NCBI GenBank assembly: GCA_009917695.1
Contig: JAACJG010000002.1
Span: 1 to 64,000, forward strand
Direction of reading: 5' to 3'
Origin: Candidatus Rifleibacterium amylolyticum
GTDB lineage: Bacteria > Muiribacteriota > Ozemobacteria > Ozemobacterales > Ozemobacteraceae
Length of the DNA stretch: 64,000 nt
Both the position numbers and the translations under genes were made by a program. The notes under the pieces are model-generated. The model ran no database searches and was not told the DNA's origin. It worked only from the letters and a program-made list of their open reading frames with translations. Each line of letters begins with the position of its first letter. The stretch's first letter is position 1. Of this stretch, positions 1 to 64,000 are shown in pieces.

Positions 1-1
1 C

Positions 2-130
2 ACCGGCCTGACCATCGAGCAGATCGAAACATTGCATAAAGACAAAAACAGCGTAAAAGAACCCGCCGCGCCCTACAAGACCACAAAAAAGCCAAAGAGC
101 TCGCACAAAGCCTCTAAGCCACAAAGATAA
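2..130 (+). CDS. C-terminal end of an Rpn-like (PD-(D/E)XK) nuclease/transposase, cut by window start
   Basis: An open frame enters from the left edge and stops at TAA 128-130. It encodes about 42 residues beginning TGLTIEQIETL, a motif that commonly closes Rpn-family recombination-promoting nucleases (TGLSxEEIExL); that is family knowledge recalled, not a search result. The last 15 or so residues (SSHKASKPQR) are encoded by a dispersed repeat (cgcacaaagcc...cacaaag) that recurs near 61.88 kb, so the native C-terminus has probably been extended by repeat DNA. A full Rpn gene lies at 34.7 kb. Only the tail is visible, so the assignment is tentative. Confidence 0.45.
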   Translation, partial: TGLTIEQIETLHKDKNSVKEPAAPYKTTKKPKSSHKASKPQR

Positions 131-134
131 CCTT

Positions 135-180
135 GCGTCATACTGCGCGGATCCGTCAGGCGCAGTCGCAGAATCCATCT
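135..180. repeat. Dispersed palindromic repeat, family A (CTGCGA/TCGCAG type)
   Basis: An imperfect palindrome of the form cgtcatNctgcgcg...cgcagtcgcagaatccat. Related copies are at 949-989, 1289-1354 (two in tandem), 33223-33280 and 45513-45555. The arms pair ATTCTGCG with CGCAGAAT, so each copy can fold as a hairpin. One tandem pair lies inside a coding gene. Confidence 0.7.
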
Positions 181-192
181 TCCCCGGCCTGC

Positions 193-235
193 TTGCCTTT
201 GAACATTAACCTGAGCTATACTTTCAGCAGTATAG
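193..235 (+). promoter_or_regulatory. Possible promoter with overlapping inverted-repeat operator for the PIN module
   Basis: TTGCCT (193-198) and TATACT (217-222) are 18 bp apart and could be -35 and -10 elements. The perfect inverted repeat CTATACT-ttcagc-AGTATAG (216-235) overlaps the -10. This is the usual arrangement for an autoregulated toxin-antitoxin promoter. The pairing is seen in the sequence; the function is inferred. Confidence 0.35.
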
Positions 236-267
236 TTGTTCTGTAAATTTTTCCTGTCGGGATATTA

Positions 268-756
268 ATGAAAAAAACAGCCTGCCGACCCAAAGTATAT
301 CTGGAAACTTCTATTCCCAGTTATCTTGCTTCGAGGCCAAGCAATGACCTGAGGGTCTGTGCCAACCAGAACATATCTTTCGACTGGTGGACCAACCGAA
401 GGCATCTGTTCGAGTTATACATTTCGGAACTGGTGATCGATGAATCTTCGCTCGGCGATGCCGAAGCCGCAAAAAGACGCCTGGATCTGCTGGCCGACAT
501 TCCACTTCTACAGAACAATGAAAATACGAAGCAACTAGCGACCTATCTTGTAGAAAAAGGTTCTCTCCCGGCAAAAGCAAGGCTTGACGCACTTCACATT
601 GCTATTGCCACCATACATGGAATTGAATATCTTTTGACATGGAACTGTACGCACATTGCCAACGCTATAATGCGGCCCAGAATTGAACAGGCCTGCCGCG
701 ACTGCGGCTTCGAGCCGCCAATCATCTGCACACCACAGGAACTTATGGAGGGCTGA
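268..756 (+). CDS. PIN-domain protein, VapC-like toxin
   Basis: A 162-residue protein with PIN-domain features: a start strand with an acidic residue (KVYLETSIPSYLASRPS, E13), a central VIDE acidic segment, RLDALHIAIA carrying the third acid at about residue 107, and LLTWNCTHIAN near 125. PIN proteins of this type are Mg-dependent ribonucleases that act as toxins. The short gene that follows starts one base after the stop (758), so the two are translationally coupled and the second is the likely partner. An inverted repeat just upstream may be the operator. There is no sign of a frameshift, unlike the PIN gene at 39.6 kb. Confidence 0.8.
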   Translation: MKKTACRPKVYLETSIPSYLASRPSNDLRVCANQNISFDWWTNRRHLFELYISELVIDESSLGDAEAAKRRLDLLADIPLLQNNENTKQLATYLVEKGSLPAKARLDALHIAIATIHGIEYLLTWNCTHIANAIMRPRIEQACRDCGFEPPIICTPQELMEG

Positions 757-757
757 T

Positions 758-934
758 ATGTGGAAAGACCCTATCATCGAAGAAACCCGTAAACGGCGCG
801 ATGAACTTGCGCAAAAACTCGGCGGCGAGCTTGAAGCTATCTGCAAAGCATTACAGGAAAAAGAAGCAAAAACCACCAGAAAAGTCGTCAGTCTCCAGCC
901 ACGCAAAGCCCGTCTGCCCCAAAAGGCTGCCTGA
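758..934 (+). CDS. Small partner (probable antitoxin) of the PIN protein
   Basis: A 58-residue, charged, mostly helical protein (MWKDPIIEETRKRRDELA...) that starts ATG one base after the PIN stop codon. Short proteins starting MWKDPIVEE and rich in Arg/Lys/Glu often follow this PIN subtype, so an antitoxin role is likely from context. No DNA-binding fold can be recognised with certainty. The longer frame that starts at 683 lies inside the PIN gene and is less likely. Confidence 0.6.
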   Translation: MWKDPIIEETRKRRDELAQKLGGELEAICKALQEKEAKTTRKVVSLQPRKARLPQKAA

Positions 935-1129
935 CCCGCCCCTTTCTGTCGTTCTGCGCGAGCCGCCAGGCGAAGTCGCAGAATCCATCACGGGCCTGCT
1001 CAAACCTCTAAATATAATCTGCGCCATCTGCGTAATCTGCGGATGGTTTTCTCTTCAGCGCCTCTGCGCCTCTGCGCCTCTGCGTGAGAAGCGAGAATCG
1101 ATTACGATTACGAGCACGAAAGATAAGAG
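935..1129. repeat. Intergenic repeat cluster
   Basis: No gene is seen here. The stretch holds a family A palindrome (949-989), a run of the type 'atctgcgccatctgcgtaatctgcgg', a 'cagcgcctctgcgcc' run and a short GATTACGATTACGAGCACGA tract (about 1099-1118). All of these motifs recur elsewhere in the window. It marks the downstream end of the long minus-strand polysaccharide operon. Confidence 0.6.
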
Positions 1130-2386
1130 CTACCTGGTAGCGCGGGCAACGACCGCTTTGACTACGCTGATGGTATCTTCGATGTTCTGCGCAGTCAGGG
1201 TCGGGTGAACCAGCAGCATCAGGCTGGTTTCGCCAAGCTCTTTCGCCACAGGCAGGCGGTTGTCAGGCCCTGGCAACCAACCAGACCCGTCATTCTGCGC
1301 GAAGTCGCAGAATCCATCCCCCTCCGTCATTCTGCGCGAAGTCGCAGAATCCATGCCTCTAAACACCTCAAAGGCCTTTTCGAGATAGATCTCGCTGCAG
1401 CTGCCGCTGTAGCAGGGAACACCGGCAGCGCTTACTTCAGCCATGATGCGGTCGCGTGACCAGTCGCTTTTGAGCATTTCTGGCCTGACGAACATGTAAT
1501 ACTTGTAATATGAATGATAAATTTCAGCCGGCGGAATGGTAAGCCGCAAAGCCGGCAGCCCGGCAAAAGCCTTATTGAGGCGGTCAGCATGCTCACGCCG
1601 CTTTTCGACCCAGCCGTCGAGCTTGCGCAGCTGCAGACGGCCGATCGCAGCCTGAATTTCGGTCATGCGCCAGTTGGTCCCGAACGATTCGTGCAGCCAG
1701 CGGAAGCCGGGCGCATGTTCGCGGTGATACACAGCGTCGTAGCTCTTGCCATGATCTTTATAGGCCCAGCATTTCTTGAAAATTTCTTCATCGTCGGTAA
1801 CCAGCATGCCGCCTTCGCCGGCGGTAGAAATGATCTTGTCCTGACAGAACGAAAACGCGGCAATATGGCCAATTGAGCCAACCGGCCGGCCGTTATAGCG
1901 TGCACCATGAGCCTGAGCGCAATCTTCGATGACAATCAGGTTGTGGCGGGCAGCGAGATCCATGATCGGCCTCATATCACAGGGCCAGCCGGCAAGATGC
2001 ACGCAGATAATCGCGCGCGTCCGCCTGGTGATTTTTTTCTCAATAGTCGCAGCGGTAATATTCTGGCTGTCAGCATCGACATCGGCAATCACCGGAACCG
2101 CCCCGCGCATGACAGCACAGCTGGCCGAAGCAATAAAGGTGCGACTGGTGACAATTACCTCGTCACCGGCTCCGATATCATAGGCATAAAGAGCCAGTTC
2201 AAGCGCCACCGTGCCATTAAACACGGCAACGGCAAATTTGCGCCCGGTATAACCGGCATACTCGCACTCAAAAGCGCGCCCTTCGTCGCCGGTCCAGTAG
2301 TTAACCCTGCCGCTGGTCAGCAGACCGCCGACCGCCAGCTTTTCATCGTCACCAAAATAAGGCCAGTGTGCAAATTCCTGTGTCAT
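1130..2386 (-). CDS. pglE: DegT/DnrJ/EryC1/StrS aminotransferase, PglE-like (UDP-4-keto sugar aminotransferase)
   Basis: A 418-residue PLP-dependent sugar aminotransferase. The PLP lysine is K184 in SFCQDKIISTAGEGG, and EDCAQAHGA (about 154-162) is typical of the fold. It lies directly downstream of a PglD-like acetyltransferase and a PglC-like phosphoglycosyl transferase, so it probably makes UDP-4-amino-4,6-dideoxy-GlcNAc for an N,N'-diacetylbacillosamine-type priming sugar. No PglF-type 4,6-dehydratase lies beside it. Residues about 345-368 (MDSATSRRM...FAQNDG) are the translation of two tandem family A repeats and are foreign to the family, yet the frame is kept and the C-terminal domain resumes. 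Whether the enzyme still works is unknown. Confidence 0.85.
   Translation of the reverse strand: MTQEFAHWPYFGDDEKLAVGGLLTSGRVNYWTGDEGRAFECEYAGYTGRKFAVAVFNGTVALELALYAYDIGAGDEVIVTSRTFIASASCAVMRGAVPVIADVDADSQNITAATIEKKITRRTRAIICVHLAGWPCDMRPIMDLAARHNLIVIEDCAQAHGARYNGRPVGSIGHIAAFSFCQDKIISTAGEGGMLVTDDEEIFKKCWAYKDHGKSYDAVYHREHAPGFRWLHESFGTNWRMTEIQAAIGRLQLRKLDGWVEKRREHADRLNKAFAGLPALRLTIPPAEIYHSYYKYYMFVRPEMLKSDWSRDRIMAEVSAAGVPCYSGSCSEIYLEKAFEVFRGMDSATSRRMTEGDGFCDFAQNDGSGWLPGPDNRLPVAKELGETSLMLLVHPTLTAQNIEDTISVVKAVVARATR
1289..1354. repeat. Tandem pair of family A palindromes inside the aminotransferase gene
   Basis: Two copies of cattctgcgcgaagtcgcag followed by aatccat, separated by about eight bases, lie in frame within the aminotransferase coding sequence. 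On the coding strand they read MDSATSRRMTE and GFCDFAQND. Together the insert spans 66-75 bp, a multiple of three, so translation continues. Confidence 0.85.
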
Positions 2387-2483
2387 TTGTGCAAGAACAA
2401 CCCGCTACGATAATTTATCGACGCAGCGAAGTATACCCCAGCAACAGGCTATTTTCAAAGTTTTTCTGCAACTCGGCGTCTCA

Positions 2484-3098
2484 TCAGCGACGAACCCGCG
2501 CGGGAACACCAACAGCTGTGGCACCGGCCGGGATGTCATTTACAACAGCAGCTCCCGCGCCGATTGTTGCCCAGGCACCTATATGTTTGAGAGGAATGAC
2601 CGAAGTTCCGGTGCCGAGCATCGCGCCTTCGCCGACTCTCGCTGCGCCGGCCAGATTGCAGCCTGGACAGACATGCACAAAGTCCTCGATTATGCAGTCA
2701 TGATCGATATTCGCTCCGGTGTTGATGATCACCTGCGTGCCGATGTCAGCTTCTGCCTGAATCACTGCGCCGGCACAGACGATCGAGCCATTTCCGACTC
2801 TGGCCGACGGGCTGACATATGCCGATGGATGCACCAGAACCGGCCAGCTCACTCTTTTAAGTCTCGTGGCGATGCTCTTTCTGATCTTAGTGTTACCGAT
2901 CGCAATAAAGGCCACACAATTGAGATTGTCGGGAAGATCGACAATCCGGCCTTTGACCGGAACGCCAAGAATCTTTCTGCCAATGAGATTTTCGTCATCA
3001 TCATGCACGGCAACCGGCTCAAGCCCGCACGCTCTTGCGGCTTCGATCACCACTTTGGCATGACCGCCGGCGCCAAGAATAAGCAGTTCATTGTTCAT
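2484..3098 (-). CDS. pglD: NeuD/PglD-family sugar O/N-acetyltransferase
   Basis: A 204-residue protein. An N-terminal nucleotide-sugar-binding Rossmann-like part opens with LLILGAGGHAKVV (6-18). A left-handed beta-helix of hexapeptide repeats follows from about 93 to 185. H133 in INTGANIDHDC is the expected catalytic base. PglD-type enzymes acetylate UDP-4-amino-sugars from acetyl-CoA. The gene starts exactly where the sugar transferase stops (3099) and precedes the aminotransferase, an order typical of pglC-D-E sets. Length and motifs fit the family, and the product is likely UDP-diNAc-bacillosamine or a close analogue. Confidence 0.87.
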   Translation of the reverse strand: MNNELLILGAGGHAKVVIEAARACGLEPVAVHDDDENLIGRKILGVPVKGRIVDLPDNLNCVAFIAIGNTKIRKSIATRLKRVSWPVLVHPSAYVSPSARVGNGSIVCAGAVIQAEADIGTQVIINTGANIDHDCIIEDFVHVCPGCNLAGAARVGEGAMLGTGTSVIPLKHIGAWATIGAGAAVVNDIPAGATAVGVPARVRR

Positions 3099-3695
3099 TC
3101 AGTTGTTCCCGTTAAAAGGCTCTACAGTCGCCTGGCCGGCCTGATTGATATCGCTGCGTCTTACGACTTTCCAGAAGGTCAGAAAAAGAATCTTCAGATC
3201 GAGCCAGAACGACTGATTATCAACATACCACACATCGAGCTCGAATTTCTTCTGCCAGGAAATAGCATTTCGCCCGTTTATCTGCGCCCAGCCGGTTATG
3301 CCGGGCCGAACGTCGTGCCGGCGCTTCTGCTCATCGCTGTAAAGCGGCAGATACTCCATGAGCAGCGGTCGCGGGCCGACGAGTGACATGTCGCCCTTCA
3401 GAACATTTATCAGTTCAGGTAATTCATCGATACTCGTCGAGCGCAAAAACTGCCCCAGCGAGGTCATGCGCTGCTCATCCGGCAACAGACACCCCTGCGA
3501 ATCACGCGCATCACGCATGGTTCTGAATTTATACATTTCAAATGGACACCCGCGCAACCCAGGTCTTATTTGTCTGAACATAACAGGTTTTCCAAGTTTG
3601 CGCCGAATCAAAAAAGCAGCCAATAGCATTATTGCCCCAAAAACCACCAAAATCAGGCTCGAAACTGCGATATCAAATACTCGCTTCACTTCCAT
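3099..3695 (-). CDS. pglC: Undecaprenyl-phosphate sugar phosphotransferase, PglC-like
   Basis: A 198-residue monotopic phosphoglycosyl transferase. It has one N-terminal membrane-associated helix (about 5-30, [17 protein letters not shown]), then [10 protein letters not shown], the KFRTMRD motif (56-62), the catalytic Asp-Glu pair D90-E91 in [10 protein letters not shown], and LVGPRPLL (105-112). This class moves a sugar-1-phosphate from UDP-sugar onto undecaprenyl phosphate and starts repeat-unit assembly at the inner membrane. It is the short PglC type, without the multi-helix N-terminus of WbaP/WcaJ. It abuts pglD with no gap, and the four-gene cassette ends seven bases upstream. Confidence 0.9.
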
Positions 3696-3701
3696 ATGTC
3701 A

Positions 3702-4424
3702 TTAATCACCTGTTGACTTCTTTAATTGCCTAAAAACCATGGTGCATTCTGTCCTGAGATCGAAAAGATTATCAAAACCGCTTGTTAAAATAATTTCCAG
3801 CCGTGAATCAATCAGAAGATATCTGTCATGCAAATTACGGTAAGCCGAGTTTAACCGGTCAGCAGCGAAGTACCATTCATTGCACATGCCCTTCAATTCT
3901 GAAATATGTGTTCGTGATAACTGCTCGTCGGTGTAATAAACATTAAGCTTTTTTCGCGGCACCAGGTCGTTGAAGAACTTCTTAGTATTGCTCCAGTTAT
4001 CATCTAAATATTTATCATAAACAAAAATGTGGCCGGCCTGCTTGAGTTGTGCTTGTATATATTTTATGGCCTTCTGTCGGTTCTCTCCAGGAAAGAATGT
4101 CATCGAAAAACTGCTTTTTACTCTGTCTTTGAAAATATTAACAAACGGGTATCGTTCATCTGTTTCATTTAGAACAATTTTGTATAAAGTATGAACTGCG
4201 AGTTCCTCTACAGTTTGCGATATCCAGCCGGAAGAGGCCAATCCGGCTCTAAGCGGGCTATTATCGATATTCAATCGTTTAAGCTGCTCTACGCTCGTTA
4301 AGACCGGCATTTGCAACAAGTTCAGCAAGTTCTCAATTTTTCCGGTATCAACAGTATTTCCATGTTTGAAGTCATGTAACTCTCTATACAACGAATCAGA
4401 CAAAACCATTGCATAATTCGACAT
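3702..4424 (-). CDS. PLD-like (variant HxR) protein, last gene of a probable defence cassette
   Basis: A 240-residue protein with no certain family. Near the C-terminus, HDRYLLID (199-206) followed by TSGFDN (214-219) resembles a single phospholipase-D half-site (HxKxxxxD...GSxxN) with Arg in place of Lys. Phosphotransfer or nuclease activity is therefore possible but unproved, and dimerisation would be needed to build a two-His site. The first 130 residues are helical and unassigned. The ATG at 4424 overlaps the ATPase stop by one base (TGATG), and a TTG three bases earlier is also possible. Coupling to the ATPase suggests a shared complex. Confidence 0.55.
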   Translation of the reverse strand: MSNYAMVLSDSLYRELHDFKHGNTVDTGKIENLLNLLQMPVLTSVEQLKRLNIDNSPLRAGLASSGWISQTVEELAVHTLYKIVLNETDERYPFVNIFKDRVKSSFSMTFFPGENRQKAIKYIQAQLKQAGHIFVYDKYLDDNWSNTKKFFNDLVPRKKLNVYYTDEQLSRTHISELKGMCNEWYFAADRLNSAYRNLHDRYLLIDSRLEIILTSGFDNLFDLRTECTMVFRQLKKSTGD

Positions 4425-5521
4425 CAAGCGATCTCCAGCAATTCTTCAAGCGTCGCATCGAAAAAGCCTGTCGGGAAATCAATCTCGTGGCCATTAACCA
4501 TCGTAAAATGCCCGCCTTTGTTGACACGCATTTCTGCAAATGGCTCAGACAGCGATGGCTTATAGTAAAGGACAACTTTGTCAAAGGCGATATTGCCTTT
4601 ATATATTTCATAACGGATTCGATTTATCAGATGCTCACAATGGGTCTCGACAATCAATTGAACGCCGCGCTGTGCCAAAAATGCAAACAAACACCCCAAT
4701 CTGGCCTGGGCACCAGGGTGCAGGTGTATTTCCGGGTTTTCGATCAACAAAATGTCACCTGCTTTACTGGTCAAACACATCACCAGAATTCTGAAAAGAT
4801 AGCTGTTTCCTGCACCAGTGTTCAGAGGCGACACCTGAGTCAGTTCGTCAATGGAATAGCTCAACTTAACCAGGGTGGAAGTTACTTTCTGGCTGTCAAC
4901 GGCACTCTTTTGACCGGTAATCATCGACAACCACCACGCAATCTGCGCCTTCAAAGTTTTCGCATCGGCTTCTTTGACAAGCAATGTCTCTGCAACAGGC
5001 TTGTCTTTTTCAAGCTCATACAAACCTATCGTATACTGACCATTCTGGCCGACACGAATTTCGCGACTCAGTTCAGCAGTCTCCTGAGGACCAATGCGAT
5101 TGGCAGAAAGATAAAAAAAGTTTTCTTCATACGACAAAATTGGCATTTCTGGATCAAACACAGATTTGTCGCTCCCCGAAAGATAATTGCTCATCTGTTT
5201 CAAGTTTCCCTGGAACAAATCCGTCTTATCGTGATCCTGAGTAAGCTCTAAAATTGCATTATCATTATAAACAAGCTGCAACCTGATTTTATCAGGCCGT
5301 GTATACTGATTGAATACTTCTTCAAACACCGAAAATGGCTTGATGACATCTCGAAGAAGAGCAATATGTTTTTGCTTTGCGGCGCTCAACGCCAAAAGAA
5401 CGGCCTGTAGCAGTGTCGACTTGCCTGAAGAATTCGGACCCGAAACAAGAGTCAGCGGCCTAAAATCTATCTTTTGTTCATCGATGCACTTAAAGCCCTT
5501 TATTTCTATATGTCTGAGCAT
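4424..5521 (-). CDS. AAA/SMC-like ATPase of the DUF3696 type
   Basis: A 365-residue ATPase. Walker A is GPNSSGKST (28-36), there is an ABC-signature-like NTGAGNS (234-240), Walker B is DILLIENPE (256-264) followed by the IHLHPGAQ stretch, and the switch histidine lies in VETH (291-294). The C-terminal FPTGFFD fits DUF3696. This OLD/RecF-like architecture is common in anti-phage systems, where the ATPase senses or gates a partner effector. It overlaps the DUF262 gene by 16 bases upstream and the PLD-like gene by one base downstream, so all are co-expressed. The named domains are recalled from motifs, not searched. Confidence 0.8.
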   Translation of the reverse strand: MLRHIEIKGFKCIDEQKIDFRPLTLVSGPNSSGKSTLLQAVLLALSAAKQKHIALLRDVIKPFSVFEEVFNQYTRPDKIRLQLVYNDNAILELTQDHDKTDLFQGNLKQMSNYLSGSDKSVFDPEMPILSYEENFFYLSANRIGPQETAELSREIRVGQNGQYTIGLYELEKDKPVAETLLVKEADAKTLKAQIAWWLSMITGQKSAVDSQKVTSTLVKLSYSIDELTQVSPLNTGAGNSYLFRILVMCLTSKAGDILLIENPEIHLHPGAQARLGCLFAFLAQRGVQLIVETHCEHLINRIRYEIYKGNIAFDKVVLYYKPSLSEPFAEMRVNKGGHFTMVNGHEIDFPTGFFDATLEELLEIA

Positions 5522-6612
5522 TTTATCTCCTCGAGGAGTCTGGTAATTTCTTTATACCTATAAGCAACACTCTCACTACTGTCAACTCGCGACTTGAAAA
5601 AACCGCTGTTGTCAAATTCTCTTTTCAAACTGACAATGGCCTGCCCTACCCGGTTAGAATCAATGTTAGACAAGTCAATATTTGCAAAGAAAAAACTCAA
5701 TGTTTCAAACAGTGGCATATTAAGAGGTCTTTTGTTTAACCCCCGTGGCTCAAATCTGAAACCATCAGCACCCAACACAAGAAATGCCTGGCGCATGCTT
5801 TTTTCAAATATTTGCTCGAGGTTTGCGATGTCTACAGGAAGAAAACGGTTCATTTTTTGTAGTACAAAAGCAAGAAAATCATCTATATTGCTTTTGTAGG
5901 CAAATTCCATTTTACCGGTTTGCAATAGATAAAAGGCCAGAAAGCGAAGAATTGCATACTGATCACGCATTCTTTTGCTTACAAAGCCACCGGCGGTTGC
6001 TTTTATAAAGGCTTCTGACTGGCTCAGCTTTTTCAACAACCGGGTTGCAGGGCCAAAATAAAGAGCATTACGCATTTCCTGATTATTAAGGGTGGTTCCG
6101 CCACGATTAACCCTGTCAAAGATGTCATATTTCAGCCTCTCTGGTGTGGGAGGCTCAATAATATACACTGGAAGTTGATAACGTTCAAATTTGCTCTGGT
6201 AAATTGGTGCCAGGTCTTTAAATTTCATTTTATTAAAGTCCGGCAGCATCTTCAGTCCGTCAAGAGCGAACTCATTGTCTAAAAACCTGACAAAAGCAGA
6301 AATGCGCTGTCGGCCATCGACTACCTGCTTAATACCTTCGTCAGTCTCAAAAACATATATTACCGGAATAGGAATTCCCATCAGAACGCTTTCTACCAGC
6401 TCGCGTTCCTGGCTGAGCCGCCAAACGCGATTTCGTTGAAATTCCGGATTAAGCAAAAATTCTTTCGTTTCAACGACCATTCGCCTGATTTCGTAAATAC
6501 TGTATTGATCCCGACTGATTTTCACCACCGCATCAGGATATACATCAACAAGACGAGAGCCGAGGCTCTCATCTCCTTCAACTTTATTTTCTCTTCCAGT
6601 TATTTTCAGCAT
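5506..6612 (-). CDS. DUF262-domain protein (GmrSD/ParB-like fold)
   Basis: A 368-residue protein. It carries the DUF262 hallmarks NPEFQRNRVW (55-64), ELVESVLMGIPIP (71-83) and VVDGRQRISAF (97-107). DUF262 is the N-terminal NTP-binding/hydrolysing half of GmrS/GmrD-type modification-dependent restriction enzymes and of several other defence proteins. No DUF1524 HNH nuclease domain is seen in its C-terminal half, so nuclease activity would have to come from a neighbour. The HNH-like gene upstream and the PLD-like gene downstream are the candidates. It overlaps the ATPase gene by 16 bases. Confidence 0.82.
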   Translation of the reverse strand: MLKITGRENKVEGDESLGSRLVDVYPDAVVKISRDQYSIYEIRRMVVETKEFLLNPEFQRNRVWRLSQERELVESVLMGIPIPVIYVFETDEGIKQVVDGRQRISAFVRFLDNEFALDGLKMLPDFNKMKFKDLAPIYQSKFERYQLPVYIIEPPTPERLKYDIFDRVNRGGTTLNNQEMRNALYFGPATRLLKKLSQSEAFIKATAGGFVSKRMRDQYAILRFLAFYLLQTGKMEFAYKSNIDDFLAFVLQKMNRFLPVDIANLEQIFEKSMRQAFLVLGADGFRFEPRGLNKRPLNMPLFETLSFFFANIDLSNIDSNRVGQAIVSLKREFDNSGFFKSRVDSSESVAYRYKEITRLLEEIKCSDI

Positions 6613-6646
6613 AACTATCAGTCCAGCACTTCCAGATCAAGCAATC

Positions 6647-7369
6647 TTATAGCCCTTGACCTGTTGTAGATTTTACCATTTTCACAACTTCTTTTTTATT
6701 TATTTCTCGAAAAAGATCTCTTTGCGGCACATAAAGATCATCGCCAGGCTGAAATGTTAAATGTTGAAAGCAACGCGGCGAAGAACGCGAATCAGACTTA
6801 ATTCTCAAAATGTATTTATCTAAGAAGAAGACAACATAATTTACTCTGTCATACACGGCAAATTGCGGAGAAACTGCAACTTTGGGGTTTGTTTCTTTAA
6901 GACAAAATAAAAGAAACGAAAAATCCTCGGGTTCGCCTGGATCAGCATTCTTTATCATATTCCTCAATTTTTGTTCGAAAGGGCCTAAAGTTATTTTTTC
7001 ATAATATGGTTCATTTGATATTCCTGCTCTCCAAAAAACAGAAATAACAAACATTTTTAGCTTGGCATAGTCAACGTTTTCAAATTTTAACACAGGGAAA
7101 GACCCGACCATTAATTTTTGCGCCTTGCCTCTTTCTTTAATTAAAATCTTTTGACCGTAGTCATCCCATTCTTGAAAAACCTTTTCACATTCACTACAAA
7201 GTATTTTTTTGTCGTAGACTCCAATTTGACTTCTCTTTGTGTGTTTGTCACCTTTTTTAACAATCAGTAATGGCTCTTTTACATCATCCTTGAGCGTGAC
7301 AAAAAATGCCTTAGGAATACAGTGAGCTTTTATCAATGCCTTAGTCTGATCACAAAGTTTACAGATCAT
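6647..7369 (-). CDS. HNH-like zinc-binding protein, first gene of the cassette
   Basis: A 240-residue protein with an N-terminal CKLC pair (C3, C6), KAHCIPKAF (H16-P19) and a second cysteine pair CSEC (58-61). The spacing resembles HNH endonucleases with a zinc knuckle, in which the H of 'HxIPxxF' is catalytic. The rest, about 75-240, is unassigned. It begins five bases after the glycosyltransferase stop and is followed 34 bases later by DUF262. The base composition is AT-rich compared with the glycosyl genes on either side. A nuclease role is inferred, not shown. Confidence 0.6.
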   Translation of the reverse strand: MICKLCDQTKALIKAHCIPKAFFVTLKDDVKEPLLIVKKGDKHTKRSQIGVYDKKILCSECEKVFQEWDDYGQKILIKERGKAQKLMVGSFPVLKFENVDYAKLKMFVISVFWRAGISNEPYYEKITLGPFEQKLRNMIKNADPGEPEDFSFLLFCLKETNPKVAVSPQFAVYDRVNYVVFFLDKYILRIKSDSRSSPRCFQHLTFQPGDDLYVPQRDLFREINKKEVVKMVKSTTGQGL

Positions 7370-7374
7370 AATTT

Positions 7375-8610
7375 TCAGATGCCGTGTTGCGCAATAACAG
7401 ACTCAAGAAAATCTACAAATCTTGCAGCGAGCAGGTTGCGGTCGAATTCGGTTTCGGCAAGCTTTCTGGCTTTCTGACTCAGTTGCGGGCGGCGGGCCTT
7501 GTTATCGGCAAGATAGCACAAGGCTTCGGCGAAAGCCTTGGGATTATTGGGTTCAACCGCTACGCCACAATCATGCTCTTTGATCATGTCGGCGAGCCAG
7601 CCGGGGTAATTATTCAGAACCGGCAGGCCAGAGGCAATGTAGTCAAAGAACTTGTTCGGTGACGTGCCGTAGTAAAAGGCAGGAACATTATCAAGTATCA
7701 TCAGGCCAACATCAGCGCAGCTTACAATTTTACCAAGCTCCGTCTTAGGCATCGGGTCGATGAAAAAACAGTTATGCAACCCTTCCTTTTCTGCTCTGGC
7801 GATCAAAGCAGGCTTGAGCTTGCCATCACCGATAAAAAAAATCTTTATATCAGCACGTGCCTTTTGCTTCAGAATAACAGCCGCATCCAGAACTGCATGC
7901 AGGCCGTTGGCAAGGCCGTGGGCCCCGGTAAAAACCGCAACACAATCATTCTCTGTGACGCCCGGCAAATTCAGATCAGACCTGTCGCCCGGAACAAAAA
8001 TATCAAGATCGCAGCCATTGGGAATCATGGTTACGGCTTTACCAGGAGCACTGCGTTTTTCAATCCCTGCCTTGATTCCCGGAGAGAGGCCAATGCAGGC
8101 AGAAGCGGCACGATAAGTCATCAGCTCAAGAAATGACATGCCAGCGAGAACAAATGGGTTGGTAACAACTCCCATAGCCTTTGGAAGCTCCGGCCACAGA
8201 TCGCGAACCTCGAAAACGAAAGGCTTTCTGCGCAAATATCTTGCAAAAATTCCCGGGATACCCGCTGTAAGTGGCGTGCTAGTTGCAAAAACCATGTCAT
8301 ATTCAAGGGTTAAGGCAAAGTATATGCTGACAATGGCATAACACACAAAAAGCCACGCCCTCTGCAACAGGCTCTGGTGATTGCTGTATTCAAGATTGAA
8401 CTGAATTACATCGATACCATCGACAATACCTCTGCGAAAAAGGTCCTGCTGGGAGCCAGAAAGCTCAAGATCTTTATTCTGACCCTGCGAAACACAAACC
8501 ATGGTAACACGATGCCCACGCTTGAGCAGCCGTTGAGCCATCTCATAAGAGCGGGTACCACCAGCTGAACGTGGAGTATTGAAATACTGATGAAAGTATA
8601 AAACGTGCAT
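7375..8610 (-). CDS. Glycosyltransferase family 4, WbuB-like
   Basis: A 411-residue GT-B glycosyltransferase. The N-terminal YFNTPRSAGGTRSYE stretch is the acceptor-side motif of WbuB-like enzymes. The C-terminal donor-binding region is SPNKFFDYIASGLPVL followed by the AVEP segment. WbuB transfers L-FucNAc-type sugars to lipid-linked intermediates, but the donor here cannot be read from sequence. It sits between the heparinase-like gene (8735) and the four-gene cassette (7369). No clear Shine-Dalgarno is seen upstream; an intergenic repeat lies at 8660-8693. Confidence 0.82.
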   Translation of the reverse strand: MHVLYFHQYFNTPRSAGGTRSYEMAQRLLKRGHRVTMVCVSQGQNKDLELSGSQQDLFRRGIVDGIDVIQFNLEYSNHQSLLQRAWLFVCYAIVSIYFALTLEYDMVFATSTPLTAGIPGIFARYLRRKPFVFEVRDLWPELPKAMGVVTNPFVLAGMSFLELMTYRAASACIGLSPGIKAGIEKRSAPGKAVTMIPNGCDLDIFVPGDRSDLNLPGVTENDCVAVFTGAHGLANGLHAVLDAAVILKQKARADIKIFFIGDGKLKPALIARAEKEGLHNCFFIDPMPKTELGKIVSCADVGLMILDNVPAFYYGTSPNKFFDYIASGLPVLNNYPGWLADMIKEHDCGVAVEPNNPKAFAEALCYLADNKARRPQLSQKARKLAETEFDRNLLAARFVDFLESVIAQHGI

Positions 8611-8659
8611 ATAAAACAGCTTTCAAATAAGTTTAAAGCAACGCAAGCTTCTATTACAG

Positions 8660-8693
8660 TCATTGCGAGGAACGAAGTGACGAAGCAATCTCA
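8660..8693. repeat. Dispersed repeat of the 'GTCATTGCGAGGAACG' type
   Basis: The 34-bp palindrome-like sequence starts gtcattgcgaggaacgaag and ends acgaagcaatctc. A diverged, inverted relative lies at about 33179-33220 (gagattgcttcgttgcc...cgcaatgac). Repeats with this sequence are common between genes in many bacteria. It occupies the 124-bp gap between two polysaccharide genes. Confidence 0.75.
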
Positions 8694-8734
8694 CTGAAAG
8701 TGAATATTGCATGTTGCTTGCGTTAAATAATTTA

Positions 8735-10702
8735 TCACACGGGTTCAAAATATGAAATAAATTTCACGCTGTCTCTGCTTTTTACGCACATTTCAATAGA
8801 TAAGGCAGGTTCAGCACAATAATAGTGAGGCGACCACCATCCCGCATCAGTAACCTTATCAGCTCTTATAAGCATGGTCGCTTCAATTGGCGCATCGGTT
8901 GTAATTGTCAGCCTATAAAAGCCGGCTGGAGTGTGCAAAACCAGAGTATGATCCTTTTCGTTGAATTCGCATTCATAATCAGCCAGCAACCAGTGAAGAC
9001 TTATGGTCTGCGAATTTCTTAGAATGCCGGTTTTTGCAACTGTGTCTTCAATTAACCAGCTATCAGGGCCTTTTTGCTGAATTTTCCTGGTATGTAAAAC
9101 ACCATTTTCCCGGTAGGCGTTATGGGTTGCAGTAAAAATTCTTTTCTCTGAGCACCAGTCTGTTTTTGCGCGTGGCCAGGGCAAATATAGAAATCGACTG
9201 ACCTTCTTCAACTGGTCAGAATCGTTCACACAGACAGTGTTATGTACCCGGGTCGAACAAAACATGCCTGAAAACTGGCCGTCTGAATTGTAAGAATACG
9301 AGCCGGGGTCTAAAGTAATCGGTATTCCCTTCCACCACAGATCTACATGTAATAGATCCGCCTGTGCCGGCCGGTGAATGAACTTTTCCGGAGCATAACA
9401 AAACAATCTTGAATTCTCGCCGGCGAAGATGAACCAGCCACTCTTAACCATTGCCGGGTCAGCATTTTGAGCCATAACCCTATCGTCTTTGCTTGCAGCA
9501 AGCGAAAACCAGAACAGTGCTTCGTCATGCTTCCCGCAAGGCATGTCTATCTGGCAGTTCAGCAGGCTCGCCAGCAGAATTACCGACGGTCTGAAATCGA
9601 GAAAGTCAGAATTTGCCAAAGGCAAAATGTTTGCCCCGTCATTAGGCCCATGCAATGGCGCGCGCCCACACGTCAGATCAGTGATGTTGACCATAAACTG
9701 CAAAGCCCTGGCAGCCGCCTGCAATATGCCAGGAACAGGCGTACTGCCCAATGTCTTTTTGATTGCCAGATACCAGGTCAGATCATGCAGCACCACTCGA
9801 TGATAGACAGTAGAATGCTGAGAAAATGCACCGTCTTCGTAAACCAGAGATTTCAGCTGCCTGATCAGCTCTTTTTCGGCCAAAGCCACATACTTTGCCG
9901 AACCCGGTAAACCTGGCAAAAGCATCGCAGCAGTGTATAACCCGACGCACTCACTTATACCGTGATTGTTGCTCTGACTCAACGCATAATTGAGATTACC
10001 GGCAATTCTGACAGCAGTAGAAGCGACAAATTTTCTCCATTTTGCGAGTCTTTCAGGGGTGGTGGCCTGGGCACAGGATAACGCCCGACGGGCGAAACAG
10101 GTTGCAATCAACCTGAATGCGGCCTCCTGACCGCACTTCCAGTTTACTCCGCGATTTGGAGGATTTTCATCCAGCCAGTTTTCAAACAGTCGCCAGAATC
10201 CTTCGGCAAAACGTTCATCACCGGTTCTGGCATAGGCACGTGACAGAGCAAATGCCCAGGGGAAACGGTTAATTTCCCACACACATTTTACATCTCCCTG
10301 ACCAAAATCAGAAATCTTTGACCAGTGCAGGCTTTTGTCATACACTGCCCCGCTCACGGGATTATGGTGCCAGTCTGGCGGGAAACCGAGCTGCTTACGA
10401 TGATAACTGAACAGCAAAAATTCGCCACGCAATACAGCTTCGGCTTCTTCAATTACATTATGTGATAAAGCCGAGGCAGTATCCCACGCTTTCAGTCTAT
10501 TTTGTGTCTGCTGGTCGATTTTGTCAGGGATAAAAGCAAGCGCAGCAGTGCATTCCTGTTGGTCAGATACAGCCGGCCAGCTGGCAATTGGCATTCTGCG
10601 TTCGAACAGCCCCAGTTTGTGGGCAACTGCATAATAGCAGCGGTAGACCAACCATCCGGGCCCGAGGTGCTTCAGCAGATAAAAAATAGTTTTTATTTGC
10701 AA
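8735..10702 (-). CDS. Heparinase II/III-family (alginate-lyase-like) protein
   Basis: A 655-residue protein with an alpha-alpha toroid N-terminal half (NRFPWAFALSRAYARTGD about 160-180, SQSNNHGISE about 245-255, YHRVVLHDLTWYL about 305) and a beta-sandwich Hepar_II_III C-terminal half (WWKGIPITLDPGSYSY, RVHNTVCVND). Family members cleave uronic-acid-containing polysaccharides, and members in O-antigen clusters probably edit or trim the polymer. There is no signal peptide, so a cytoplasmic or unconventional location is likely. It lies four bases from the WecB-like gene, which indicates co-transcription. Confidence 0.85.
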   Translation of the reverse strand: MQIKTIFYLLKHLGPGWLVYRCYYAVAHKLGLFERRMPIASWPAVSDQQECTAALAFIPDKIDQQTQNRLKAWDTASALSHNVIEEAEAVLRGEFLLFSYHRKQLGFPPDWHHNPVSGAVYDKSLHWSKISDFGQGDVKCVWEINRFPWAFALSRAYARTGDERFAEGFWRLFENWLDENPPNRGVNWKCGQEAAFRLIATCFARRALSCAQATTPERLAKWRKFVASTAVRIAGNLNYALSQSNNHGISECVGLYTAAMLLPGLPGSAKYVALAEKELIRQLKSLVYEDGAFSQHSTVYHRVVLHDLTWYLAIKKTLGSTPVPGILQAAARALQFMVNITDLTCGRAPLHGPNDGANILPLANSDFLDFRPSVILLASLLNCQIDMPCGKHDEALFWFSLAASKDDRVMAQNADPAMVKSGWFIFAGENSRLFCYAPEKFIHRPAQADLLHVDLWWKGIPITLDPGSYSYNSDGQFSGMFCSTRVHNTVCVNDSDQLKKVSRFLYLPWPRAKTDWCSEKRIFTATHNAYRENGVLHTRKIQQKGPDSWLIEDTVAKTGILRNSQTISLHWLLADYECEFNEKDHTLVLHTPAGFYRLTITTDAPIEATMLIRADKVTDAGWWSPHYYCAEPALSIEMCVKSRDSVKFISYFEPV

Positions 10703-10706
10703 AGTT

Positions 10707-11798
10707 TCAGATCAACTTATCAAGATGTGCAACGATTCGTTCAGCGGTTTTTCCGTCCCATAGTGGAGGAATCTGCCCCTTTTTCCAGTTACCGGCCATG
10801 AGCTTTGCAAAATAAGGTGCATAGCGCCCGGGGTCAGTACCGATAAGTTCGTTTGTGCCCACTGTAATGGTTTCAGGCCGCTCGGTATTATCGCGAGCAG
10901 TCAGACAGGGAACGCCCATCACGGTGGTTTCTTCGGTTATTCCACCTGAATCGGTAACAACCGCAAAGGCATTCTTGACCAGATAATTGAATTCAAGATA
11001 GCCCAATGGCTCGGTCAGATGCAGATTGGGTGCGGCCAGACCCAGACCAGCGAGATTTTTTGCAGTTCTGGGATGAACCGGAAACACCACCGGCATGCCG
11101 TTCGAATGAGTCAGAATAGTTTCCAGCATTGTCTTCAGATGTTGCTCACCATCGACATTATTGGGACGATGCAGAGTGACGACAAGATACTTCTGTGCCT
11201 GCAACCCAGCCTGCTGCCAGATCGTCGGTGCCCTGAAATTCGGCATCTGTCGAAGCAGAGTATCGATCATGGTGTTGCCGACAAAAAATATGCGGTCTTC
11301 AGAAACGCCGGTTTTACGCAGATAAGCATTCGCCACCTCGCTGGTGGTGAAAAACCAGTTGGTAATAGCATCGGTAACCATGCGGTTAATTTCTTCAGGC
11401 ATGCTCCAGTCACCGGAACGAATGCCGCCTTCGACATGAGCAACTGGCACATGCAGTTTTTGAGCGGTTATCGAGCAGGCCATGGTTGAGGTGACATCGC
11501 CGACAACCAGACAAAGTCGACTTTTTTCTGCCAGCAGAAGCTTTTCGTAGCCGGTCATAATCCCGGCAGTCTGTTCAGCCTGGGTGCCAGAACCGACTTC
11601 GAGATTGAAATGCGGGTCTGGTATGCCAAGCTGCTCGAAAAAGCTCCCTGACATGTTTTTATCGTAATGCTGGCCGGTATGAATCAACCGGTAAGCAAGA
11701 TCAGAACCGTTGCGTCTGGCAGCTTCAAGCGCATGAATAATCGGCGCAATTTTCATGAAGTTCGGCCGCGCCCCGGCAATAATATCGATTTTTCGCAT
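10707..11798 (-). CDS. wecB: UDP-N-acetylglucosamine 2-epimerase (non-hydrolysing), WecB-like
   Basis: A 363-residue GT-B-fold epimerase. GARPNFMKIAPI at the N-terminus, HTGQHYD, VVGDVTST, HVEGGIRS, PEEINRMVTD and TDSGGITEE with NTERPET towards the C-terminus are all typical of non-hydrolysing UDP-HexNAc 2-epimerases (WecB/FnlC/WbpI group). The likely product is UDP-ManNAc or, in L-FucNAc-type routes, a C2 epimer of a deoxy sugar. The dehydrogenase at 31.7 kb could oxidise UDP-ManNAc or UDP-GlcNAc. It is not the hydrolysing NeuC/LegG type needed for legionaminic acid. Confidence 0.88.
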   Translation of the reverse strand: MRKIDIIAGARPNFMKIAPIIHALEAARRNGSDLAYRLIHTGQHYDKNMSGSFFEQLGIPDPHFNLEVGSGTQAEQTAGIMTGYEKLLLAEKSRLCLVVGDVTSTMACSITAQKLHVPVAHVEGGIRSGDWSMPEEINRMVTDAITNWFFTTSEVANAYLRKTGVSEDRIFFVGNTMIDTLLRQMPNFRAPTIWQQAGLQAQKYLVVTLHRPNNVDGEQHLKTMLETILTHSNGMPVVFPVHPRTAKNLAGLGLAAPNLHLTEPLGYLEFNYLVKNAFAVVTDSGGITEETTVMGVPCLTARDNTERPETITVGTNELIGTDPGRYAPYFAKLMAGNWKKGQIPPLWDGKTAERIVAHLDKLI

Positions 11799-11819
11799 AT
11801 TTAGACCTCAAAACCTTCT

Positions 11820-13997
11820 TCAATCGGATAACAGATCGGCATACTCTCTGTTGATGTTCACGCTGCGGCGCTCATGGCCGCTTTTAACTGCAGCAAAACT
11901 TGCGAGGGTGACATTCACAATATCTGCAAATGGAATCAACGGCTGGCCGCCTTTTTCGATCAATCCAACGAACTCGGCAAACTGGCTGGCGTGGCCTTTG
12001 TCCTGACTCCAGGTTTTGTGGGAACTGAAGCCTTTGAATCCATGCCCATCGAGTCTGGCAAAGTTATCGAGCACAAGTACTCTGCCTTCAGAAAACACCT
12101 GCAGAGATTCTTTCGGAAAAGCCTTGTTGCCGTTGGCAAAATAATTTACTACTCCAACCGAACCATCGGCAAACCCCAGTGAGATCGCTGCCGTGTCATA
12201 GGTATTGTGGCCGGGCTTGTTCATGAATTGACAGTTTACACTTACGACATGGGCAGCGGTGATAAACTGCATGAGGTCGATAAAATGACAGGCCTCGCCA
12301 ATAATTCTGCCACCACCAGCCTGCGGGTCATGTACCCAGTGTTCTGAAGGTATAATGCCGGCATTTACGGTCATCTGCAGAGCCAGAGGTTCGCTTCGAC
12401 CTGAAAGCAGTTCTTTGATCTTTACGACATGCGGGCTGAACCTGCGATTAAACCCAACCATAACCTGAAGTCCTGCTTTGTCGGAAGAAGCTTGCCTGCC
12501 GACAAGCCGACAGATTTCTTTCAGTTCTTCGACATTCAGGCAGAGAGGCTTTTCGACGAAAACATGTTTGCCGCTTTCAAGAGCGCGCTTGACCATGGCT
12601 GCATGGCTGTTGTGGTTGGTAGCGATAAAAACAGTATTGACGGCTTTGTCTGACCATACGGCTTCAAGATCAGTGGTAGCGTTTTCAAATGAGAATTTTC
12701 GCGCAATATGGGCAGCGGCTGCCGCATTGGTTCTGGCGGTAATGTACTTGAGCCGGGCCGAAGTTTTAGCCAAAGCTGGAACCATGGTCATTTTAGCGAA
12801 GTTCCCGGCACCGAGTACAGCCGCCACGGTTTTTGCAGCATTGCTTCTGGGGGGGTGCGCAAAGCTAATGGTTCTTTCGGGTTTCTGCTGTTGCGGATAC
12901 TGCAGAATGACACCAAGTGAACCTGCATTGCCGGTGATCAACTGATAAGCCTCCGTAGCTTTGGAAAACTCGAATCGGTGGGTAATGAGACTGTTGACAT
13001 CGATCTGGCGGGCAGCGATTGCATCGAGCATGGCAACAAAATTGCGTTGTTCGGTCCAGCGCACAAAACCTGGTGGATAATCCTGACCTTTCTGTTCGTA
13101 AGCAGGGTCGTAACGCCCGGGGCCGTAAGAACAGGAAACCTGAAAGGTCAGTTCCTTTTCATAAAAATCGCTGCGCTGCAGATTGAGCCCGACAACTCCT
13201 ACCAGCACTATTTTGCCGCGCTTTCGGCACATCTGTGCCGCCTGGTGCACGATTTCGTCGGTTTTGGCACTGGCGGTTATTACTACGGCATCGACACCAA
13301 GATTCTGCGAGAAAGCTGCAGCGTAATTAACCAGATCTCCGCTGCCAATCTGGAAAATTTCGGCGCCAAACTGACGAGCCAGCTGCAAACGATCTTTATC
13401 GAGGTCGACAGCCAGAACATGGCAACCGCTGGCTCGCAGCAACTGCACGACGACCAGGCCGATGAGCCCGGCACCGAAAACGACGACCCGCTGACCAAGT
13501 TCAGGTTGAATCAGTCTGACACCTTGCAGGCCGATAGAGCCAAGTACGGTAAAGGTGGCTTCTTCATCGGAAACTGTGTCTGGTATTTTTGCACAAAGAT
13601 TTTTCGGCACACAGACGAATTCAGCATGATTACCGTTAGAGGCGACCCTGTCGCCGACAGCGAAGCCTTCGACGTCAGCACCTACTTCAATTACGGTACC
13701 GACATTGCAGTAGCCAAGTGGCAAGGGCTCATCCAAGCGGTTGAAAACAGTCTCCAGAGTCGGCAGCAAACCATCGGTTCTGATCTTATCAAAAACCTGT
13801 TTTACTTTATCAGGCTGTGACCTGGCTTTCTGCAAAAGATTCGCCTGACCGAATTCGACAAGCATACGCTCTGTACCAGCGGAAAGTAAAGACGCGCGGG
13901 TCTGAACAAGAATTTGTCCCCCTTTCAAGCTTGGCACAGGCACTTCTGTAACTTCGGTAACACCACTTTTAAGATTTTGCAGGATCTGTTTCATCAA
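11820..13997 (-). CDS. Bi-domain oxidoreductase: zinc-type alcohol dehydrogenase fused to Gfo/Idh/MocA dehydrogenase
   Basis: A 725-residue fusion. Residues about 1-370 form an MDR alcohol-dehydrogenase-like half (VVVFGAGLIGLVVVQLL for cofactor binding at about 170, GSIGLQGVRL). Residues about 390-725 form a Gfo/Idh/MocA half (AAVLGAGNFAKMTMV at about 390, HVFVEKPLCLN near 480, GEACHFIDLMQF near 580). This fusion is found in polysaccharide clusters, often beside WecB-like and heparinase-like genes, as here; its sugar substrate is not established. It lies five bases from the amidotransferase gene. The gene at 60.3 kb is another Gfo/Idh/MocA protein with a different N-terminus. Confidence 0.87.
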   Translation of the reverse strand: MMKQILQNLKSGVTEVTEVPVPSLKGGQILVQTRASLLSAGTERMLVEFGQANLLQKARSQPDKVKQVFDKIRTDGLLPTLETVFNRLDEPLPLGYCNVGTVIEVGADVEGFAVGDRVASNGNHAEFVCVPKNLCAKIPDTVSDEEATFTVLGSIGLQGVRLIQPELGQRVVVFGAGLIGLVVVQLLRASGCHVLAVDLDKDRLQLARQFGAEIFQIGSGDLVNYAAAFSQNLGVDAVVITASAKTDEIVHQAAQMCRKRGKIVLVGVVGLNLQRSDFYEKELTFQVSCSYGPGRYDPAYEQKGQDYPPGFVRWTEQRNFVAMLDAIAARQIDVNSLITHRFEFSKATEAYQLITGNAGSLGVILQYPQQQKPERTISFAHPPRSNAAKTVAAVLGAGNFAKMTMVPALAKTSARLKYITARTNAAAAAHIARKFSFENATTDLEAVWSDKAVNTVFIATNHNSHAAMVKRALESGKHVFVEKPLCLNVEELKEICRLVGRQASSDKAGLQVMVGFNRRFSPHVVKIKELLSGRSEPLALQMTVNAGIIPSEHWVHDPQAGGGRIIGEACHFIDLMQFITAAHVVSVNCQFMNKPGHNTYDTAAISLGFADGSVGVVNYFANGNKAFPKESLQVFSEGRVLVLDNFARLDGHGFKGFSSHKTWSQDKGHASQFAEFVGLIEKGGQPLIPFADIVNVTLASFAAVKSGHERRSVNINREYADLLSD

Positions 13998-14002
13998 TAA
14001 AT

Positions 14003-15142
14003 CTACCTTTTTATTGATCTTTCGGCGCCGATAGCTTTTAAAATTCTGGCACCAAGATTAAACAGATACTCCTCATTTTTGTAATCCCAGTAAAACTTTT
14101 TAGGCATCTTGAAATAGCTCTGTAGTTCATCAGTTGTAATACTAAGCTTCTTTGCAATATAACTGAAATCCGACTCAATGGTTTCTGGATCATAGGCAGG
14201 TTTTTTGAGCTTTTCCAAAGCTTCTTCCCGCTTCATTTGAGAGGTAAGAATCAAGCTCGAATATTGAACTCTTCGAGTATCAAAGCCAAATCGCTCTGGG
14301 AGCCAATAACTTTCGTAAAACTTTGTAAATCTTGACTCAAAATGCTTTTGTGGATATGGTCGCCAACCATATTCATTCTCAAGAACAGCAGCCGCTTCAG
14401 ATTTAATATAAGGCCTGTAATTCAAGGGTTTAACAACCTTTACACCTTTAACATACCGTAGAAAGAATTTGTGTCTCAGCACTGAACTGAATGGGTAGGT
14501 TTTCAGTTCAATTGTGCAAAATCTCTTTATGATATCACGAATATGGCTCATATCCGTTCCATAATAGAGAAATTCCATGGGGTTCCTCACACATTCGGTT
14601 GAAATGTTTCCACCGTTCAAAATATATTTAATTCCATATTTGTCGGCGAAATTATACAAGGTAGCTACAAAAGCATGATCTTGAGGGATGTCGATATGCG
14701 GCAGACCAGATTTGAAAAATGCCAGCTGAAAATCCTTCATTTCTTCCCAATTTATTACTTCGGTATAAAGATCTAGCCCCAGCTTTTCAATCATAACCTT
14801 GATATTGTGAACAGCCAGTTCGGAATTCCAACCACCATCAACGTGAAACACAAGGGGTCTGAGTCCGAATTCCTTAACGGCGATATGCAACATGTAAGAG
14901 CTGTCAACGCCACCGCTCAAACCTAAAAGACAATCAAAATCATTTGTCTTGCCCTTCCGCTTTATATCCTCAACGATATTTTGCAGTTCTACCCTGCCTC
15001 TTGCATCTGTATGCCAGTTTGGAAGAATATTGTCATAAAAATCACGGCAATGATCGCAAACACCCTTTTCGTCAAACTGAATTCTGGTGTCCGATGTATC
15101 CATAACGCAGTTTGAACATACTTGATATGCTTTATCAGCCAT
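14003..15142 (-). CDS. N-acetyl sugar amidotransferase (WbpG/PseA/WbuX family)
   Basis: A 379-residue PP-loop ATPase that turns an N-acetyl group on a sugar into an acetamidino group, using ammonia delivered by a HisH/HisF pair. Visible motifs are two cysteine pairs (CSNC 9-12, CDHC about 29-32) and the PP-loop SGGVDSS near residue 75. Also present are HVDGGWNSELAV, GGNISTE and YGTDMSHI. The ATG at 15142 is preceded by GGAG at a good distance; an upstream in-frame start (15244) would add a hydrophobic 34-residue leader not usual for the family. The hisF- and hisH-like genes are directly upstream. Confidence 0.88.
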   Translation of the reverse strand: MADKAYQVCSNCVMDTSDTRIQFDEKGVCDHCRDFYDNILPNWHTDARGRVELQNIVEDIKRKGKTNDFDCLLGLSGGVDSSYMLHIAVKEFGLRPLVFHVDGGWNSELAVHNIKVMIEKLGLDLYTEVINWEEMKDFQLAFFKSGLPHIDIPQDHAFVATLYNFADKYGIKYILNGGNISTECVRNPMEFLYYGTDMSHIRDIIKRFCTIELKTYPFSSVLRHKFFLRYVKGVKVVKPLNYRPYIKSEAAAVLENEYGWRPYPQKHFESRFTKFYESYWLPERFGFDTRRVQYSSLILTSQMKREEALEKLKKPAYDPETIESDFSYIAKKLSITTDELQSYFKMPKKFYWDYKNEEYLFNLGARILKAIGAERSIKR

Positions 15143-15224
15143 CAATAAACTCCATGCCTTAAAATAGAATAGTGTCAATTGCAAAATAACGATGCTAAAG
15201 TAAAAACCAGCAATCTGCAAGCTT

Positions 15225-15995
15225 TTACTGCTTGATGTTAACAAAAGCTTCTATTTCAGCATGAGTTGGATAAGTAATGAGTACGGCTTTATGTTTACCT
15301 TTAAATACAAAAAAACTACCTGCAGCAGCGGCAGAAGCACCGGCAATATTTATGACGCTTCCCATATCTTGTATAGAGCAGGCTCCTCCACATGCAACAA
15401 CAGGAACACTGACTGAGGCAGCAACAGTTTTTATCAACGCATGATCATATCCTGTCATCATTCCATCTCTGTCAACAGAATTCAGCAACATTTCTCCAGC
15501 TCCAGCGAGCTCAAGGTTTTTTGCATAATCAGTTGGGCTTAATTTTAAGGTTGTTCTTTCAACATGATTAAAAACAAGAGGCGTACCCCAAAAATTGTAT
15601 TTTACATCTATTGATGCAACAATACTCTGACTACCAAATTTTTCTACAGCATCAGTTAAAAGAGAAACATCATGGTAGAGGCATGAATTAAGTATCACCT
15701 TTTCGACACCGAGAGAAAATAGTTTTTTCATCTGGTCGATATTTTTAACTCCGCCACCATAAGCCAAAGGCATAAAACATTCCGAAGCAATGTCCTCTAT
15801 TAAATTAAAATCCGGCCCTCGACTCTCTTTAGAGGCATCAATATCTAAAAAAACAAGCTCATCTACCTCCTTCTCATTAAATATTCTGACTGCATTTATA
15901 GGATCGCCAACATACTTTGATTCGCAAAATTTGAATGTTTTAATCAATCCTCGACCGCGCAACAGCAATACTGGAATGATTCGATTTCTAAGCAT
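15225..15995 (-). CDS. HisF-like cyclase subunit of the sugar amidotransferase system
   Basis: A 256-residue TIM-barrel protein resembling HisF: LRNRIIPVLLLRGRGLIKT, VFLDIDASK with the first catalytic Asp position, PLAYGGGV, VASIDVKY, LNSVDRDGMMTGYD with the second Asp, VVACGGA. With no histidine operon around, and with hisH two bases upstream and a WbpG-type amidotransferase downstream, it acts in acetamidino sugar synthesis and not in histidine synthesis. These WbuZ/HisF2-type proteins channel ammonia from HisH to the amidotransferase. Its composition is AT-rich. Confidence 0.85.
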   Translation of the reverse strand: MLRNRIIPVLLLRGRGLIKTFKFCESKYVGDPINAVRIFNEKEVDELVFLDIDASKESRGPDFNLIEDIASECFMPLAYGGGVKNIDQMKKLFSLGVEKVILNSCLYHDVSLLTDAVEKFGSQSIVASIDVKYNFWGTPLVFNHVERTTLKLSPTDYAKNLELAGAGEMLLNSVDRDGMMTGYDHALIKTVAASVSVPVVACGGACSIQDMGSVINIAGASAAAAGSFFVFKGKHKAVLITYPTHAEIEAFVNIKQ

Positions 15996-15997
15996 GT

Positions 15998-16615
15998 TTA
16001 TAACTCTGCAAAATTCTTCAAAAGCTTCATCCCAAACTTATGACTTTTCTCTGGGTGGAATTGAACGCCATATATGTTTTCTTTGGCTATGGCGCAAGCA
16101 AATTCCTCGCCATAAACACAACTAGCCAGAACATCTCTCCTATCATCGCATTCGACATAATAAGAATGAACGAAATAAAATCGACTTTCACTATCTTCGA
16201 AATTTTTAAATAAGGTTCGATATGAAACTGGACAAACCTCGTTCCATCCCATATGAGGCACTTTCATCTTTTCTCCAATCGAACAGCCAAACCGTTTCGT
16301 CCGCGCTTTAAACCATCCAAGACCACTTTCGCTGCCTTCCTCACTTTTTTCCGTCATAAGCTGCATGCCCAAGCAAATACCCAATATATTTTTTTTCTCA
16401 ACCAGAACCTCGTGTGACAAGACTTCAATTAAGCCATTTTGTCGCAAATTTGCAACTCCTTCATCAAACGCGCCAACTCCAGGCAAAATAAGCTTTCTAG
16501 CATTTCGAATCTCAGCAGGATTCTTTGTTGCGAAACATTTTGTCCCAAGCAAGGCCATCATATTCTGAATAGATTTGATATTACCCAACCCATAATCAAT
16601 TATTGCAATGTCCAT
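15998..16615 (-). CDS. HisH-like glutaminase subunit of the sugar amidotransferase system
   Basis: A 205-residue class I glutamine amidotransferase: IIDYGLGNIKSI, LPGVGAFDEG, the nucleophile cysteine in ILGICLGMQL (about residue 83), and the His-Glu of the triad in VQFHPEKSH near 187. It releases ammonia from glutamine and passes it through the HisF-like partner. The pair is dedicated to sugar modification by context. The gene ends two bases before hisF, and a 26-base gap separates it from the glycosyltransferase upstream. Confidence 0.87.
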   Translation of the reverse strand: MDIAIIDYGLGNIKSIQNMMALLGTKCFATKNPAEIRNARKLILPGVGAFDEGVANLRQNGLIEVLSHEVLVEKKNILGICLGMQLMTEKSEEGSESGLGWFKARTKRFGCSIGEKMKVPHMGWNEVCPVSYRTLFKNFEDSESRFYFVHSYYVECDDRRDVLASCVYGEEFACAIAKENIYGVQFHPEKSHKFGMKLLKNFAEL

Positions 16616-16641
16616 CTAACCACCATATTATAAAATACAAT

Positions 16642-17799
16642 TCAAATCGCAATAGCTTGTTTTGCTATTTCAGAATAAGAAAATTTTGCTATCCCATTAA
16701 CCATTGCCGCCTTCTTCATTCCATTATATAAATTCTCATTATTGCAAATAAGCTCTATTTCATTGTGAATGATATCTGTCCCTACGTCATCAATAAATCT
16801 ACAGTTACCTCCCAAATCTACATGTTGAATCCTTGGCCACCTTTTAAAAACACAGGGAAGACCAATTCCAACACATTGCTCCCACAGAACAGAATGAGTG
16901 CCAGGAAAAAAACCCAAATCTGCTGAAAAAAGAATATCATAAACTTTCCTCGGATTCAGCCAACCTAGAAAAATAACTCGACTAGCTGATATCAAAGGCT
17001 CAATCTCAAATTTAATGTCATCAGTTATCGAACCAAACAAAATAAGCTTAATCTTCTCGCCTTGTATCTTCTGAAATGCTTTCAACAAAATATGTATATT
17101 TTTTCTTTTGTCAATTTTACCGCCAGAAATAATAACGAAATCTTTTTCTTCAATTCCTAACTCATGCCGAACCCGATGCCTGATCGTTTCAAGATCTGAG
17201 TCGCAATACAAAGTATCATCTGCACCCAAGACCAGCAAATCCAACTTATTCTCAGGAATTCCATAAATGTCTTTGAGGAAATCGACTCGAATCGGCAATG
17301 TACCGAAAAACTTCATAGTATAGGGCTCAATTATTTTGGCACAACTTCTATAAATGATTCTATGTAGAATATTTAATGACACCCAAGTCTTTGCACTATT
17401 TATTAAATCGGTATGGGAATCAGCAATAACTTTCACTTTATTTTTTTTCGCATACTTTGCGATTTCCCAGATACTGACAAATTGAACATCATGCAAAAAA
17501 ATTATTTCTGGTTGAAAAGCTCGCAAGAATTTCGATAGGCCTGTATAAACTCTAAGCTTGCGAGCAAGAACATGGGGTAGGATATTCAGATAAGGAAGTC
17601 TTGTTATTGGTATCCCATCAGCGGTAAAATAAGAATCGGGTGCCAAATAACCGATCTTGTTATTACCAATGTAAGTTTCTGTTGAAGCTACAATGCAAAC
17701 ATCATGTCCTTGGAGCTTGTGGATCTTTGGAAGAATGTTTTCTTGATAACCGTAATTATCGATGAAAAAGTTCGCTAGACAACAGTGTAAAATTTTCAT
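16642..17799 (-). CDS. Glycosyltransferase family 4-like protein
   Basis: A 385-residue GT-B protein. The C-terminal half shows the usual donor-binding pattern (FVIISGGKIDKRKNIHILLKAF for the phosphate-binding start of the second Rossmann domain, LILFGSITDDI, VIFLGWLNPRKVYDI, FFPGTHSVLWEQCVGIGLP). The N-terminal half is less typical (CLANFFIDNYGYQENILPK). It probably adds one sugar of the repeat unit; donor and linkage cannot be read. It sits four bases from the polymerase gene and is AT-rich like its neighbours. Confidence 0.78.
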   Translation of the reverse strand: MKILHCCLANFFIDNYGYQENILPKIHKLQGHDVCIVASTETYIGNNKIGYLAPDSYFTADGIPITRLPYLNILPHVLARKLRVYTGLSKFLRAFQPEIIFLHDVQFVSIWEIAKYAKKNKVKVIADSHTDLINSAKTWVSLNILHRIIYRSCAKIIEPYTMKFFGTLPIRVDFLKDIYGIPENKLDLLVLGADDTLYCDSDLETIRHRVRHELGIEEKDFVIISGGKIDKRKNIHILLKAFQKIQGEKIKLILFGSITDDIKFEIEPLISASRVIFLGWLNPRKVYDILFSADLGFFPGTHSVLWEQCVGIGLPCVFKRWPRIQHVDLGGNCRFIDDVGTDIIHNEIELICNNENLYNGMKKAAMVNGIAKFSYSEIAKQAIAI

Positions 17800-17802
17800 A
17801 AC

Positions 17803-18954
17803 TTATCTATTCGAATTACAAAATCTTACTGGCGTTCCAAAGTCGCCAGGACACCTGAGAAAAATTAACAATGAAACAAAAAAGAACATGTCTAATGGCT
17901 GACCAACAAACATTACATCTGTCATGCTACGTGCAATAATAATCAATAGACATGCTACTGTAACATGGTCAAATTTAAATTTGATACATTTTCTTGCGAT
18001 TACCCAAATTACAAGAACAATGAAAGGATATAGCCCAAAATGATGAAACAGTCTTATCAGTGAGCTATGTGGGTTATTTTGAAAAGACGCAATAATAGGG
18101 ATATTTTCCTGGCGCAAGCCAAAAAATAGAGAGAGAAAATCAACTTGAGCAATGTAATCCTTCCACATTAAATATCTTGCTGACTCTAATCCTTTATCAG
18201 CAAAACGAGTTGTCGTAAAAACGATATGATATAAATTGGCACCGCTAATAAAATAAAAGATTATATAAAACAACACCAAGGCCAAAATCGTTTTATACCT
18301 GTGATCAAAAAACATAACAACAACCAAAAGTGCTCCTGATAAAACAATATTGGCTCGCGTATATAATCCAACACTTAACACAAGTGAAATAATGGCAGGC
18401 CACAGCGGGGTGGAATTTTTCTCATACCTTGACACCACAATTAGAGTGGCAGCAGTAGTAACAAGCCACGACCCAATTGCATTCTCACTACTCATACTTA
18501 GAAATGCTGCATCTCCCCCCCCCAAATATCCACCACCCAACAATTGAAGTGGTATATAATCAATCACCATTATAGAAATAATTGCAAACGATACTAATGA
18601 CACTGGATAAAAAATTTTACGTGCAACATTTAAATACGCCACACAATAACTACCAAAAAGCGATAAGCAAACAACTGCTCCTCTTGCCTCCAGTTCGATA
18701 GGATCGACAGATATTGCTCCAATAATAATCATCAAACCTAGGTTGCCCAATAACATCAATAATGAAAATTTGCTTATCAATCTATAATTTAACAGCAACA
18801 AATATGCCAAAGCACCAGCAATTACAACAATATACTTAATACGCTCAGTCCATAAATCGCCTCCGCCAGCGTTAGAAATAATTCCAAAAATTGCAACAAC
18901 CAAGGTGATCAAAATTATAAACGAGTCTATTTTTAACCGATAAATATTTTGCAT
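17803..18954 (-). CDS. Wzy-like O-antigen/EPS polymerase (multi-pass membrane protein)
   Basis: A 383-residue protein made almost wholly of hydrophobic segments, about ten membrane helices (for example FIILITLVVAIFGIIS at 12-27 and YIVVIAGALAYLLLL at 40-54). A larger loop around 240-290 (FTTTRFADKGLESARYLMWKDY followed by NNPHSSLIR) resembles the periplasmic loop of Wzy polymerases. Sequence in this family is poorly conserved, so the call rests on topology, the loop and position in an operon that also has a Wzx flippase. A run of eight C in the plus strand near 18516 is a possible indel site, but the frame is intact. Confidence 0.72.
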   Translation of the reverse strand: MQNIYRLKIDSFIILITLVVAIFGIISNAGGGDLWTERIKYIVVIAGALAYLLLLNYRLISKFSLLMLLGNLGLMIIIGAISVDPIELEARGAVVCLSLFGSYCVAYLNVARKIFYPVSLVSFAIISIMVIDYIPLQLLGGGYLGGGDAAFLSMSSENAIGSWLVTTAATLIVVSRYEKNSTPLWPAIISLVLSVGLYTRANIVLSGALLVVVMFFDHRYKTILALVLFYIIFYFISGANLYHIVFTTTRFADKGLESARYLMWKDYIAQVDFLSLFFGLRQENIPIIASFQNNPHSSLIRLFHHFGLYPFIVLVIWVIARKCIKFKFDHVTVACLLIIIARSMTDVMFVGQPLDMFFFVSLLIFLRCPGDFGTPVRFCNSNR

Positions 18955-18978
18955 GGCACATCGCTAATCATTATTAGT

Positions 18979-20004
18979 TTATACTTTCTTGAAAGCTATT
19001 CCAAAGGGCTTAAGCATTTTATTTAGCATTCGACCGATAGGTTGCAAAAAAGAAACATCATGCGATTTGGCGGAATCGACCCCAGAAAGAACTAGTCTAT
19101 GATTAAAAAGCTGCTCCTGTGGAGAACTATAGCAATCTGTAAATACAGATAAAAAATATTCCATTATCAAGGAAACACCTTTATCACTGACATGCCGTCC
19201 ATCAGATTTCATAAATACACCTGGATCCATCGAATACATAACCATTTCATAACTTGGAAAGTAAAAAACATCTGAGTGCTCACTTACAAACTGACTCGCA
19301 ACCGCTCTTAAAGTTGATTTAGATTCACAGTTTGCGATTGTAACGTCTTGGTTGGAAAAAGTTACATACAAAGGAATGGGAGAGACAGTTAAAACTATTG
19401 GCGCAGAGCTAAAATTTCTTATAGTTCTGTAGATTTGGGTCATGTTCTCGAAATTTTCCCCAAAAAATGTTTTCCTAAATTCATATTTTCCTCTTTTGAA
19501 TATCTGAGGATGGGGAATCTCGATTTCTACGAGGCCGCTATCAGAGTCACGCCATACTTCCGTTAGCCCAAGGGTAATAATTATTAATTTTGCCTCTTGC
19601 CACATTTTAATAGCCTGCTTGTCTCGAGCATCGCTTTGATTATAGGCTTCATCTATGGTTTTTGAAGTAGGGATCTTTTTATATGGATGACGGTATTCAC
19701 CTAAATTCCGCTCAACGGGGGTAACATCAGCATAAGGTGATTTTTTGCCAAATAGATGATCAAGATGATCTCTAATTGTAAAAGTATTATACTGAAGACC
19801 ATTTGGGTGAGCATTAATATTATAGCCTTTATTATGTAAATATTTAACAACCTCTTCAGCAAAGCAGCTACCTATAGCAATGATTGGAGTTGTTTTATCG
19901 AACAATATGTGCTTTGACATTTTCATCATAAATTGTCTTTCAGACCATTTGTGATAATCAACAACGTTCCAACTGTAACCTCTTATTGAAGTAAATTCTT
20001 TCAT
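18979..20004 (-). CDS. GSCFA-domain protein
   Basis: A 341-residue protein with the name-giving GSCFAEE motif near residue 44, NGLQYNTFTI, the LIITLGLTEVW segment, VLTVSPIPL and the SDGRHVSD block near the C-terminal third, which carries the expected Asp/His of an SGNH-like hydrolase or acyltransferase. GSCFA proteins occur in capsule and O-antigen loci and probably add or remove acyl groups, although the substrate is unknown. The ATG at 20004 follows GGAGA at six bases, so it is preferred over the longer frame starting at 20061. Confidence 0.8.
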   Translation of the reverse strand: MKEFTSIRGYSWNVVDYHKWSERQFMMKMSKHILFDKTTPIIAIGSCFAEEVVKYLHNKGYNINAHPNGLQYNTFTIRDHLDHLFGKKSPYADVTPVERNLGEYRHPYKKIPTSKTIDEAYNQSDARDKQAIKMWQEAKLIIITLGLTEVWRDSDSGLVEIEIPHPQIFKRGKYEFRKTFFGENFENMTQIYRTIRNFSSAPIVLTVSPIPLYVTFSNQDVTIANCESKSTLRAVASQFVSEHSDVFYFPSYEMVMYSMDPGVFMKSDGRHVSDKGVSLIMEYFLSVFTDCYSSPQEQLFNHRLVLSGVDSAKSHDVSFLQPIGRMLNKMLKPFGIAFKKV

Positions 20005-20101
20005 ATAAATCTCCATTTTACTGCATTTTGTATTCAATGCACATTTCAAAAAATCGTACACGTCCCCTAATTATTAACGGAATTGCCGGGACGGCGCACT
20101 T

Positions 20102-21544
20102 TTAACCTAGTTTATTTTGCACTGGATCATCATCTAAAAGCATCCTCTTCATATCACCGACGTGATAATTCTTAAAAAAATATTCAGAGTCAAAAGACGA
20201 AGACGTTGAAAAATTTTGAACTGCTCCGACTAATTCTTCAGCATTATTAACAAGTCGAACGACACCTTTCTCTACAAGTGTCGTCATATACTCAACGCCT
20301 GGGAGGTTAATTAAAATTGTTTTACAATTTAATGCAGTTCCTTCAAATATGGCAGTAGAATACACACCAACTTGAAATTCTGAAGAAGCAAGCAGCAAAT
20401 GTAAATCTTCCCGATTTGTGTCAACGATTAAGAGATTGCCTAACCCCATGCAAGAGTTTAATTCTATATAATCGCTTTTCCATCGTCTATATTCGCCTGG
20501 ATGGAGTTTATAAATAAACATATAGTCCTTTAATACTTTTGCTGCTGCAACAGCAATCTCGGAAAGCTGCTTGCCAATAGTTCCCTGTGAAATGAATACT
20601 ATTTGTTTTTTCTTTTTTATTCCTTCAAGACGCCGAAGTTTATAGCTTAAAAAAGGAAATCCTACATTATGAATCTTATCCTTTGAAAGTGGTATTGCCA
20701 CCGTATCCTTCCAAAAATTGCCAAAAGAAAATATTCTATCTGGGAAATACGGGATCTCACAGTCACTGCATGGGAAGCTATAGCCTAGGTGATACGGAGA
20801 CATTGTTCCATGCTGGAGTTCAACAACTTCAACATTATTCTTTCTGGCTGCACTAATTAGAGCTTCACGACCATATGACACAACCAAAACAATTTTCCTT
20901 GGCATTTTTTTTCTTATCAAGCGATTGTAATAGACTTCTGAAACCTTGAAACGCGTAATATTTCGTGCAATAATCCTTTCAAAAAATGGTCGATAACCAA
21001 ATTTTTTAAAAAACCTATTTTCTAACTCGGTTATCATACTTATGTCAGCGGCTGAAAATAATTTCTTTAGACTTTTAAAAACATAGTGAAAAGCATTTGA
21101 CAGTAGCATGTGATCTAAATACCTAATATTTCTATCCTCTGCAGTCAAAAAGTGCTTTGTCAAATAAGGCGATTCAAAGATCTCGTAACTTTTAGGTTCC
21201 AATTCTTCCACCAATGGTTGCGTATAAACATCTAACCAGTTACCACTGACACTCACTTTTCTCGGGTGTCTAAATATAAGAATTTTCCCTGTATCAGAGC
21301 CAACAAACGGATTGTGCACAATCGAATTATATAAACCTAGAAACAGAAACTCAAGCTTGCTTCTTACCGTGCTTTGGGCATGAGCCTCTCCATAGATTCC
21401 TAAAGCCTTACATGCGCCAAGAAAAATTTCAAATCTTATGAGCTTCCAGATTCGAACTCCCTGAAGAGACAAATCAAACAGATTATATTCGGATTCTAGA
21501 TTCAAAATCCAACTACATACTTCATGCATCTTGTAATCAAACAT
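20102..21544 (-). CDS. Capsule-type glycosyltransferase (possible nonulosonic acid transferase)
   Basis: A protein of about 480 residues. Its C-terminal half has ELQHGTMSPYHLGY, HNVGFPFLSYKLR, VFISQGTIGKQL, YKLHPGEYRRW and the VGVYSTAIFEGTAL block. These resemble the CDP-glycerol/polysialyl-transferase and Kdo/capsule transferase superfamily (HP and SS motifs). Because it lies among legionaminic-acid genes, a role as the CMP-nonulosonate transferase is reasonable but inferred. The N-terminal 200 residues match nothing recognised. ATG 21544 is preferred; a GTG at 21574 would add ten residues. It is AT-rich. Confidence 0.65.
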   Translation of the reverse strand: MFDYKMHEVCSWILNLESEYNLFDLSLQGVRIWKLIRFEIFLGACKALGIYGEAHAQSTVRSKLEFLFLGLYNSIVHNPFVGSDTGKILIFRHPRKVSVSGNWLDVYTQPLVEELEPKSYEIFESPYLTKHFLTAEDRNIRYLDHMLLSNAFHYVFKSLKKLFSAADISMITELENRFFKKFGYRPFFERIIARNITRFKVSEVYYNRLIRKKMPRKIVLVVSYGREALISAARKNNVEVVELQHGTMSPYHLGYSFPCSDCEIPYFPDRIFSFGNFWKDTVAIPLSKDKIHNVGFPFLSYKLRRLEGIKKKKQIVFISQGTIGKQLSEIAVAAAKVLKDYMFIYKLHPGEYRRWKSDYIELNSCMGLGNLLIVDTNREDLHLLLASSEFQVGVYSTAIFEGTALNCKTILINLPGVEYMTTLVEKGVVRLVNNAEELVGAVQNFSTSSSFDSEYFFKNYHVGDMKRMLLDDDPVQNKLG

Positions 21545-21609
21545 TAAAGACTTGTCACCCCATCTTTCGGCCACTCAATTTTGTAGCTCTGAATACTTAT
21601 TTTCGCTAA

Positions 21610-22713
21610 CTATCTCAATCCAACAATCTTTTTACTGCTATTAGAAAATTTTTCATAATAATCTTTATTTGCTTTTGAGTAATCCGCAGGCTTACCAATA
21701 TCTAACCAATATTCGTGAATTGGGAACCCTACCACGTTGCGATCTTGCTCTATTAAAAGTTTTATCAAATCCGTCATATGAAAAACAGTTTTTTTTGGTA
21801 TCAAATCTAGAACCGAGGGCTCAACAATATAAATCCCTGCGTTCACCAGAAAGCTTAACAAAGGCTTCTCTTCAACCGATTTAATTTTGAAATCACAACA
21901 TTCCAAGATGCCGTAAGGAAAGTTTATCTCGTGGTTTCTCATAGCAACAGTCAAATCGGCCCTTTGTCTTTTATGAAACTCAAACATTGCATGGTAATTT
22001 ACTTTGGTTAGAATATCGCCATTAGTTACAAGAAAAGGCTTATTATCGGCAGCAGAAATTGAAGCCAATGAGCCCGCTGTTCCCAATGGCTGCTCTTCAT
22101 TTATATAAGAAATATCTATGCCAATTTCTTTGCCATTTCCAAAATACTTCCGAATAACTTCCGGCTTATAATGAGTTGTTATATGCGCTTTATCAATGCC
22201 AATATCCTTAAGTTGTTTTAAGACAGTCTCCAACAGTGGGCGGTTACCAACTTGCAGCATAGGCTTCGGAATGTTTTCGGTCAAGGGTCGAAGTCGGCTA
22301 CCGAAGCCTCCGGCCATAACAACAGCGTTAAGAGCAAGCTTCTCGCTTTTAGCAATATCGCTGCGCAACAATAAGCCAACTATTCTGTTGTTCTCGTCTA
22401 CGAGCGGCAGATGATTCAATATAAAATCTTTTGCAAAATCCATCAATTGGAGAGCGTTTTGCAATTCAATATTAACCGGAGCTATAACTGGTTTTTTATT
22501 CGCAATGGTTTCACATTTGCTTGAAAATGAAATGCCTTTCATCATCGCCCTTCTGATATCACCATCGGTAATAATACCTCTAAGAACCCGATCTTCGCCA
22601 CATAGCAATAGTATTCCGATGCCAGATCTATCTAAAACCTTGAGCGCATCAACTATCTCAAGGCAAGGATTAATGATAACAGCGTCTAGTCGTTGCTTAT
22701 GTTCGTAATTCAT
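21610..22713 (-). CDS. ptmE: CBS-domain nucleotidyltransferase, PtmE-like
   Basis: A 367-residue protein. Two CBS motifs occupy residues about 1-120 (GIITDGDIRRAM, NHLPLVDENNRIVGLLLRSD). A nucleotidyltransferase domain follows (VVMAGGFGSRLRPLTENIPKPM at about 131-152, NGDILTKVN, EYWLDIGKP). In Campylobacter legionaminic acid synthesis, PtmE is such a CBS-fused enzyme that makes GDP-GlcN from glucosamine-1-phosphate. The adjacent neuB, cytidylyltransferase, legB and legC genes support the same role. PtmF- and PtmA-like partners are not seen. It lies six bases from the second neuB-like gene. Confidence 0.82.
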   Translation of the reverse strand: MNYEHKQRLDAVIINPCLEIVDALKVLDRSGIGILLLCGEDRVLRGIITDGDIRRAMMKGISFSSKCETIANKKPVIAPVNIELQNALQLMDFAKDFILNHLPLVDENNRIVGLLLRSDIAKSEKLALNAVVMAGGFGSRLRPLTENIPKPMLQVGNRPLLETVLKQLKDIGIDKAHITTHYKPEVIRKYFGNGKEIGIDISYINEEQPLGTAGSLASISAADNKPFLVTNGDILTKVNYHAMFEFHKRQRADLTVAMRNHEINFPYGILECCDFKIKSVEEKPLLSFLVNAGIYIVEPSVLDLIPKKTVFHMTDLIKLLIEQDRNVVGFPIHEYWLDIGKPADYSKANKDYYEKFSNSSKKIVGLR

Positions 22714-22719
22714 AAAAGA

Positions 22720-23709
22720 TTAACTTACATGATGAAATTTAATTGGCATACCTGGCAGAACATCTTCCTTAGCAACTCTGCCAAAAAGCTCTTTAAGATC
22801 ACCTTGTCCAAAATCAGATTCAGAAGGTGTAACTCTCAGAGAAATGTTATTAGAGCCAAATACTTCACCAGACGATATCTTGTCAATAGCAACAATTTTC
22901 ATTTCTCTGCTACGATACTTATGCTCTTTTTCATTAAGTATGTTTAAAGAATCATCACCTAACAACTCTATCAGTTGGTCTAGCTCTTTCCTCAAATCCT
23001 TGAAATGCTCAATAGTTATAGCAGATTCATGATCAACTCGTTTGTCACCAATATCTAATATGATATGCTTTTCGAAATATCTTGCTCCCAACAAATAAGA
23101 ATATTTAACCAAATTAACAAATGGTTGATCAAAGGAAGTATGATCAGCATAACCAAATGGCGCCGCAATAACTTCTCCCCACTTTTTCATCTTACTCAAA
23201 TTTAAATGTCTTGGATCTGTTGGAAATGACTGAAAACCATGCATTAATACGACACTCTTGCCCTTCAGAACAGCTAGAACATCAAACACTTCACCAGGGT
23301 ATCTCCCACCAATCCCGAGAAATATTGTCTTGCAAGTGTTTTTTATAAGCTCAAGTATATCTAATGACAAAAAGGCAACAGAATGAACTTCAAAAGCATC
23401 TATCAGACCAAGATTGTCACAGCAAAACTCAGCAGAGACTTTTGTCAAAGGCAAAACAATGAGCTTTAGCCCCTTGTCTTTGGCATTACAAAACGCCTGT
23501 TTCCATTCCAAAGGGCTGAAAAGAAAAGGCTTTAAAACTTCAGCTTGCGCATGACCTGCTGCAAAATAATTTTCTGGATCAATCAAGATTTGAAACTTAA
23601 CAAAATCGCAACCAGCTTTCCAAGCAGCATCTATCTGCCTTTGAAGATATTCCAAATTGCCTTGATGAGTAAACGCAGTTTCTGCTATTAACTCAAATCT
23701 GCTGTTCAT
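22720..23709 (-). CDS. Second NeuB/SpsE-family sialic acid synthase-like protein
   Basis: A 329-residue protein with a NeuB TIM barrel (IAETAFTHQGNLEYLQRQI, FVKFQILID, FGYADHTSFDQPF, YFEKHIILD) and a SAF/antifreeze-like C-terminal part (AIDKISSGEVFGSNNISLRV, VLPGMPIKFHHVS). It differs from the LegI at 24.5 kb: the entry motif is AETAFTHQGN in place of AEIGANHNGD. It may therefore condense PEP with a different sugar or act in a separate branch, like SpsE. It overlaps the cytidylyltransferase gene by 17 bases. Confidence 0.75.
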   Translation of the reverse strand: MNSRFELIAETAFTHQGNLEYLQRQIDAAWKAGCDFVKFQILIDPENYFAAGHAQAEVLKPFLFSPLEWKQAFCNAKDKGLKLIVLPLTKVSAEFCCDNLGLIDAFEVHSVAFLSLDILELIKNTCKTIFLGIGGRYPGEVFDVLAVLKGKSVVLMHGFQSFPTDPRHLNLSKMKKWGEVIAAPFGYADHTSFDQPFVNLVKYSYLLGARYFEKHIILDIGDKRVDHESAITIEHFKDLRKELDQLIELLGDDSLNILNEKEHKYRSREMKIVAIDKISSGEVFGSNNISLRVTPSESDFGQGDLKELFGRVAKEDVLPGMPIKFHHVS

Positions 23710-24526
23710 TTCTGATCCTCACATATTCAGATTCTATAACTTCAATTTTATTAGCATCATTAACACGGTTATCCATCTCGAGCCTGAAGCTGTCAAAATA
23801 CAAGTTCAAATTAGCTGGCATTTTTACCATCTCTGAGTTCTTATAATTCAAGTACGGTAAATGAGACACATCATCTAAGCTCAATATGTCTTCATAACAA
23901 AAAGTTTGCTTACCCACCTTATCAAAAATCAGTTTTGTTCGCTCCCAGTCTTCGGGTGTATCAACGGTCAACGACCAATCCTTATGTTGGTGTGTTAAAG
24001 GAGGAATTAATACATTACAGGCAAAAAGTTGAGGCTGAAACAAATATACCATTAAATATTGGGTTTCATTTCGAGGAATGAATTCATATACTCTTGCAAG
24101 TGCGTTGACAGAAATTATTTCCGATGTAACCCCTAGAGGCAAAAATTCTGTTCGTGTGTAGTCTGCATTTTGCGAATAATGATGTCCTATCATCATATCT
24201 GTATAAACGCTGTCAGTAAAAATGTTATCACCAGTAATCCTCAATAGCGTATCTGCTCCTTCAATCGCAGCAACATCAAGCATCCTATCAATAATAGAAT
24301 CCTCACTACCAGCATAAAACTCAACAGCGTTGCTTTCTGCAATAGATTTTAACGCATAGTCCTCATTCGTAGTGGAAGTGCAGATATAAATTTTATCTAT
24401 ATGCTTACATAGTTTAAGCCTGTCGATCTGGTGCTCTATCATAGACCTGTTAAAGACTTCTTTTAAGACCTTTTTTGGTAGTCGCACAGAGTTAGTACGT
24501 GCAATAATGCAAGCCACGCAAGCCAT
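23693..24526 (-). CDS. Cytidylyltransferase-like protein (SpsF/LegF/NeuA family)
   Basis: A 277-residue nucleotidyltransferase. It has IIARTNSVRLPKKVL at residues about 7-21 (the LxARxxSxRLPxK motif of CMP-sugar synthetases), ICTSTTNED, RITGDNIFTD with the metal-binding Asp, and DWSLTVDTPEDWER. In this setting it probably activates the nonulosonic acid as the CMP-sugar. The SpsF-type order (next to two neuB-like genes) leaves a spore-coat-like branch possible. Its start overlaps the LegI stop by one base (TAATG). Confidence 0.75.
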   Translation of the reverse strand: MACVACIIARTNSVRLPKKVLKEVFNRSMIEHQIDRLKLCKHIDKIYICTSTTNEDYALKSIAESNAVEFYAGSEDSIIDRMLDVAAIEGADTLLRITGDNIFTDSVYTDMMIGHHYSQNADYTRTEFLPLGVTSEIISVNALARVYEFIPRNETQYLMVYLFQPQLFACNVLIPPLTHQHKDWSLTVDTPEDWERTKLIFDKVGKQTFCYEDILSLDDVSHLPYLNYKNSEMVKMPANLNLYFDSFRLEMDNRVNDANKIEVIESEYVRIRNEQQI

Positions 24527-25581
24527 TACAACAAATCCTCCATCCGTAAAATTTTGCCAGCAGTCAGATTATTCTTTAATACGCGGCCAATCACAAGACC
24601 TTTATCGCTTGGAGGAATAAAAGTACCCGGTCGTTTATATTCTAAGTCACTACCACGTAAAACATGTCCTGCAGGCAAATCTGCGTTTACAATTATACTG
24701 CGACGAAACTTCTTTCGTTTTTCTAACTCTGCTTCTGACACAATTCTTCTCGAACTCCCTAAAGCAGTAAAAACATTCCTGCTTTCACAGACCAGCGCTT
24801 TCATTTCATGTGGATCAGCAGAGATTTCGTGATCCCAACCTGGCATATCTTTGTCAAGAGTAAAATGCTTTTCAATGATACAGCTCCCCAAAGCGACAGC
24901 CGCAAGAGGAATTGAAATACCAATGCTATGGTCTGAGAAGCCCACAGGGTAATCAAATGCCTTTGACAACATTGGAATATTGTTAAGATTAATATCCTTA
25001 AAATCTGGAGGATAAATTGAAATGCAATGCAAAAGTATAATCTGACGATTGCCTTCTCTTTCAATAACGTGCACAGCTCTTTCAATTTCGGCAAGGTCAG
25101 CCATGCCTGTCGACAGCAGAACAGGCTTTCCCTTACTGCTGACATAGGCAAGCAAATCAAAGTTATTTATATCCATAGAAGCAATTTTATAAAACGGAAC
25201 TCCCAGCTCTTCAAGCAAATCAACTTCCTGGTATGAAAATGGCGTAGAACAAAAATCCAAGCCTACCTTCAAACAATACTTTTTGAGCTCAAAATGCTGC
25301 TCTTTTCTTAAATAGTAGGCTTTCACCATTTCCCGGAGAGAGCCGAAATGCTTCTTTGGTGAATCTGTATAAACCTGATTATTGTCATATTCTTCTTGAG
25401 AAATCAAAGATTCAGGAGTCCAAGATTGAAATTTAACCGCATTACATCCGCATTCTTTGGCAACATCTATAAGCTGACGTGCAATGGCCATATCACCATT
25501 ATGATTAGCCCCTATTTCAGCGATAACATAAGGAGAATGGTTCTTGCCGACAACATATTTCCCAAGTTTCACTTCATCCAT
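24526..25581 (-). CDS. legI: N-acetylneuraminate/legionaminate synthase (NeuB/LegI)
   Basis: A protein of about 351 residues with a TIM-barrel domain (IAEIGANHNGDMAIARQLI, VKFQSWTPE, FCSTPFSYQEVD, STGMADLAEIE, VGFSDHSIGISI, IEKHFTLDKDMPGWDHEIS) and a C-terminal SAF domain (SIIVNADLPAGHVLRGSDL, VIGRVLKNN). It condenses PEP with a 6-deoxy- or N-acetyl-mannosamine-type sugar. LegI is the best name because legB and legC lie in the same operon. ATG 25581 is preceded by GGAGG at the right distance, so it is preferred to the upstream start at 25596. Confidence 0.88.
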   Translation of the reverse strand: MDEVKLGKYVVGKNHSPYVIAEIGANHNGDMAIARQLIDVAKECGCNAVKFQSWTPESLISQEEYDNNQVYTDSPKKHFGSLREMVKAYYLRKEQHFELKKYCLKVGLDFCSTPFSYQEVDLLEELGVPFYKIASMDINNFDLLAYVSSKGKPVLLSTGMADLAEIERAVHVIEREGNRQIILLHCISIYPPDFKDINLNNIPMLSKAFDYPVGFSDHSIGISIPLAAVALGSCIIEKHFTLDKDMPGWDHEISADPHEMKALVCESRNVFTALGSSRRIVSEAELEKRKKFRRSIIVNADLPAGHVLRGSDLEYKRPGTFIPPSDKGLVIGRVLKNNLTAGKILRMEDLL

Positions 25582-26456
25582 ATTTCCTCCAGACAAGCGT
25601 TAGCTACGCAAGACCACCAAACATAACTATTTGGTAACCGATTAAGAGCCAATACATATTTTTTAAGACAATCAGGGTTCGCCATCGACTTATTAAACTT
25701 TTCAATCCGATTATAAGCTGTTAAGTATCGTTCAAGAAACTCTGCCTGGTCATTTTTTTCAAGCCAATGCATAATAGCCGAAAAATGCTTAAGCACAAGC
25801 ATTGTTGCAACAAGGACTTGTTTATCAGAAAACGGTGAAAGCACATGAGCCATATTGGCCTCATACTGCCTGTAATACATTCTTGGCTCAACATCAAAAC
25901 CAATGATAGCGCCCTTTATGCGGGCCAAAGTAGCGACATACCAGTCCATTGTAACACAATCCTCTGGCACTGGCAATAAATCAGCCAGTAAACTCGAGCG
26001 CCAGGTCGTATTCGAAAAACCAAAAACATTATTTTCAATAAGCTCTGGATCTCCTTTAGATGGATCAAAAACTCCAGAAACAAGCTTGCTGTGGGAATCT
26101 ATGAAATTCATTGCCGTAGCGCTCAACTCAAATTTTTCTGCAAAATGCCTGGCAGCTTCAACTCTAGTGGGGAAAAGAACATCATCAATATCAACCAGAA
26201 CTAATGTATCAGCATGTTCGACAGCTCTTCTCAAAGTCTGGTTTCGAACAACGACAGGACTAGCTTTTTCAGTAACTTTGTGGAAATTTAGCTGCTTATC
26301 TAAATTACAATAGCCATCAAAATCGCATGGAGAAATACCATCCAATCCAATCCACAAATCAAATTTTTGATCAGTCTGTTCTCTCAGACTGATAAAGAAA
26401 TCTTCAAAAAAGAATTTGGCTGAAGGATATGCTGCGGTAACAACTGCTAATTTCAT
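25569..26456 (-). CDS. Glycosyltransferase family 2/A-type
   Basis: A 295-residue GT-A glycosyltransferase. It opens with the strand and helix of the nucleotide-binding fold (KLAVVTAAYPSAKFFFEDF), followed by FDLWIGLDGI and a DDV metal site in TLVLVDIDDVLF near 105-115. WYVATLARIKG then resembles the ED acceptor region. The sugar transferred cannot be told. It overlaps the legI coding start by 13 bases and is followed upstream by a 77-base gap to the neuD-CBS gene. Confidence 0.72.
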   Translation of the reverse strand: MKLAVVTAAYPSAKFFFEDFFISLREQTDQKFDLWIGLDGISPCDFDGYCNLDKQLNFHKVTEKASPVVVRNQTLRRAVEHADTLVLVDIDDVLFPTRVEAARHFAEKFELSATAMNFIDSHSKLVSGVFDPSKGDPELIENNVFGFSNTTWRSSLLADLLPVPEDCVTMDWYVATLARIKGAIIGFDVEPRMYYRQYEANMAHVLSPFSDKQVLVATMLVLKHFSAIMHWLEKNDQAEFLERYLTAYNRIEKFNKSMANPDCLKKYVLALNRLPNSYVWWSCVANACLEEIWMK

Positions 26457-26533
26457 AATTCATCCAAGCTATTTTTTGATAAGAATGCTGCAAGAACAAA
26501 GTTTGCTTTGTATTCTAAGTTTATGAACATAAA

Positions 26534-27508
26534 TTATAATAATGAGTTTTCAAGCAATTCCAAATCAACCACCCTTCCCTGACTATCTAATATTGGAATT
26601 TGATGAATGCTGTTTTCGCGCATAACACGTAGAATATGATCCTGCCTGGCTTTTTCTTTCAGCACGATCGGCTTGGAATTCATAATTTTAGAGACGGGCT
26701 CATTTAAATCAATGTTTGCCAAAAGCGCGCGACGAACATCACCATCTGTAACCGTACCAAACAGATATAGCCGTTCATCAACAACCAAGGCTATTTGCAG
26801 CGATTCACGATCAATAATCTCAATAACTTCCCGAACAGTACATTCTGGCTTAACCAAAATCTTTCGCCAGTCTCTCATGTTCTTCACAACACGCGCGGGA
26901 ACTCCAAATACTTTCTGCCTGGGCTTAACATTGCGAAGAATCAAAGAACCTGCTCCAACTAGAGCTCCCTCACCAATTGTCAGGCCTTGTATAATAACAG
27001 CAGAAGTTCCGATGTGAACACATTTTTCGATTTTTACACCGCCAGAAATTGTTACACCCGGAGCAATATGTACATGTGCGCCAATCGAGCAATCATGGTC
27101 AACAGATGCCTTAGTATTGATTATAGTATTACAGCCTACCGTAGTTCCGGTCTGAACAACAGCACCTGCCATAATCTGAACGCCTTCTCCCAAGCGTGCA
27201 TTATTGCTGACAATAGCAGATGGATGTGTTAGAGTTAAAAATGAAAAACCACGCTCAGAAAACTTGTTGTAAACATCATAACGCCTTTCGAGAGATGAAA
27301 CAGAGCCGAGACCATTAACCAGATAACAGCTGGTTGGGTCAAGCTGCAAAACATCTTCGTCAGTCCCAATAACAGGAAATTCACCAGATGCCTTGTTAAT
27401 GCCCAGTTCAGGAACAGAAAATCCCTTAATCTGAAGCCCGGAAAGAAGTGCAAGTTCAAGTACTACTTTTGCATGACCACCAGTACCAAGTATTATAACA
27501 GGCTTCAC
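26534..27508 (-). CDS. NeuD/LegH-like acetyltransferase fused to a CBS-domain pair
   Basis: A 324-residue protein. An N-terminal NeuD part (IILGTGGHAKVVLELAL at 5-21) leads into a left-handed beta-helix with NTKASVDHDCSIGAHVH near 130-147 (catalytic His). A C-terminal pair of CBS motifs follows (DERLYLFGTVTDGDVRRALL at about 242-261, NSIHQIPILDSQGRVVDLEL near the end). NeuD proteins are normally about 210 residues, so the CBS pair is an addition. In legionaminic acid routes CBS domains usually sit on the nucleotidyltransferase, as in the gene at 21.6 kb, so both occur here. It lies five bases from legC. Confidence 0.8.
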   Translation of the reverse strand: MKPVIILGTGGHAKVVLELALLSGLQIKGFSVPELGINKASGEFPVIGTDEDVLQLDPTSCYLVNGLGSVSSLERRYDVYNKFSERGFSFLTLTHPSAIVSNNARLGEGVQIMAGAVVQTGTTVGCNTIINTKASVDHDCSIGAHVHIAPGVTISGGVKIEKCVHIGTSAVIIQGLTIGEGALVGAGSLILRNVKPRQKVFGVPARVVKNMRDWRKILVKPECTVREVIEIIDRESLQIALVVDERLYLFGTVTDGDVRRALLANIDLNEPVSKIMNSKPIVLKEKARQDHILRVMRENSIHQIPILDSQGRVVDLELLENSLL

Positions 27509-27513
27509 AAATA

Positions 27514-28713
27514 CTATTCTCCTGCGATCTGGCTATTTTTTGCCAATTCTGCGCCGCTTGGAATATTAACGCAGCTGGCACATATCAACTCTGAATTAGT
27601 CAAATCATCTCTAGGACAATCTCTATACATTTGCAACATGTTCATTAATTGCCAAGGTGGTCGGGCTTTAACCCCGTGATCATGCAAAAAATCTAACAAA
27701 TGATCTCTCATTTTAGCATATGGTTCTAAGAGTTTGATTGTGTTGAGCCAGTAGTTGCTTCTAGTCTCACTCGGCTCAGAGGCAAATAAGGCATACTTGT
27801 TGCGATCAAATGCTTTCTTATACTTTTCCGCCAGATTTCTTTTGTTTCCAAGAAACACTGGTAACTGCTCAATTTGAGCACACCCTATAGCTGCATTGAT
27901 GTTGGGCATTCGATAATTAAATGCAACACGATCATGAACAAAAGCCCATCTATGAGGCAACTTGGCTGTAGTTGTTATATGTTTTGCAAGCTTGCCCAGG
28001 TCTTCGTCGTTGGTTAAGATAGCACCACCTCCACCGGTGGTAACAATTTTATTACCATTAAAGCTCAATACACCAAACAACCCAAATGTTCCTGTATGTT
28101 TATTCTTGTAGAATGAGCCCAATGACTCAGCCGCGTCTTCGATCAAGGTCAAAGAATATTTTTTGCAAATATCGATCAAAGAATCTATTTCGACTGGATG
28201 TCCAAATGTATGAACTGGCACAACAGCCTTAATTCTTCTCCCAGTAATCCTGTTTACACACTGATTGCTTTCAATTCTAGCAATTTCTCTAAGACGATCA
28301 TCTAATTTATTCGGGCTAAGTCCCATGGTGGCAAAATCGCTATCGATAAAGTGAGGAACAGCGCCGCAATATGAAACAGCATTTGCAGTTGCGATAAAAG
28401 TCAGAGCTGGCATCATTACCTCGTCGCCAACTTCCACCCCGGCCAGTTTTAGGCACACATGCATGGCAGCGGTTCCATTTACTACTGCTATTGCCTTTCT
28501 AGACCCAGTGTAGTCTTCAAGCATTCTTTCAAACTTATCAACATATTTTCCTACAGAAGAGACCCACCCCGTATCGAGGCACTCCTTCACATATTCCCAT
28601 TCGCGACCACAAAACAGGGGTTCGTGAAGATTAAATTCTTCAGACTCTAACGGTAGGCAACTTTTTATTGTTCCAAGAATTTCTGAAAATACCGAATCTT
28701 GTGACTTAGTCAT
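27514..28713 (-). CDS. legC: LegC-family aminotransferase
   Basis: A 399-residue PLP aminotransferase: NLHEPLFCGREWEYVKEC, VNGTAAMHVCLKLAGV, PVHTFGHPVEID, LIEDAAESLGSFY and the PLP lysine in LSFNGNKIVTTGGGG. These are hallmarks of the LegC subgroup, which makes UDP-4-amino-4,6-dideoxy-GlcNAc. The start overlaps the LegB stop by four bases (ATGA), as in other legBC pairs. A clear paralogue is encoded at 59.0 kb. Confidence 0.88.
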   Translation of the reverse strand: MTKSQDSVFSEILGTIKSCLPLESEEFNLHEPLFCGREWEYVKECLDTGWVSSVGKYVDKFERMLEDYTGSRKAIAVVNGTAAMHVCLKLAGVEVGDEVMMPALTFIATANAVSYCGAVPHFIDSDFATMGLSPNKLDDRLREIARIESNQCVNRITGRRIKAVVPVHTFGHPVEIDSLIDICKKYSLTLIEDAAESLGSFYKNKHTGTFGLFGVLSFNGNKIVTTGGGGAILTNDEDLGKLAKHITTTAKLPHRWAFVHDRVAFNYRMPNINAAIGCAQIEQLPVFLGNKRNLAEKYKKAFDRNKYALFASEPSETRSNYWLNTIKLLEPYAKMRDHLLDFLHDHGVKARPPWQLMNMLQMYRDCPRDDLTNSELICASCVNIPSGAELAKNSQIAGE

Positions 28714-29720
28714 ATATTATATATTCCTGACTTATAAAACTTCAGATTATCAGGTTGAGTAAACCATTCAATGGTTTCCTTCAAACCATTTTTTAAGCCA
28801 GAAATGCCAGCAAATTCTGGTGACCATCCCAACAATTTTCGAGCTTTTTCATTAGCGGCCCAAAGACGATTTACTTCACTTTTCTCAGGCCGAATTCGAA
28901 GCTGCTCTTCATTAAACTGAATATCTTCTCCCATCAATTCAGCAATTGTTTTTGCAGTCTCACGAATAGAAATCTCATAGTTGCTTCCTATATTTATTTC
29001 TTCTCCAATACTGGCGTCATTTTCAGCGACAGAGATAAAACCTTTTACAGTGTCTTTGACATAATTGAAATCTCTCGTTGGATAAAGCGCACCAAGCTTG
29101 ATTTCTCTCTGTCCACTCGCGATCTGGGTAATGATAGTAGGAATTACGGCTCTTGCCGATTGTCGGGGCCCATACGTATTGAAAGGGCGAATAATACAGA
29201 CAGGAGTGTTGAATGAGCGATAAAATGACAACGCCAGCTGGTCAGCTGCAATCTTTGTTGCAGAATAGGGCGACTGGCCCTGTAAAGGATGTTTTTCATC
29301 TATAGGAACATACAAAGCACTACCATACACTTCACTAGTTGATGTATGAACAAATTTTTCTATTTCAAGCTCCCGGGCCGCTTGTAATAAATTCAAAGTT
29401 CCCTTTATGTTGGTGTCAACATAGGTATCTGGCGAATGATAAGAATATGGAATCGCTATTAAAGCAGCCAGATGAAAAACAACGTCACAGCCTTCCATCG
29501 CTTTCTTAACTCCATAAGGGTCACGGATGTCACCCAAAAACATATCCAGATTATCACGAACTTCCCTTGGCGAATAATCAAGCCAGTCCCAAGAGTTAAA
29601 AGAATTGTATAGAATAAAAGCTCGGACATCACAACCAGCTCTTACCAAAGCTTCGGTCAGATGAGACCCGATAAACCCGCCAGCTCCTGTAACAAGAATT
29701 TTCTTGCCATTAAGATTCAT
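28710..29720 (-). CDS. legB: UDP-GlcNAc 4,6-dehydratase, LegB-like SDR
   Basis: A 336-residue extended short-chain dehydrogenase: KILVTGAGGFIGSHLTEAL (NAD binding), TSTSEVYGSALYVPIDE, the YxxxK pair in SPYSATKIAADQL, IRPFNTYGPRQSARAVIPT. The LegB group gives UDP-2-acetamido-4-keto-2,4,6-trideoxyglucose as the first step towards legionaminic acid. It is coupled to legC and preceded by the flippase gene. Length and motifs are normal. Confidence 0.9.
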   Translation of the reverse strand: MNLNGKKILVTGAGGFIGSHLTEALVRAGCDVRAFILYNSFNSWDWLDYSPREVRDNLDMFLGDIRDPYGVKKAMEGCDVVFHLAALIAIPYSYHSPDTYVDTNIKGTLNLLQAARELEIEKFVHTSTSEVYGSALYVPIDEKHPLQGQSPYSATKIAADQLALSFYRSFNTPVCIIRPFNTYGPRQSARAVIPTIITQIASGQREIKLGALYPTRDFNYVKDTVKGFISVAENDASIGEEINIGSNYEISIRETAKTIAELMGEDIQFNEEQLRIRPEKSEVNRLWAANEKARKLLGWSPEFAGISGLKNGLKETIEWFTQPDNLKFYKSGIYNI

Positions 29721-29758
29721 AATTATTAAACCTTTCGAATCACGTCTGATCAGTCAAG

Positions 29759-31129
29759 TTACATTGTAAAGTAAAGAGAAAGACAAACTATTGATATTGC
29801 TATAGCCATCAGACCATAAGGCCATTGCATGCTATAAATCGAGTTCCCAACCCATAGTGAAGACAATGATTGAACAACGTGGCTGATTACAGTCGCGACA
29901 GCAGCACCTGTAATACCCCATTCTGGAATTAAAAGCAAATTTAAGAAAACGTTTACAACTGCGCTCAAGCCGGTTATAAGTGGCAAAAATTTTGTCTTTT
30001 TGAAAAAGAATACCGGTGAGACAAAAAAGAAGTAGAAACTACCCATAAAAACAGACAAAATAACCCATGGAAAGACCCAAATAGTTGCCTCGAATCTGGG
30101 GCCAGCAAATACCTTTAAAAAAGGACCACCGAGAATTATACCAATCGATGAAATTGCAGTCATAATAATAAGGAATAATTTGAATGTACGTATTATTTGA
30201 AGCTCTTTGTCTTTTCGGTTGGATGACATGAGCTGAAAATAACCAGGTTGAAAAGCCTGATTGAAAGAGCTTACAAACATACCCAATGCGTGGCCTACAG
30301 TCATAGAAAGAGTGTAAATACCAAGATCTGCCAGAGAAACATACCTTTCGAGCATTACCCGGTCAATAGCAGTATGTATTGTCGAAGACAATAAATGTAT
30401 CACTATCGGAGCTCCAAAAGCTGCTGCATATTTTAGTGCCCCTAATGAAGGCTTCCACACAAAATTTCTAGCATAAACGCTGAAGCTGAATACCAGGAAC
30501 AACGCCATGCCCACGAAAAGACCAGAGACTCTCCCTAGTGCACCCATATCATAACCGAGAACAAACAATAAGCTGAACCCGGTTATAGATAGGAAACGAG
30601 TAACCTGCAAAATTGCTGCTACAAAAAAATTCTGTTTTGCCTTATAATAATTCGTTGCATTGTTCGCTATTACCTGCAAAATTACCGTCCAGAGCGTCAG
30701 AATCATGAATGGTGAGAAGGGTATGTTTGAACTTCCGAAAGTCCATGTGCCATAATATCCTGCAACACTAAGAGGCAAAATCAATAAAAAACCAGCAGCC
30801 AAAGGAACGAGATTGATGGTAAAAAGAAAGCGCCCAACAGCATTTTCATCAGTTACATTCTCATAATAATATCTGGTTTGAGCGCCATGAAAACCAAACG
30901 CAACAATAACGGTTGCAATCTGAAGAAAGACTTGAAGATACCCCATAATACCGTAATCTTCGGGTGTAAGAACGCGCGTATATAGAGGGATCAGGAAAAA
31001 ACCGGATGCGCCAACCAGAACTTCACCAAAAGCATAAATTGAGGCTCCTTTAAATATACGCCGCAGCGAAAATGGTGGGGCTTTTGGCAAATCAGCGTTA
31101 ATCTTATCTATAGACTCAGCTGGTTTCAT
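29759..31129 (-). CDS. Wzx-like lipid-linked oligosaccharide flippase
   Basis: A 456-residue integral membrane protein of the polysaccharide transporter (MOP/MATE) type, with twelve or more hydrophobic segments. Examples are IYAFGEVLVGASGFFLIPLY at about 31-50, a family-typical entry, and YTRVLTPEDYGIMGY. It would move undecaprenyl-linked repeat units across the inner membrane, upstream of the Wzy polymerase at 17.8 kb. The ATG directly abuts the stop of the MarR-type regulator gene, so the two are co-translated. Confidence 0.85.
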   Translation of the reverse strand: MKPAESIDKINADLPKAPPFSLRRIFKGASIYAFGEVLVGASGFFLIPLYTRVLTPEDYGIMGYLQVFLQIATVIVAFGFHGAQTRYYYENVTDENAVGRFLFTINLVPLAAGFLLILPLSVAGYYGTWTFGSSNIPFSPFMILTLWTVILQVIANNATNYYKAKQNFFVAAILQVTRFLSITGFSLLFVLGYDMGALGRVSGLFVGMALFLVFSFSVYARNFVWKPSLGALKYAAAFGAPIVIHLLSSTIHTAIDRVMLERYVSLADLGIYTLSMTVGHALGMFVSSFNQAFQPGYFQLMSSNRKDKELQIIRTFKLFLIIMTAISSIGIILGGPFLKVFAGPRFEATIWVFPWVILSVFMGSFYFFFVSPVFFFKKTKFLPLITGLSAVVNVFLNLLLIPEWGITGAAVATVISHVVQSLSSLWVGNSIYSMQWPYGLMAIAISIVCLSLYFTM

Positions 31130-31477
31130 TTACTCATAACTCTGCTTCTGCAAATCATCAAAACAATTTACTTCATTTCTGAGGTTGAATATTTCCTGCT
31201 TGATCTTTTCGTATTCTCGCATTTTATGGTTTAAAAAACGCATGGTTACCGCGGTTTTTTCAGACAGACCCGCGGGGGTAAGTTTGTAGAGGTAGCCGCG
31301 CTTGTTATTGCTGGCAATAAAGTTTTCAGCTTTTACTAGGCCTTTAGCGAGCAGAGCCTTGAGGCAATAGTTGAGTTTGCCGAGGCTCAGTTCTAGGCTG
31401 GCCGCCAGCTCACGTTGGTTGGTGGCGGGGTTGGCCTCGATGGCTTTGAATAGTTTGTAGGTTAGTTCGTCATTCAT
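31130..31477 (-). CDS. MarR-family EPS-associated transcriptional regulator
   Basis: A 115-residue protein with a winged-helix N-terminal part (NPATNQRELAASLELSLGKLNYCLKALLAKGLV, residues about 17-49; ...KRGYLYKLTPAGL is the wing) and a C-terminal coiled-coil-like tail. This short MarR-type family stands at the head of many EPS/O-antigen clusters, and here it is the first gene of the minus-strand run. It likely controls the operon, but no binding site can be identified in the repeat-rich upstream gap. Confidence 0.85.
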   Translation of the reverse strand: MNDELTYKLFKAIEANPATNQRELAASLELSLGKLNYCLKALLAKGLVKAENFIASNNKRGYLYKLTPAGLSEKTAVTMRFLNHKMREYEKIKQEIFNLRNEVNCFDDLQKQSYE

Positions 31478-31483
31478 CTTCGT

Positions 31484-31620
31484 CGTGCTCGCACCTGGGC
31501 GCTCTGCATCCTCAGGCGCCCTGGCACTAGCGCATCCCGCGCGTCGTAATCGTAATCGTTCTCGCTCTTCTGGATTCCCGCTTTCGCGGGAATGACGGTA
31601 GTCGATTGTTCACGGATTGA
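31484..31620. repeat. Repeat cluster between the divergent regulator and dehydrogenase genes
   Basis: Three repeat types lie end to end. One is a 'cacctgggcgctctgcatcc'-type element (31490-31535), with relatives at 38898-38935 and 47721-47775. The second is a short GATTAC/hexamer tract (about 31540-31556, reverse). The third is the palindrome gattcccgc-ttt-cgcgggaat (about 31572-31593), a repeat type found in many bacterial genomes. Promoters for the two divergent transcripts must lie in or next to this block. Confidence 0.65.
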
Positions 31621-31651
31621 ACATGGCAGATGATAACACCTTGGGGGTTGG

Positions 31652-31680
31652 TTGGCAAGAATTTTGTTGGGGCGCAAAAT
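31652..31680 (+). promoter_or_regulatory. Possible promoter for the UDP-sugar dehydrogenase gene
   Basis: TTGGCA (31652-31657) and CAAAAT (31675-31680) are 17 bp apart, a fair -35 and a weak -10. A strong Shine-Dalgarno (GGAGG) precedes the ATG at 31747. This is an inference from spacing only. Confidence 0.3.
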
Positions 31681-31746
31681 ACTTGCAGCAGCAGGCGGTG
31701 TGCGGTAAGATTCCCTTTGAAAAAAAATGACCGGAGGATAATTCTC

Positions 31747-33171
31747 ATGAAAAAACTGTTTGATCAGCTTAAAGGCCGCAAGACGAAGCTTGGGGTTGTC
31801 GGGCTCGGTTATGTCGGGTTGCCGCTTGCTCATGCCTTTGCGCCGCATTTTGATGTCGTTGGTTTCGATGTTAACGAAGCCAAGGTTGAGCTGATGAAAC
31901 AGGGAATCGATCCGACCGGCGAAGTGCCGGCGGGGGGGCTCAAAGAGGTCAAAATCGACTTCACTACCAACCCAGAAAAGCTCTCGGAATGCCGTTTTAT
32001 TGTCGTCGCCGTGCCTACTCCAGTCGATCGCAACAAGCGGCCCGACCTTACTCCGCTCGTGCTCAGCTCTACTACCGTCGGCAAATACATGCCGAAAAAC
32101 AGCATAATCGTCTACGAATCGACCGTCTACCCCGGCGTGACCGAAGACGAATGCGTGCCGCTGCTCGAAAAGAATTCAGGGTTCGAGTATCTGAAAGATT
32201 TCAGAGTCGGCTACAGCCCCGAACGCATCAACCCCGGCGACCAGGTGCATCGCCTGCAGACCATAACCAAGATTGTTTCGGGCTGCGATGCCGAGACACT
32301 CGAGACCGTCGCGAAGGTTTACGAAACCATCATCGAGGCCGGGGTGCATCGCGCCTCGTCGATCAAGGTCGCCGAAGCCGCCAAGGTTATCGAAAATACC
32401 CAGCGCGACGTCAATATCGCCCTGATGAACGAACTGTCGATCATCTTCCATAAGCTCGGTATCGATACGCTCGAAGTGCTGCGCGCGGCCGGCACCAAAT
32501 GGAACTTTCTTAAATTCTTCCCCGGGCTCGTCGGCGGGCACTGCATCGGGGTCGATCCCTACTATCTCACCTTCAAGGCCGAAGAACTCGGCTATCACCC
32601 CGAAGTCATACTGTCTGGGCGCCGCATCAATGACGGAATGGGCAAATATGTCGCCGAAAATACCGTCAAGAAGCTGATTCGCGCCGGCAAGGCCGTTAAA
32701 GGCGCGAAGGTGCTGATACTGGGTCTGACCTTCAAAGAAAACGTCGGCGATATCCGCAATACCAAAGTCGTCGATATCGTCAGTGAACTCGCCGAATACG
32801 ATGTTGAAAGTCTGGTGTATGATCCTTATGCTGATGCGGATGAGGTTTTGCATGAGTATGGGGAGATAATTAGATCATCGCAATCTGGGGACACGATTTC
32901 GCATTCCGGGGACACGATCCCGAATTCTGCGAATTCTGGTCATGTCCCCAGAATGCTTCATGTCCCCGCAATGCTGCTGCCGTCACTCGACAAGCTGCCG
33001 GCCGTCGATGCCGTCATTCTCGCGGTTCCGCACGACAAGTTCAAAGAACTCACGCTCGACAAGCTCGCCGGGTTCTGCCGGAAGGGGGCGACGCCGATTG
33101 TGGTTGATATCAAGGGGATGTTCGATCCTGAGGCGGCGGTCAAGCAGGGTGTCAGGTATTGGAGATTGTGA
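31747..33171 (+). CDS. tviB: UDP-N-acetyl-hexosamine 6-dehydrogenase (TviB/WbpA/WecC type), full-length copy
   Basis: A 474-residue nucleotide-sugar dehydrogenase. The N-terminal NAD domain is KLGVVGLGYVGLPLA (14-28). Other landmarks are VYESTVYPGVTEDE (122-135), the EAAKVIENTQRDVN helix (210-223), the catalytic cysteine C266 in [13 protein letters not shown], and the C-terminal UDP-binding domain with [17 protein letters not shown] (324-340). It oxidises UDP-HexNAc to the uronate. Residues about 373-410 (EIIRSSQSGDT...VPAML) are absent from the otherwise near-identical copy at 35.9 kb and are encoded by repeat DNA. GGAGG precedes the ATG at 31747. It is the parent of six fragments downstream. 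Confidence 0.9.
   Translation: MKKLFDQLKGRKTKLGVVGLGYVGLPLAHAFAPHFDVVGFDVNEAKVELMKQGIDPTGEVPAGGLKEVKIDFTTNPEKLSECRFIVVAVPTPVDRNKRPDLTPLVLSSTTVGKYMPKNSIIVYESTVYPGVTEDECVPLLEKNSGFEYLKDFRVGYSPERINPGDQVHRLQTITKIVSGCDAETLETVAKVYETIIEAGVHRASSIKVAEAAKVIENTQRDVNIALMNELSIIFHKLGIDTLEVLRAAGTKWNFLKFFPGLVGGHCIGVDPYYLTFKAEELGYHPEVILSGRRINDGMGKYVAENTVKKLIRAGKAVKGAKVLILGLTFKENVGDIRNTKVVDIVSELAEYDVESLVYDPYADADEVLHEYGEIIRSSQSGDTISHSGDTIPNSANSGHVPRMLHVPAMLLPSLDKLPAVDAVILAVPHDKFKELTLDKLAGFCRKGATPIVVDIKGMFDPEAAVKQGVRYWRL
32863..32973. repeat. In-frame repeat insert within the dehydrogenase gene
   Basis: About 105 bp present here but not in the second copy of the gene. It contains tctggggacacgatt and tccggggacacgatc in tandem, then gaattctgcgaattctgg, then the inverse form tcatgtccccagaatg and catgtccccgc. 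The CTGGGGACA/TGTCCCCAG arms make it palindromic. The sequence resembles REP-type elements linked to Y1 tyrosine transposases, but no such transposase is in the window. Confidence 0.75.
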
Positions 33172-33178
33172 TACTGTG

Positions 33179-33280
33179 AGATTGCTTCGTTGCCGTTGGC
33201 GCCTCGCAATGACAGAAAGATGGATTCTGCGACTGCGCCCGCCTACGCTGACGCTTCGGCGCGACTCGCGCAGAATGTGC
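33179..33280. repeat. Repeats between dehydrogenase and IS110 element
   Basis: A gagattgcttcgttgcc...cctcgcaatgac element (33179-33215) is followed by a long family A palindrome (33223-33280) whose loop carries extra cgcccgcctacgctgacgct sequence. No gene is seen. The IS110 transposase tail begins immediately after it. Confidence 0.6.
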
Positions 33281-33291
33281 TGTGTTAAAAG

Positions 33292-34310
33292 TCAAGTCGT
33301 TTTTGCTCTACACAGGCTAATTTCCTTATAATTTTCAGTGAAAGACTCTCCTTTCCTGGCCAGCGCCCTTGCCTGCCGAAGAAGTTTATTCGCAACGCTA
33401 TCAAAGCTACTTTTGCAGGCTTTCCTGCCTGTCTTAGTCTTAAATAGGTTTCCTGACAAGCATCATTGCACCTGGACGCCGATAAGGCAGCCATATAAAA
33501 CAACGTTCTGAGCATGGAATTGCCCTTTTTGCTTATGCTTCCGCTTTTATCTACGCTGGATCCTGATTTGCACACTTTTGGACATAACCCGGCAAAGGCA
33601 GCTGCTTTGTTTGAGTCAGAAAACCCTGAAAAATCACCATAGAAGCATATTATTGCACCAGCAACAGCAGATCCAATGCCGGGTATGCTCTTATACTGCT
33701 TATAGAGTTCAGGGCAGTGTTTGGTTAGAATCTTCTCAATATCCCTGTTTATCTCTTTGATGGCGACATTCAGATGGTTAATCTCATTTTTAACGTGAGC
33801 GATCAAGCTGGGTGCATTACATTCAAAGGAGTTGTTGTTGAGCGCCTCAAGGTAATTGCGATTTTGAGTAATATGCTTTTTGAAAAAGCCGATCAGTTTT
33901 AACTTGGCCTGGACTTCGCATTGATAGGCTTCCTTAAGCTTTGTGGACACGGGTTCATTTGTAAATCCATATTCTGCTATGGTTCTGGCATCTACCGGGT
34001 CGGTTTTCGTTCTCAGCAGGTTCTTCATCGTTGCAAAAGAATGTATTCTGAGGGGATTTTCAACTGCTACATCAAAGCCTCGACTTACAAATTCAACAAA
34101 AGCAGCGGAATGATACACGCCGGTGGCTTCCAGAACAACGCGGCATGAGTCGGGAGAAATCTTGAAATGGGTTATGATCTTTTGCACGGTCGAAAGTTTG
34201 TTGCTGTTAAAGCTGCGTGTCTTGTGCTCTGTTCCGTTATACAAGCAGCAATCAAGACTTTCTTTGGACACGTCTATGCCAAGATAGGTCGGACGATCAG
34301 TTTTTTTCAT
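33292..34310 (-). mobile_element. IS110-family transposase gene, frameshifted near its 3' end
   Basis: The frame from ATG 34310 has the RuvC-like DEDD domain (YLGIDVSKESLDCCLY with D13, VVLEATGVYH, TKTDPVDARTIAEY) and the transposase_20 domain (IPGIGSAVAGAII, FAGLCP, SGSISKKGNSMLRTLFYMAA with the catalytic Ser region). From about residue 305 the frame reads LRINFFGRQ, unlike the family. Shifting at the AAA run 33403-33405 (one base short) restores VANKLLRQARALARKG and a stop at 33292, which is the typical IS110 tail. The open frame as it stands ends at 33285. The element is thus decayed, or the run is a sequencing error. Confidence 0.85.
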
Positions 34311-34322
34311 TACACACTCCAC

Positions 34323-34560
34323 ATCTGTTCAAACTTGTTGTAGAATGAACCCTACCTTAAACTATCATTATTCATTACGGCTGAATGCGGCAATCACAAG
34401 GCCTAATGTGCTGTTCAGTTTTAAGGTAAGGGGAAGGTGGGCTAAACATTCTGCGCGGTATCAAGGTACAATGACCGAGATTAGCTTATTCACCTTCCTT
34501 CTTTCTACCTGAAGCTTATCGGTAGAAAGCTCCTTACAAATCAATGTTCATGGACATGCA
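34323..34560 (-). ncRNA. Candidate IS110 bridge-RNA region upstream of the transposase
   Basis: This 240-base non-coding stretch precedes the transposase gene, where IS110-group elements encode their bridge RNA. It holds a long imperfect stem (cctaccttaaact near 34352 with agttttaaggtaagg near 34418-34432) enclosing about 65 bases, and a perfect 9-bp hairpin CTTTCTACC...GGTAGAAAG (34501-34529). The placement and folds are suggestive only. Element ends and the core dinucleotide could not be fixed. Confidence 0.35.
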
Positions 34561-34564
34561 GCAC

Positions 34565-34590
34565 ATATATTCACCACAAGGTGAATATAT
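34565..34590. repeat. Perfect 11-bp hairpin ATATATTCACC-acaa-GGTGAATATAT
   Basis: A perfect palindrome with a four-base loop lies between the IS110 region and the Rpn gene. It has no T-run, so it is not a typical terminator. It could be a subterminal hairpin of a mobile element or a remnant. Confidence 0.6.
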
Positions 34591-34591
34591 A

Positions 34592-34615
34592 ATGACGGAG
34601 AGAGGGCAATCCGCC
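34592..34615. repeat. Repeat 'atgacggagagagggcaatc', copy 1
   Basis: A block of about 24 bp shared nearly exactly with 39333-39357 and 45549-45573. In each place it lies at or next to a junction between a dehydrogenase fragment or nuclease module and other DNA, so it marks rearrangement points. Confidence 0.75.
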
Positions 34616-34657
34616 GGCGCCCACGAACTGAGAACATCCAGAGAGCTGGCGTTGCGG

Positions 34658-35701
34658 TCAGGGACGTTTTTTGGCTCGGGGTTTCCGGGTTGGGGTGTAA
34701 TCGGCGACGGGTTCTGAGACTTTATTGGCTGGCCGGTCAATAGAATCCAGGTATTCTTGAAACCCTTCGAGACTTTCGGTAACTGCTGCGTTGATTACAA
34801 GGTTTTTCAGCGTTTCGAGTTCGTTGATGTTCTCTATTGCTGAATTAATGCCAGCTGGTATTCGCCCGAAGCGTAATTGAAGAATGGTGCTCAAAGAGGC
34901 TTTATGAGAGGCAGCACCTTCTTCCAGGCCTTTCTCGATGCCTTTCTCGATGCCTTTGGCGATTCCACGTCTTTCGAAAGTTGTAACGTAACGCATATTT
35001 TCCTCCAGTTCGTTCAGGGTTTCAGTATAAGCGCTTTCATAGTCGGCCGGCAAGGTCATTATCCAGTCAAGAAACCGGAAGAGCTCCAGGATGGTTTGAC
35101 GATCGAATTTCGCCTTATACAGGGCCCGGGCAGCGTATGTCTTGAACTCAAGACGCTTTGCATCGTTGCCAATGGTTTCCATTGTTTTCAGATGCGCGAA
35201 AGCAGCTATGGCAAAGGGATTCTGGCTGTTTTCAAGGTTTTCGACCTTGTTGGCGACATCAAGAAGCTTCACCATCGGAAACCGAAAACTCAACTCGCAA
35301 CCCCATAGTTCGTGACAGTATTCCTGCGGACGCCACCTGATGTTTTTGTCGGCAAGCAATGCCAGACTGGCAATTCTCTTCTGGTAGCGATCGAAAATCC
35401 GGTAATGGTAAACCAGCATTCTTCTGGCAAGATCGCTGTCCTCCTGGCCCTGAATTTCGAGATGAACCAGCACCCAGGCTTCCTGGCCAGACAACTCGTT
35501 GACTTTGACAAGCTTGTCGGCATAACGCCGCCCGGTAGCTCCTTGAACAGCTATTTTTTGAAATTCTTTGTCAAGAAACTCGTATTTCTTCTGCCAATCG
35601 ATTCTAGACGCTATTTCAGGAAAGAAAAATTCCATGAACTGCTGGAAATATTTCTCGACCAGATCTTTCCATGGAGAATCATAATCTGCGCGCTTTGCCA
35701 T
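34658..35701 (-). CDS. Rpn-family recombination-promoting nuclease / putative transposase (intact copy)
   Basis: A 347-residue PD-(D/E)XK nuclease-like protein. The N-terminal core holds DYDSPWKDLVEKYFQQFMEFFFP, QKIAVQGATGRRYADKLVKV and VLVHLEIQGQED (the ExQ part of the nuclease motif near residue 85). A middle helical part runs to about 220, then comes a repeat-rich segment RGIAKGIEKGIEKGLEEG near 247-264. RpnA-type proteins promote RecA-independent recombination and DNA cleavage in E. coli. This gene together with its upstream flank is duplicated at 37.7-38.9 kb, where it is broken. Confidence 0.85.
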   Translation of the reverse strand: MAKRADYDSPWKDLVEKYFQQFMEFFFPEIASRIDWQKKYEFLDKEFQKIAVQGATGRRYADKLVKVNELSGQEAWVLVHLEIQGQEDSDLARRMLVYHYRIFDRYQKRIASLALLADKNIRWRPQEYCHELWGCELSFRFPMVKLLDVANKVENLENSQNPFAIAAFAHLKTMETIGNDAKRLEFKTYAARALYKAKFDRQTILELFRFLDWIMTLPADYESAYTETLNELEENMRYVTTFERRGIAKGIEKGIEKGLEEGAASHKASLSTILQLRFGRIPAGINSAIENINELETLKNLVINAAVTESLEGFQEYLDSIDRPANKVSEPVADYTPTRKPRAKKRP

Positions 35702-35821
35702 GTTTTTGTCCTTATTGAAGACATCATCATATGATACCCTGCCACCTCGTTGTAAATCAACAGTTCCTGCGAATGTCGGCCAGTCAGCGTAAGAGCAACG
35801 GACTGGCTCATTGGCACAAAT

Positions 35822-36864
35822 CTGGGACAGGCTGGCGGTTGCGGATGCACTTTCCCCCCAATTTGATGTTCGGCATTGATTTTAACCAGGAAAAAGTTAA
35901 TCTGATTAACAGAGAATCGACCGTCTACCCCGGCGTCACCGAAGACGAATGCGTGCCGCTGCTCGAAAAGAATTCAGGGTTCGAGTATCTGAAAGATTTC
36001 AGAGTCGGCTACAGCCCCGAACGCATCAACCCCGGCGATCAGGTGCACCGGCTGCAGACCATCGTCAAGGTCGTTTCCGGCTGCGATGCCGAGACGCTCG
36101 AGACCGTCGCGAAGGTTTACGAAACCATCATCGAGGCCGGGGTGCATCGCGCCTCATCGATCAAGGTTGCCGAAGCTGCCAAGGTTATCGAAAATACCCA
36201 GCGTGACGTCAATATCGCCCTGATGAACGAACTGTCGATCATCTTCCATAAGCTCGGCATCGATACGCTCGAAGTGCTGCGCGCGGCCGGCACCAAATGG
36301 AACTTTCTCAAGTTCTTCCCCGGGCTCGTCGGCGGCCACTGCATCGGCGTCGACCCCTACTACCTGACCTACAAGGCCGAAGAACTCGGCTATCACCCCG
36401 AAGTTATTCTTTCCGGGCGCCGCATCAACGACGGAATGGGCAAATATGTCGCCGAAAATACCGTCAAGAAACTGATTCGCGCCGGCAAGGCGGTTAAAGG
36501 CGCGAAGGTGCTGATACTGGGTCTGACCTTCAAAGAAAACGTCGGCGATATCCGCAATACCAAAGTCGTCGATATCGTCAGCGAACTCGCTGAATACGAC
36601 GTCGAAAGCATGATTTTCGACCCCTACGCCGATGCCGAAGAAGTGCATCACGAATACGGGCTCGATATTCTGCCGTCACTCGAAAAGCTGCCGGCGGTCG
36701 ATGCTGTCGTTCTCGCAGTTCCACACGACAAATTCAAAGAACTCACGCTCGACAAGCTCGCCGGGTTCTGCCGTAAGGGCGCCACGCCGATTGTGGTTGA
36801 TATCAAGGGGATGTTTGATCCTGAGATGGCGACGAAGCAGGGCGTCAGGTATTGGAGATTGTGA
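35822..36864 (+). pseudogene. Dehydrogenase copy 2, lacking most of the NAD-binding half
   Basis: From 35914 (gaatcgaccgtctaccccgg) to the stop the sequence is almost identical to the full copy (residues about 123-474, without the repeat insert). Upstream, FGIDFNQEKVNLINR is a diverged remnant of residues about 37-52 (VGFDVNEAKVELMKQ), and a decayed stretch before that matches the first strand region out of frame. About 70 residues between the two are missing; the joint lies where gaatcga occurs in both flanks, so a short-homology deletion is likely. Without a Rossmann domain it cannot act alone. The open frame from 35731 (377 residues) is best seen as a pseudogene. Confidence 0.8.
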
Positions 36865-36941
36865 CACGTTGAGATTAGCCTCAGAGCTGCGGCTTATGCC
36901 TTCGGCATACGCTTCGCTACGCTCGTAGAATGGTCAGGTTA

Positions 36942-36955
36942 TGCTATAATTATAG
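36942..36955 (+). promoter_or_regulatory. Extended -10 with palindromic operator for the MNT-HepT module
   Basis: TGcTATAAT (36942-36950) is a perfect -10 hexamer with an extended TG. It lies inside the 12-bp perfect palindrome CTATAATTATAG (36944-36955), 15 bp before the MNT start codon. An operator overlapping the -10 fits antitoxin autoregulation. No good -35 is seen. Confidence 0.45.
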
Positions 36956-36970
36956 AGAGGGATTGGTGCA

Positions 36971-37276
36971 ATGAATCGCAAGCAGTTTATAATTGGGCTG
37001 ATACAGACTCATCGTCAGAAACTTCTGCAGATGGGCGTTAAGGATATAGGTATTTTTGGCTCGGTTGCAAAAGGCGAAGACATGCCCACAAGTGATTATG
37101 ACATTCTGGTCGAGTTCTATGAAAACCACAGGAATCTCAAGTCTTTCAATGCCTTATGTGATTTCCTTGAAAGCAATCTTGGTAGTAATTTCGATCTTGT
37201 TACCAGACAGGGATTAAGCCCCTATATGTCTGACCGAATACTGCAGGAAACAGAATATGTCGATATCGCCACATGA
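36971..37276 (+). CDS. MNT-type nucleotidyltransferase (antitoxin of MNT-HEPN pair)
   Basis: A 101-residue minimal nucleotidyltransferase with the GSVAKGE...SDYDILVEF catalytic motif (GSxxxG, DxD) at about residues 30-48 and a third acid in NFDLVT near 76. MntA-type antitoxins AMPylate the HEPN toxin near its active site. It overlaps the following HEPN gene by 20 bases. The Shine-Dalgarno is fair (gagaggg...). It is intact, unlike its partner. Confidence 0.85.
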   Translation: MNRKQFIIGLIQTHRQKLLQMGVKDIGIFGSVAKGEDMPTSDYDILVEFYENHRNLKSFNALCDFLESNLGSNFDLVTRQGLSPYMSDRILQETEYVDIAT

Positions 37277-37591
37277 TCTGCTGCATCATATAATCGATGA
37301 AATCAACTTTTTGATTGCAGAGTCTGGGGTTCTGGACAAGAATTCTTTTCTGGCTGATGAGAAAGCGAAAAGAGCTTTTGCCAGAAGTTTTGAAATTATT
37401 GTGAAGCGGCCAAAAAGATTCCAGATGATTTCAAACAATCTCACGCAGATATTGAGTGGTCCGCAATGGCCCGTCTGCGTGATAAGCTGATTCACCATTA
37501 CTTTGGTGTAGACTATGAACTTGTCTGGAACATCGTAGTAGAAGACATTCCCTCGCTGAGAAATAAAATTTCAAACTTACTCGAAGAATAA
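37257..37591 (+). pseudogene. HepT-like HEPN toxin gene with a one-base deletion
   Basis: The first frame (from 37257) reads MSISPHDLLHHIIDEINFLI...FARSFEIIVK and then runs into an unrelated tail with a stop at 37490. Shifting at 37401 gives EAAKKIPDDFKQSHADIEW, then RLRDKLIHHYFGVD with the RxxxxH toxin motif, then ENIV-like WNIVVEDIPSLR, ending TAA 37589-37591. Expected family sequence SFEIIGEAAKKIP indicates loss of one G in attattggtgaag. The toxin is therefore inactivated unless the base is a sequencing error. The partner MNT frame is whole. Confidence 0.8.
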
Positions 37592-37697
37592 AGCTGCCTG
37601 CTGCGGTGTAAGCTGTTATCTGGTGCCGTTAGAAAGTTTTCGATCCGATGACTATTAAAAGCAGGAACTGAGAGTATTCAGAGAGCTGGCGTTGCGG

Positions 37698-38048
37698 TCA
37701 GCGGCGCTTTCTGGTGCGAGGTTTCCGGGTTGGAGTATAATCGGCGACGGGTTCTGAGACTTTGTTGGCTGGCCGGTCAATAGAATCCAGGTATTCTTGA
37801 AACCCTTCGAGACTTTCGGCTAGAGCAGCCTTGATAACCAGGTTTTTAAGGGCTTCGAGATCGTTGATATTCTCGATGGCAGAGTTGATTTGGGTCGGGA
37901 TTCGCTTGAAACGCGACTGAAGAATCGTATTCAAAGATGCCTTATGAGAAGCAATGCCTTCTCCCAGGCCTTTCTCTATGCCTTTCTCGATGCCTTTCTC
38001 TATGCCTTTCTCGATGCCACGTCTTTCGAAAGTAGTAACGTAACGCAT
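37698..38048 (-). pseudogene. Rpn nuclease copy 2, C-terminal part
   Basis: It encodes MRYVTTFERRGIEKGIEKG...PTRKPRTRKRR, which aligns with residues about 236-347 of the intact gene. The GIEKG minisatellite has one more unit than the intact copy. The part upstream on the coding strand is replaced by a four-helix-bundle gene, and the N-terminal piece lies beyond it at 38587-38672. The piece is open from ATG 38048, but as a fragment it lacks the nuclease core. Confidence 0.85.
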
Positions 38049-38073
38049 ATTTTCCTCCAGTTCGTTCAGGGTT

Positions 38074-38517
38074 TCAGTCTTTGTCGTTGTCGTCGTCGTC
38101 GTCGTTGTCGCTATCGTTGTCTTTGTCTTCGTCGTCCCGATAGTATTCAGCCGGTTCTTCTCTCGCAGAATAATCTCGTTTACCCAGCATAGTAAGCATT
38201 GAGACTACCCGGTAAAGCAAGTCTTTTCCCTCAGCACTTTCTTCTTCCGACAAAATTTTACATATTTCAAGAATATCCTGAATTGAAGCGCATTCCAAAG
38301 CGGAACCACGGGCAATTTCAAAAAAGCGACGACGATCCGATACTGTTCCTCTTCCATTTCCCTCGGCAATGTTCTGAGGTATCGATTGAGAAGCACGTAA
38401 AAGCTGATCCCTGGCATACCGGTTGGCACCGTCAAGTTTTTTTGCAAGCTCATAAGCCCAGGCAACATAGTGCAAGGCAACCCTATAAACATCTAGTTTT
38501 TCGTGACCGAACTTCAT
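38074..38517 (-). CDS. Four-helix-bundle protein (S23 / 23S rRNA intervening-sequence protein family)
   Basis: A 147-residue protein: FGHEKLDVYRVALHYVAWAYELA, SIPQNIAEGNGRGTVSDRR, FFEIARGSALECASIQDILEI, the signature of S23-type bundles first described from 23S rRNA intervening sequences. The last 22 residues (DDEDKDNDSDNDDDDDNDKD region) are low-complexity acid. They are encoded by a TCGTTGTCG-type tract that also occurs, inverted (gacaacgacaacgatcacg), just before the start codon. The whole lies inside a broken Rpn gene, so it arrived as a cassette with terminal inverted tracts. Confidence 0.85.
   Translation of the reverse strand: MKFGHEKLDVYRVALHYVAWAYELAKKLDGANRYARDQLLRASQSIPQNIAEGNGRGTVSDRRRFFEIARGSALECASIQDILEICKILSEEESAEGKDLLYRVVSMLTMLGKRDYSAREEPAEYYRDDEDKDNDSDNDDDDDNDKD
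38083..38145. repeat. Left low-complexity terminal tract of the four-helix-bundle cassette
   Basis: A run of tcgttgtcgtcgtcgtcg units, partly coding the acidic tail of the bundle protein. Its inverse complement (cgacaacgacaacgatcacg, 38530-38559) lies at the other end of the cassette, so the two could pair as a long stem, as in rRNA intervening sequences. Confidence 0.7.
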
Positions 38518-38529
38518 TTATCACCTTTT

Positions 38530-38590
38530 TCGACAACGACAACGATCACGACAACCGACTGGCTTCGCCAGTCTGACAACGAAAAGACAG
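38530..38590. repeat. Right terminal tract of the four-helix-bundle cassette
   Basis: It contains cgacaacgacaacgatcacg, a short hairpin actggcttcgccagt, and ctgacaacgaaaagac, directly before the Rpn sequence resumes at aggaaagaaaaattcc. It is inverted with respect to the left tract. Confidence 0.7.
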
Positions 38591-38672
38591 GAAAGAAAAA
38601 TTCCATGAACTGCTGGAAATATTTCTCGACCAGATCCTTCCATGGAGAATCATAATCTGCGCGCTTTGCCAT
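38587..38672 (-). pseudogene. Rpn nuclease copy 2, N-terminal stub
   Basis: It encodes MAKRADYDSPWKDLVEKYF followed by QQFMEFFFP, identical to the intact Rpn start, and then runs into cassette DNA (VFSLSDWRSQ). The matching C-terminal part is at 37698-38048. About 600 bp of the middle of the gene present in copy 1 (about 35024-35618) is missing. Confidence 0.85.
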
Positions 38673-38808
38673 GTTTTTGTCCTTATTGAAGACATCATCA
38701 GTATGATACCCTGCCACCTCTTTGTAAATCAACAGTTACTGCGAATATCGGCCAGTCAGTGTAAGAGCAACCGACTGGCTCACTGGCACAAACTTGGGAC
38801 AGGCTGGC

Positions 38809-39383
38809 GGTTGCGCATGCACTTTCCCACCAATTTGATGTTCGGCTTCGATGCTAACCAGGAAAAAGTTAATCTGATTAAACAGAGAATCGACGGTTGC
38901 ACCCGGGCGCGCTCCATCCTGAGGCGCTCGTGCATAAGTCACATCCTGTGACGAACGCTCGAAGTGCTGCGCGCGGCCAGCACCAAGTGGAACTTTTTGA
39001 AATTCTTCCCGGGGCTCGTCGGCGGGCACTGCATCGGGGTCGATCCCTACTATCTCACCTACAAGGCTGAAGAACTAGGCTATCACCCGGAAGTCATTCT
39101 TTCCGGGCGCCGCATCAACGACAGTATGGGCAAGTTTGTCGCCGAAAATACTGTCAAGAAGCTGATTCGGGTTGGCAAGGCGGTCATCCCTGCTTCGCTG
39201 AAGCTACGCAGGACTAAGGAGGGCGCGAAGGTGCTGATACTGGGCCTGACCTTCAAAGAAAATGTCGGAGATATCCGCAATACCAAGGTCGTCGATATCG
39301 TCAGTGAACTCGCCGAATATGACGTCGAAAGCATGACGGAGAGAGGGCAATCCGCCGATTTCGCAGATTCCCGCCTTCGCTAA
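38809..39383 (+). pseudogene. Dehydrogenase copy 3, fragment
   Basis: A 5' remnant (LMFGFDANQEKVNLIKQRID) is followed by a short dispersed repeat. The C-terminal half then runs from gctcgaagtgctgcg (38958) to VESM near 39335, where the 'atgacggagagagggcaatc' repeat takes over and adds an alien tail. Within it, [13 protein letters not shown] (from about 39184) is a repeat-encoded in-frame insert after GKA. The catalytic-site segment [12 protein letters not shown] is kept, but the NAD domain and the final third are gone. Confidence 0.85.
39333..39357. repeat. Repeat 'atgacggagagagggcaatc', copy 2
   Basis: Same block as at 34592 and 45549. It joins dehydrogenase copy 3 at a shared ATGA, so it was probably acquired by short-homology joining. 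Confidence 0.75.
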
Positions 39384-39401
39384 AGCTTCGGCGCGACCTT
39401 G

Positions 39402-39473
39402 ACGCGGATTTTTTGGGAGGGTAAACAGGCCGTGTTATAAGCGGATTTGTGCCGAGATCGAGAGCTTGTGATA
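39402..39473 (+). repeat. Composite repeat family F (core GTGCCGAGATCG), copy 1
   Basis: It reads gcggattttttgggagg, then caggccgtgttataagcgg, then atttgtgccgagatcgagag, then cttgtga. Relatives are at 47625-47691 and 48972-49038 on the same strand and at 62041-62100 and 62147-62205 inverted. No open frame is conserved. Confidence 0.7.
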
Positions 39474-39556
39474 CCTGCATGCAGCAGGACAAACATCTTC
39501 TGCGTTTTTGTGGTTTTGCATGGACATCGGCAGAATAACCCTGTAATATCTTTGAT

Positions 39557-40017
39557 ATGAGTAAGAAAAAGTCTGTAGAAAAGATTTATCTGGATGTTTG
39601 CACTATCTGCAGACCCTATGATGACCAGAGCTATCTCAGGATAAGACTTGAAACAGATGCTTATTATCTGATTCTGAACTATGTTAAGAGCTCCAGATTC
39701 GTTCTTATGGTTTCGCCTGTTCATTATTATGAATTGAAGAGCATTGAAAACGACCAGGAAAGAATTAGTGCGTTGTCAATTCTTGGAAATCTGGGCGTTC
39801 ATATAAATTGTGACAGACAGTTGGCGAAACAGAGAACAGAAGAGCTTATAGCAAAGGGTTTCGGTCTGGGAGATGGGCCCACCTGGCATTTGCCGAGGTC
39901 GGGGCAGAGTATTTCGTGTCATGTGATGAAAAGCTGGTAAAAAAGGCTGGTCGAGCCGGAGTAGGTGTTAAGGCCATGAGCCCGGTAAAATTTTGCTTAT
40001 TAAAGGATCTGAAATGA
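39557..40017 (+). pseudogene. PIN-domain (VapC-like) toxin gene with a one-base deletion
   Basis: The first frame gives KIYLDVCTICRPYDDQSYLRI, a typical PIN start with the first Asp, and runs to GFGLGD, after which it reads a foreign tail to 39940. Adding one base at about 39875 gives DAAHLAFAEVGAEYFVSCD and CDEKLVKKA, the PIN C-terminal half, ending TGA 40015-40017 in an ATGA overlap with the next gene. Thus the toxin has lost one base, while its partner is intact. The short inverted repeat atatc-ttt-gatat (39546-39558) sits over the start. Confidence 0.8.
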
Positions 40018-40208
40018 AAAAAATCATGGATGATAACCGCAAACTCGTTGAAAAAGCAGTTGGCATTCTAATGGACAAGCTGGGCCCGGTTGAGACCAGT
40101 CGCTTCCTTGCCATGCACCAGGCCGGCAAACTGGATTCAGTAAAAAGGCATCACCTCTGGCAGTCCGAACTCGACAAAGAAGATTTTTTCAAGGAAATAT
40201 TTGGCTGA
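40014..40208 (+). CDS. Small partner (antitoxin) of the PIN toxin
   Basis: A 64-residue helical protein (MKKIMDDNRKLVEKAVGIL...) whose ATG overlaps the restored PIN stop (ATGA), the classic coupling of a toxin-antitoxin pair. No DNA-binding motif is certain. Small proteins with this MDxNRKxVExAV start often accompany PIN toxins with a DVCTICRPYDD start. Confidence 0.6.
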   Translation: MKKIMDDNRKLVEKAVGILMDKLGPVETSRFLAMHQAGKLDSVKRHHLWQSELDKEDFFKEIFG

Positions 40209-40279
40209 CTGCGCAACAAGAAGCTCCCGGCGTGCCACATGAAGTTATTGTCACATGACCTGAAGCGGAGATTGAAAAA

Positions 40280-40498
40280 ATGAACAGGCGACAGGAAAAA
40301 TTTATTCATGTTGGCAACTTTGTGGCCAGGGTTGAAGTAGACCTCGTTTATACTGAAGGTTCCTGGTCTCCATGCCTCACTCTTGAAGACGCACAAAGAC
40401 TTGACAAAATTCGCATGGCGCTGCAAAAAGGCGATATCAAAGCAGCTGCGCAAAACGCACAAATTTTCCAGCTTACACCGGTAACTAAAGCTGCTTAA
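40280..40498 (+). CDS. Small conserved-looking protein of unknown role (TA-associated)
   Basis: A 72-residue protein: EKFIHVGNFVARVEVDLVY, then EGSWSPCLTLEDAQRLDKIR, then ALQKGDIKAAAQNAQIFQL. The balance of strand and helix and the codon pattern look real. Similar short proteins are often found near toxin-antitoxin loci, but no function can be given. A Shine-Dalgarno-like gagat precedes the ATG weakly. Confidence 0.55.
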   Translation: MNRRQEKFIHVGNFVARVEVDLVYTEGSWSPCLTLEDAQRLDKIRMALQKGDIKAAAQNAQIFQLTPVTKAA

Positions 40499-40554
40499 AA
40501 CAGCATATTTCCTCGTAGTTACAAGAGTTGCTCAGTTGCACAAATTTGCGACAG

Positions 40555-40909
40555 GTTGGCAGCATGCATGCTTTTTCCCCGCAAACGTCTTTAAATCAAA
40601 CCATGTAGCATCGGGGTCGACCCCTACTATCTGACCTACAAGGCCGAAGAGCTCGGGTATCACCCCGAAGTTATTCTTTCCGGGCGCCGCATCAATGACG
40701 GAATGGGCAAATATGTCGCCGATGCCGAAGAAGTGCACCACGAATACGGTCTCGAAATTCTTCCATCACTCGAAAAGCTGCCGGCGGTCGATGCGGTGGT
40801 GGTTGCCGGGTTCTGCCGTAAGGGTGCCACGCCGATCGTCGTCGATATCAAGGGCATGTTCGATCCTGAGACGGCGACGAAGCAGGGCGTCAGGTATTGG
40901 AGATTGTGA
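40555..40909 (+). pseudogene. Dehydrogenase copy 4, internally deleted fragment
   Basis: A decayed 5' flank (gcatgcatgctttttccccg) leads to [20 protein letters not shown], then to [11 protein letters not shown]. There it jumps to AEEVHHEYG at a shared GCCGA, dropping about 60 residues. It then jumps from DAVVV to AGFCRKG, dropping another stretch, before the normal end VRYWRL. Both joins keep the frame. It lacks the catalytic Cys and is non-functional. Confidence 0.85.
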
Positions 40910-40915
40910 AAAGTG

Positions 40916-41209
40916 TCAATCCTTATCAGAAGGCTTTGATGCTGAATCCTGTCTGTTGTCGAAAACGGCGTGAATAACGATCTTAGTTTCTTCTACCGTA
41001 TAAAACACTGAAAATGGGAATCTTCTAATCAAGCACCTTCTAAACCGCTGGTGAGCTTGCTCATACATTTCTGGAAAAACAAGAATGCCCTTAATGCCTA
41101 CTTCCACACAATCCAGAAATTCAAAGCCAAGTCCTCGTCTCTGCTTTTCATACCATGCAAAAGCAATCTCAACATCACTTTTAGCTCTATCAGTATATTG
41201 AAGCTTCAC
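40916..41209 (-). CDS. RelE/ParE-family toxin
   Basis: A 97-residue protein with the ParE/RelE fold pattern: LQYTDRAKSDVEIAFAWYEK, LGFEFLDCVEVGIKGI, RRCLIRRFPFSVFYTVEETK followed by IVIHAVFDNRQD. Such toxins are ribonucleases or gyrase poisons. The start overlaps the antitoxin stop by four bases (ATGA), so the pair is coupled with the antitoxin first. Its 3' end lies six bases from dehydrogenase copy 4. No frameshift is seen. Confidence 0.85.
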   Translation of the reverse strand: MKLQYTDRAKSDVEIAFAWYEKQRRGLGFEFLDCVEVGIKGILVFPEMYEQAHQRFRRCLIRRFPFSVFYTVEETKIVIHAVFDNRQDSASKPSDKD

Positions 41210-41433
41210 TTAAATTTTTCACGCAATTCTTCATGAACAGACTGCCAATCATGAAGCATTAGCCTATCGCTATTATAATCAGCCTGCCGCTTATCAAGCT
41301 CGTTTTTTTGCCATTCTGGCAAAGGCACAGCAGAGTTTTCTCTAGCGATAGCATCCCAGATGTCTTCAACCAGAATAAGCTTTTCTGCCAGTCCAAGCTT
41401 TTCAATTTCTTTTACTATTTCGCCTGTTTTCAT
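41206..41433 (-). CDS. Addiction-module antitoxin of the RelE/ParE pair
   Basis: A 75-residue protein starting MKTGEIVKEIEKLGLAEKL, then ILVEDIWDAIARENSAVPL, with LPEWQKNELDKR, typical of the 'addiction module protein' family paired with RelE/ParE toxins. A good Shine-Dalgarno (ggagaggg) lies upstream, and TGcTATAGT, a possible extended -10, lies about 30 bp before the start (41466-41471 on plus). Confidence 0.85.
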   Translation of the reverse strand: MKTGEIVKEIEKLGLAEKLILVEDIWDAIARENSAVPLPEWQKNELDKRQADYNSDRLMLHDWQSVHEELREKFK

Positions 41434-41486
41434 AGCCTACCCTCTCCTGTGTTCCTGCTAATTTAACTATAGCACCCAGATATTTA

Positions 41487-41552
41487 ATTATCAAGGGGAT
41501 GTTTGAGCCGGGAATGGCGGTGAAGCAGGGGATTCGATACTGGAGATTGTGA
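41487..41552 (+). pseudogene. Dehydrogenase copy 5, last 21 codons only
   Basis: It reads IIKGMFEPGMAVKQGIRYWRL and stop, matching the final [10 protein letters not shown]...GVRYWRL of the full gene. It lies between the RelE pair and the GHKL-type gene. It is a short remnant with several substitutions, hence older than copies 2 and 3. Confidence 0.85.
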
Positions 41553-41619
41553 GAGAAGGCAATCTGCAGTCGCCCGCAGGATGTGGGTGATACTCGGACG
41601 CACCAGGACAGAAAAGCTC

Positions 41620-42612
41620 TTAGCAGTGCCGAGGGTTTTTCATTGAAGATGATTCTTTTTCTGTCTGGTCGGGGGTGGTTTTTCTTAATTTGTCAAAACT
41701 TTGCTGCCACATGGCTCTCAAAGAAGACAGGCTGTCTATCTCATGCATACAGATATCCATTGTCAGCGACAAGGCCCGTGAAAAACCTGCACTCTGATCG
41801 CCACCGAAAACATGAGTAAGCTCATGAATGTAAGTCGACCATGCCTGACCATAATTTTCACGGAAAAAGAGACTTCTCTTTAAAGCGATTGATCGAAGGC
41901 TGTATCTGATCTGCAAACCGTATTTGTTGATTTTTTTCCCTGTGATGGGCTCAAGATTAGCCATGACAGATTTCAGGGTGTCTTCATGAATAGGCACGCC
42001 GCCTGAAATGATCAGCTCTGAGCAGTTTACATGCGGAACTTTTTCTATCAGATAGGCAAGACTTTTCATTGTCTGCCCATCGATACTGAAGTCAGAACTG
42101 GTAATGTAAATTCGCCAGTCACCAGAGGACATGGTAATATTCCAGTTATAGTCCCGGTAGCCAACTAATGAGGCAATTTTGAATCCTTCACCAAATTTTC
42201 CCGCATATTTTCCAGGCTGCTCCCGTTTCGTCGAAGCTCCAATATGAACCAGCCACTGATAATCGAAAACAACATTTTCGGCGCGCATAATAATAGAATC
42301 TCTGGTTTGCTTACAGGAAAATCGTTTTGTCCACTGCTCGAAACCGATCGAATCGTAAAAATTTTGAACAAAATCACGCAAAACCTTGAATCTGCTCCAA
42401 TTAACCGGGTAGCTCATAACCAGATTCAACGAAACGAGTTTGAAATTTTTTCGCGCTTCTATATTATGCCTCCGTTCTGCCTGATCAGGCTGATATCTGT
42501 GAGAACTCAGAATAATTTCTTTTAAGTCTGGCAGTAGTTTTTGAGGTAGTTTTTGAGGTAGTAGTTTGATCACCGGCAAATCTGAAAGTAACCCAGAAGC
42601 CACTTGGTTCAA
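41620..42612 (-). CDS. Unclassified ATP-binding (GHKL-like) protein with C-terminal HELTH motif
   Basis: From about residue 66 it reads MSYPVNWSRFKVLRDFVQNF (helix with the N-box-like N), then GKYAGKFGEGFKIASLVGY (G-box FGEGFK of GHKL ATPases). At about 265, YIHELTHVFGGD is an HExxH-type zinc-protease motif variant (HELTH). The two together are unusual. The first 60 residues overlap the 3' end of the neighbouring AlbA_2 gene and may not be translated; the start could be 42417. The function is unknown, but ATP-gated proteolysis is possible. Confidence 0.5.
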   Translation of the reverse strand: MNQVASGLLSDLPVIKLLPQKLPQKLLPDLKEIILSSHRYQPDQAERRHNIEARKNFKLVSLNLVMSYPVNWSRFKVLRDFVQNFYDSIGFEQWTKRFSCKQTRDSIIMRAENVVFDYQWLVHIGASTKREQPGKYAGKFGEGFKIASLVGYRDYNWNITMSSGDWRIYITSSDFSIDGQTMKSLAYLIEKVPHVNCSELIISGGVPIHEDTLKSVMANLEPITGKKINKYGLQIRYSLRSIALKRSLFFRENYGQAWSTYIHELTHVFGGDQSAGFSRALSLTMDICMHEIDSLSSLRAMWQQSFDKLRKTTPDQTEKESSSMKNPRHC

Positions 42613-43564
42613 TGCTGAATTGAGGCTCCGGCATTTCTTCAGCTCGACAGCTTTCGATCATTTTGTCTATTCCTCTACCCCATAGTTCAACCATGCCGGC
42701 TCTGAAAAAGGCATTGGCAATATCAGGATTAAAAGGTTGAGAAGAGTGTTTTTTGAGAAGAGCCGCCAGATTCTGATCCGGTAATAACTGGCTTGAATTC
42801 CATATCATCAGACGGTCGGGGTAAACGCTGATCTGTATAGGAGAGCCACTGCCGTAATCCTTATGTGCCACAGCATTCAGCAAGGCTTCGCGCAGAGCAA
42901 TCTCCGGTGGGCAGAGAGTCTCGATACGCTGTAAACCCTGGTAACTGATCCAGGCTTTCAGATACTTGGTCTGGAGTATTTCCACGGTTTTTTCGAGTTG
43001 TTGGAAAAGATTGCCATGAACCTCATCCTGGTAGCGCAAATCCACATTATTTTCGAAATAACCGATTTTGATAAAGGCGTCGGTAACGAACCGCTCGGGG
43101 TCGTCGAAAAACAGCAGGGCAGCTGCGCGCTTCAGCAGTTTCCCATCAAAAAGATGAAGTTTATCAAGCAGATTTTCAATTGAATCAGCGCTCATCTCAG
43201 ACTGGATACGACGACTTTGCAGGGCTTGTCTGCGAAACTTTTCGATAGCAGCCTGATTGAGCATGGAAACGGGCAAGCCGGGCAAAGGCAATACATCCCA
43301 GTGCAGGCCTTGCCGCTTGAGAAGAAACCGGTTCAGCGCAGCACCCTTCAGTGTCTGACTGGTGCTGCCCACACGCAGGAAGTATTCTCCCCGGTAACTC
43401 ACCGGAAAAAGATAAGGTTCTACCACAATTTCGAGATATTATTTGTCGGCTTGTTTTTGAGCGTTGACTTCGACAAGAATGCCGAGGATTTCTTTGACCT
43501 TGTTCGGAATATCCTCGAGCAGGCGTTTTGAGTTTTTCAGACCAACAAGGTTACCATTGTCGTC
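42485..43564 (-). pseudogene. AlbA_2/HATPase_c_4 (RecG-like N-terminal type) transcriptional regulator, broken
   Basis: The reading from 43564 begins DDNGNLVGLKNSKRLLEDIP and is interrupted by TAA at 43439-43441, then continues YLEIVVEPYLFPVSYRGEYF, LRVGSTSQTLKGAALNRF, IALREALLNAVAHKDYGSG, then RAGMVELWGRGIDKMIESC and a TTSKTTSKTT tail. These belong to the 'ATP-binding/DNA-binding AlbA_2' family. About the first 30 residues are missing, where the HEAT gene now ends, and the stop codon splits the AlbA_2 domain. An open frame from GTG 43426 (313 residues) remains. Confidence 0.75.
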
Positions 43565-45357
43565 AGATCATACTGATTGATCGCGCGACAGTTCTTGCAG
43601 ACAATCTTGTCATTGATAAGAGGATTATCTCCATCAAGATAAACTTCTTCAACCTCATAGGTATAAACTTTTTCGCAATTTCGGCATTTTAACTCAAGCT
43701 TCAGCGATTTATCGAAAAAAGCCGGGAGCTTGCCACAGGAAAAAGCGGTTTCCAGGTATTTCAGTTCCTCTTCCTGCTGCTGCAGCCTTTCTTCGATTTC
43801 ATCGAGAATGACATCGTCTTCCTCGTGCATTTTGCACAGAAGATAGTATGCACGCTCTTCACGGATTTCTCCCGGCATCAGTTCACGACGGAGGGGTGCG
43901 ATAAAACTCTTTGCGGCAATGCACTCGAGTGCCTCGACAAAGGCGCTCTTGTCGCAGTTCCAGAAATCCTGCCAGCGGTGAAGAAAAAGATCAACGGTTT
44001 CTTCGAGGGGAATATCCTGTAGAATCTGAAGGAACCGGATTTTCTGAGTATCGCTGAACCCGGAAAAACCTGCAATCACGAATTCGACAAAATGAATTCC
44101 CATAAGCCGAAGCGAAAAAAAGCATTCGTCATAAACCCTGTCGGTGCATTCAGAATCAAGCAGTCTGGCGATTGCCGGAATTGCCCCGACATCTTTAATT
44201 TTGCCGAGCAGCTTTAAGGCGCGGGCCGTTCCGAATGAATCGGGGCGCTTTTTTATCTGCTCCAGCGCCATGCCGGAAATCGCCGACAGCGGGCTGCGGG
44301 AAGCAAGACAAGCAATTATCCGGTCGTCGATTGCGTCATCGTATCTGTCTTCAAACAGGACTTCGAGCAAAAGGCCGGAAGCTGCAGATTCAATATTCAA
44401 GCCGGTCAGGCGGTTGTGCTCGATGAGTCTGCAATAAAAGATCAATGCGGCGACAGCCAGAAATTTGTGTGATTTTGCAGGACCCCATTCAACATAATCT
44501 TTGAAGGCATTGAGAACCTTAATGCATTTTGCAGCGGTGGAATAGCCAGGTTTGCCATCACTGCCATGATTATCCGTGAAGTTTGCAAATCTATTATCAG
44601 CCTCATCCGAAAGCCATCGGATTGCAGAAGAATATTGCTTTTTGCCGAAAAACCGCTCAAATGTTTCGGCTGTATGAGACTCATCTCCTGCTTTCAGGTA
44701 GTTCACAGCTCTGATGACAAAAACACTTTTTCTTTTTTCAAGCTCTGACTCCAGATCTTCCATAGGGTATGGAAAACCGCACAGACAAAGCAGGGCATGC
44801 AGAACCGGCTCTGCGTGAGTCTGAAAATTCTCTGCATAGAACCCGAGCACGCTTTTAACACCGTTATCCTGATGCAAAAGTGATCCCAGCAAAGCTCTGA
44901 ATACGAAAAAATCAGCATCTTCGTCGATTTCTGCCAAAACGGTCTCAAGCATTTTCCCCGCCGCAGGAGCCCGCGTCTGACCAAGCGCACTCAAGCTGTG
45001 AAGCAACTCGATTCTGGTAAAATCCGGGTGCAGCCTCCTCTCGGCGAACAGAGAAATCCACTCCAGATCATTATGACGGGCCAGATAATCAGCTATCATC
45101 CCGGCAAGGCAACCCGTCTGCTTTTTATAAAGTTCAGCAAGCTGAGCAACATATTTTGAATCCGGAAAATCCTGCAGATAATGAAGAGCCTCCAGCCGGC
45201 ACCCTTCGTCATCGTCGTTCAGCAATGGCTCGATGATTTCGGTTCCGTCACGGCCATAAACGACGGCGGCCCTTGCGCAGGCCCACCTTCTTACTGCGGG
45301 GTTTTTGTGCCTGGACAATCTGACAAGATCTTTGATGCTCGATATTGTTCGATTCAC
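43537..45357 (-). CDS. HEAT-repeat protein with C-terminal zinc ribbon
   Basis: A 606-residue protein. Helical repeats run through residues 1-540 (NPAVRRWACARAAVVYG, LLNDDDEGCRLEALHYL, DVGAIPAIARLLDSECTDRV). A C-terminal zinc ribbon with CRNC and CKNC follows (about 563-592), then INQYDLT. HEAT repeats bind proteins; the target is unknown. The last few residues (TMVTLLV) are read from the AlbA_2 remnant in another frame, so the native C-terminus may have been lost when the two were joined. It is well separated from its neighbours upstream. Confidence 0.7.
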   Translation of the reverse strand: MNRTISSIKDLVRLSRHKNPAVRRWACARAAVVYGRDGTEIIEPLLNDDDEGCRLEALHYLQDFPDSKYVAQLAELYKKQTGCLAGMIADYLARHNDLEWISLFAERRLHPDFTRIELLHSLSALGQTRAPAAGKMLETVLAEIDEDADFFVFRALLGSLLHQDNGVKSVLGFYAENFQTHAEPVLHALLCLCGFPYPMEDLESELEKRKSVFVIRAVNYLKAGDESHTAETFERFFGKKQYSSAIRWLSDEADNRFANFTDNHGSDGKPGYSTAAKCIKVLNAFKDYVEWGPAKSHKFLAVAALIFYCRLIEHNRLTGLNIESAASGLLLEVLFEDRYDDAIDDRIIACLASRSPLSAISGMALEQIKKRPDSFGTARALKLLGKIKDVGAIPAIARLLDSECTDRVYDECFFSLRLMGIHFVEFVIAGFSGFSDTQKIRFLQILQDIPLEETVDLFLHRWQDFWNCDKSAFVEALECIAAKSFIAPLRRELMPGEIREERAYYLLCKMHEEDDVILDEIEERLQQQEEELKYLETAFSCGKLPAFFDKSLKLELKCRNCEKVYTYEVEEVYLDGDNPLINDKIVCKNCRAINQYDLTTMVTLLV

Positions 45358-45425
45358 AAAAATATTCCTGAAATTATCTTAAAGTAGAATCATTTTAGCT
45401 GAAGGCCGATTGGAAACAAGCAGAT

Positions 45426-45486
45426 TAAGACGAAATCTGGCGTTATCGGGCTTGGTTATGCCGGGTGCACCGGCTGCAGACCATCG
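45426..45486 (+). pseudogene. Dehydrogenase copy 6, joined 5' and internal scraps
   Basis: KTKSGVIGLGYAG (first strand of the NAD domain) is joined directly to tgcaccggctgcagaccatc, which in copy 2 is coding sequence at 36045 (HRLQTIV). About 400 bp is missing at the join. It carries no function and shows repeated deletion of the gene. Confidence 0.8.
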
Positions 45487-45512
45487 TCGATGGTTGTAAA
45501 ACAACCTTAAGA

Positions 45513-45575
45513 AGATGGATTCTGCGACTTCGCTTCGCTTCGCGCAGAATGACGGAGAGAGGGCAATCCGCCGAT
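45513..45575. repeat. Family A palindrome followed by 'atgacggagagagggcaatc', copy 3
   Basis: gatggattctgcgacttcgc...gcgcagaatgacgg runs into the 24-bp block seen at 34592 and 39333. It shows that the family A element and the block form a unit. Confidence 0.75.
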
Positions 45576-45596
45576 TGTGCGGATTTGATGTAAAGG

Positions 45597-45950
45597 TCAA
45601 TCGTCGAGCATGTTATCGACTGCCTGCAGAAGTCTGGGCAAGCCCTGTCGAAGAGCAGCTTCGACCAATGCCATGTCAACTCCTTCATAGTCATGAGCGA
45701 TAAAATTGCGCATCTCGCTCAAACCTTTTAGGTCTGCTTTCTTGAATCTTTCCAGGATGTCAAAGGCATTTTCGTCTTTTAACCTGTTCATTTGCTCGGC
45801 AATTGCAACCAGATGCATCAAAATTGCCGGTTTAAACACCTTTTCATCAAGTAAAGCCCGGCCAATATCCCCGCCAAAATCTGAAATGATCTCATTCAAA
45901 AGCAGAATTCTCGTCCTGATTATTCGAACACGGTTCAATGGCTCACGCAT
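45597..45950 (-). CDS. HepT-like HEPN toxin (intact)
   Basis: A 117-residue all-helical protein with LMHLVAIAEQMNRLKDENAF and the toxin motif RNFIAHDYEGVD (RxxxxH with a following Tyr) near 82-93. HEPN ribonucleases of this type are neutralised by an MNT partner. The start overlaps the MNT stop by eight bases. It differs in sequence from the frameshifted HepT at 37.3 kb, so it is a second, independent module. Confidence 0.87.
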   Translation of the reverse strand: MREPLNRVRIIRTRILLLNEIISDFGGDIGRALLDEKVFKPAILMHLVAIAEQMNRLKDENAFDILERFKKADLKGLSEMRNFIAHDYEGVDMALVEAALRQGLPRLLQAVDNMLDD

Positions 45951-46275
45951 CGACCAGTTCCCTGCTTATCTTTTTCATAAAATCATGGTTTGCACTATTA
46001 ACCGAAAAAAGATCAACTTTTCTGCCAAAAGCCATTTTCAATTCACGAGAAATCTCGGCTACCCTTGATATTGCGCCGAAGCCCTGGTGCAATTTCAGGA
46101 AAACCTCTTTCTCAATTTCATAAGCAAGATCAATATCGCTTGCTTCATCAAAGTCGCCGCGGGCAAAGCTTCCAAAAAGCCCACGGATCAAAAAACCCTC
46201 CGATGAATATTTCTCTTTCATCCGGGAAAGAATTCTCAATACTTCGGCTCTTTGCTCTGCTTTCAAATTTTCCAT
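45943..46275 (-). CDS. MNT-type nucleotidyltransferase antitoxin
   Basis: A 110-residue protein with GLFGSFARGDFDEASDIDLA at about residues 33-52 (GSxxxG and DxD of nucleotidyltransferases) and a later acid in GRKVDLFSV. It is upstream of, and overlaps, the HEPN gene (antitoxin first). It would modify the HEPN toxin by adding nucleotides. Confidence 0.87.
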   Translation of the reverse strand: MENLKAEQRAEVLRILSRMKEKYSSEGFLIRGLFGSFARGDFDEASDIDLAYEIEKEVFLKLHQGFGAISRVAEISRELKMAFGRKVDLFSVNSANHDFMKKISRELVDA

Positions 46276-46392
46276 AAACTCAGTCTATATTGAACAAGCC
46301 TGAACAGTCAACAGTATATGCCTGTTGATCTTTCCATCGAGACTCCCTGCAGGGCATGCTTTTCTCAACAAACATCTTGAAATAAAACTCAG

Positions 46393-46447
46393 TTGCATCG
46401 GCCTCGTCGGTCAAGATCGATATCAAGGGCATGTTCGACCCGGAAAT
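46393..46447 (+). pseudogene. Dehydrogenase copy 7, about 35-bp scrap with its 5' flank
   Basis: gatcgatatcaagggcatgt and tcgacccggaa match the DIKGMFDPE end of the gene. The upstream gcatgcttttctcaac...aaacatcttgaaataaaa flank resembles the 5' flank of copy 4 (gcatgctttttccccgc, aacgtctttaaatcaaa). It is the last recognisable fragment of the series. Confidence 0.65.
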
Positions 46448-46593
46448 TCAGGGTCGACAGTATTTTTGCAGCAGAAGCTCAGCTGCTTCTCGCTGATCTG
46501 AGGGCACGGTGAATTCGTAGCGGTCTAAAACATTTATGGGAACCCGACCGACAGAGTTTACCCTGACTTTTGCTTTCACCGCATGTTCAATAT
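46448..46593 (-). pseudogene. Remnant of a small protein (C-terminal part only)
   Basis: The minus strand reads [19 protein letters not shown], then NVLDRYEFTVPSDQREAAEL, then LLQKYCRP and stop. The YEFTVPSDQREAAELL end resembles the closing helix of DUF2007-like small proteins, but this is weak. No start codon with a ribosome site is seen; it is bordered by dehydrogenase copy 7 and the fcl stop. Confidence 0.35.
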
Positions 46594-47568
46594 TTAACTG
46601 CAACCTGCCGCCTGGCAATTGAGAAAAGCGGCATAGGCCCTGGCGATGCCGGTTTCGAGATGGGTTGCGTGCTGCCAGCCGAGAGCGTGCAGGCGGGAAA
46701 CGTCGAGCAGTTTTCTTGGCGTGCCGTCGGGTTTGCTGCTGTCGAATGCCAGTTTGCCTTTGAAACCGGTTACTTTTGCGATCAGCGCAGCGAGCTCGGC
46801 GATAGTAACATCTTCGCCGGTGCCGAGATTGACGAAACAGGGTTTCGGGTAGCTGAGCAGCTCGCGCTTGATTGTGGTATCGTCGAGATTCATCAGAAAC
46901 ACGCAACCGGCGGCCATGTCATCGACATAGAGAAACTCACGACGCGGCGTGCCGGTGCCCCAGACAATTACTTCAGGCTGATTGTTGATTTTGGCTTCGT
47001 GGAACTTTCTGATCAATGCCGGCATGACATGCGAAGTCTGCAGGTCGAAATTGTCGTTGGGGCCGTAAAGATTGGTCGGCATCACTGCAATGAACTGAGT
47101 GCCGTACTGGCGGTTGTAGGATTCACACATTTTGATTCCGGCGATTTTGGCCAGTGCATAGGGCTCGTTCGTCGGTTCGAGCAGCCCGGTCAGCAGGTGC
47201 TCTTCCTTCATCGGCTGTGGGCATTCACGCGGGTAAATACATGAAGAACCGAGAAACAGCAGGCGCTTTACGCCCTGTTTGTAAGCCGCCTGAATAATGT
47301 TGTTCTGTATAGCGAGATTGATATAGATGAAATCGGCCGGATAACTGTTGTTGGCCTGAATGCCGCCAACTTTTGCCGCAGCGAGGAAAACGTATTCGGG
47401 TTTTTCGGCGGCAAAGAAGGCTTCGACATCGGTCTGGCGGGTCAGATCGAGCTCGTCGATCGTGCGGTAGATCAGATTGGTATGGCCGTCAGCAGTGAGT
47501 TTTCGGGTCAGAGCGGATCCGACGAGACCGGTGTGGCCGGCGATGTAGATTTTGGAGGTTTTATTCAT
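46594..47568 (-). CDS. fcl: GDP-L-fucose synthase
   Basis: A 324-residue [22 protein letters not shown] (NAD(P) binding, 6-24), [18 protein letters not shown], the YxxxK pair in [16 protein letters not shown] (catalytic Tyr and Lys), [29 protein letters not shown]. It converts GDP-4-keto-6-deoxy-mannose to GDP-L-fucose. It follows gmd (47795) and manC (49235) on the same strand, so a complete route from mannose-1-P is present. A C-terminal CQAAGCS extension is slightly unusual. Confidence 0.93.
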
Positions 47569-47621
47569 GGGTATAGATTGAACCTTTTAGGAGTTGTCCG
47601 CAGATTTCGCTGATTACACAG

Positions 47622-47800
47622 ATTATTTTTTCAGGAGGTTTTAGCAGGCCATGCCTGGCGCGGATTTGTGCCGAGATCGAATGTTTGTGCTGAGAGAAGA
47701 ATTTTTCGATTACGACGCGCAGGATGCGCTAGTGCCAGGGCGCCTGAGGAAACAGCGCGCCCAGGTGCGAGGACGATTACGCGCACGAGCACGATTATTC
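47622..47800. repeat. Composite repeat block between fcl and gmd
   Basis: It holds a family F copy (47625-47691), then cgattacgacgcgcaggatg, then a 'gcgctagtgccagggcgcct' element (47721-47775) related to 31490, then gattacgcgcacgagcacga. The 226-bp gap contains no other gene. Confidence 0.65.
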
Positions 47801-48922
47801 ATGATATGCAAACGTCTGGAAGCCGTGGGACTGGCAGAGTTCGTCTTTTTTGGCAATTTCGAGGTCGCTGCGCACCATTTCGGCGACGAGCTCTTCGAGG
47901 CTGGTTTTCGGGCGCCAGCCGAGCTGTTTGTAGGCTTTGGTCGGGTCGCCAAGCAGGGTTTCGACTTCGGTCGGCCGGAAATATCTGGGATCGACCCTGA
48001 CTATCGTCTGGCCGGGCCTGACTCTGAAATCGGCGTCGTCACTGGTCACCGACCTGACGGTACCGGTTTCGCTTACCCCTTCCCCGCTCCAGTCGATCGT
48101 GATACCGAGCTCGGCAGCGGCGGCGTTAACGAAATCGCGCACCGATTTCTGGCGACCGGTGGCAATGACGTAATCATCAGGTTTTTCCTGTTGCAGCATC
48201 AGCCACTGCATTTCGACGTAATCGCGGGCGTGGCCCCAGTCGCGCAATGAGTTCAGGTTTCCGAGATATAGACAGTCCTGCAGACCGAGGGCAATGCGCG
48301 AGATGGCGCGGGTAATCTTGCGGGTAACGAAAGTTTCGCCGCGCAAAGGCGATTCGTGATTGAACAGAATGCCGTTACAGGCGTAAATGCCGTAGGCCTC
48401 GCGGTAGTTTACCGTGATCCAGTAGCCGTAGAGCTTGGCGACCGCGTAGGGTGAACGCGGGTAAAATGGCGTGGTTTCTTTCTGCGGGGTTTCCTGAACC
48501 AGGCCGTATAACTCAGATGTCGAAGCCTGATAGAACTTCGTATGCTTTTCGAGACCGAGAATTCTGATCGCTTCGAGCAGACGCAGAGTGCCAAGGCCAT
48601 CGGCATTCGCGGTGTATTCGGGCGAGTCGAAACTGACCTGAACGTGGCTCTGGGCGGCGAGATTGTAAATTTCGTGCGGGCGCACCTGCTGGATGATTCT
48701 GATCAGGTTCGTCGAATCGGTCATATCGCCGTAATGCAGGACAAAGCGGCGGTTGTCGACATGCGGATCCTGATAGAGGTGGTCGATGCGATCGGTATTG
48801 AACAGCGAAGCGCGGCGCTTGATGCCGTGCACGGTGTAGCCCTTCTTGAGCAGAAACTCGGCGAGATAGGCGCCGTCCTGGCCGGTGACACCGGTGATAA
48901 GGGCGATTTTGTTTTCTGACAT
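47795..48922 (-). CDS. gmd: GDP-mannose 4,6-dehydratase
   Basis: A 375-residue [22 protein letters not shown] (NAD binding), [33 protein letters not shown] (catalytic Glu/Tyr region), [46 protein letters not shown]. It makes GDP-4-keto-6-deoxy-mannose, the Fcl substrate. The C-terminus is slightly long ([11 protein letters not shown]...). The gene sits between manC and fcl. Confidence 0.94.
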
Positions 48923-48969
48923 GATTTTAGAACCTCAGAAGAGAAGATTTTATCCACCGATTGCGCCGA

Positions 48970-49113
48970 TTGGCGCAGAATTTTTAGAAGGCTGCCATGC
49001 TTTGAGCTGGCTGGTGCCGAGATCGGAAGTTTGTGCCACGAGAAGTTTTTTCGATTACGATTACGAGCACGAGCACCCTGCTTCGCTCATGAGCTACGCA
49101 GGGCAGGCGAGCA
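48970..49113. repeat. Composite repeat block between gmd and manC
   Basis: It holds a family F copy (48972-49038), GATTAC and GAGCAC hexamers (49047-49073), and the palindrome-like ccctgcttcgctcatgagct with its inverse acgcagggcagg (49075-49107). A relative of the last piece occurs inside dehydrogenase copy 3 at about 39187. The gap 48923-49234 shows no gene. Confidence 0.65.
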
Positions 49114-49234
49114 CGAGAGAAATAATACCATCACAGAGGTGTTGGAACAAGAAATCTGAGAAATCGGCTTAATTTGCGGATTATCTTCGTGGCTTACTCA
49201 GTGTCTTTGCGGCTTTGTGCGGGTCTCTGTCTTT

Positions 49235-50653
49235 TCAGGCGCGGCCGTAGGTGTCTTCGAAGCGCACGATGTCGTCTTCGCCGAGATAGCTGCCGCTCTG
49301 CACTTCGATCAGTTCAAGAGGAATGCGTCCGGGGTTTTCGAGGCGGTGCGCCTGCATGAGCGGAATGTAAGTTGACTGATTCTCGCTGAGAATGATGACT
49401 TTGTCGCCGGTCGTGATGCGGGCGGTGCCGCTGACGACGACCCAGTGCTCGGCACGATGATAGTGCATCTGTGATGACAATGAAGTGCCGGGATTGACAG
49501 TGATTCGTTTGACCTGAAAGCGGGGCGCAATGTCTATGGTCTCGTAAGCACCCCAGGGGCGGTTGACGCGGCGATGATTGACCGCTTCGACCCGCTGCGC
49601 GGCGCGCAGCTGATCGACGATGTGTTTGACATCCTGAACCCGGTTTTTATGAGCAACCAGCACGGCATCAGCAGTTTCGACAACGATGTGATCCTCGATG
49701 CCAACGGCGGCGACGAGCCGATTCGAGGCGAGAATACAGGAGTTTTTAACAGCACAGGTCATGACATCGCCATCAACGACGTTACCGGCGGCGTCGGCCG
49801 GGTTGACGTCAGCGAGCGCGGCCCAGGAACCGACATCGTTCCAGCCGGCAGCCAGCGGAATCATGACGCCGAGACTGGTTTTTTCCATGACAGCATAGTC
49901 TATCGATATCGAGGGGCAGGCCGCGAAGTCTTCGCGGTTCAGGCGCAGAAAGTCGGCGTCGCTGCTGCCTTCGGCCAGTGCCTTGCGACAGGCCGGCGCG
50001 ATTTTTGCCGCGTGCTTTTTGAGTTCGGCCAACAGTACCGAGGGCTTGAACATGAACATGCCGCTGTTCCAGTAATAATTGCCGTCTTTAAGATATTTTT
50101 CGGCGGTTTTCAGGTCGGGTTTCTCGACAAAGGCTTCGATCGCCAGGCTGATGGCTTTTTTTCCGGCAGCAGCGGCTCTGATATAGCCATACCCGGTCTC
50201 AGGTGCGGTCGGCACAATGCCGAAAGTTACAAGCTTGCCGGCTTCGGCGGCGACCAGGCCTTTTTTAACAGCAGCATGGAAAGCGGACTGATCTTTTATT
50301 ACATGATCGGCCGGCAGCACCAGCATGACATCGTCGGTTTTTTCGCAATGCAGTGCGGCAACGGCCACAGCCGGAGCGGTATTGCGACCGACCGGTTCGA
50401 GCACGATCGCCGTCGGCCGGCAGTCGATCTGGCGCATCTGTTCAGCTACGAGAAAGCGGTGGTCTTCATTGCAGATAATGACCGGCGCAGCCAGATCGGT
50501 CAGGCCGCGCAATCGCAGCAGCGTTTCCTGAATCATCGTATGCTGCCCGGCCAGCGGCAGAAACTGCTTCGGATAAAGTTCGCGCGACAACGGCCAGAGC
50601 CTGGTACCGGTCCCACCCGAAAGAATAACCGGTACAATCTTGCTGCTCATCAT
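49235..50653 (-). CDS. manC: Mannose-1-phosphate guanylyltransferase / mannose-6-phosphate isomerase
   Basis: A 472-residue bifunctional enzyme. The guanylyltransferase half has VILSGGTGTRLWPLSRELYP (9-28), LVLPADHVIKD, FVEKPDLKTAEKYL and GWNDVGSWAAL. The type-II isomerase cupin at the C-terminus has NRPWGAYETIDIAPRFQVKR and HYHRAEHWVVVSGTA. It supplies GDP-mannose for gmd and fcl. A strong Shine-Dalgarno (gaggaaaa) precedes it. Confidence 0.93.
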   Translation of the reverse strand: MMSSKIVPVILSGGTGTRLWPLSRELYPKQFLPLAGQHTMIQETLLRLRGLTDLAAPVIICNEDHRFLVAEQMRQIDCRPTAIVLEPVGRNTAPAVAVAALHCEKTDDVMLVLPADHVIKDQSAFHAAVKKGLVAAEAGKLVTFGIVPTAPETGYGYIRAAAAGKKAISLAIEAFVEKPDLKTAEKYLKDGNYYWNSGMFMFKPSVLLAELKKHAAKIAPACRKALAEGSSDADFLRLNREDFAACPSISIDYAVMEKTSLGVMIPLAAGWNDVGSWAALADVNPADAAGNVVDGDVMTCAVKNSCILASNRLVAAVGIEDHIVVETADAVLVAHKNRVQDVKHIVDQLRAAQRVEAVNHRRVNRPWGAYETIDIAPRFQVKRITVNPGTSLSSQMHYHRAEHWVVVSGTARITTGDKVIILSENQSTYIPLMQAHRLENPGRIPLELIEVQSGSYLGEDDIVRFEDTYGRA

Positions 50654-50711
50654 TTTTCCTCGTTTAAAGTGGTATTTAACCCAGTTATATCACGCCCCAC
50701 CCACCCCGGCA

Positions 50712-50740
50712 ATAAAAAATGACAGGCGCTCAGGCCTGCC
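50712..50740 (-). terminator. Rho-independent terminator after the ABC/DUF4340 operon
   Basis: On the minus strand the sequence reads GGCAGGCCTGAGCGCCTGTC (hairpin 50721-50740) followed by a T-rich run (CATTTTTTATT, 50712-50719). It lies 40 bases beyond the DUF4340 stop and before manC. Confidence 0.7.
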
Positions 50741-50781
50741 ATCTTAATCTGCGGAAATCGGCGGATCGACTTCTTCTCTTC

Positions 50782-52215
50782 CTATTTGTCGCGGCGGATC
50801 AGGTGGTAGCCGAAACCGGTTTCGACGACGCCCGAGACTTTGCCGACTTCGAGGCCAAAAGCAGCGTCTTCGAAAGGTTTGGCCATCATGCCGCGGCCGA
50901 AGCTGCCGAGCGAGCCATTTTTCGACTTGCCGCTCGGGCAGTCTGAATACTCTTTTGCCAGTTCGCCGATGTCAGCGCCTTTTTTGATCTTCTCGTGCAG
51001 TTCGTCGATGAGCTTGCGCGCCTCTTCTTTGCTGCGCGTAGCACTGCTGCGATCGGCGCCCTGCCAGGCAATCAGAATATGCGTCGCTTCGACCTGCTGC
51101 AATTCGGCGGAAGCAGTCGCGGTGCCGGTTGCTGTTTCGGGTGGCGGTGCCGGTTTCGCTTCATGCAGTTCGGCCGGCTTGACCAGCAGCGGCTTGACGC
51201 GGGCTTCGGGAATGGCGTAGACGAACTTTGCGGCGTTGCCGGCGGTTTCGCTGGCGAGCGCGGCAAGTGCTGTGTCGGTGCCGGTATAGTGCGCATCGAG
51301 ACTGATGATGTGCCCTTTGCCGACGTTGGCGAGATCGGTCGGGCCGCTGCCGATGCGCATGCTGACGGTGAGCCCCTTGAAGGTTTCGACCTCGATGAGT
51401 GTAGCACTGGCCAGATCAGGATGTTCGAGCGGCGTGGCGGTAGCTATGATATCGCCGACCTCGATGTTTTCGAAAAAGCGGGCGACGGCATCGGCAGAGG
51501 CTCGCTTCGTCTGCTGGCCTTCGGGCAGATCTGCCAGCTGCAGAGCTGCCGTGGCCGATTCGCGCGCCAGCACGTAACCGTCGGCACCGACGACCGGGCG
51601 ACTGTTGATGCGGCTGATATCGGCAGCAGGAAGCTTGAGCAGGCTGGTGTTGAGCCAGCGCAAAGGAGTCTTGTCGATCCAGAGTTTATTCGAGACCAGA
51701 TAAACCTTGTCGTCACTGCCGGTTCTGACATACTGGCCGTCTTCGCCAAACCCCATGGCTCCATCGGGCCCGCGTGACTGCCGGCCCTTGCCAAGCAGCA
51801 GGGTTTTTATTTCCTTGCCGTCTTTGTCGCGCAGAGTCAGCCAGAGACTGTCGGCATCAGGCCGGGTGCCGGAAGCGGGCGAGGCGACTCCAAGATCGGC
51901 GTGGCGTTCTTTATTGGCGCTGACCATTTCGATGATGCGCGTAGTCGAGAGTTTCTGAAACAGGTCTTCGATACGGTCAGGCTGAGCTGCGAAGCCTTCG
52001 CGGCTGGTGACGCGCCAGCTGCCGTTCTGCTGTGCCAGCGAAATTTCTTCATCGGCGGCAGTCAGCGTGAAAGCGCGCACCTGATCGATTTCGGCGGCCG
52101 ACAGCAGGTTGCGGCCGACGAGCGGGTCGCCGGCGCCGGTTTTGCTGTCCTGACTTACAACCAACGCGATGGCAACGAGAACAACAGCTATTATCAGCAG
52201 TTTGAAGTTTTTCAT
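50782..52215 (-). CDS. DUF4340 protein fused to a C-terminal parvulin (PpiC-type) domain
   Basis: A 477-residue protein. An N-terminal signal-anchor helix (FKLLIIAVVLVAIALVVS, 4-21) is followed by a DUF4340 region (about 25-350, FTLTAADEEISLAQQNGSWR). An Ala/Pro-rich linker (KPAPPPETATGTAT) leads to a parvulin domain (EATHILIAWQGADRS, LAKEYSDCPSGKSKNGSLGS, FGRGMMAKPFEDAAFGLEVG, ETGFGYHLI). DUF4340 proteins go with GldG-like ABC components, while the rotamase fusion is not usual. It probably faces the periplasm and assists folding of a cargo or subunit of the ABC system. It overlaps the GldG gene by four bases. Confidence 0.82.
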   Translation of the reverse strand: MKNFKLLIIAVVLVAIALVVSQDSKTGAGDPLVGRNLLSAAEIDQVRAFTLTAADEEISLAQQNGSWRVTSREGFAAQPDRIEDLFQKLSTTRIIEMVSANKERHADLGVASPASGTRPDADSLWLTLRDKDGKEIKTLLLGKGRQSRGPDGAMGFGEDGQYVRTGSDDKVYLVSNKLWIDKTPLRWLNTSLLKLPAADISRINSRPVVGADGYVLARESATAALQLADLPEGQQTKRASADAVARFFENIEVGDIIATATPLEHPDLASATLIEVETFKGLTVSMRIGSGPTDLANVGKGHIISLDAHYTGTDTALAALASETAGNAAKFVYAIPEARVKPLLVKPAELHEAKPAPPPETATGTATASAELQQVEATHILIAWQGADRSSATRSKEEARKLIDELHEKIKKGADIGELAKEYSDCPSGKSKNGSLGSFGRGMMAKPFEDAAFGLEVGKVSGVVETGFGYHLIRRDK

Positions 52216-54146
52216 GGCATTCCCCTCCGGCTGTTCTGGCGCATGTAGACATAAGCGCCGACAAATGCGACAAGCAACGGCATCAGCAGCAGATTGACGA
52301 AGGTCACGCGGGTGCCGAGGCTTTCGATATCCTGACGCAGCAGCTTGCGGATTTCGCGGCGGCGGCGCATCGTCTCTGACTGCTCGTTGCGCGCGCGTTC
52401 GACTTCCTCGCGCTGTTCGGCGCTGAGAATCAGGCGTTCACCGTCTTTTTTCTGAGACTGCAGCTGATTGATACGCTGCTGGATTTCTTCGAGTCTGGCG
52501 GTCAGAGCTTTTTCCTCTTCCTGCCAGCGCTTCTGCGCTTCGCGTTCGATCTCTTCGACCCGGGTGAAAGTGCGCGCGAACTTGCCGCGCGAGCGCACTG
52601 CGATCAGATCTTCTGAGCCGGCGAGCATATCGACGCAGTTCGCAATGAAGGCGAGATTGTCGTTGAGCGGCTGCAGCAAGGTGTTGCCGAAGAAGTTGAT
52701 GGCGCGCACGCAATAGTCGTTATGCAACAGATCGGCATCGGCGATGATCATGAGCGAGCCGGCCTTTTCGGCTTTGGCGACATGCTTCTGGCGGCGGGCT
52801 TCCTGGGCGGCCTCACGCTGCTTTTTCGCATCTTCACTCTCATTTTCGGGCGCTGGCGTTACCGGCGGCTCGCTGAAGGCTGAACTGAAGGTGCCGCGCA
52901 CCAGAGCCGCCAGCGTCTGACGCACACCGGTGGTCGGCAGTCCGCGCACCAGATCAGCCGGACTGGAGAGCAGCTGGTGAGTATCGACCAGACTGCCGGA
53001 ATCGCGAGTTGTGATCAGCGGCACGAACTCATGCGCACTGCCGGAAGCCTTGCTCAGAGCGCCGGCGTTGACCATCAGCATGCTGTTCAGTTTGGCGGTA
53101 ACCGCCGATTCGCGGTTGAAGGCATCGCCGTTGAGGCTGAGCCAGAGCGGGTGATCGATGAGCCCCTGTGGCCCGGCGTTGACGCGGGTCGCCATGTTGA
53201 TGTCGGCGGCGATCTTGCCGCGGTTGTAGTCGATGCCCCAGGCCTTGAACAGCTTATTGACATCGGAAGAACGCTGCATCATCGCCATATAGGGGTTGTT
53301 CTGGTCGCCAAGGTTGTCGGCCATGCAGGCGGGATCGACCATGACGATGGCGCGGCCGCCTTTGACCACATACTGATCGATTGCATAGAGAGTGTTTTCG
53401 GGCAGATCCTTCGGGTGAATGACCATCAGCAGTGAGATATCAGACGGAATCTCTTCGGCATTGGCTTCGACCTTGCGTATCTCGAAGTTTTTGCGCAGTT
53501 CTTTGAGAAACAGCCAGTCTTCGCCCTGCTGCATACCCGGAAAAGGCATACCGCCACCCACTACCGGCAGCGGGCTGAGCACGCCGACGGTGCTCTTGCC
53601 GCGGGCTGAAGCCTGCACTATGGCGCGGGTTATGTCGTATTCGAGAAATTCTTCGCGCTCGACGGTGAAGAACGGAATCACTTCTTCTTTGTCAGCGACG
53701 ATGGCGACAAGGCCGAGGTAGAACTTTTCGCCGGTCGGCAGGCCGGCCTGGGCGAGACCGTATTTGACCGCCCATTCTTCGACGTCGGTGTCGGGCTGCG
53801 GGTCGAGAATTTCAAGATCGAGCATGCCGCGGCTGCTGGTGACGTATTCGCCGAGGAATTCTTCGATACGCTTGCCGTAGAGCTTGTAGCCAAACGGCAC
53901 ATTGGCGAGTGATTTTGAGAAGTAGAATTTGAGCCGGGTCTTGTCGTTGAGCTGGCCGAGAATCGAGCGCGTGCCTTCAGAGAGCGTGAACAGCTTTTCG
54001 GCGGTCATGTCGGCGCGCAGATAAGCCATACCTGAAATGTAGTTAACCGCGACAAGAATCACGGCGAGAAGCAGAATCGAGCCGAGCGACGAGGCGAACA
54101 GGCCGGCGGCGCTGTGGCTGGCAGATGGTTTCTGGTTTGCAGTCAT
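52212..54146 (-). CDS. GldG-like ABC-associated protein
   Basis: A 644-residue protein with an N-terminal membrane helix (LGSILLLAVILVAVNYISGM, about 19-38), a large extracytoplasmic part of the 'ABC-type uncharacterised transport system' type (LTLSEGTRSILGQLNDKTRL, DLEILDPQPD, GGRAIVMVDPA), a charged coiled-coil near 540-600 (REAQKRWQEEEKALTARLEEI) and a closing membrane helix (VTFVNLLLMPLLVAFVGAYV). It is typical of GldG/IntA families next to GldF permease and GldA ATPase. The cargo is unknown. Confidence 0.85.
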   Translation of the reverse strand: MTANQKPSASHSAAGLFASSLGSILLLAVILVAVNYISGMAYLRADMTAEKLFTLSEGTRSILGQLNDKTRLKFYFSKSLANVPFGYKLYGKRIEEFLGEYVTSSRGMLDLEILDPQPDTDVEEWAVKYGLAQAGLPTGEKFYLGLVAIVADKEEVIPFFTVEREEFLEYDITRAIVQASARGKSTVGVLSPLPVVGGGMPFPGMQQGEDWLFLKELRKNFEIRKVEANAEEIPSDISLLMVIHPKDLPENTLYAIDQYVVKGGRAIVMVDPACMADNLGDQNNPYMAMMQRSSDVNKLFKAWGIDYNRGKIAADINMATRVNAGPQGLIDHPLWLSLNGDAFNRESAVTAKLNSMLMVNAGALSKASGSAHEFVPLITTRDSGSLVDTHQLLSSPADLVRGLPTTGVRQTLAALVRGTFSSAFSEPPVTPAPENESEDAKKQREAAQEARRQKHVAKAEKAGSLMIIADADLLHNDYCVRAINFFGNTLLQPLNDNLAFIANCVDMLAGSEDLIAVRSRGKFARTFTRVEEIEREAQKRWQEEEKALTARLEEIQQRINQLQSQKKDGERLILSAEQREEVERARNEQSETMRRRREIRKLLRQDIESLGTRVTFVNLLLMPLLVAFVGAYVYMRQNSRRGMP

Positions 54147-54161
54147 GGTTGGCCTCCTTCC

Positions 54162-54896
54162 TTACTCGGCTTTCTTCATTTCGAGAACTATGGCGTTAGC
54201 GGTGAGCATGAAGCCGATCATCGAAACGAAGTAGATAATGGCGCGGCTGTCGAGCAGCCCACGCTGGAAACTTTGAAAATGCGTAAAAAAGCTGAAGGCC
54301 GAGATCGCTTCAGATATGCGCACCGGCAGGAAGCCGTTGAGGAAATCGGTAAACACGCCGACACCGAGCATGACCATGGCGAAGCAGGCAACGACCGACA
54401 GCACGAAGCTGATGACCTGGTTCTTGCTCATCGCCGAGAACAGGCAGGTCACCGCGAGATAGGCGCCGGCCAGCAGAAATGAGCCGAGATACGAGGTAAG
54501 GATGATGCCGTAGTCAGGGCTGCCAAGGTAGCCAACAGTCAGCACCATCGGAAAGGTCAGCACCAGCGCAATACCGATGAAGGCCCAGGCGGCGAGGAAC
54601 TTGCCGGCGATTGCCTCGATCAGCGTTATTGGCAGAGTGAACAGCAGTTCGATAGTGCCGCTTTTGCGCTCTTCTGACCACAGGCGCATGCCGACGGCCG
54701 GCACCAGAAACAGATAGAGCCAGGGGTGCCAGACGAAAAACGGGTCGAGCGAAGCGACGCGCGCGTCGAAAAAGCGCGAGATGAAAAAGGTGCAGCCGGC
54801 GGTCGCCAGCAGAAAGATAATGATAAAAACGTAGGCTACCGGCGATTCAAAGTAGCCCCGCAACTCGCGTTTGAGCACTGCTTTGAGGTTTCTCAT
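54162..54896 (-). CDS. GldF-like ABC transporter permease
   Basis: A 244-residue protein of six predicted membrane helices (AYVFIIIFLLATAGCTFFIS at 21-40, WAFIGIALVLTFPMVLTVGY, VISFVLSVVACFAMVMLGVG), with MRNLKAVLKRELRGYF at the N-terminus as in ABC-2 permeases. It overlaps the ATPase gene by four bases and ends 15 bases before gldG. It works with the ATPase as an exporter or gliding-type system. Confidence 0.87.
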   Translation of the reverse strand: MRNLKAVLKRELRGYFESPVAYVFIIIFLLATAGCTFFISRFFDARVASLDPFFVWHPWLYLFLVPAVGMRLWSEERKSGTIELLFTLPITLIEAIAGKFLAAWAFIGIALVLTFPMVLTVGYLGSPDYGIILTSYLGSFLLAGAYLAVTCLFSAMSKNQVISFVLSVVACFAMVMLGVGVFTDFLNGFLPVRISEAISAFSFFTHFQSFQRGLLDSRAIIYFVSMIGFMLTANAIVLEMKKAE

Positions 54897-55900
54897 GCCT
54901 TTTCGCCTCCTTTCGTCAGGTTATAGAAGACTTCGTTAAGATCGCCCTTTTCGAGCGTGAAAGCATCGACTTCCCATTTGCGTTCATGCACGAATTTGGC
55001 GGCCTCATGCGCAATCGCCACGCCTTTTTTGGGAAACAGGCGCACACGCAGGCTGCTTTTGCCGTTTTTCGCGCTGCCGGCGGCGTCTTCACCCTCGGCA
55101 ACAGCGGTCTTCGCCGGCAGGTCGTCGTTTTTAAGTTCTTCGACGCGGGCGACGCCTTCGATTTTCTGCAGGTCAGCGAGAGCGTCCTTGATGCCTTCGC
55201 CGGTAAGTTCGAGAGTGACGGCGCCGTGCAGAACCGAGCGGCTGCGCAGAGCTTCGGGGGTGCCGTCGGCGACGATGCGGCCGTTACCGATGATGATGGC
55301 GCGTGAGCACACCGCTTCGACCTCTTCGAGAATGTGGGTCGAGAGAATAATGCATTTTTCGCGGCCCATGCGCCTGATCAGCGCGCGCACTTCCTGTTTC
55401 TGGTTGGGGTCGAGGCCGTCGGTCGGCTCGTCGAGCACCAGATATTCGGGGTCGTGCAGCAGTGCCTGGGCAAAGCCGACGCGCTGGCGGTAACCCTTGG
55501 AAAGCGTGTCGATGAGCTGCCAGGCGACCTCTTTGAGATTACAGGTTTCGAGCATGCGCATGACCCGGTTCTTGCGTTCTTCGCCGTCGTAGCCGCGCAC
55601 TTCGGCGGTGAACATGAGAAAATCATAAACATTCATGTCTTTATAAGACGGGGCCGATTCTGGCAGGTAGCCGATACGGGCGCGCACTTCGAGCGGGTTT
55701 TCCCAGATATCGAAATCGGCAACCTTTGCGGTTCCTGAAGTCGGCGGCAGAAAGGTGGTGATCATCTTCATCGTGGTCGACTTGCCGGCGCCGTTGGGGC
55801 CGAGAAAGCCGAGGATTTCTCCCTTGCCGACCGTAAAACTGATGCCATCGACGGCTCTGATACTGCCAAATGACTTGGCCAGCGATTCAACTGCAATCAT
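54893..55900 (-). CDS. ABC transporter ATPase (GldA-like)
   Basis: A 335-residue ATPase. Walker A is GFLGPNGAGKSTT (31-43), the signature is SKGYRQRVGFAQAL, Walker B is YLVLDEPTDGLDPNQ, and the switch His is in STHILEE. The C-terminal 110 residues form an extension (ALADLQKIEGVARVEELKND... to DLNEVFYNLT) as in GldA/NatA-like proteins, with a Lys/Ala/Gly-rich piece (AEGEDAAGSAKNGKSS). It heads the operon, with AGGAGG just upstream and a good promoter at 55949-55977. Confidence 0.9.
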   Translation of the reverse strand: MIAVESLAKSFGSIRAVDGISFTVGKGEILGFLGPNGAGKSTTMKMITTFLPPTSGTAKVADFDIWENPLEVRARIGYLPESAPSYKDMNVYDFLMFTAEVRGYDGEERKNRVMRMLETCNLKEVAWQLIDTLSKGYRQRVGFAQALLHDPEYLVLDEPTDGLDPNQKQEVRALIRRMGREKCIILSTHILEEVEAVCSRAIIIGNGRIVADGTPEALRSRSVLHGAVTLELTGEGIKDALADLQKIEGVARVEELKNDDLPAKTAVAEGEDAAGSAKNGKSSLRVRLFPKKGVAIAHEAAKFVHERKWEVDAFTLEKGDLNEVFYNLTKGGEKA

Positions 55901-55913
55901 CTAAACCTCCTGT

Positions 55914-55929
55914 CGGGCAGAACTGCCCG
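55914..55929. promoter_or_regulatory. Inverted repeat CGGGCAG-aa-CTGCCCG in the 5' leader of the ABC operon
   Basis: A perfect 7-bp inverted repeat between the promoter and the start codon (13 bases upstream of ATG 55900). It may be an operator or a leader hairpin that covers part of the ribosome site. Confidence 0.45.
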
Positions 55930-55948
55930 GTCTGTATGTTCGGGGGCA

Positions 55949-55977
55949 ATTGTAACCCGATTGACCAGCTTGTGCAA
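55949..55977 (-). promoter_or_regulatory. Promoter of the ABC/DUF4340 operon
   Basis: On the minus strand TTGCAC (55977-55972) and TACAAT (55954-55949) are separated by 17 bp, a good sigma-70-type match. No other gene lies between it and the ABC ATPase start at 55900. Confidence 0.5.
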
Positions 55978-56091
55978 AAAAAGTTCCCAATTTTTTTCCA
56001 GTTTATACAAAAGCGCGTTGATTTTTGTTAAGCCAGAGGCTTCGGCCATCAGACGGGATGCTTTTTTGCTGACAGGAGGTCAGCTATACTT

Positions 56092-56115
56092 GGCAGCATC
56101 AGGATAGATGCTGCC
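56092..56115. repeat. Hairpin GGCAGCAT...ATGCTGCC
   Basis: A perfect 8-bp stem with an 8-base loop in the 380-bp gap between the ABC operon and the glycosyltransferase. It has no T-run. The rest of the gap shows an attcgcttcgctcacaagct element and a 'tctttgtggcttggtgtctt' run typical of the dispersed repeats. Confidence 0.4.
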
Positions 56116-56282
56116 GGGTGCTCCAGCGATTCGCTTCGCTCACAAGCTTACGAAAAAGCAAACCCGTCTTCAGGCCTCGCGACAAATTCAATACTCGTTT
56201 GTATAACAAAAACTTCTTTGTGGCTTGGTGTCTTTGTGCGAGAAAAGTTGCGCAATGGCGGGTGATGATTTAAAGTAGGCGC

Positions 56283-57389
56283 ATGAAACGCATCGCCATT
56301 CTTGAGAGTTCGTCGCGCTCGCTGGTCAATTTCAGGGGAAACCTGATCAGGACTCTGCGCCAACGCGGACACGAGGTGCTGTGCATTGCACCGGACGCCT
56401 GGTTTGCCGACGAAGTGCGCGCCATCGCCAGCGAATTTGCGACGGCCGAAGTTGCCCGGGCCGGGCTCAACCCGCTCGACGACATACTCTACTACCGGCA
56501 GCTGCGCCAGTTGCTTGCCCGGCGGCGCCCCGACACCATACTGGCTTATACGATCAAGCCGATTGTTTACGGCACCATGGCGGCGCGCAATCTTGGAATC
56601 AGCGAAATTTACGCGCTGATCACCGGACTCGGCTATGCCTTCATGAATGTTTCTTACCATCAGCGCCTGACCGGTCTGCTGGCGCGCAGCCTCTACCGAC
56701 GCGCTCTCAGGTTCGACCGTCGCGTGTTCTTCCAGAATCCTGACGATCGCGACGAGTTCGTCACGCTCAACATCGTTGAATCCGAAAAAACCGCGCTGGT
56801 AAACGGTTCCGGCGTCGATCTGCAGCATTTCACCCAGCAGCCACTGCCGGACGGCCCGCCGGTTTTTCTTCTTATCGCACGCCTGCTCAAAGACAAAGGC
56901 ATAATGGAATACATCGAAGCAGCAGCCAGTCTGCGCAAAGTCTTCCCTTCGGCGCGATTTCAGCTGCTCGGCCCGGCTGACCCAAGCCCGTCCGGGTTGC
57001 CTCTAAGCACAATAGAGCGCTATACTGAAGCCGGGGTCATCGAATATCTCGGCGCCACCCGCGATGTCAGACCTTTTCTGAAACAGGCTTCGGTTTTTGT
57101 GCTGCCCTCATACCGCGAAGGACTGCCGCGAACCGTAGTTGAAGCGATGGCGACCGGCCGCCCGATTGTCACCAGTGACGCTCCCGGCTGCCGCCAGACA
57201 GTTCAGGAAGGCGAAAACGGCTTTCTCGTGCCGATACGCAATCCTTCAGCGCTGGCAGCGACCATGCGGCGCCTTATCGAAACCCCGCAGCTGCTGCCAC
57301 CAATGGCTGCCGTCAGCCGGCGCCTGGCCGAGCAAAACTACGATGTACACGAAATAAACCGCCAGATCATCGAGCAAACCTGCATCTGA
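56283..57389 (+). CDS. Glycosyltransferase family 4, PglA-like
   Basis: A 368-residue GT-B enzyme: ILESSSRSLVNFRGNLIRTL at the start (acceptor-side motif of PglA/WbpH-like enzymes), YALITGLGYAFMN, FFQNPDDRDEF, NGSGVDLQHF and LLIARLLKDKGIMEYIEAA. LPSYREGLPRTVVEAMATGR carries the donor-binding E-x7-E. PglA adds GalNAc to bacillosaminyl-PP-undecaprenol. With pglC, D and E at the other end of the window, it may add the second sugar. Confidence 0.85.
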   Translation: MKRIAILESSSRSLVNFRGNLIRTLRQRGHEVLCIAPDAWFADEVRAIASEFATAEVARAGLNPLDDILYYRQLRQLLARRRPDTILAYTIKPIVYGTMAARNLGISEIYALITGLGYAFMNVSYHQRLTGLLARSLYRRALRFDRRVFFQNPDDRDEFVTLNIVESEKTALVNGSGVDLQHFTQQPLPDGPPVFLLIARLLKDKGIMEYIEAAASLRKVFPSARFQLLGPADPSPSGLPLSTIERYTEAGVIEYLGATRDVRPFLKQASVFVLPSYREGLPRTVVEAMATGRPIVTSDAPGCRQTVQEGENGFLVPIRNPSALAATMRRLIETPQLLPPMAAVSRRLAEQNYDVHEINRQIIEQTCI

Positions 57390-57913
57390 GACCACCACAC
57401 GGCGGGCAGGGAGCCGATTATAACGACAGCTACCACAAATACATGCAACAAGAGAGAATTGACCTGATTGTAAAGATTCAGTTATGAGTGAAATCATTAT
57501 TGTGAGTGCGCAGACAGGGATCTCATAAGCGAAAACTTTTTTGCACAAGGATGTGCTTATGCCGAGCTGCGCAGGATAGAGCAGCTCGGCCGAGCCAGGC
57601 AATATTGACGTAAAGCCATAGCTATTTACCATAAATTGCGTCTGGTGAGAGTTGTAGCGTTGAGGCTTTGCATACGCATCTCTAACGGCTGAAGCCGTAA
57701 GAGCTGCCTAACCCTGTCGAGAGCACGGGTAACAAGGCATAGCTTGTAGCTATAAATCTACGCAATATAGGCAATCCCACCTAAAGACTGCATCGTTACA
57801 CCTGATTACAAAAGAACCGTGAAAGAATTAAAAAACTCTGTTACTTTTAGGGGAAGTCTGTCGTAAAGTAGTTGAAGAACGAAAATAATAATTACCATGA
57901 AAGAGGTTTGCTT
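57390..57913. other. Non-coding gap with three neighbouring hairpins
   Basis: No gene is recognised in this 520-bp gap. At 57685-57698 ACGGCT-ga-AGCCGT forms a hairpin. At 57702-57744 AGCTGCCT pairs with AGGC.AT.AGCT around an inner ACCC...GGGT stem. At 57746-57759 GTAG...CTAC forms a third. The run ends about 155 bases before the lipoprotein start and could be a structured leader or small RNA. It matches no riboswitch consensus known to me. Confidence 0.3.
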
Positions 57914-58825
57914 ATGAAAGGGCTTAAAAGATTATCAATTTTGATGCTTCTGGTGAGTTCTATTTTTATGACCGGTTGTGACGCGACCCAGATCATCGAC
58001 ATGATTCAGAAGGTCGCCCAGGGTGTACAGCAGGCGATGCCGGCTATCCAGAATGTAGTAAACACCTTCGCCGGAATCTTCGGCAACAACAATAACAACG
58101 CCGCCGCCGACAACACGCAGCAGGCTGCTCAGAACGCTACCAACACTGCTGCCGTTGAAGATGACAAAAAGGAAGAAGCCAACGTCGTCACCATTGACCC
58201 CAACAAAGAAGAAGTTGCCAGCGCGACGCCCAATACCAACACCGCAACAGGCGCCACCGGCAACACCATTGATGCAGCGGGCGGAACAGAGGCAGCAGAT
58301 ACTCCGACGACTGCAGTCGCCACGCAGACCGCTGCGCCCAACCAGACGGCAACAGTAGAAGTTTCTGCAGCAGCGAAAAAGCAGATGGACGACGTTGTCG
58401 CCTACGCCCTTGCCAACCATCGCGGCGCCTCGAACGGCGAGTGTTTCAACGCAGTATGGGGCTACCTGACAAAATCAGGCTATGGCAATCTTCAGGCCTG
58501 GGGCGACCTGCCGGCAATGCAGAGCGGAGAAGCCAGACATTTTGCCGAATACCTCAATGCCAGTCAGCGTAACCTCGATGAAGCCGGCCTGAAACGACTC
58601 GACACCACGCTCAATCCCCCGATCACCAGCCCGCACGACCCGAGAATCCCCAAAGGCGCTGTCATCGTCGTTGGCCCCGGCAGCTACGGCACCAATCACG
58701 CTACTGCCGGCGACATAGTGATCAAGGCTGCTGATGGCCGCTTCGTAAATGACGGTCCGAACATGGACTACGGAACCTCAGCCAATTGGTATGGCAAAGT
58801 CCTCGGAGTCTACATACCCAAATAA
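57914..58825 (+). CDS. Lipoprotein with low-complexity linker and probable CHAP/NlpC-like domain
   Basis: A 303-residue protein. The signal peptide ends with lipobox MTGC (C22). A helical stretch follows, then an Asn/Ala/Thr-rich linker (about 60-155, NNNNNAAADNTQQAAQNA), then a globular domain: KKQMDDVVAYALANHRGAS, NGECFNAVWGYLTKSGYG with a possible nucleophile Cys, and GPGSYGTNHATAGDIVIK with a candidate His. This resembles small cysteine peptidase/amidase domains of cell-wall enzymes, but residue roles are inferred. ATG 57914 has AAGAGG seven bases upstream. Confidence 0.6.
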   Translation: MKGLKRLSILMLLVSSIFMTGCDATQIIDMIQKVAQGVQQAMPAIQNVVNTFAGIFGNNNNNAAADNTQQAAQNATNTAAVEDDKKEEANVVTIDPNKEEVASATPNTNTATGATGNTIDAAGGTEAADTPTTAVATQTAAPNQTATVEVSAAAKKQMDDVVAYALANHRGASNGECFNAVWGYLTKSGYGNLQAWGDLPAMQSGEARHFAEYLNASQRNLDEAGLKRLDTTLNPPITSPHDPRIPKGAVIVVGPGSYGTNHATAGDIVIKAADGRFVNDGPNMDYGTSANWYGKVLGVYIPK

Positions 58826-58848
58826 AGCCCGAAGCCCTTACTTACCCG

Positions 58849-58883
58849 AAAACCCCGCAGCCTGACAGCCGCGGGGTTTCTCA
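58849..58883 (+). terminator. Rho-independent terminator after the lipoprotein gene
   Basis: AAAACCCCGC-agcctgacagcc-GCGGGGTTT is a strong 9-10 bp stem followed by a short T-rich end (tttctcat). It lies 24 bases beyond the stop. Confidence 0.7.
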
Positions 58884-58983
58884 TATATCACCAGGTCGTC
58901 TGCCAGGAGATTGCTGCTTGCGCGCAGCCGGAGAAATCAACAATACTGAGGCTGAAGCAAAGCAGCCGGTTAAGCAGAAAAAT

Positions 58984-60147
58984 TTAGAATGACGGACTGC
59001 TCGGCACGTTGATCAGCGACTCTTCGATGCGTCGCGAAACACTGAGATCGTCTGACGGGCAATTCTTGTACATGGGAAGCGTGTTAGCCAGATTCCAGGC
59101 CGGGCGCACCATTATACCGTCGTCATTGAGCGCGTCAAGAAGATGGTTACGCTGTTCTCGCGAAACCTGCTTGAGCATGATGGCGTTGAGCCAGTAATTG
59201 CTTTTTACTCCAGCCATCTCATTGAAGAATGTGATATCCTCGACCTTGGAAAACTCCCTGCTGTAGCGGCTCGCCAGCAGGCGCTTCTTGGTCAGAATCT
59301 CACTGAGCTGTTCGAGCTGAGCACAACCCAGCGCTGCGTTTACATTAGGCATTCGGTAATTGTAGGCAACACAGTCATGGTAATATTCCCACTGGTGACT
59401 GACCTTGCCGGTCGTCGTCAGATGCCGCGCGCGCTCAGCCAGCTGGTCGTCATTGGTCAGAATGGCGCCACCGCCGCCGGTCGTAAGAATCTTGTTACCG
59501 TTAAAACTAAGTGCTGACAGCAGACCATGATGGCCGACATGGCGTTTGCCATACTCTGAGCCGATAGCCTCTGCCGCGTCTTCGATCAACGCGATGCCGA
59601 ACTCATCACAGACTTCCTTGAGCTCATCGAGATGCGAAGGGTGCCCGAAGGTATGCATGACCAGCAAAGCCCTTATGCGCCTGCCGGTTTGCCGGTTAAA
59701 CAAGCCGTCAGCCTTTGCTTCACCGATTTTCTTAAGATACTCACGCAGCCGATCCGGGCAGACACCGAGACTCACCGGCGAAACATCGACAAAATGCGGA
59801 ATCGCACCGCAATAGGAAATGGCATTGGGCGCGGCAACAAAGGTCAGAGCCTGCGACAAAACTTCTTCATCACGCTGAACACCAGCCAGAATAAGGCAGA
59901 TATGCAGCGCGGCCGTGCCATTGACTGTGGCGATACTATGTTTGACGCCAGTAACCCGGCTTAACAGCTGTTCAAAAAGGTTGACAAACTTACCCACTGT
60001 CGAAACCCAGTTGGTGTCTATACAATCAACGACATACTGTCGCTCGTTTCCGTTGAAAAAAGGTTCATGCAGCACTATCGGCCCATGCTCGATACCGGAA
60101 GCCTTGCGAATTATATTTTCGATCTGCGATACAAGTCTGTCAGCCAT
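58984..60147 (-). CDS. LegC-family aminotransferase, second copy
   Basis: A 387-residue paralogue of legC at 27.5 kb: VLHEPFFNGNERQYVVDCID, VNGTAALHICLILAGV, VMHTFGHPSHLDEL, ALIEDAAEAIGSEYG and the PLP lysine in LSFNGNKILTTGGGG. The codon use is GC-rich, unlike the AT-rich legC, so it is native or differently acquired. There is no legB beside it. ATG 60147 with GGGGGT five bases upstream is preferred over the frame starting 60159. It may take over the 4-amino step for another sugar. Confidence 0.85.
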   Translation of the reverse strand: MADRLVSQIENIIRKASGIEHGPIVLHEPFFNGNERQYVVDCIDTNWVSTVGKFVNLFEQLLSRVTGVKHSIATVNGTAALHICLILAGVQRDEEVLSQALTFVAAPNAISYCGAIPHFVDVSPVSLGVCPDRLREYLKKIGEAKADGLFNRQTGRRIRALLVMHTFGHPSHLDELKEVCDEFGIALIEDAAEAIGSEYGKRHVGHHGLLSALSFNGNKILTTGGGGAILTNDDQLAERARHLTTTGKVSHQWEYYHDCVAYNYRMPNVNAALGCAQLEQLSEILTKKRLLASRYSREFSKVEDITFFNEMAGVKSNYWLNAIMLKQVSREQRNHLLDALNDDGIMVRPAWNLANTLPMYKNCPSDDLSVSRRIEESLINVPSSPSF

Positions 60148-60309
60148 AATTACCCCCAATCACCCTACCCTATCGGCAACGCCCGCCCATTTGTTAACCA
60201 TAGCCAGAACCGCGATCAACAGCCACAATCCCGCACACAACAATACGGCTTTCAATATGAGTCCGAATGAGTTAGAATTTGCTGCAATATCAAACAACGG
60301 AAAAAACCA

Positions 60310-61869
60310 ATGCACATTCTCTGCGGCGGCAAATGGCGCGACCATTATCTCGACTATCACCTGACTGCAGGCTCTCTGCGCATCGAAACCGTGGCCTGGC
60401 TCAACCTCGCCGAAGCGAAAGGCGTCTACTTTGAGCGCAAATTCAACCTGCGCATGCTCGGCGAATATATTCGCGAACTCGGCTGGCGCTCGGTCTACCT
60501 GAAAGCCCGCTCGCGTCTTGCCGAGAAAGGTCGCAACCAGAAATTCTACTCCATCGGCATCGGCCGCGTCCTGCAAACACGTGACGTCAGCGATTTTGCC
60601 GGCGACGACTACGTCGTCTTCGTCGCTCCGCTGCACCCGGCCGCCTGCGAACGCATTGTGCTGCCCCCCCTGCTGGTGCGACGCATAGACGAGACCCTCT
60701 ATCTGCAATACGCCCACATCGACGGCGTTCAGCATTATTCGCAGACTGACTCAGAATCTGAACTGATCCTGCCTGAACTCGCCGGCTGGCACCCGGAATC
60801 AGGATTCATACCAGATGCCAGTCGCCTGGCCAATTGCCTTGCCGGTGCGGAAAAACACTGGCGCCACCTTGCGCTCAAGCCGACCCTGTTGCGCTGCACG
60901 CCGCGCAGCAGCGTCAGAGAGACCGACCGCGAACCGGTGCAGGCTGCTCCCGGCAATATTCCCGCCGCCCTCTACGGCCTCGGAAACTACGCCAAATCAC
61001 AGCTTCTGCCCAACCTCGACGCGCGCGTGCAGGTCTGCGAAATTCACGAAATCGACCCGACCCAGATCGGCAACCCGGCTGATTATCAGGCCCGCATGCT
61101 TACCAGCAGCGAATTCTCGCCCGACAACGCCTGTAAAGTCTTTTTCGCCGCCGGTTACCACCACACACATGCCGACATCGCAGCCGGCGCCATCGAGTCT
61201 GGCGGTATCGCCGTCGTCGAAAAACCTGTGGTCACCGACGAAAAGCAACTTAAACGCCTGCTCGAACTTGACCAGCGCTTCCCGGGACGTCTCTTCAGCT
61301 GCTATCACATGCGCCACAATCCGCTTTTTGCCGAAGCACGCCGCGACCTCGATGTCGCGACCGGCGAGCCGATTCATATCACCAGCGACGTCTACGAAGT
61401 CACGCTGCCGCCGCACCACTGGTATAACTGGCCAGCAGCCCGCAGCCACCTCGTCTCGAACGGCTGCCACTGGCTCGACCACTTTCTCTTCATGAACGAC
61501 TACGCAAAACCGGTCAAATACCGGGCCGACCGCGCCGCCAACGGCGACAGCATCGCCCAGGTCGAACTCGCCAATGGCGCCTGCCTGTGTCTGCATCTCA
61601 CCCACCTGGGCAGTCCACGCATCGGCGTCCAGGATCACGTCGTCATGCGTGCCGGAAACCGCACCGTCAGTGTCACCAACGGCTCGATCTACAAGTTCGA
61701 AGACGATCTCTGCCTGCGCAAAAGCTTTACCGGTAACCGCATGAACGCCTACCGCGAAATGTACCGCAACATCTCGGCCGCCATAGTAGCGGGCCAGCCC
61801 GGCGACAGCCATGCCGCCCTGCAGCACACCAACGAACTGATCCTCGCCCTCGACAAAATGCTCGGTTAA
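60310..61869 (+). CDS. Gfo/Idh/MocA-family oxidoreductase with an extra N-terminal domain
   Basis: A 519-residue protein. Residues about 1-200 (FERKFNLRMLGEYIRELGW, KFYSIGIGRVLQTRD, DDYVVFVAPLHPAACERIV) are an uncharacterised domain. From about 212 a Gfo/Idh/MocA fold follows (ALYGLGNYAKSQLLPNL, KVFFAAGYHHTHADIAAGAI, AVVEKPVVTDE and NGCHWLDHFLFMNDY). The substrate is unknown, although a role in sugar oxidation is likely by context with LegC copy 2. It is convergent with nothing and ends 800 bp before ygfK. Confidence 0.78.
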   Translation: MHILCGGKWRDHYLDYHLTAGSLRIETVAWLNLAEAKGVYFERKFNLRMLGEYIRELGWRSVYLKARSRLAEKGRNQKFYSIGIGRVLQTRDVSDFAGDDYVVFVAPLHPAACERIVLPPLLVRRIDETLYLQYAHIDGVQHYSQTDSESELILPELAGWHPESGFIPDASRLANCLAGAEKHWRHLALKPTLLRCTPRSSVRETDREPVQAAPGNIPAALYGLGNYAKSQLLPNLDARVQVCEIHEIDPTQIGNPADYQARMLTSSEFSPDNACKVFFAAGYHHTHADIAAGAIESGGIAVVEKPVVTDEKQLKRLLELDQRFPGRLFSCYHMRHNPLFAEARRDLDVATGEPIHITSDVYEVTLPPHHWYNWPAARSHLVSNGCHWLDHFLFMNDYAKPVKYRADRAANGDSIAQVELANGACLCLHLTHLGSPRIGVQDHVVMRAGNRTVSVTNGSIYKFEDDLCLRKSFTGNRMNAYREMYRNISAAIVAGQPGDSHAALQHTNELILALDKMLG

Positions 61870-62602
61870 ACTTAAGAGCCTCGCACAAAGCCACAGCGGC
61901 ACAAAGAGAACAAAAAACAGAAAGAAAGAGCATCTACCGATTACGCTGATTACACCGATTTTTCTTCTGATTTTGTTCTTCAGGCCTCTTACCGCAACGC
62001 CTTCTAGCCTGCGCGCAATATTAATCTCAAACTTTCTCAAAGCACCAGTTACCGATCCTGGCTCAAATCTGCTTACAGCACGGCCCGAAAAAATCTGCGG
62101 CAATCGGCGAAATCACCGGATTTTCTTAATCAAAAGCTCTCTTAACAGCACCAGCTTAGCGATCTCGTCTCAAATCAACTTACAGCAAAGCCTGAAATTC
62201 TTCGCTGTGTACTCGTGTGAGTATTCGATTACGATTACGATTACGAGCACGATTACGAGCACGATTACGAGCACGATTACGAGCACGAGCACGAGCACGA
62301 ACCAGATTCTCTATCGCTGTCGCTATCGGGTCTCGGGATCGGGATCGACTTCTTTTCTTTATTCATATCTCTGCGTCTTTGTGTCTTTGTGCGAGTATCT
62401 TCCCCCGTTTCCTCTCTGCTGCTCTCTTCAAAATCTGCGACAATCTGTGAAATCGGCGGATAACTCTCTTCTGACCTGAAAGCTGCAATTCTTGTTCTTA
62501 TAGACCCTGTCGATAACTGCGCAAAAATCTTCTCTGCGGCTTTGCGTCTTTGTGCGAGTATCTTCTCGCGAACGGCGGATAAATATTCTAATTTCAATAA
62601 AA
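61870..62602. repeat. 800-bp gap filled with dispersed repeats
   Basis: No gene is seen. Contents in order: 'gcctcgcacaaagccac' run (61877), 'ccgattacgctgattacacc' (about 61937), two inverted family F copies (62041-62100 and 62147-62205), a long GATTAC/GAGCAC hexamer tract (62226-62300), 'gctgtcgctatcgggtctcg' (62317), 'tctgtgaaatcggcgg' (62444) and 'ttgcgtctttgtgcgag' (62540). The hexamer tract gives an open frame of Arg-Leu/Arg-Ala repeats that is an artefact. Confidence 0.75.
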
Positions 62603-62632
62603 TTGCAGCGGTTTTGCTGATTGTGATAGAAT
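62603..62632 (+). promoter_or_regulatory. Promoter upstream of the ygfK-like gene
   Basis: TTGCAG (62603-62608) and TAGAAT (62627-62632) are 18 bp apart. The start codon with GGAAAGGAGA (62661-62670) follows at 62676. Confidence 0.45.
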
Positions 62633-62675
62633 CGCCAGAAAGAAATTTGCCTCCCCCATAGGAAAGGAGACTATC

Positions 62676-64000
62676 ATGTCTAAAGAATTCAGCCGCATCT
62701 CGATCGAGCACCTGTGCTCCTGGATCCTCAAAGAATACGACGAGACCCAGCAGATTTTCGGCATCCATAAAGACCTCTTCTTTACCCCGCGCGCCAACGA
62801 CCCATTCACCATGAATCGCTACGGCCAGTTCATGGAAACTCCGATCGGCGTCGCAGCCGGCCCGCACACCCAGATGGCACAGAACCTTATCGCCGCCTGG
62901 CTTTGCGGCTCGCGCTACCTCGAACTCAAAACCGTGCAGACGCTCGACGAACTCAACGTCAGCAAACCCTGCATCGACATTCAGGATGAAGGCTACAACT
63001 GCGAATGGTCGCAGGAACTGCGACTCGACGACAGTTTTGACGAATACCTCAACGCCTGGATCATGCTTCACCTGCTGCGCCACAAGTTCGGCTGGAGCAA
63101 CGAGCGTGGTCGCGGCTTCATCTTCAACATGAGCGTCGGCTATAACCTTGAAGGAATCTTAAAATCGAATGTACAGACATTCCTTGAGCGCATGAACGAC
63201 AGCAGTGCCCAGCTCAAGGAAAAGCTGCAGTCGATCCGCAAGATTTACCCGAAAATCGACGAAATCGATATTCCGGCACAGCTTTCCGACAACATCACAT
63301 TGTCGACCATGCACGGCTGCCCGCCCGACGAAATCGAAAAAATCGCGATGTATCTGGTCAAGGAACGCGGCTACCACACTACCATCAAGATGAACCCGAC
63401 TCTGCTCGGGCCCGATCAGCTGCGCCACATCCTCAACGACCGCCTCGGCTTCGAAACCAATGTTCCTGACGAAGCCTTCGGCCACGACCTCAAATACGCA
63501 GACGGTGTGCAGATCATCAAAAACATGCGCGCCGCCGCCGCCGAAAAAGGCGTAAAATTCGGCCTCAAGCTGACCAATACGCTCGAAAGCGTCAACCACA
63601 AAACGATTTTCCCGCCAAACGAAAAAATGATGTACATGAGCGGCCGCGCCCTGCACCCGATCAGCATCAACGTCGCTGCCAAGCTGCAGAACGAATTCGA
63701 CGGCATGCTCGACATCAGTTTCAGCGCCGGCGCCGACTGTTTCAACCTGCCCAAGATTATCGCTGCCGGCATCAAACCGATCACCGTCTGCTCCGACGTG
63801 CTCAAGCCGGGCGGCTACGGACGCCAGCTCCAGTATCTGCAGGAGCTCGACAAGGCAATGAAGGCCGAAAATGCCGGCAACATCGACGAATTTATCCTGA
63901 ATTTCGCTGGCTGCAGCTGTAAAAAAACGCACAAAGCCGCGCTCATCAACCTGCGCCGCTATGCCGGTGCCGCCATCAACAACCCCGCCTATCGCAAAGA
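62676..64000 (+). CDS. ygfK: YgfK-like oxidoreductase (putative selenate reductase subunit), truncated by window end
   Basis: The frame is open from ATG 62676 to the last base (about 441 codons). It starts MSKEFSRISIEHLCSWILKE and includes PIGVAAGPHTQMAQN (FMN-type dihydroorotate-dehydrogenase-like barrel), SRYLELKTVQTLDELNVSKP, LSTMHGCPPDEIEKI and MNPTLLGPDQLR. ALHPISINVAAKLQNEF and FSAGADCFN follow. YgfK proteins of about 1000 residues couple this barrel to a glutamate-synthase-like NAD(P)H/FAD part and Fe-S clusters, none of which is reached here. It is probably involved in purine/selenium-linked redox metabolism. GGAAAGGAGA is a strong ribosome site. Confidence 0.85.
   Translation, partial: MSKEFSRISIEHLCSWILKEYDETQQIFGIHKDLFFTPRANDPFTMNRYGQFMETPIGVAAGPHTQMAQNLIAAWLCGSRYLELKTVQTLDELNVSKPCIDIQDEGYNCEWSQELRLDDSFDEYLNAWIMLHLLRHKFGWSNERGRGFIFNMSVGYNLEGILKSNVQTFLERMNDSSAQLKEKLQSIRKIYPKIDEIDIPAQLSDNITLSTMHGCPPDEIEKIAMYLVKERGYHTTIKMNPTLLGPDQLRHILNDRLGFETNVPDEAFGHDLKYADGVQIIKNMRAAAAEKGVKFGLKLTNTLESVNHKTIFPPNEKMMYMSGRALHPISINVAAKLQNEFDGMLDISFSAGADCFNLPKIIAAGIKPITVCSDVLKPGGYGRQLQYLQELDKAMKAENAGNIDEFILNFAGCSCKKTHKAALINLRRYAGAAINNPAYRK

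What the first reader, a model, noticed from the sequence alone, without database searches (positions are those of the whole stretch)
38074..38590. Four-helix-bundle (S23-type) gene inserted as a cassette with inverted low-complexity ends into Rpn copy 2
Seen by comparing the two Rpn copies: sequence matches up to 'gggtttcagt' (about 38079), then the bundle gene, then Rpn resumes at 'aggaaagaaaaattcc' (about 38587). About 600 bp of Rpn is lost. The cassette ends are TCGTTGTCG and CGACAACGA tracts in opposite orientation. S23 proteins are established as encoded by 23S rRNA intervening sequences with paired ends. Inference: here the same type of element has invaded a protein gene, so such elements can be mobile outside rRNA. 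The shared ttcag at both borders suggests a short-homology step.
Basis: partly seen in the sequence, partly recalled or inferred. Interest (0 to 1): 0.7.

Follow-up and report, generated by a model that had tools for sequence, protein, structure and literature searches.

The report
Mobile S23 gene cassette, repeat-bounded
A small helix-bundle protein known mainly as a passenger inside some bacterial ribosomal RNA genes turns out to travel as a stand-alone cassette, bounded by mirrored arrays of 6- or 7-letter repeats, that lands at or inside ordinary genes in many bacterial phyla; how it moves is unknown.

Summary
A 509-bp cassette (38079-38587) holding an S23/23S_rRNA_IVP four-helix-bundle gene replaces 590 bp of the second Rpn copy, and its ends are inverted hexamer arrays. 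It is not a one-off. All three S23 genes of the genome have such ends. In about 100 S23 loci the two ends of a copy match each other, inverted, far better than ends of different copies. The repeat period follows the protein subfamily: six in the window's subfamily, seven in the others. Repeat words track protein identity across phyla. Orthologous sites in relatives lack the cassette, most clearly cas6-cas4 in Anabaena sp. 90 versus Dolichospermum, flanks 98-99.5% identical. One pair carries it inverted. Cassettes lie sense-ward behind unrelated genes (80 of 91); none of 99 loci is in rRNA. The gene is under purifying selection. The moving enzyme is unknown; I propose that the S23 protein recognises its own arrays and borrows a host activity. 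I found no paper describing this class.

The parts
38079..38587 (-). S23 cassette (509 bp) replacing 590 bp of Rpn copy 2
   Evidence: edges from alignment of the two Rpn copies
38074..38517 (-). S23 / 23S_rRNA_IVP four-helix-bundle ORF, 147 aa, with hexamer-encoded acidic tail; its stop codon 38074-38076 lies in the Rpn flank
   Evidence: PF05635 81.1 bits; TIGR02436 72.7 bits; fold matches 2GSC, 2RLD, then DGR Avd
38079..38142 (.). end array downstream of the gene, hexamers TCGnnn on the + strand (translated as the D-x-D-x tail)
   Evidence: sequence; inverted repeat I2 38086-38110 with 38531-38555, 88% complementary; subfamily lag-6 periodicity
38526..38587 (.). end array upstream of the gene, hexamers nnnCGA on the + strand, interrupted by a hairpin
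   Evidence: RNA fold of the unit closes a stem between the two arrays, z = -2.96
38557..38573 (.). hairpin GACTGGC-TTC-GCCAGTC inside the upstream array
   Evidence: sequence; present in the fold
37698..38078 (-). C-terminal remnant of Rpn copy 2
38588..38672 (-). N-terminal remnant of Rpn copy 2
   Evidence: 99% match to 35617-35729
34658..35701 (-). intact Rpn copy 1 (347 aa), the reference for the uninterrupted gene
   Evidence: weak PF04754 19.3 bits and TIGR01784 23.1 bits, both below cut-off
35027..35616 (-). segment of Rpn copy 1 that is missing in copy 2

Best explanation
The feature is one copy of a widespread small mobile element, an S23 cassette: one gene for a four-helix-bundle protein between two inverted arrays of 6- or 7-bp repeats. 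Shown: it is a discrete inserted unit, its ends match within a copy, the repeat period and words follow the protein subfamily, the protein is under purifying selection, and the unit lies sense-ward behind or within unrelated genes. Inferred: the S23 protein binds its own arrays, as DNA or as RNA, and brings the two ends together; it has no recognised nuclease, transposase or reverse-transcriptase domain, so cutting and joining is done by an activity supplied in trans; the cassette appears to be read from the host gene's promoter, so sense copies persist. In the window a cassette landed in a spare Rpn copy and 590 bp of Rpn were lost at or after insertion.
For: Exact edges in the window. Own-end versus cross-copy matching: 19.1 vs 9.5, highest of 20,000 permutations 15.9 (n=27); 21.7 vs 13.7, highest 15.8 (n=78; one row, L043, is inflated by N runs). 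Period 6 in the window's subfamily and period 7 in the others, absent from far flanks. Repeat words track protein identity, Mantel r 0.59, 0 of 2000 permutations; the window copy's nearest relative, a Thiodictyon MAG of another phylum, shares its words (tree pair 99/86). Empty sites: L001 vs G002, L005 and L020 vs their genus, Anabaena sp. 90 vs Dolichospermum at cas6-cas4 with flanks of 98.4 and 99.5%, and Pseudanabaena galeata vs ABRG5-3. Inverted copy at one site, L012 vs L029. TSD-like repeats in L001 (16 bp), L003 (21 bp) and L035 (27 bp). Orientation 80 sense to 11. Unrelated upstream genes. dN/dS about 0.03-0.31. Fold like S23 and DGR Avd.
Against: Direct repeats that look like target-site duplications occur in only a few of 104 loci, so no uniform integration reaction is visible. 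No enzyme is encoded and no partner was found: RT genes occur in 22 of 37 genomes of the phylum but not consistently with S23 (G030 has five S23 genes and no RT). Stem mismatches show no excess of sense-strand G-U pairs, so selection for an RNA hairpin is not supported. Seven of 77 subfamily loci have no clear end match. Movement has not been observed; it is inferred from presence/absence. Binding of the arrays by the protein is untested.
Confidence: 0.62

Rival explanations
1. RNA-level retro-element: the element RNA, with paired ends like a 23S IVS, is inserted into transcribed DNA through a reverse transcriptase, with the S23 protein acting like the Avd pentamer of diversity-generating retroelements.
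For: Fold similarity to Avd in the DGR ribonucleoprotein; the ends pair as RNA, z -2.96; sense orientation 80 to 11; rRNA IVSs are excised from RNA by RNase III (PMC4990558).
Against: RT genes do not travel with S23 in the phylum; no G-U bias in the stems.
Confidence: 0.2
2. DNA-level hairpin element: the inverted arrays fold on single-stranded DNA at replication forks and the unit moves by template switching or by a host HUH-type or resolvase enzyme, in the manner of REPIN/RAYT or IS200/IS605; S23 only stabilises or regulates.
For: Stem pairing shows no RNA wobble bias; a gene-less inverted array with similar repeats sits at the L005 site in G024; an inverted copy at one site.
Against: No gene-less hexamer arrays of the tested pattern in 37 genomes including the window's own; no partner enzyme identified.
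Confidence: 0.25
3. Not mobile: an ordinary small host gene whose ends grow short tandem repeats by slippage and stay matched by hairpin-templated correction; sites differ by loss.
For: Slippage and quasi-palindrome correction are known processes (general knowledge) and would keep the two arrays of a copy alike.
Against: Very short uninterrupted junctions in relatives (23 and 36 bp at cas6-cas4), unrelated neighbours, phyla mixed in the tree, insertion in a spare Rpn copy and in a methylase-like ORF.
Confidence: 0.08
4. The window copy alone reflects a chance recombination: an existing S23 gene was pasted into Rpn copy 2 by microhomology during repair.
For: TTTCAG at both borders of the lost segment and a 590-bp loss.
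Against: The unit ends exactly at its arrays, as at other loci.
Confidence: 0.15

Closest known systems
23S rRNA intervening sequences (IVS) with an S23p ORF (Coxiella, Leptospira)
   Same: same protein family, complementary ends that pair as RNA, unit of about 430-500 nt, GACAGAT heptamers before the Coxiella ORF (PMC4990558)
   Different: here none of 99 loci is in rRNA and the own 23S holds no S23 gene; arrays lie on both sides and follow the subfamily; RNA excision not tested
DGR accessory protein Avd
   Same: same fold (4dwl, 8ub7); published homology of PF05635 and Avd (PMC10053308)
   Different: no RT, template repeat or variable repeat linked to the cassette; sequence identity about 12%
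REPIN/RAYT elements
   Same: small inverted palindromic DNA, mostly beside genes, with a protein gene flanked by its own repeats (PMC3116915, listed, not read; general knowledge)
   Different: RAYT is a Y1/HUH transposase; S23 has no catalytic domain; arrays are tandem 6- or 7-mers that differ from copy to copy
Rickettsia palindromic elements and other MITEs
   Same: inverted units that can sit in frame inside ORFs (general knowledge; MITE review PMC10969869 listed, not read)
   Different: no gene inside; no short tandem arrays
TAACTGA repeats of Beggiatoaceae
   Same: intergenic heptamer direct repeats (PMC4679880)
   Different: that paper has no mention of S23, IVS or four-helix genes in the searched text

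Membership tests
S23 / 23S_rRNA_IVP protein family (PF05635, TIGR02436) | profile score above the curated cut-off | tested here: met
   81.1 vs 33.8 bits; 72.7 vs 24 bits
S23 / 23S_rRNA_IVP protein family (PF05635, TIGR02436) | four-helix-bundle fold | tested here: met
   model pLDDT 88.1; 2GSC TM-score 0.90 by target, E 3.9e-6
23S rRNA intervening sequence | located within an rRNA gene | tested here: not met
   in Rpn; own 23S without S23 gene; 99 loci without rRNA match
23S rRNA intervening sequence | complementary ends able to form a closing stem | tested here: met
23S rRNA intervening sequence | excised from the transcript by RNase III | not testable with these tools
   needs RNA from the organism
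Diversity-generating retroelement (Avd) | adjacent RT with template and variable repeats | tested here: not met
   no RT near the window copy; the G000 RT genes are at C1, C4:511662 and C8:355528, none in the window contig C2
Transposon / IS | encodes its own transposase or recombinase | tested here: not met
   only the S23 ORF lies between the arrays
Transposon / IS | target-site duplication | tested here: inconclusive
   L001 16 bp, L003 21 bp, L035 27 bp; most loci none
REPIN/RAYT | Y1 (HUH) transposase gene | tested here: not met
   protein is a four-helix bundle

The most novel reading that the evidence does not exclude
S23 cassettes are a separate class of bacterial mobile element: one non-enzymatic protein plus its own mirrored hexamer or heptamer arrays, spreading between phyla with a protein-to-repeat specificity code, and the long-known 23S rRNA intervening sequences are merely the copies that landed in rRNA.
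Probability: 0.45. Interest if true: 0.88.

Novelty: new variant of a known kind. Interest (0 to 1): 0.74.

Why it matters
The function of S23 proteins and the origin of rRNA intervening sequences have been open for decades. If S23 genes are the cargo of a widespread mobile unit whose repeat arrays match the protein, both questions become testable on DNA and strains that exist (for example the cas6-cas4 site of Anabaena sp. 90). It would also explain many short-period tandem repeats of uncultured bacteria, and would add an element that seems to move without encoding an enzyme of its own.

Tried and rejected
Reverse transcriptase as obligatory partner: not associated across the phylum. Selection for RNA pairing through G-U excess: none, and the window's subfamily leans slightly the other way. 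Gene-less hexamer mini-elements: the pattern gave 0 matches in 37 genomes. Location in rRNA: no. Spread by phages: no relatives in IMG/VR or the phage collection; a few on cyanobacterial plasmids. In-frame passage inside other genes: only L006 is open in a second forward frame; antisense open frames in GC-rich loci were judged uninformative. GIY-YIG genes as mobilising partner: one lies beyond L003, and two others have their own, different inverted repeats, so no link was established. Literature: ten searches found no paper linking S23 genes with paired short tandem arrays outside rRNA; only open-licence papers are held.

Full report
Observation. The two Rpn copies of the window were compared. 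Copy 1 (34658-35701, minus strand) is a 347-aa ORF. Copy 2 matches it up to 38078 and again from 38588. Between lie 509 bp that are absent from copy 1, and 590 bp of copy 1 (35027-35616) are absent from copy 2. The insert carries an ORF (38074-38517, minus strand, 147 aa) that scores 81.1 bits against PF05635 23S_rRNA_IVP (cut-off 33.8) and 72.7 bits against TIGR02436. A predicted structure (mean pLDDT 88.1) matches the S23 proteins 2GSC and 2RLD and then the Avd subunit of diversity-generating retroelements; a profile search of PDB sequences also finds 2GSC and 2RLD.

Ends. The downstream array reads TCGTTG TCGTCG TCGTCG and so on, the upstream one CAACGA CAACGA TCACGA; both have period six and face each other. 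The downstream array is translated into the acidic tail of the protein, and the ORF ends at a TGA that belongs to the Rpn flank. The upstream array holds a 7-bp hairpin. As RNA, the two arrays close a long stem around the gene in both the minimum-energy and the centroid structure (z -2.96). A scan for short-period inverted arrays found only this one in 64 kb and none in ten Markov controls.

Other copies in the genome. PF05635 has three matches in the genome. Copy L001 (C8) and copy L003 (C4, its frame broken) also lie between inverted hexamer arrays, each with its own words (GATTAC/GAGCAC; TCGGGA/CCGATA). L001 is bounded by a 16-bp direct repeat and L003 by one of 21 bp, both spanning the stop codon of the neighbouring gene. 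The five other genomes of the genus have no S23 gene. The assembled 23S gene covers the whole model in 3048 bp and contains no S23 match.

Generality. In 27 loci of the same phylum the two ends of a copy match in inverted orientation with mean score 19.1 against 9.5 for ends of different copies (maximum of 20,000 permutations 15.9). A scan of one genome per species with the window's subfamily gave 390 related stretches, of which 80 loci were read: 21.7 against 13.7, maximum 15.8 (L043 is inflated by N runs, and without it the mean is about 21.2). The window's subfamily has period six (autocorrelation 0.475 and 0.415 at lag 6, about 0.25 at neighbouring lags, 0.28-0.29 in far flanks), the other subfamilies period seven (0.405 and 0.416). 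In the hexamer subfamily the ORF usually runs into the array and ends in D-x-D-x, EYEY or DNDN tails. Words shared by both ends track protein identity (Mantel r 0.586, 0 of 2000 permutations), and the nearest relative of the window copy, L038 from a Thiodictyon MAG, shares words with it. The two pair in the tree with support 99/86, the other copy of this genome lies elsewhere, and phyla are mixed; with 116 columns many forks are unresolved. Seven of 77 loci show no clear end match.

Insertion. In G002 the L001 site has no cassette and one copy of CTAATACTCGT. The L005 site lacks the gene in three relatives, one of which (G024) keeps a gene-less inverted array of similar words, and the L020 site lacks it in G027. 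L012 and L029 sit at the same site in two species with flanks of 94-96% identity over 1.4 kb on each side, but the unit is inverted and only 84% identical, with edges at the arrays; the larger divergence suggests separate insertions or replacement rather than a simple flip. The clearest case is in cultured cyanobacteria. Anabaena sp. 90 plasmid pANA02 carries an S23 unit between cas6 and cas4, while Dolichospermum sp. UHCC 0315A lacks it with flanks of 98.4% (1112 bp) and 99.5% (886 bp); it has another palindromic stretch there. Two further relatives have only 23 and 36 bp between the genes, and Pseudanabaena galeata carries a different S23 unit at the same junction. In Anabaena the downstream array reaches into the cas4 frame and supplies a new start region.

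Context. The longest neighbouring ORF upstream is on the same strand in 80 of 91 loci, downstream in 59 of 89; ORFs were called by length, so single assignments may be wrong. Upstream genes are unrelated (GatB, DHPS-like, amidase, glutamate synthase, M50 peptidase, P-type ATPase and others). L006 lies in a methylase-like ORF (DPACGSGHFL and HNLHGIDIDPRA motifs read by eye; the Pfam scan of the upstream piece in its first frame gave nothing) whose frame stays open for 1089 codons through the whole unit. None of 99 loci lies in an rRNA gene. dN/dS of close pairs is 0.03-0.31.

Mechanism. Shown: a discrete unit, matched ends, subfamily-specific period, purifying selection, sense bias, presence and absence at orthologous sites. 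Inferred: the S23 protein recognises its arrays and joins the two ends; cutting and joining are done by an activity in trans. An obligatory RT is not supported and neither is selection on an RNA hairpin, but an RNA intermediate is not excluded. For the window copy the lost 590 bp are bordered in copy 1 by TTTCAG on both sides, compatible with a short-homology deletion during or after insertion.

Comparison with what is known. The Coxiella 23S IVS is a 428-nt unit with complementary ends, an S23p ORF and GACAGAT heptamers before it, cut out of the RNA by RNase III, and IVSs have been suggested to be remnants of transposition (PMC4990558). The present unit shares the protein and the paired ends but fails the location test for an IVS. 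PF05635 proteins are known to resemble Avd (PMC10053308). Heptamer repeats are known from Beggiatoaceae without a link to S23 (PMC4679880). I found no description of S23 cassettes with paired short-period arrays outside rRNA; only open-licence papers could be searched.

Noticed in passing
L006 (G021:C4:151367-154684): An S23 unit lies in frame within a methylase-like (PglX-like) ORF: 1089 codons open through both arrays and through the S23 gene, which uses another frame.
   Followed up: partly
L159 (NC_019429.1:42792-46118) with L163-L166: The cas6-cas4 junction of cyanobacterial type I-D CRISPR operons holds different insertions in different strains: S23 units with unlike heptamers in Anabaena sp. 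90 and Pseudanabaena galeata, another palindrome in Dolichospermum, nothing in two relatives.
   Followed up: yes
L142 and L146 (window genome C2:370334 and C4:368090): GIY-YIG nuclease genes lie between inverted copies of other short repeats (GGGAATGACG; CATTGCGAGGAGCGAAGCGACGAAGC), perhaps a parallel class of small gene cassettes.
   Followed up: partly
L003 (window genome C4, 531249-533939): A GIY-YIG gene follows the damaged S23 copy, separated by a second hexamer array and a repeat of the 21-bp border.
   Followed up: partly
L151 (G024:C27:140200-141300) and L119 (G002:C43): Gene-less inverted short-period arrays behind stop codons at sites where relatives carry S23 units.
   Followed up: partly
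window 31630-33171, 35731-36864, 38964-39383, 40703-40909: Full, partial and decayed copies of a nucleotide-sugar dehydrogenase gene (TviB-like) repeated together with Rpn, next to an IS110-like transposase ORF at 33285-34322 (the last named by eye, not searched).
   Followed up: no
window 36971-37276 and 37257-37590: A nucleotidyltransferase ORF (PF01909) followed by a frame that looks HEPN-like and broken, resembling an MNT-HEPN toxin-antitoxin pair.
   Followed up: no
L018 (G029:C136:14318-17278): A weak S23 match beside a reverse transcriptase gene, probably the Avd of a diversity-generating retroelement.
   Followed up: no
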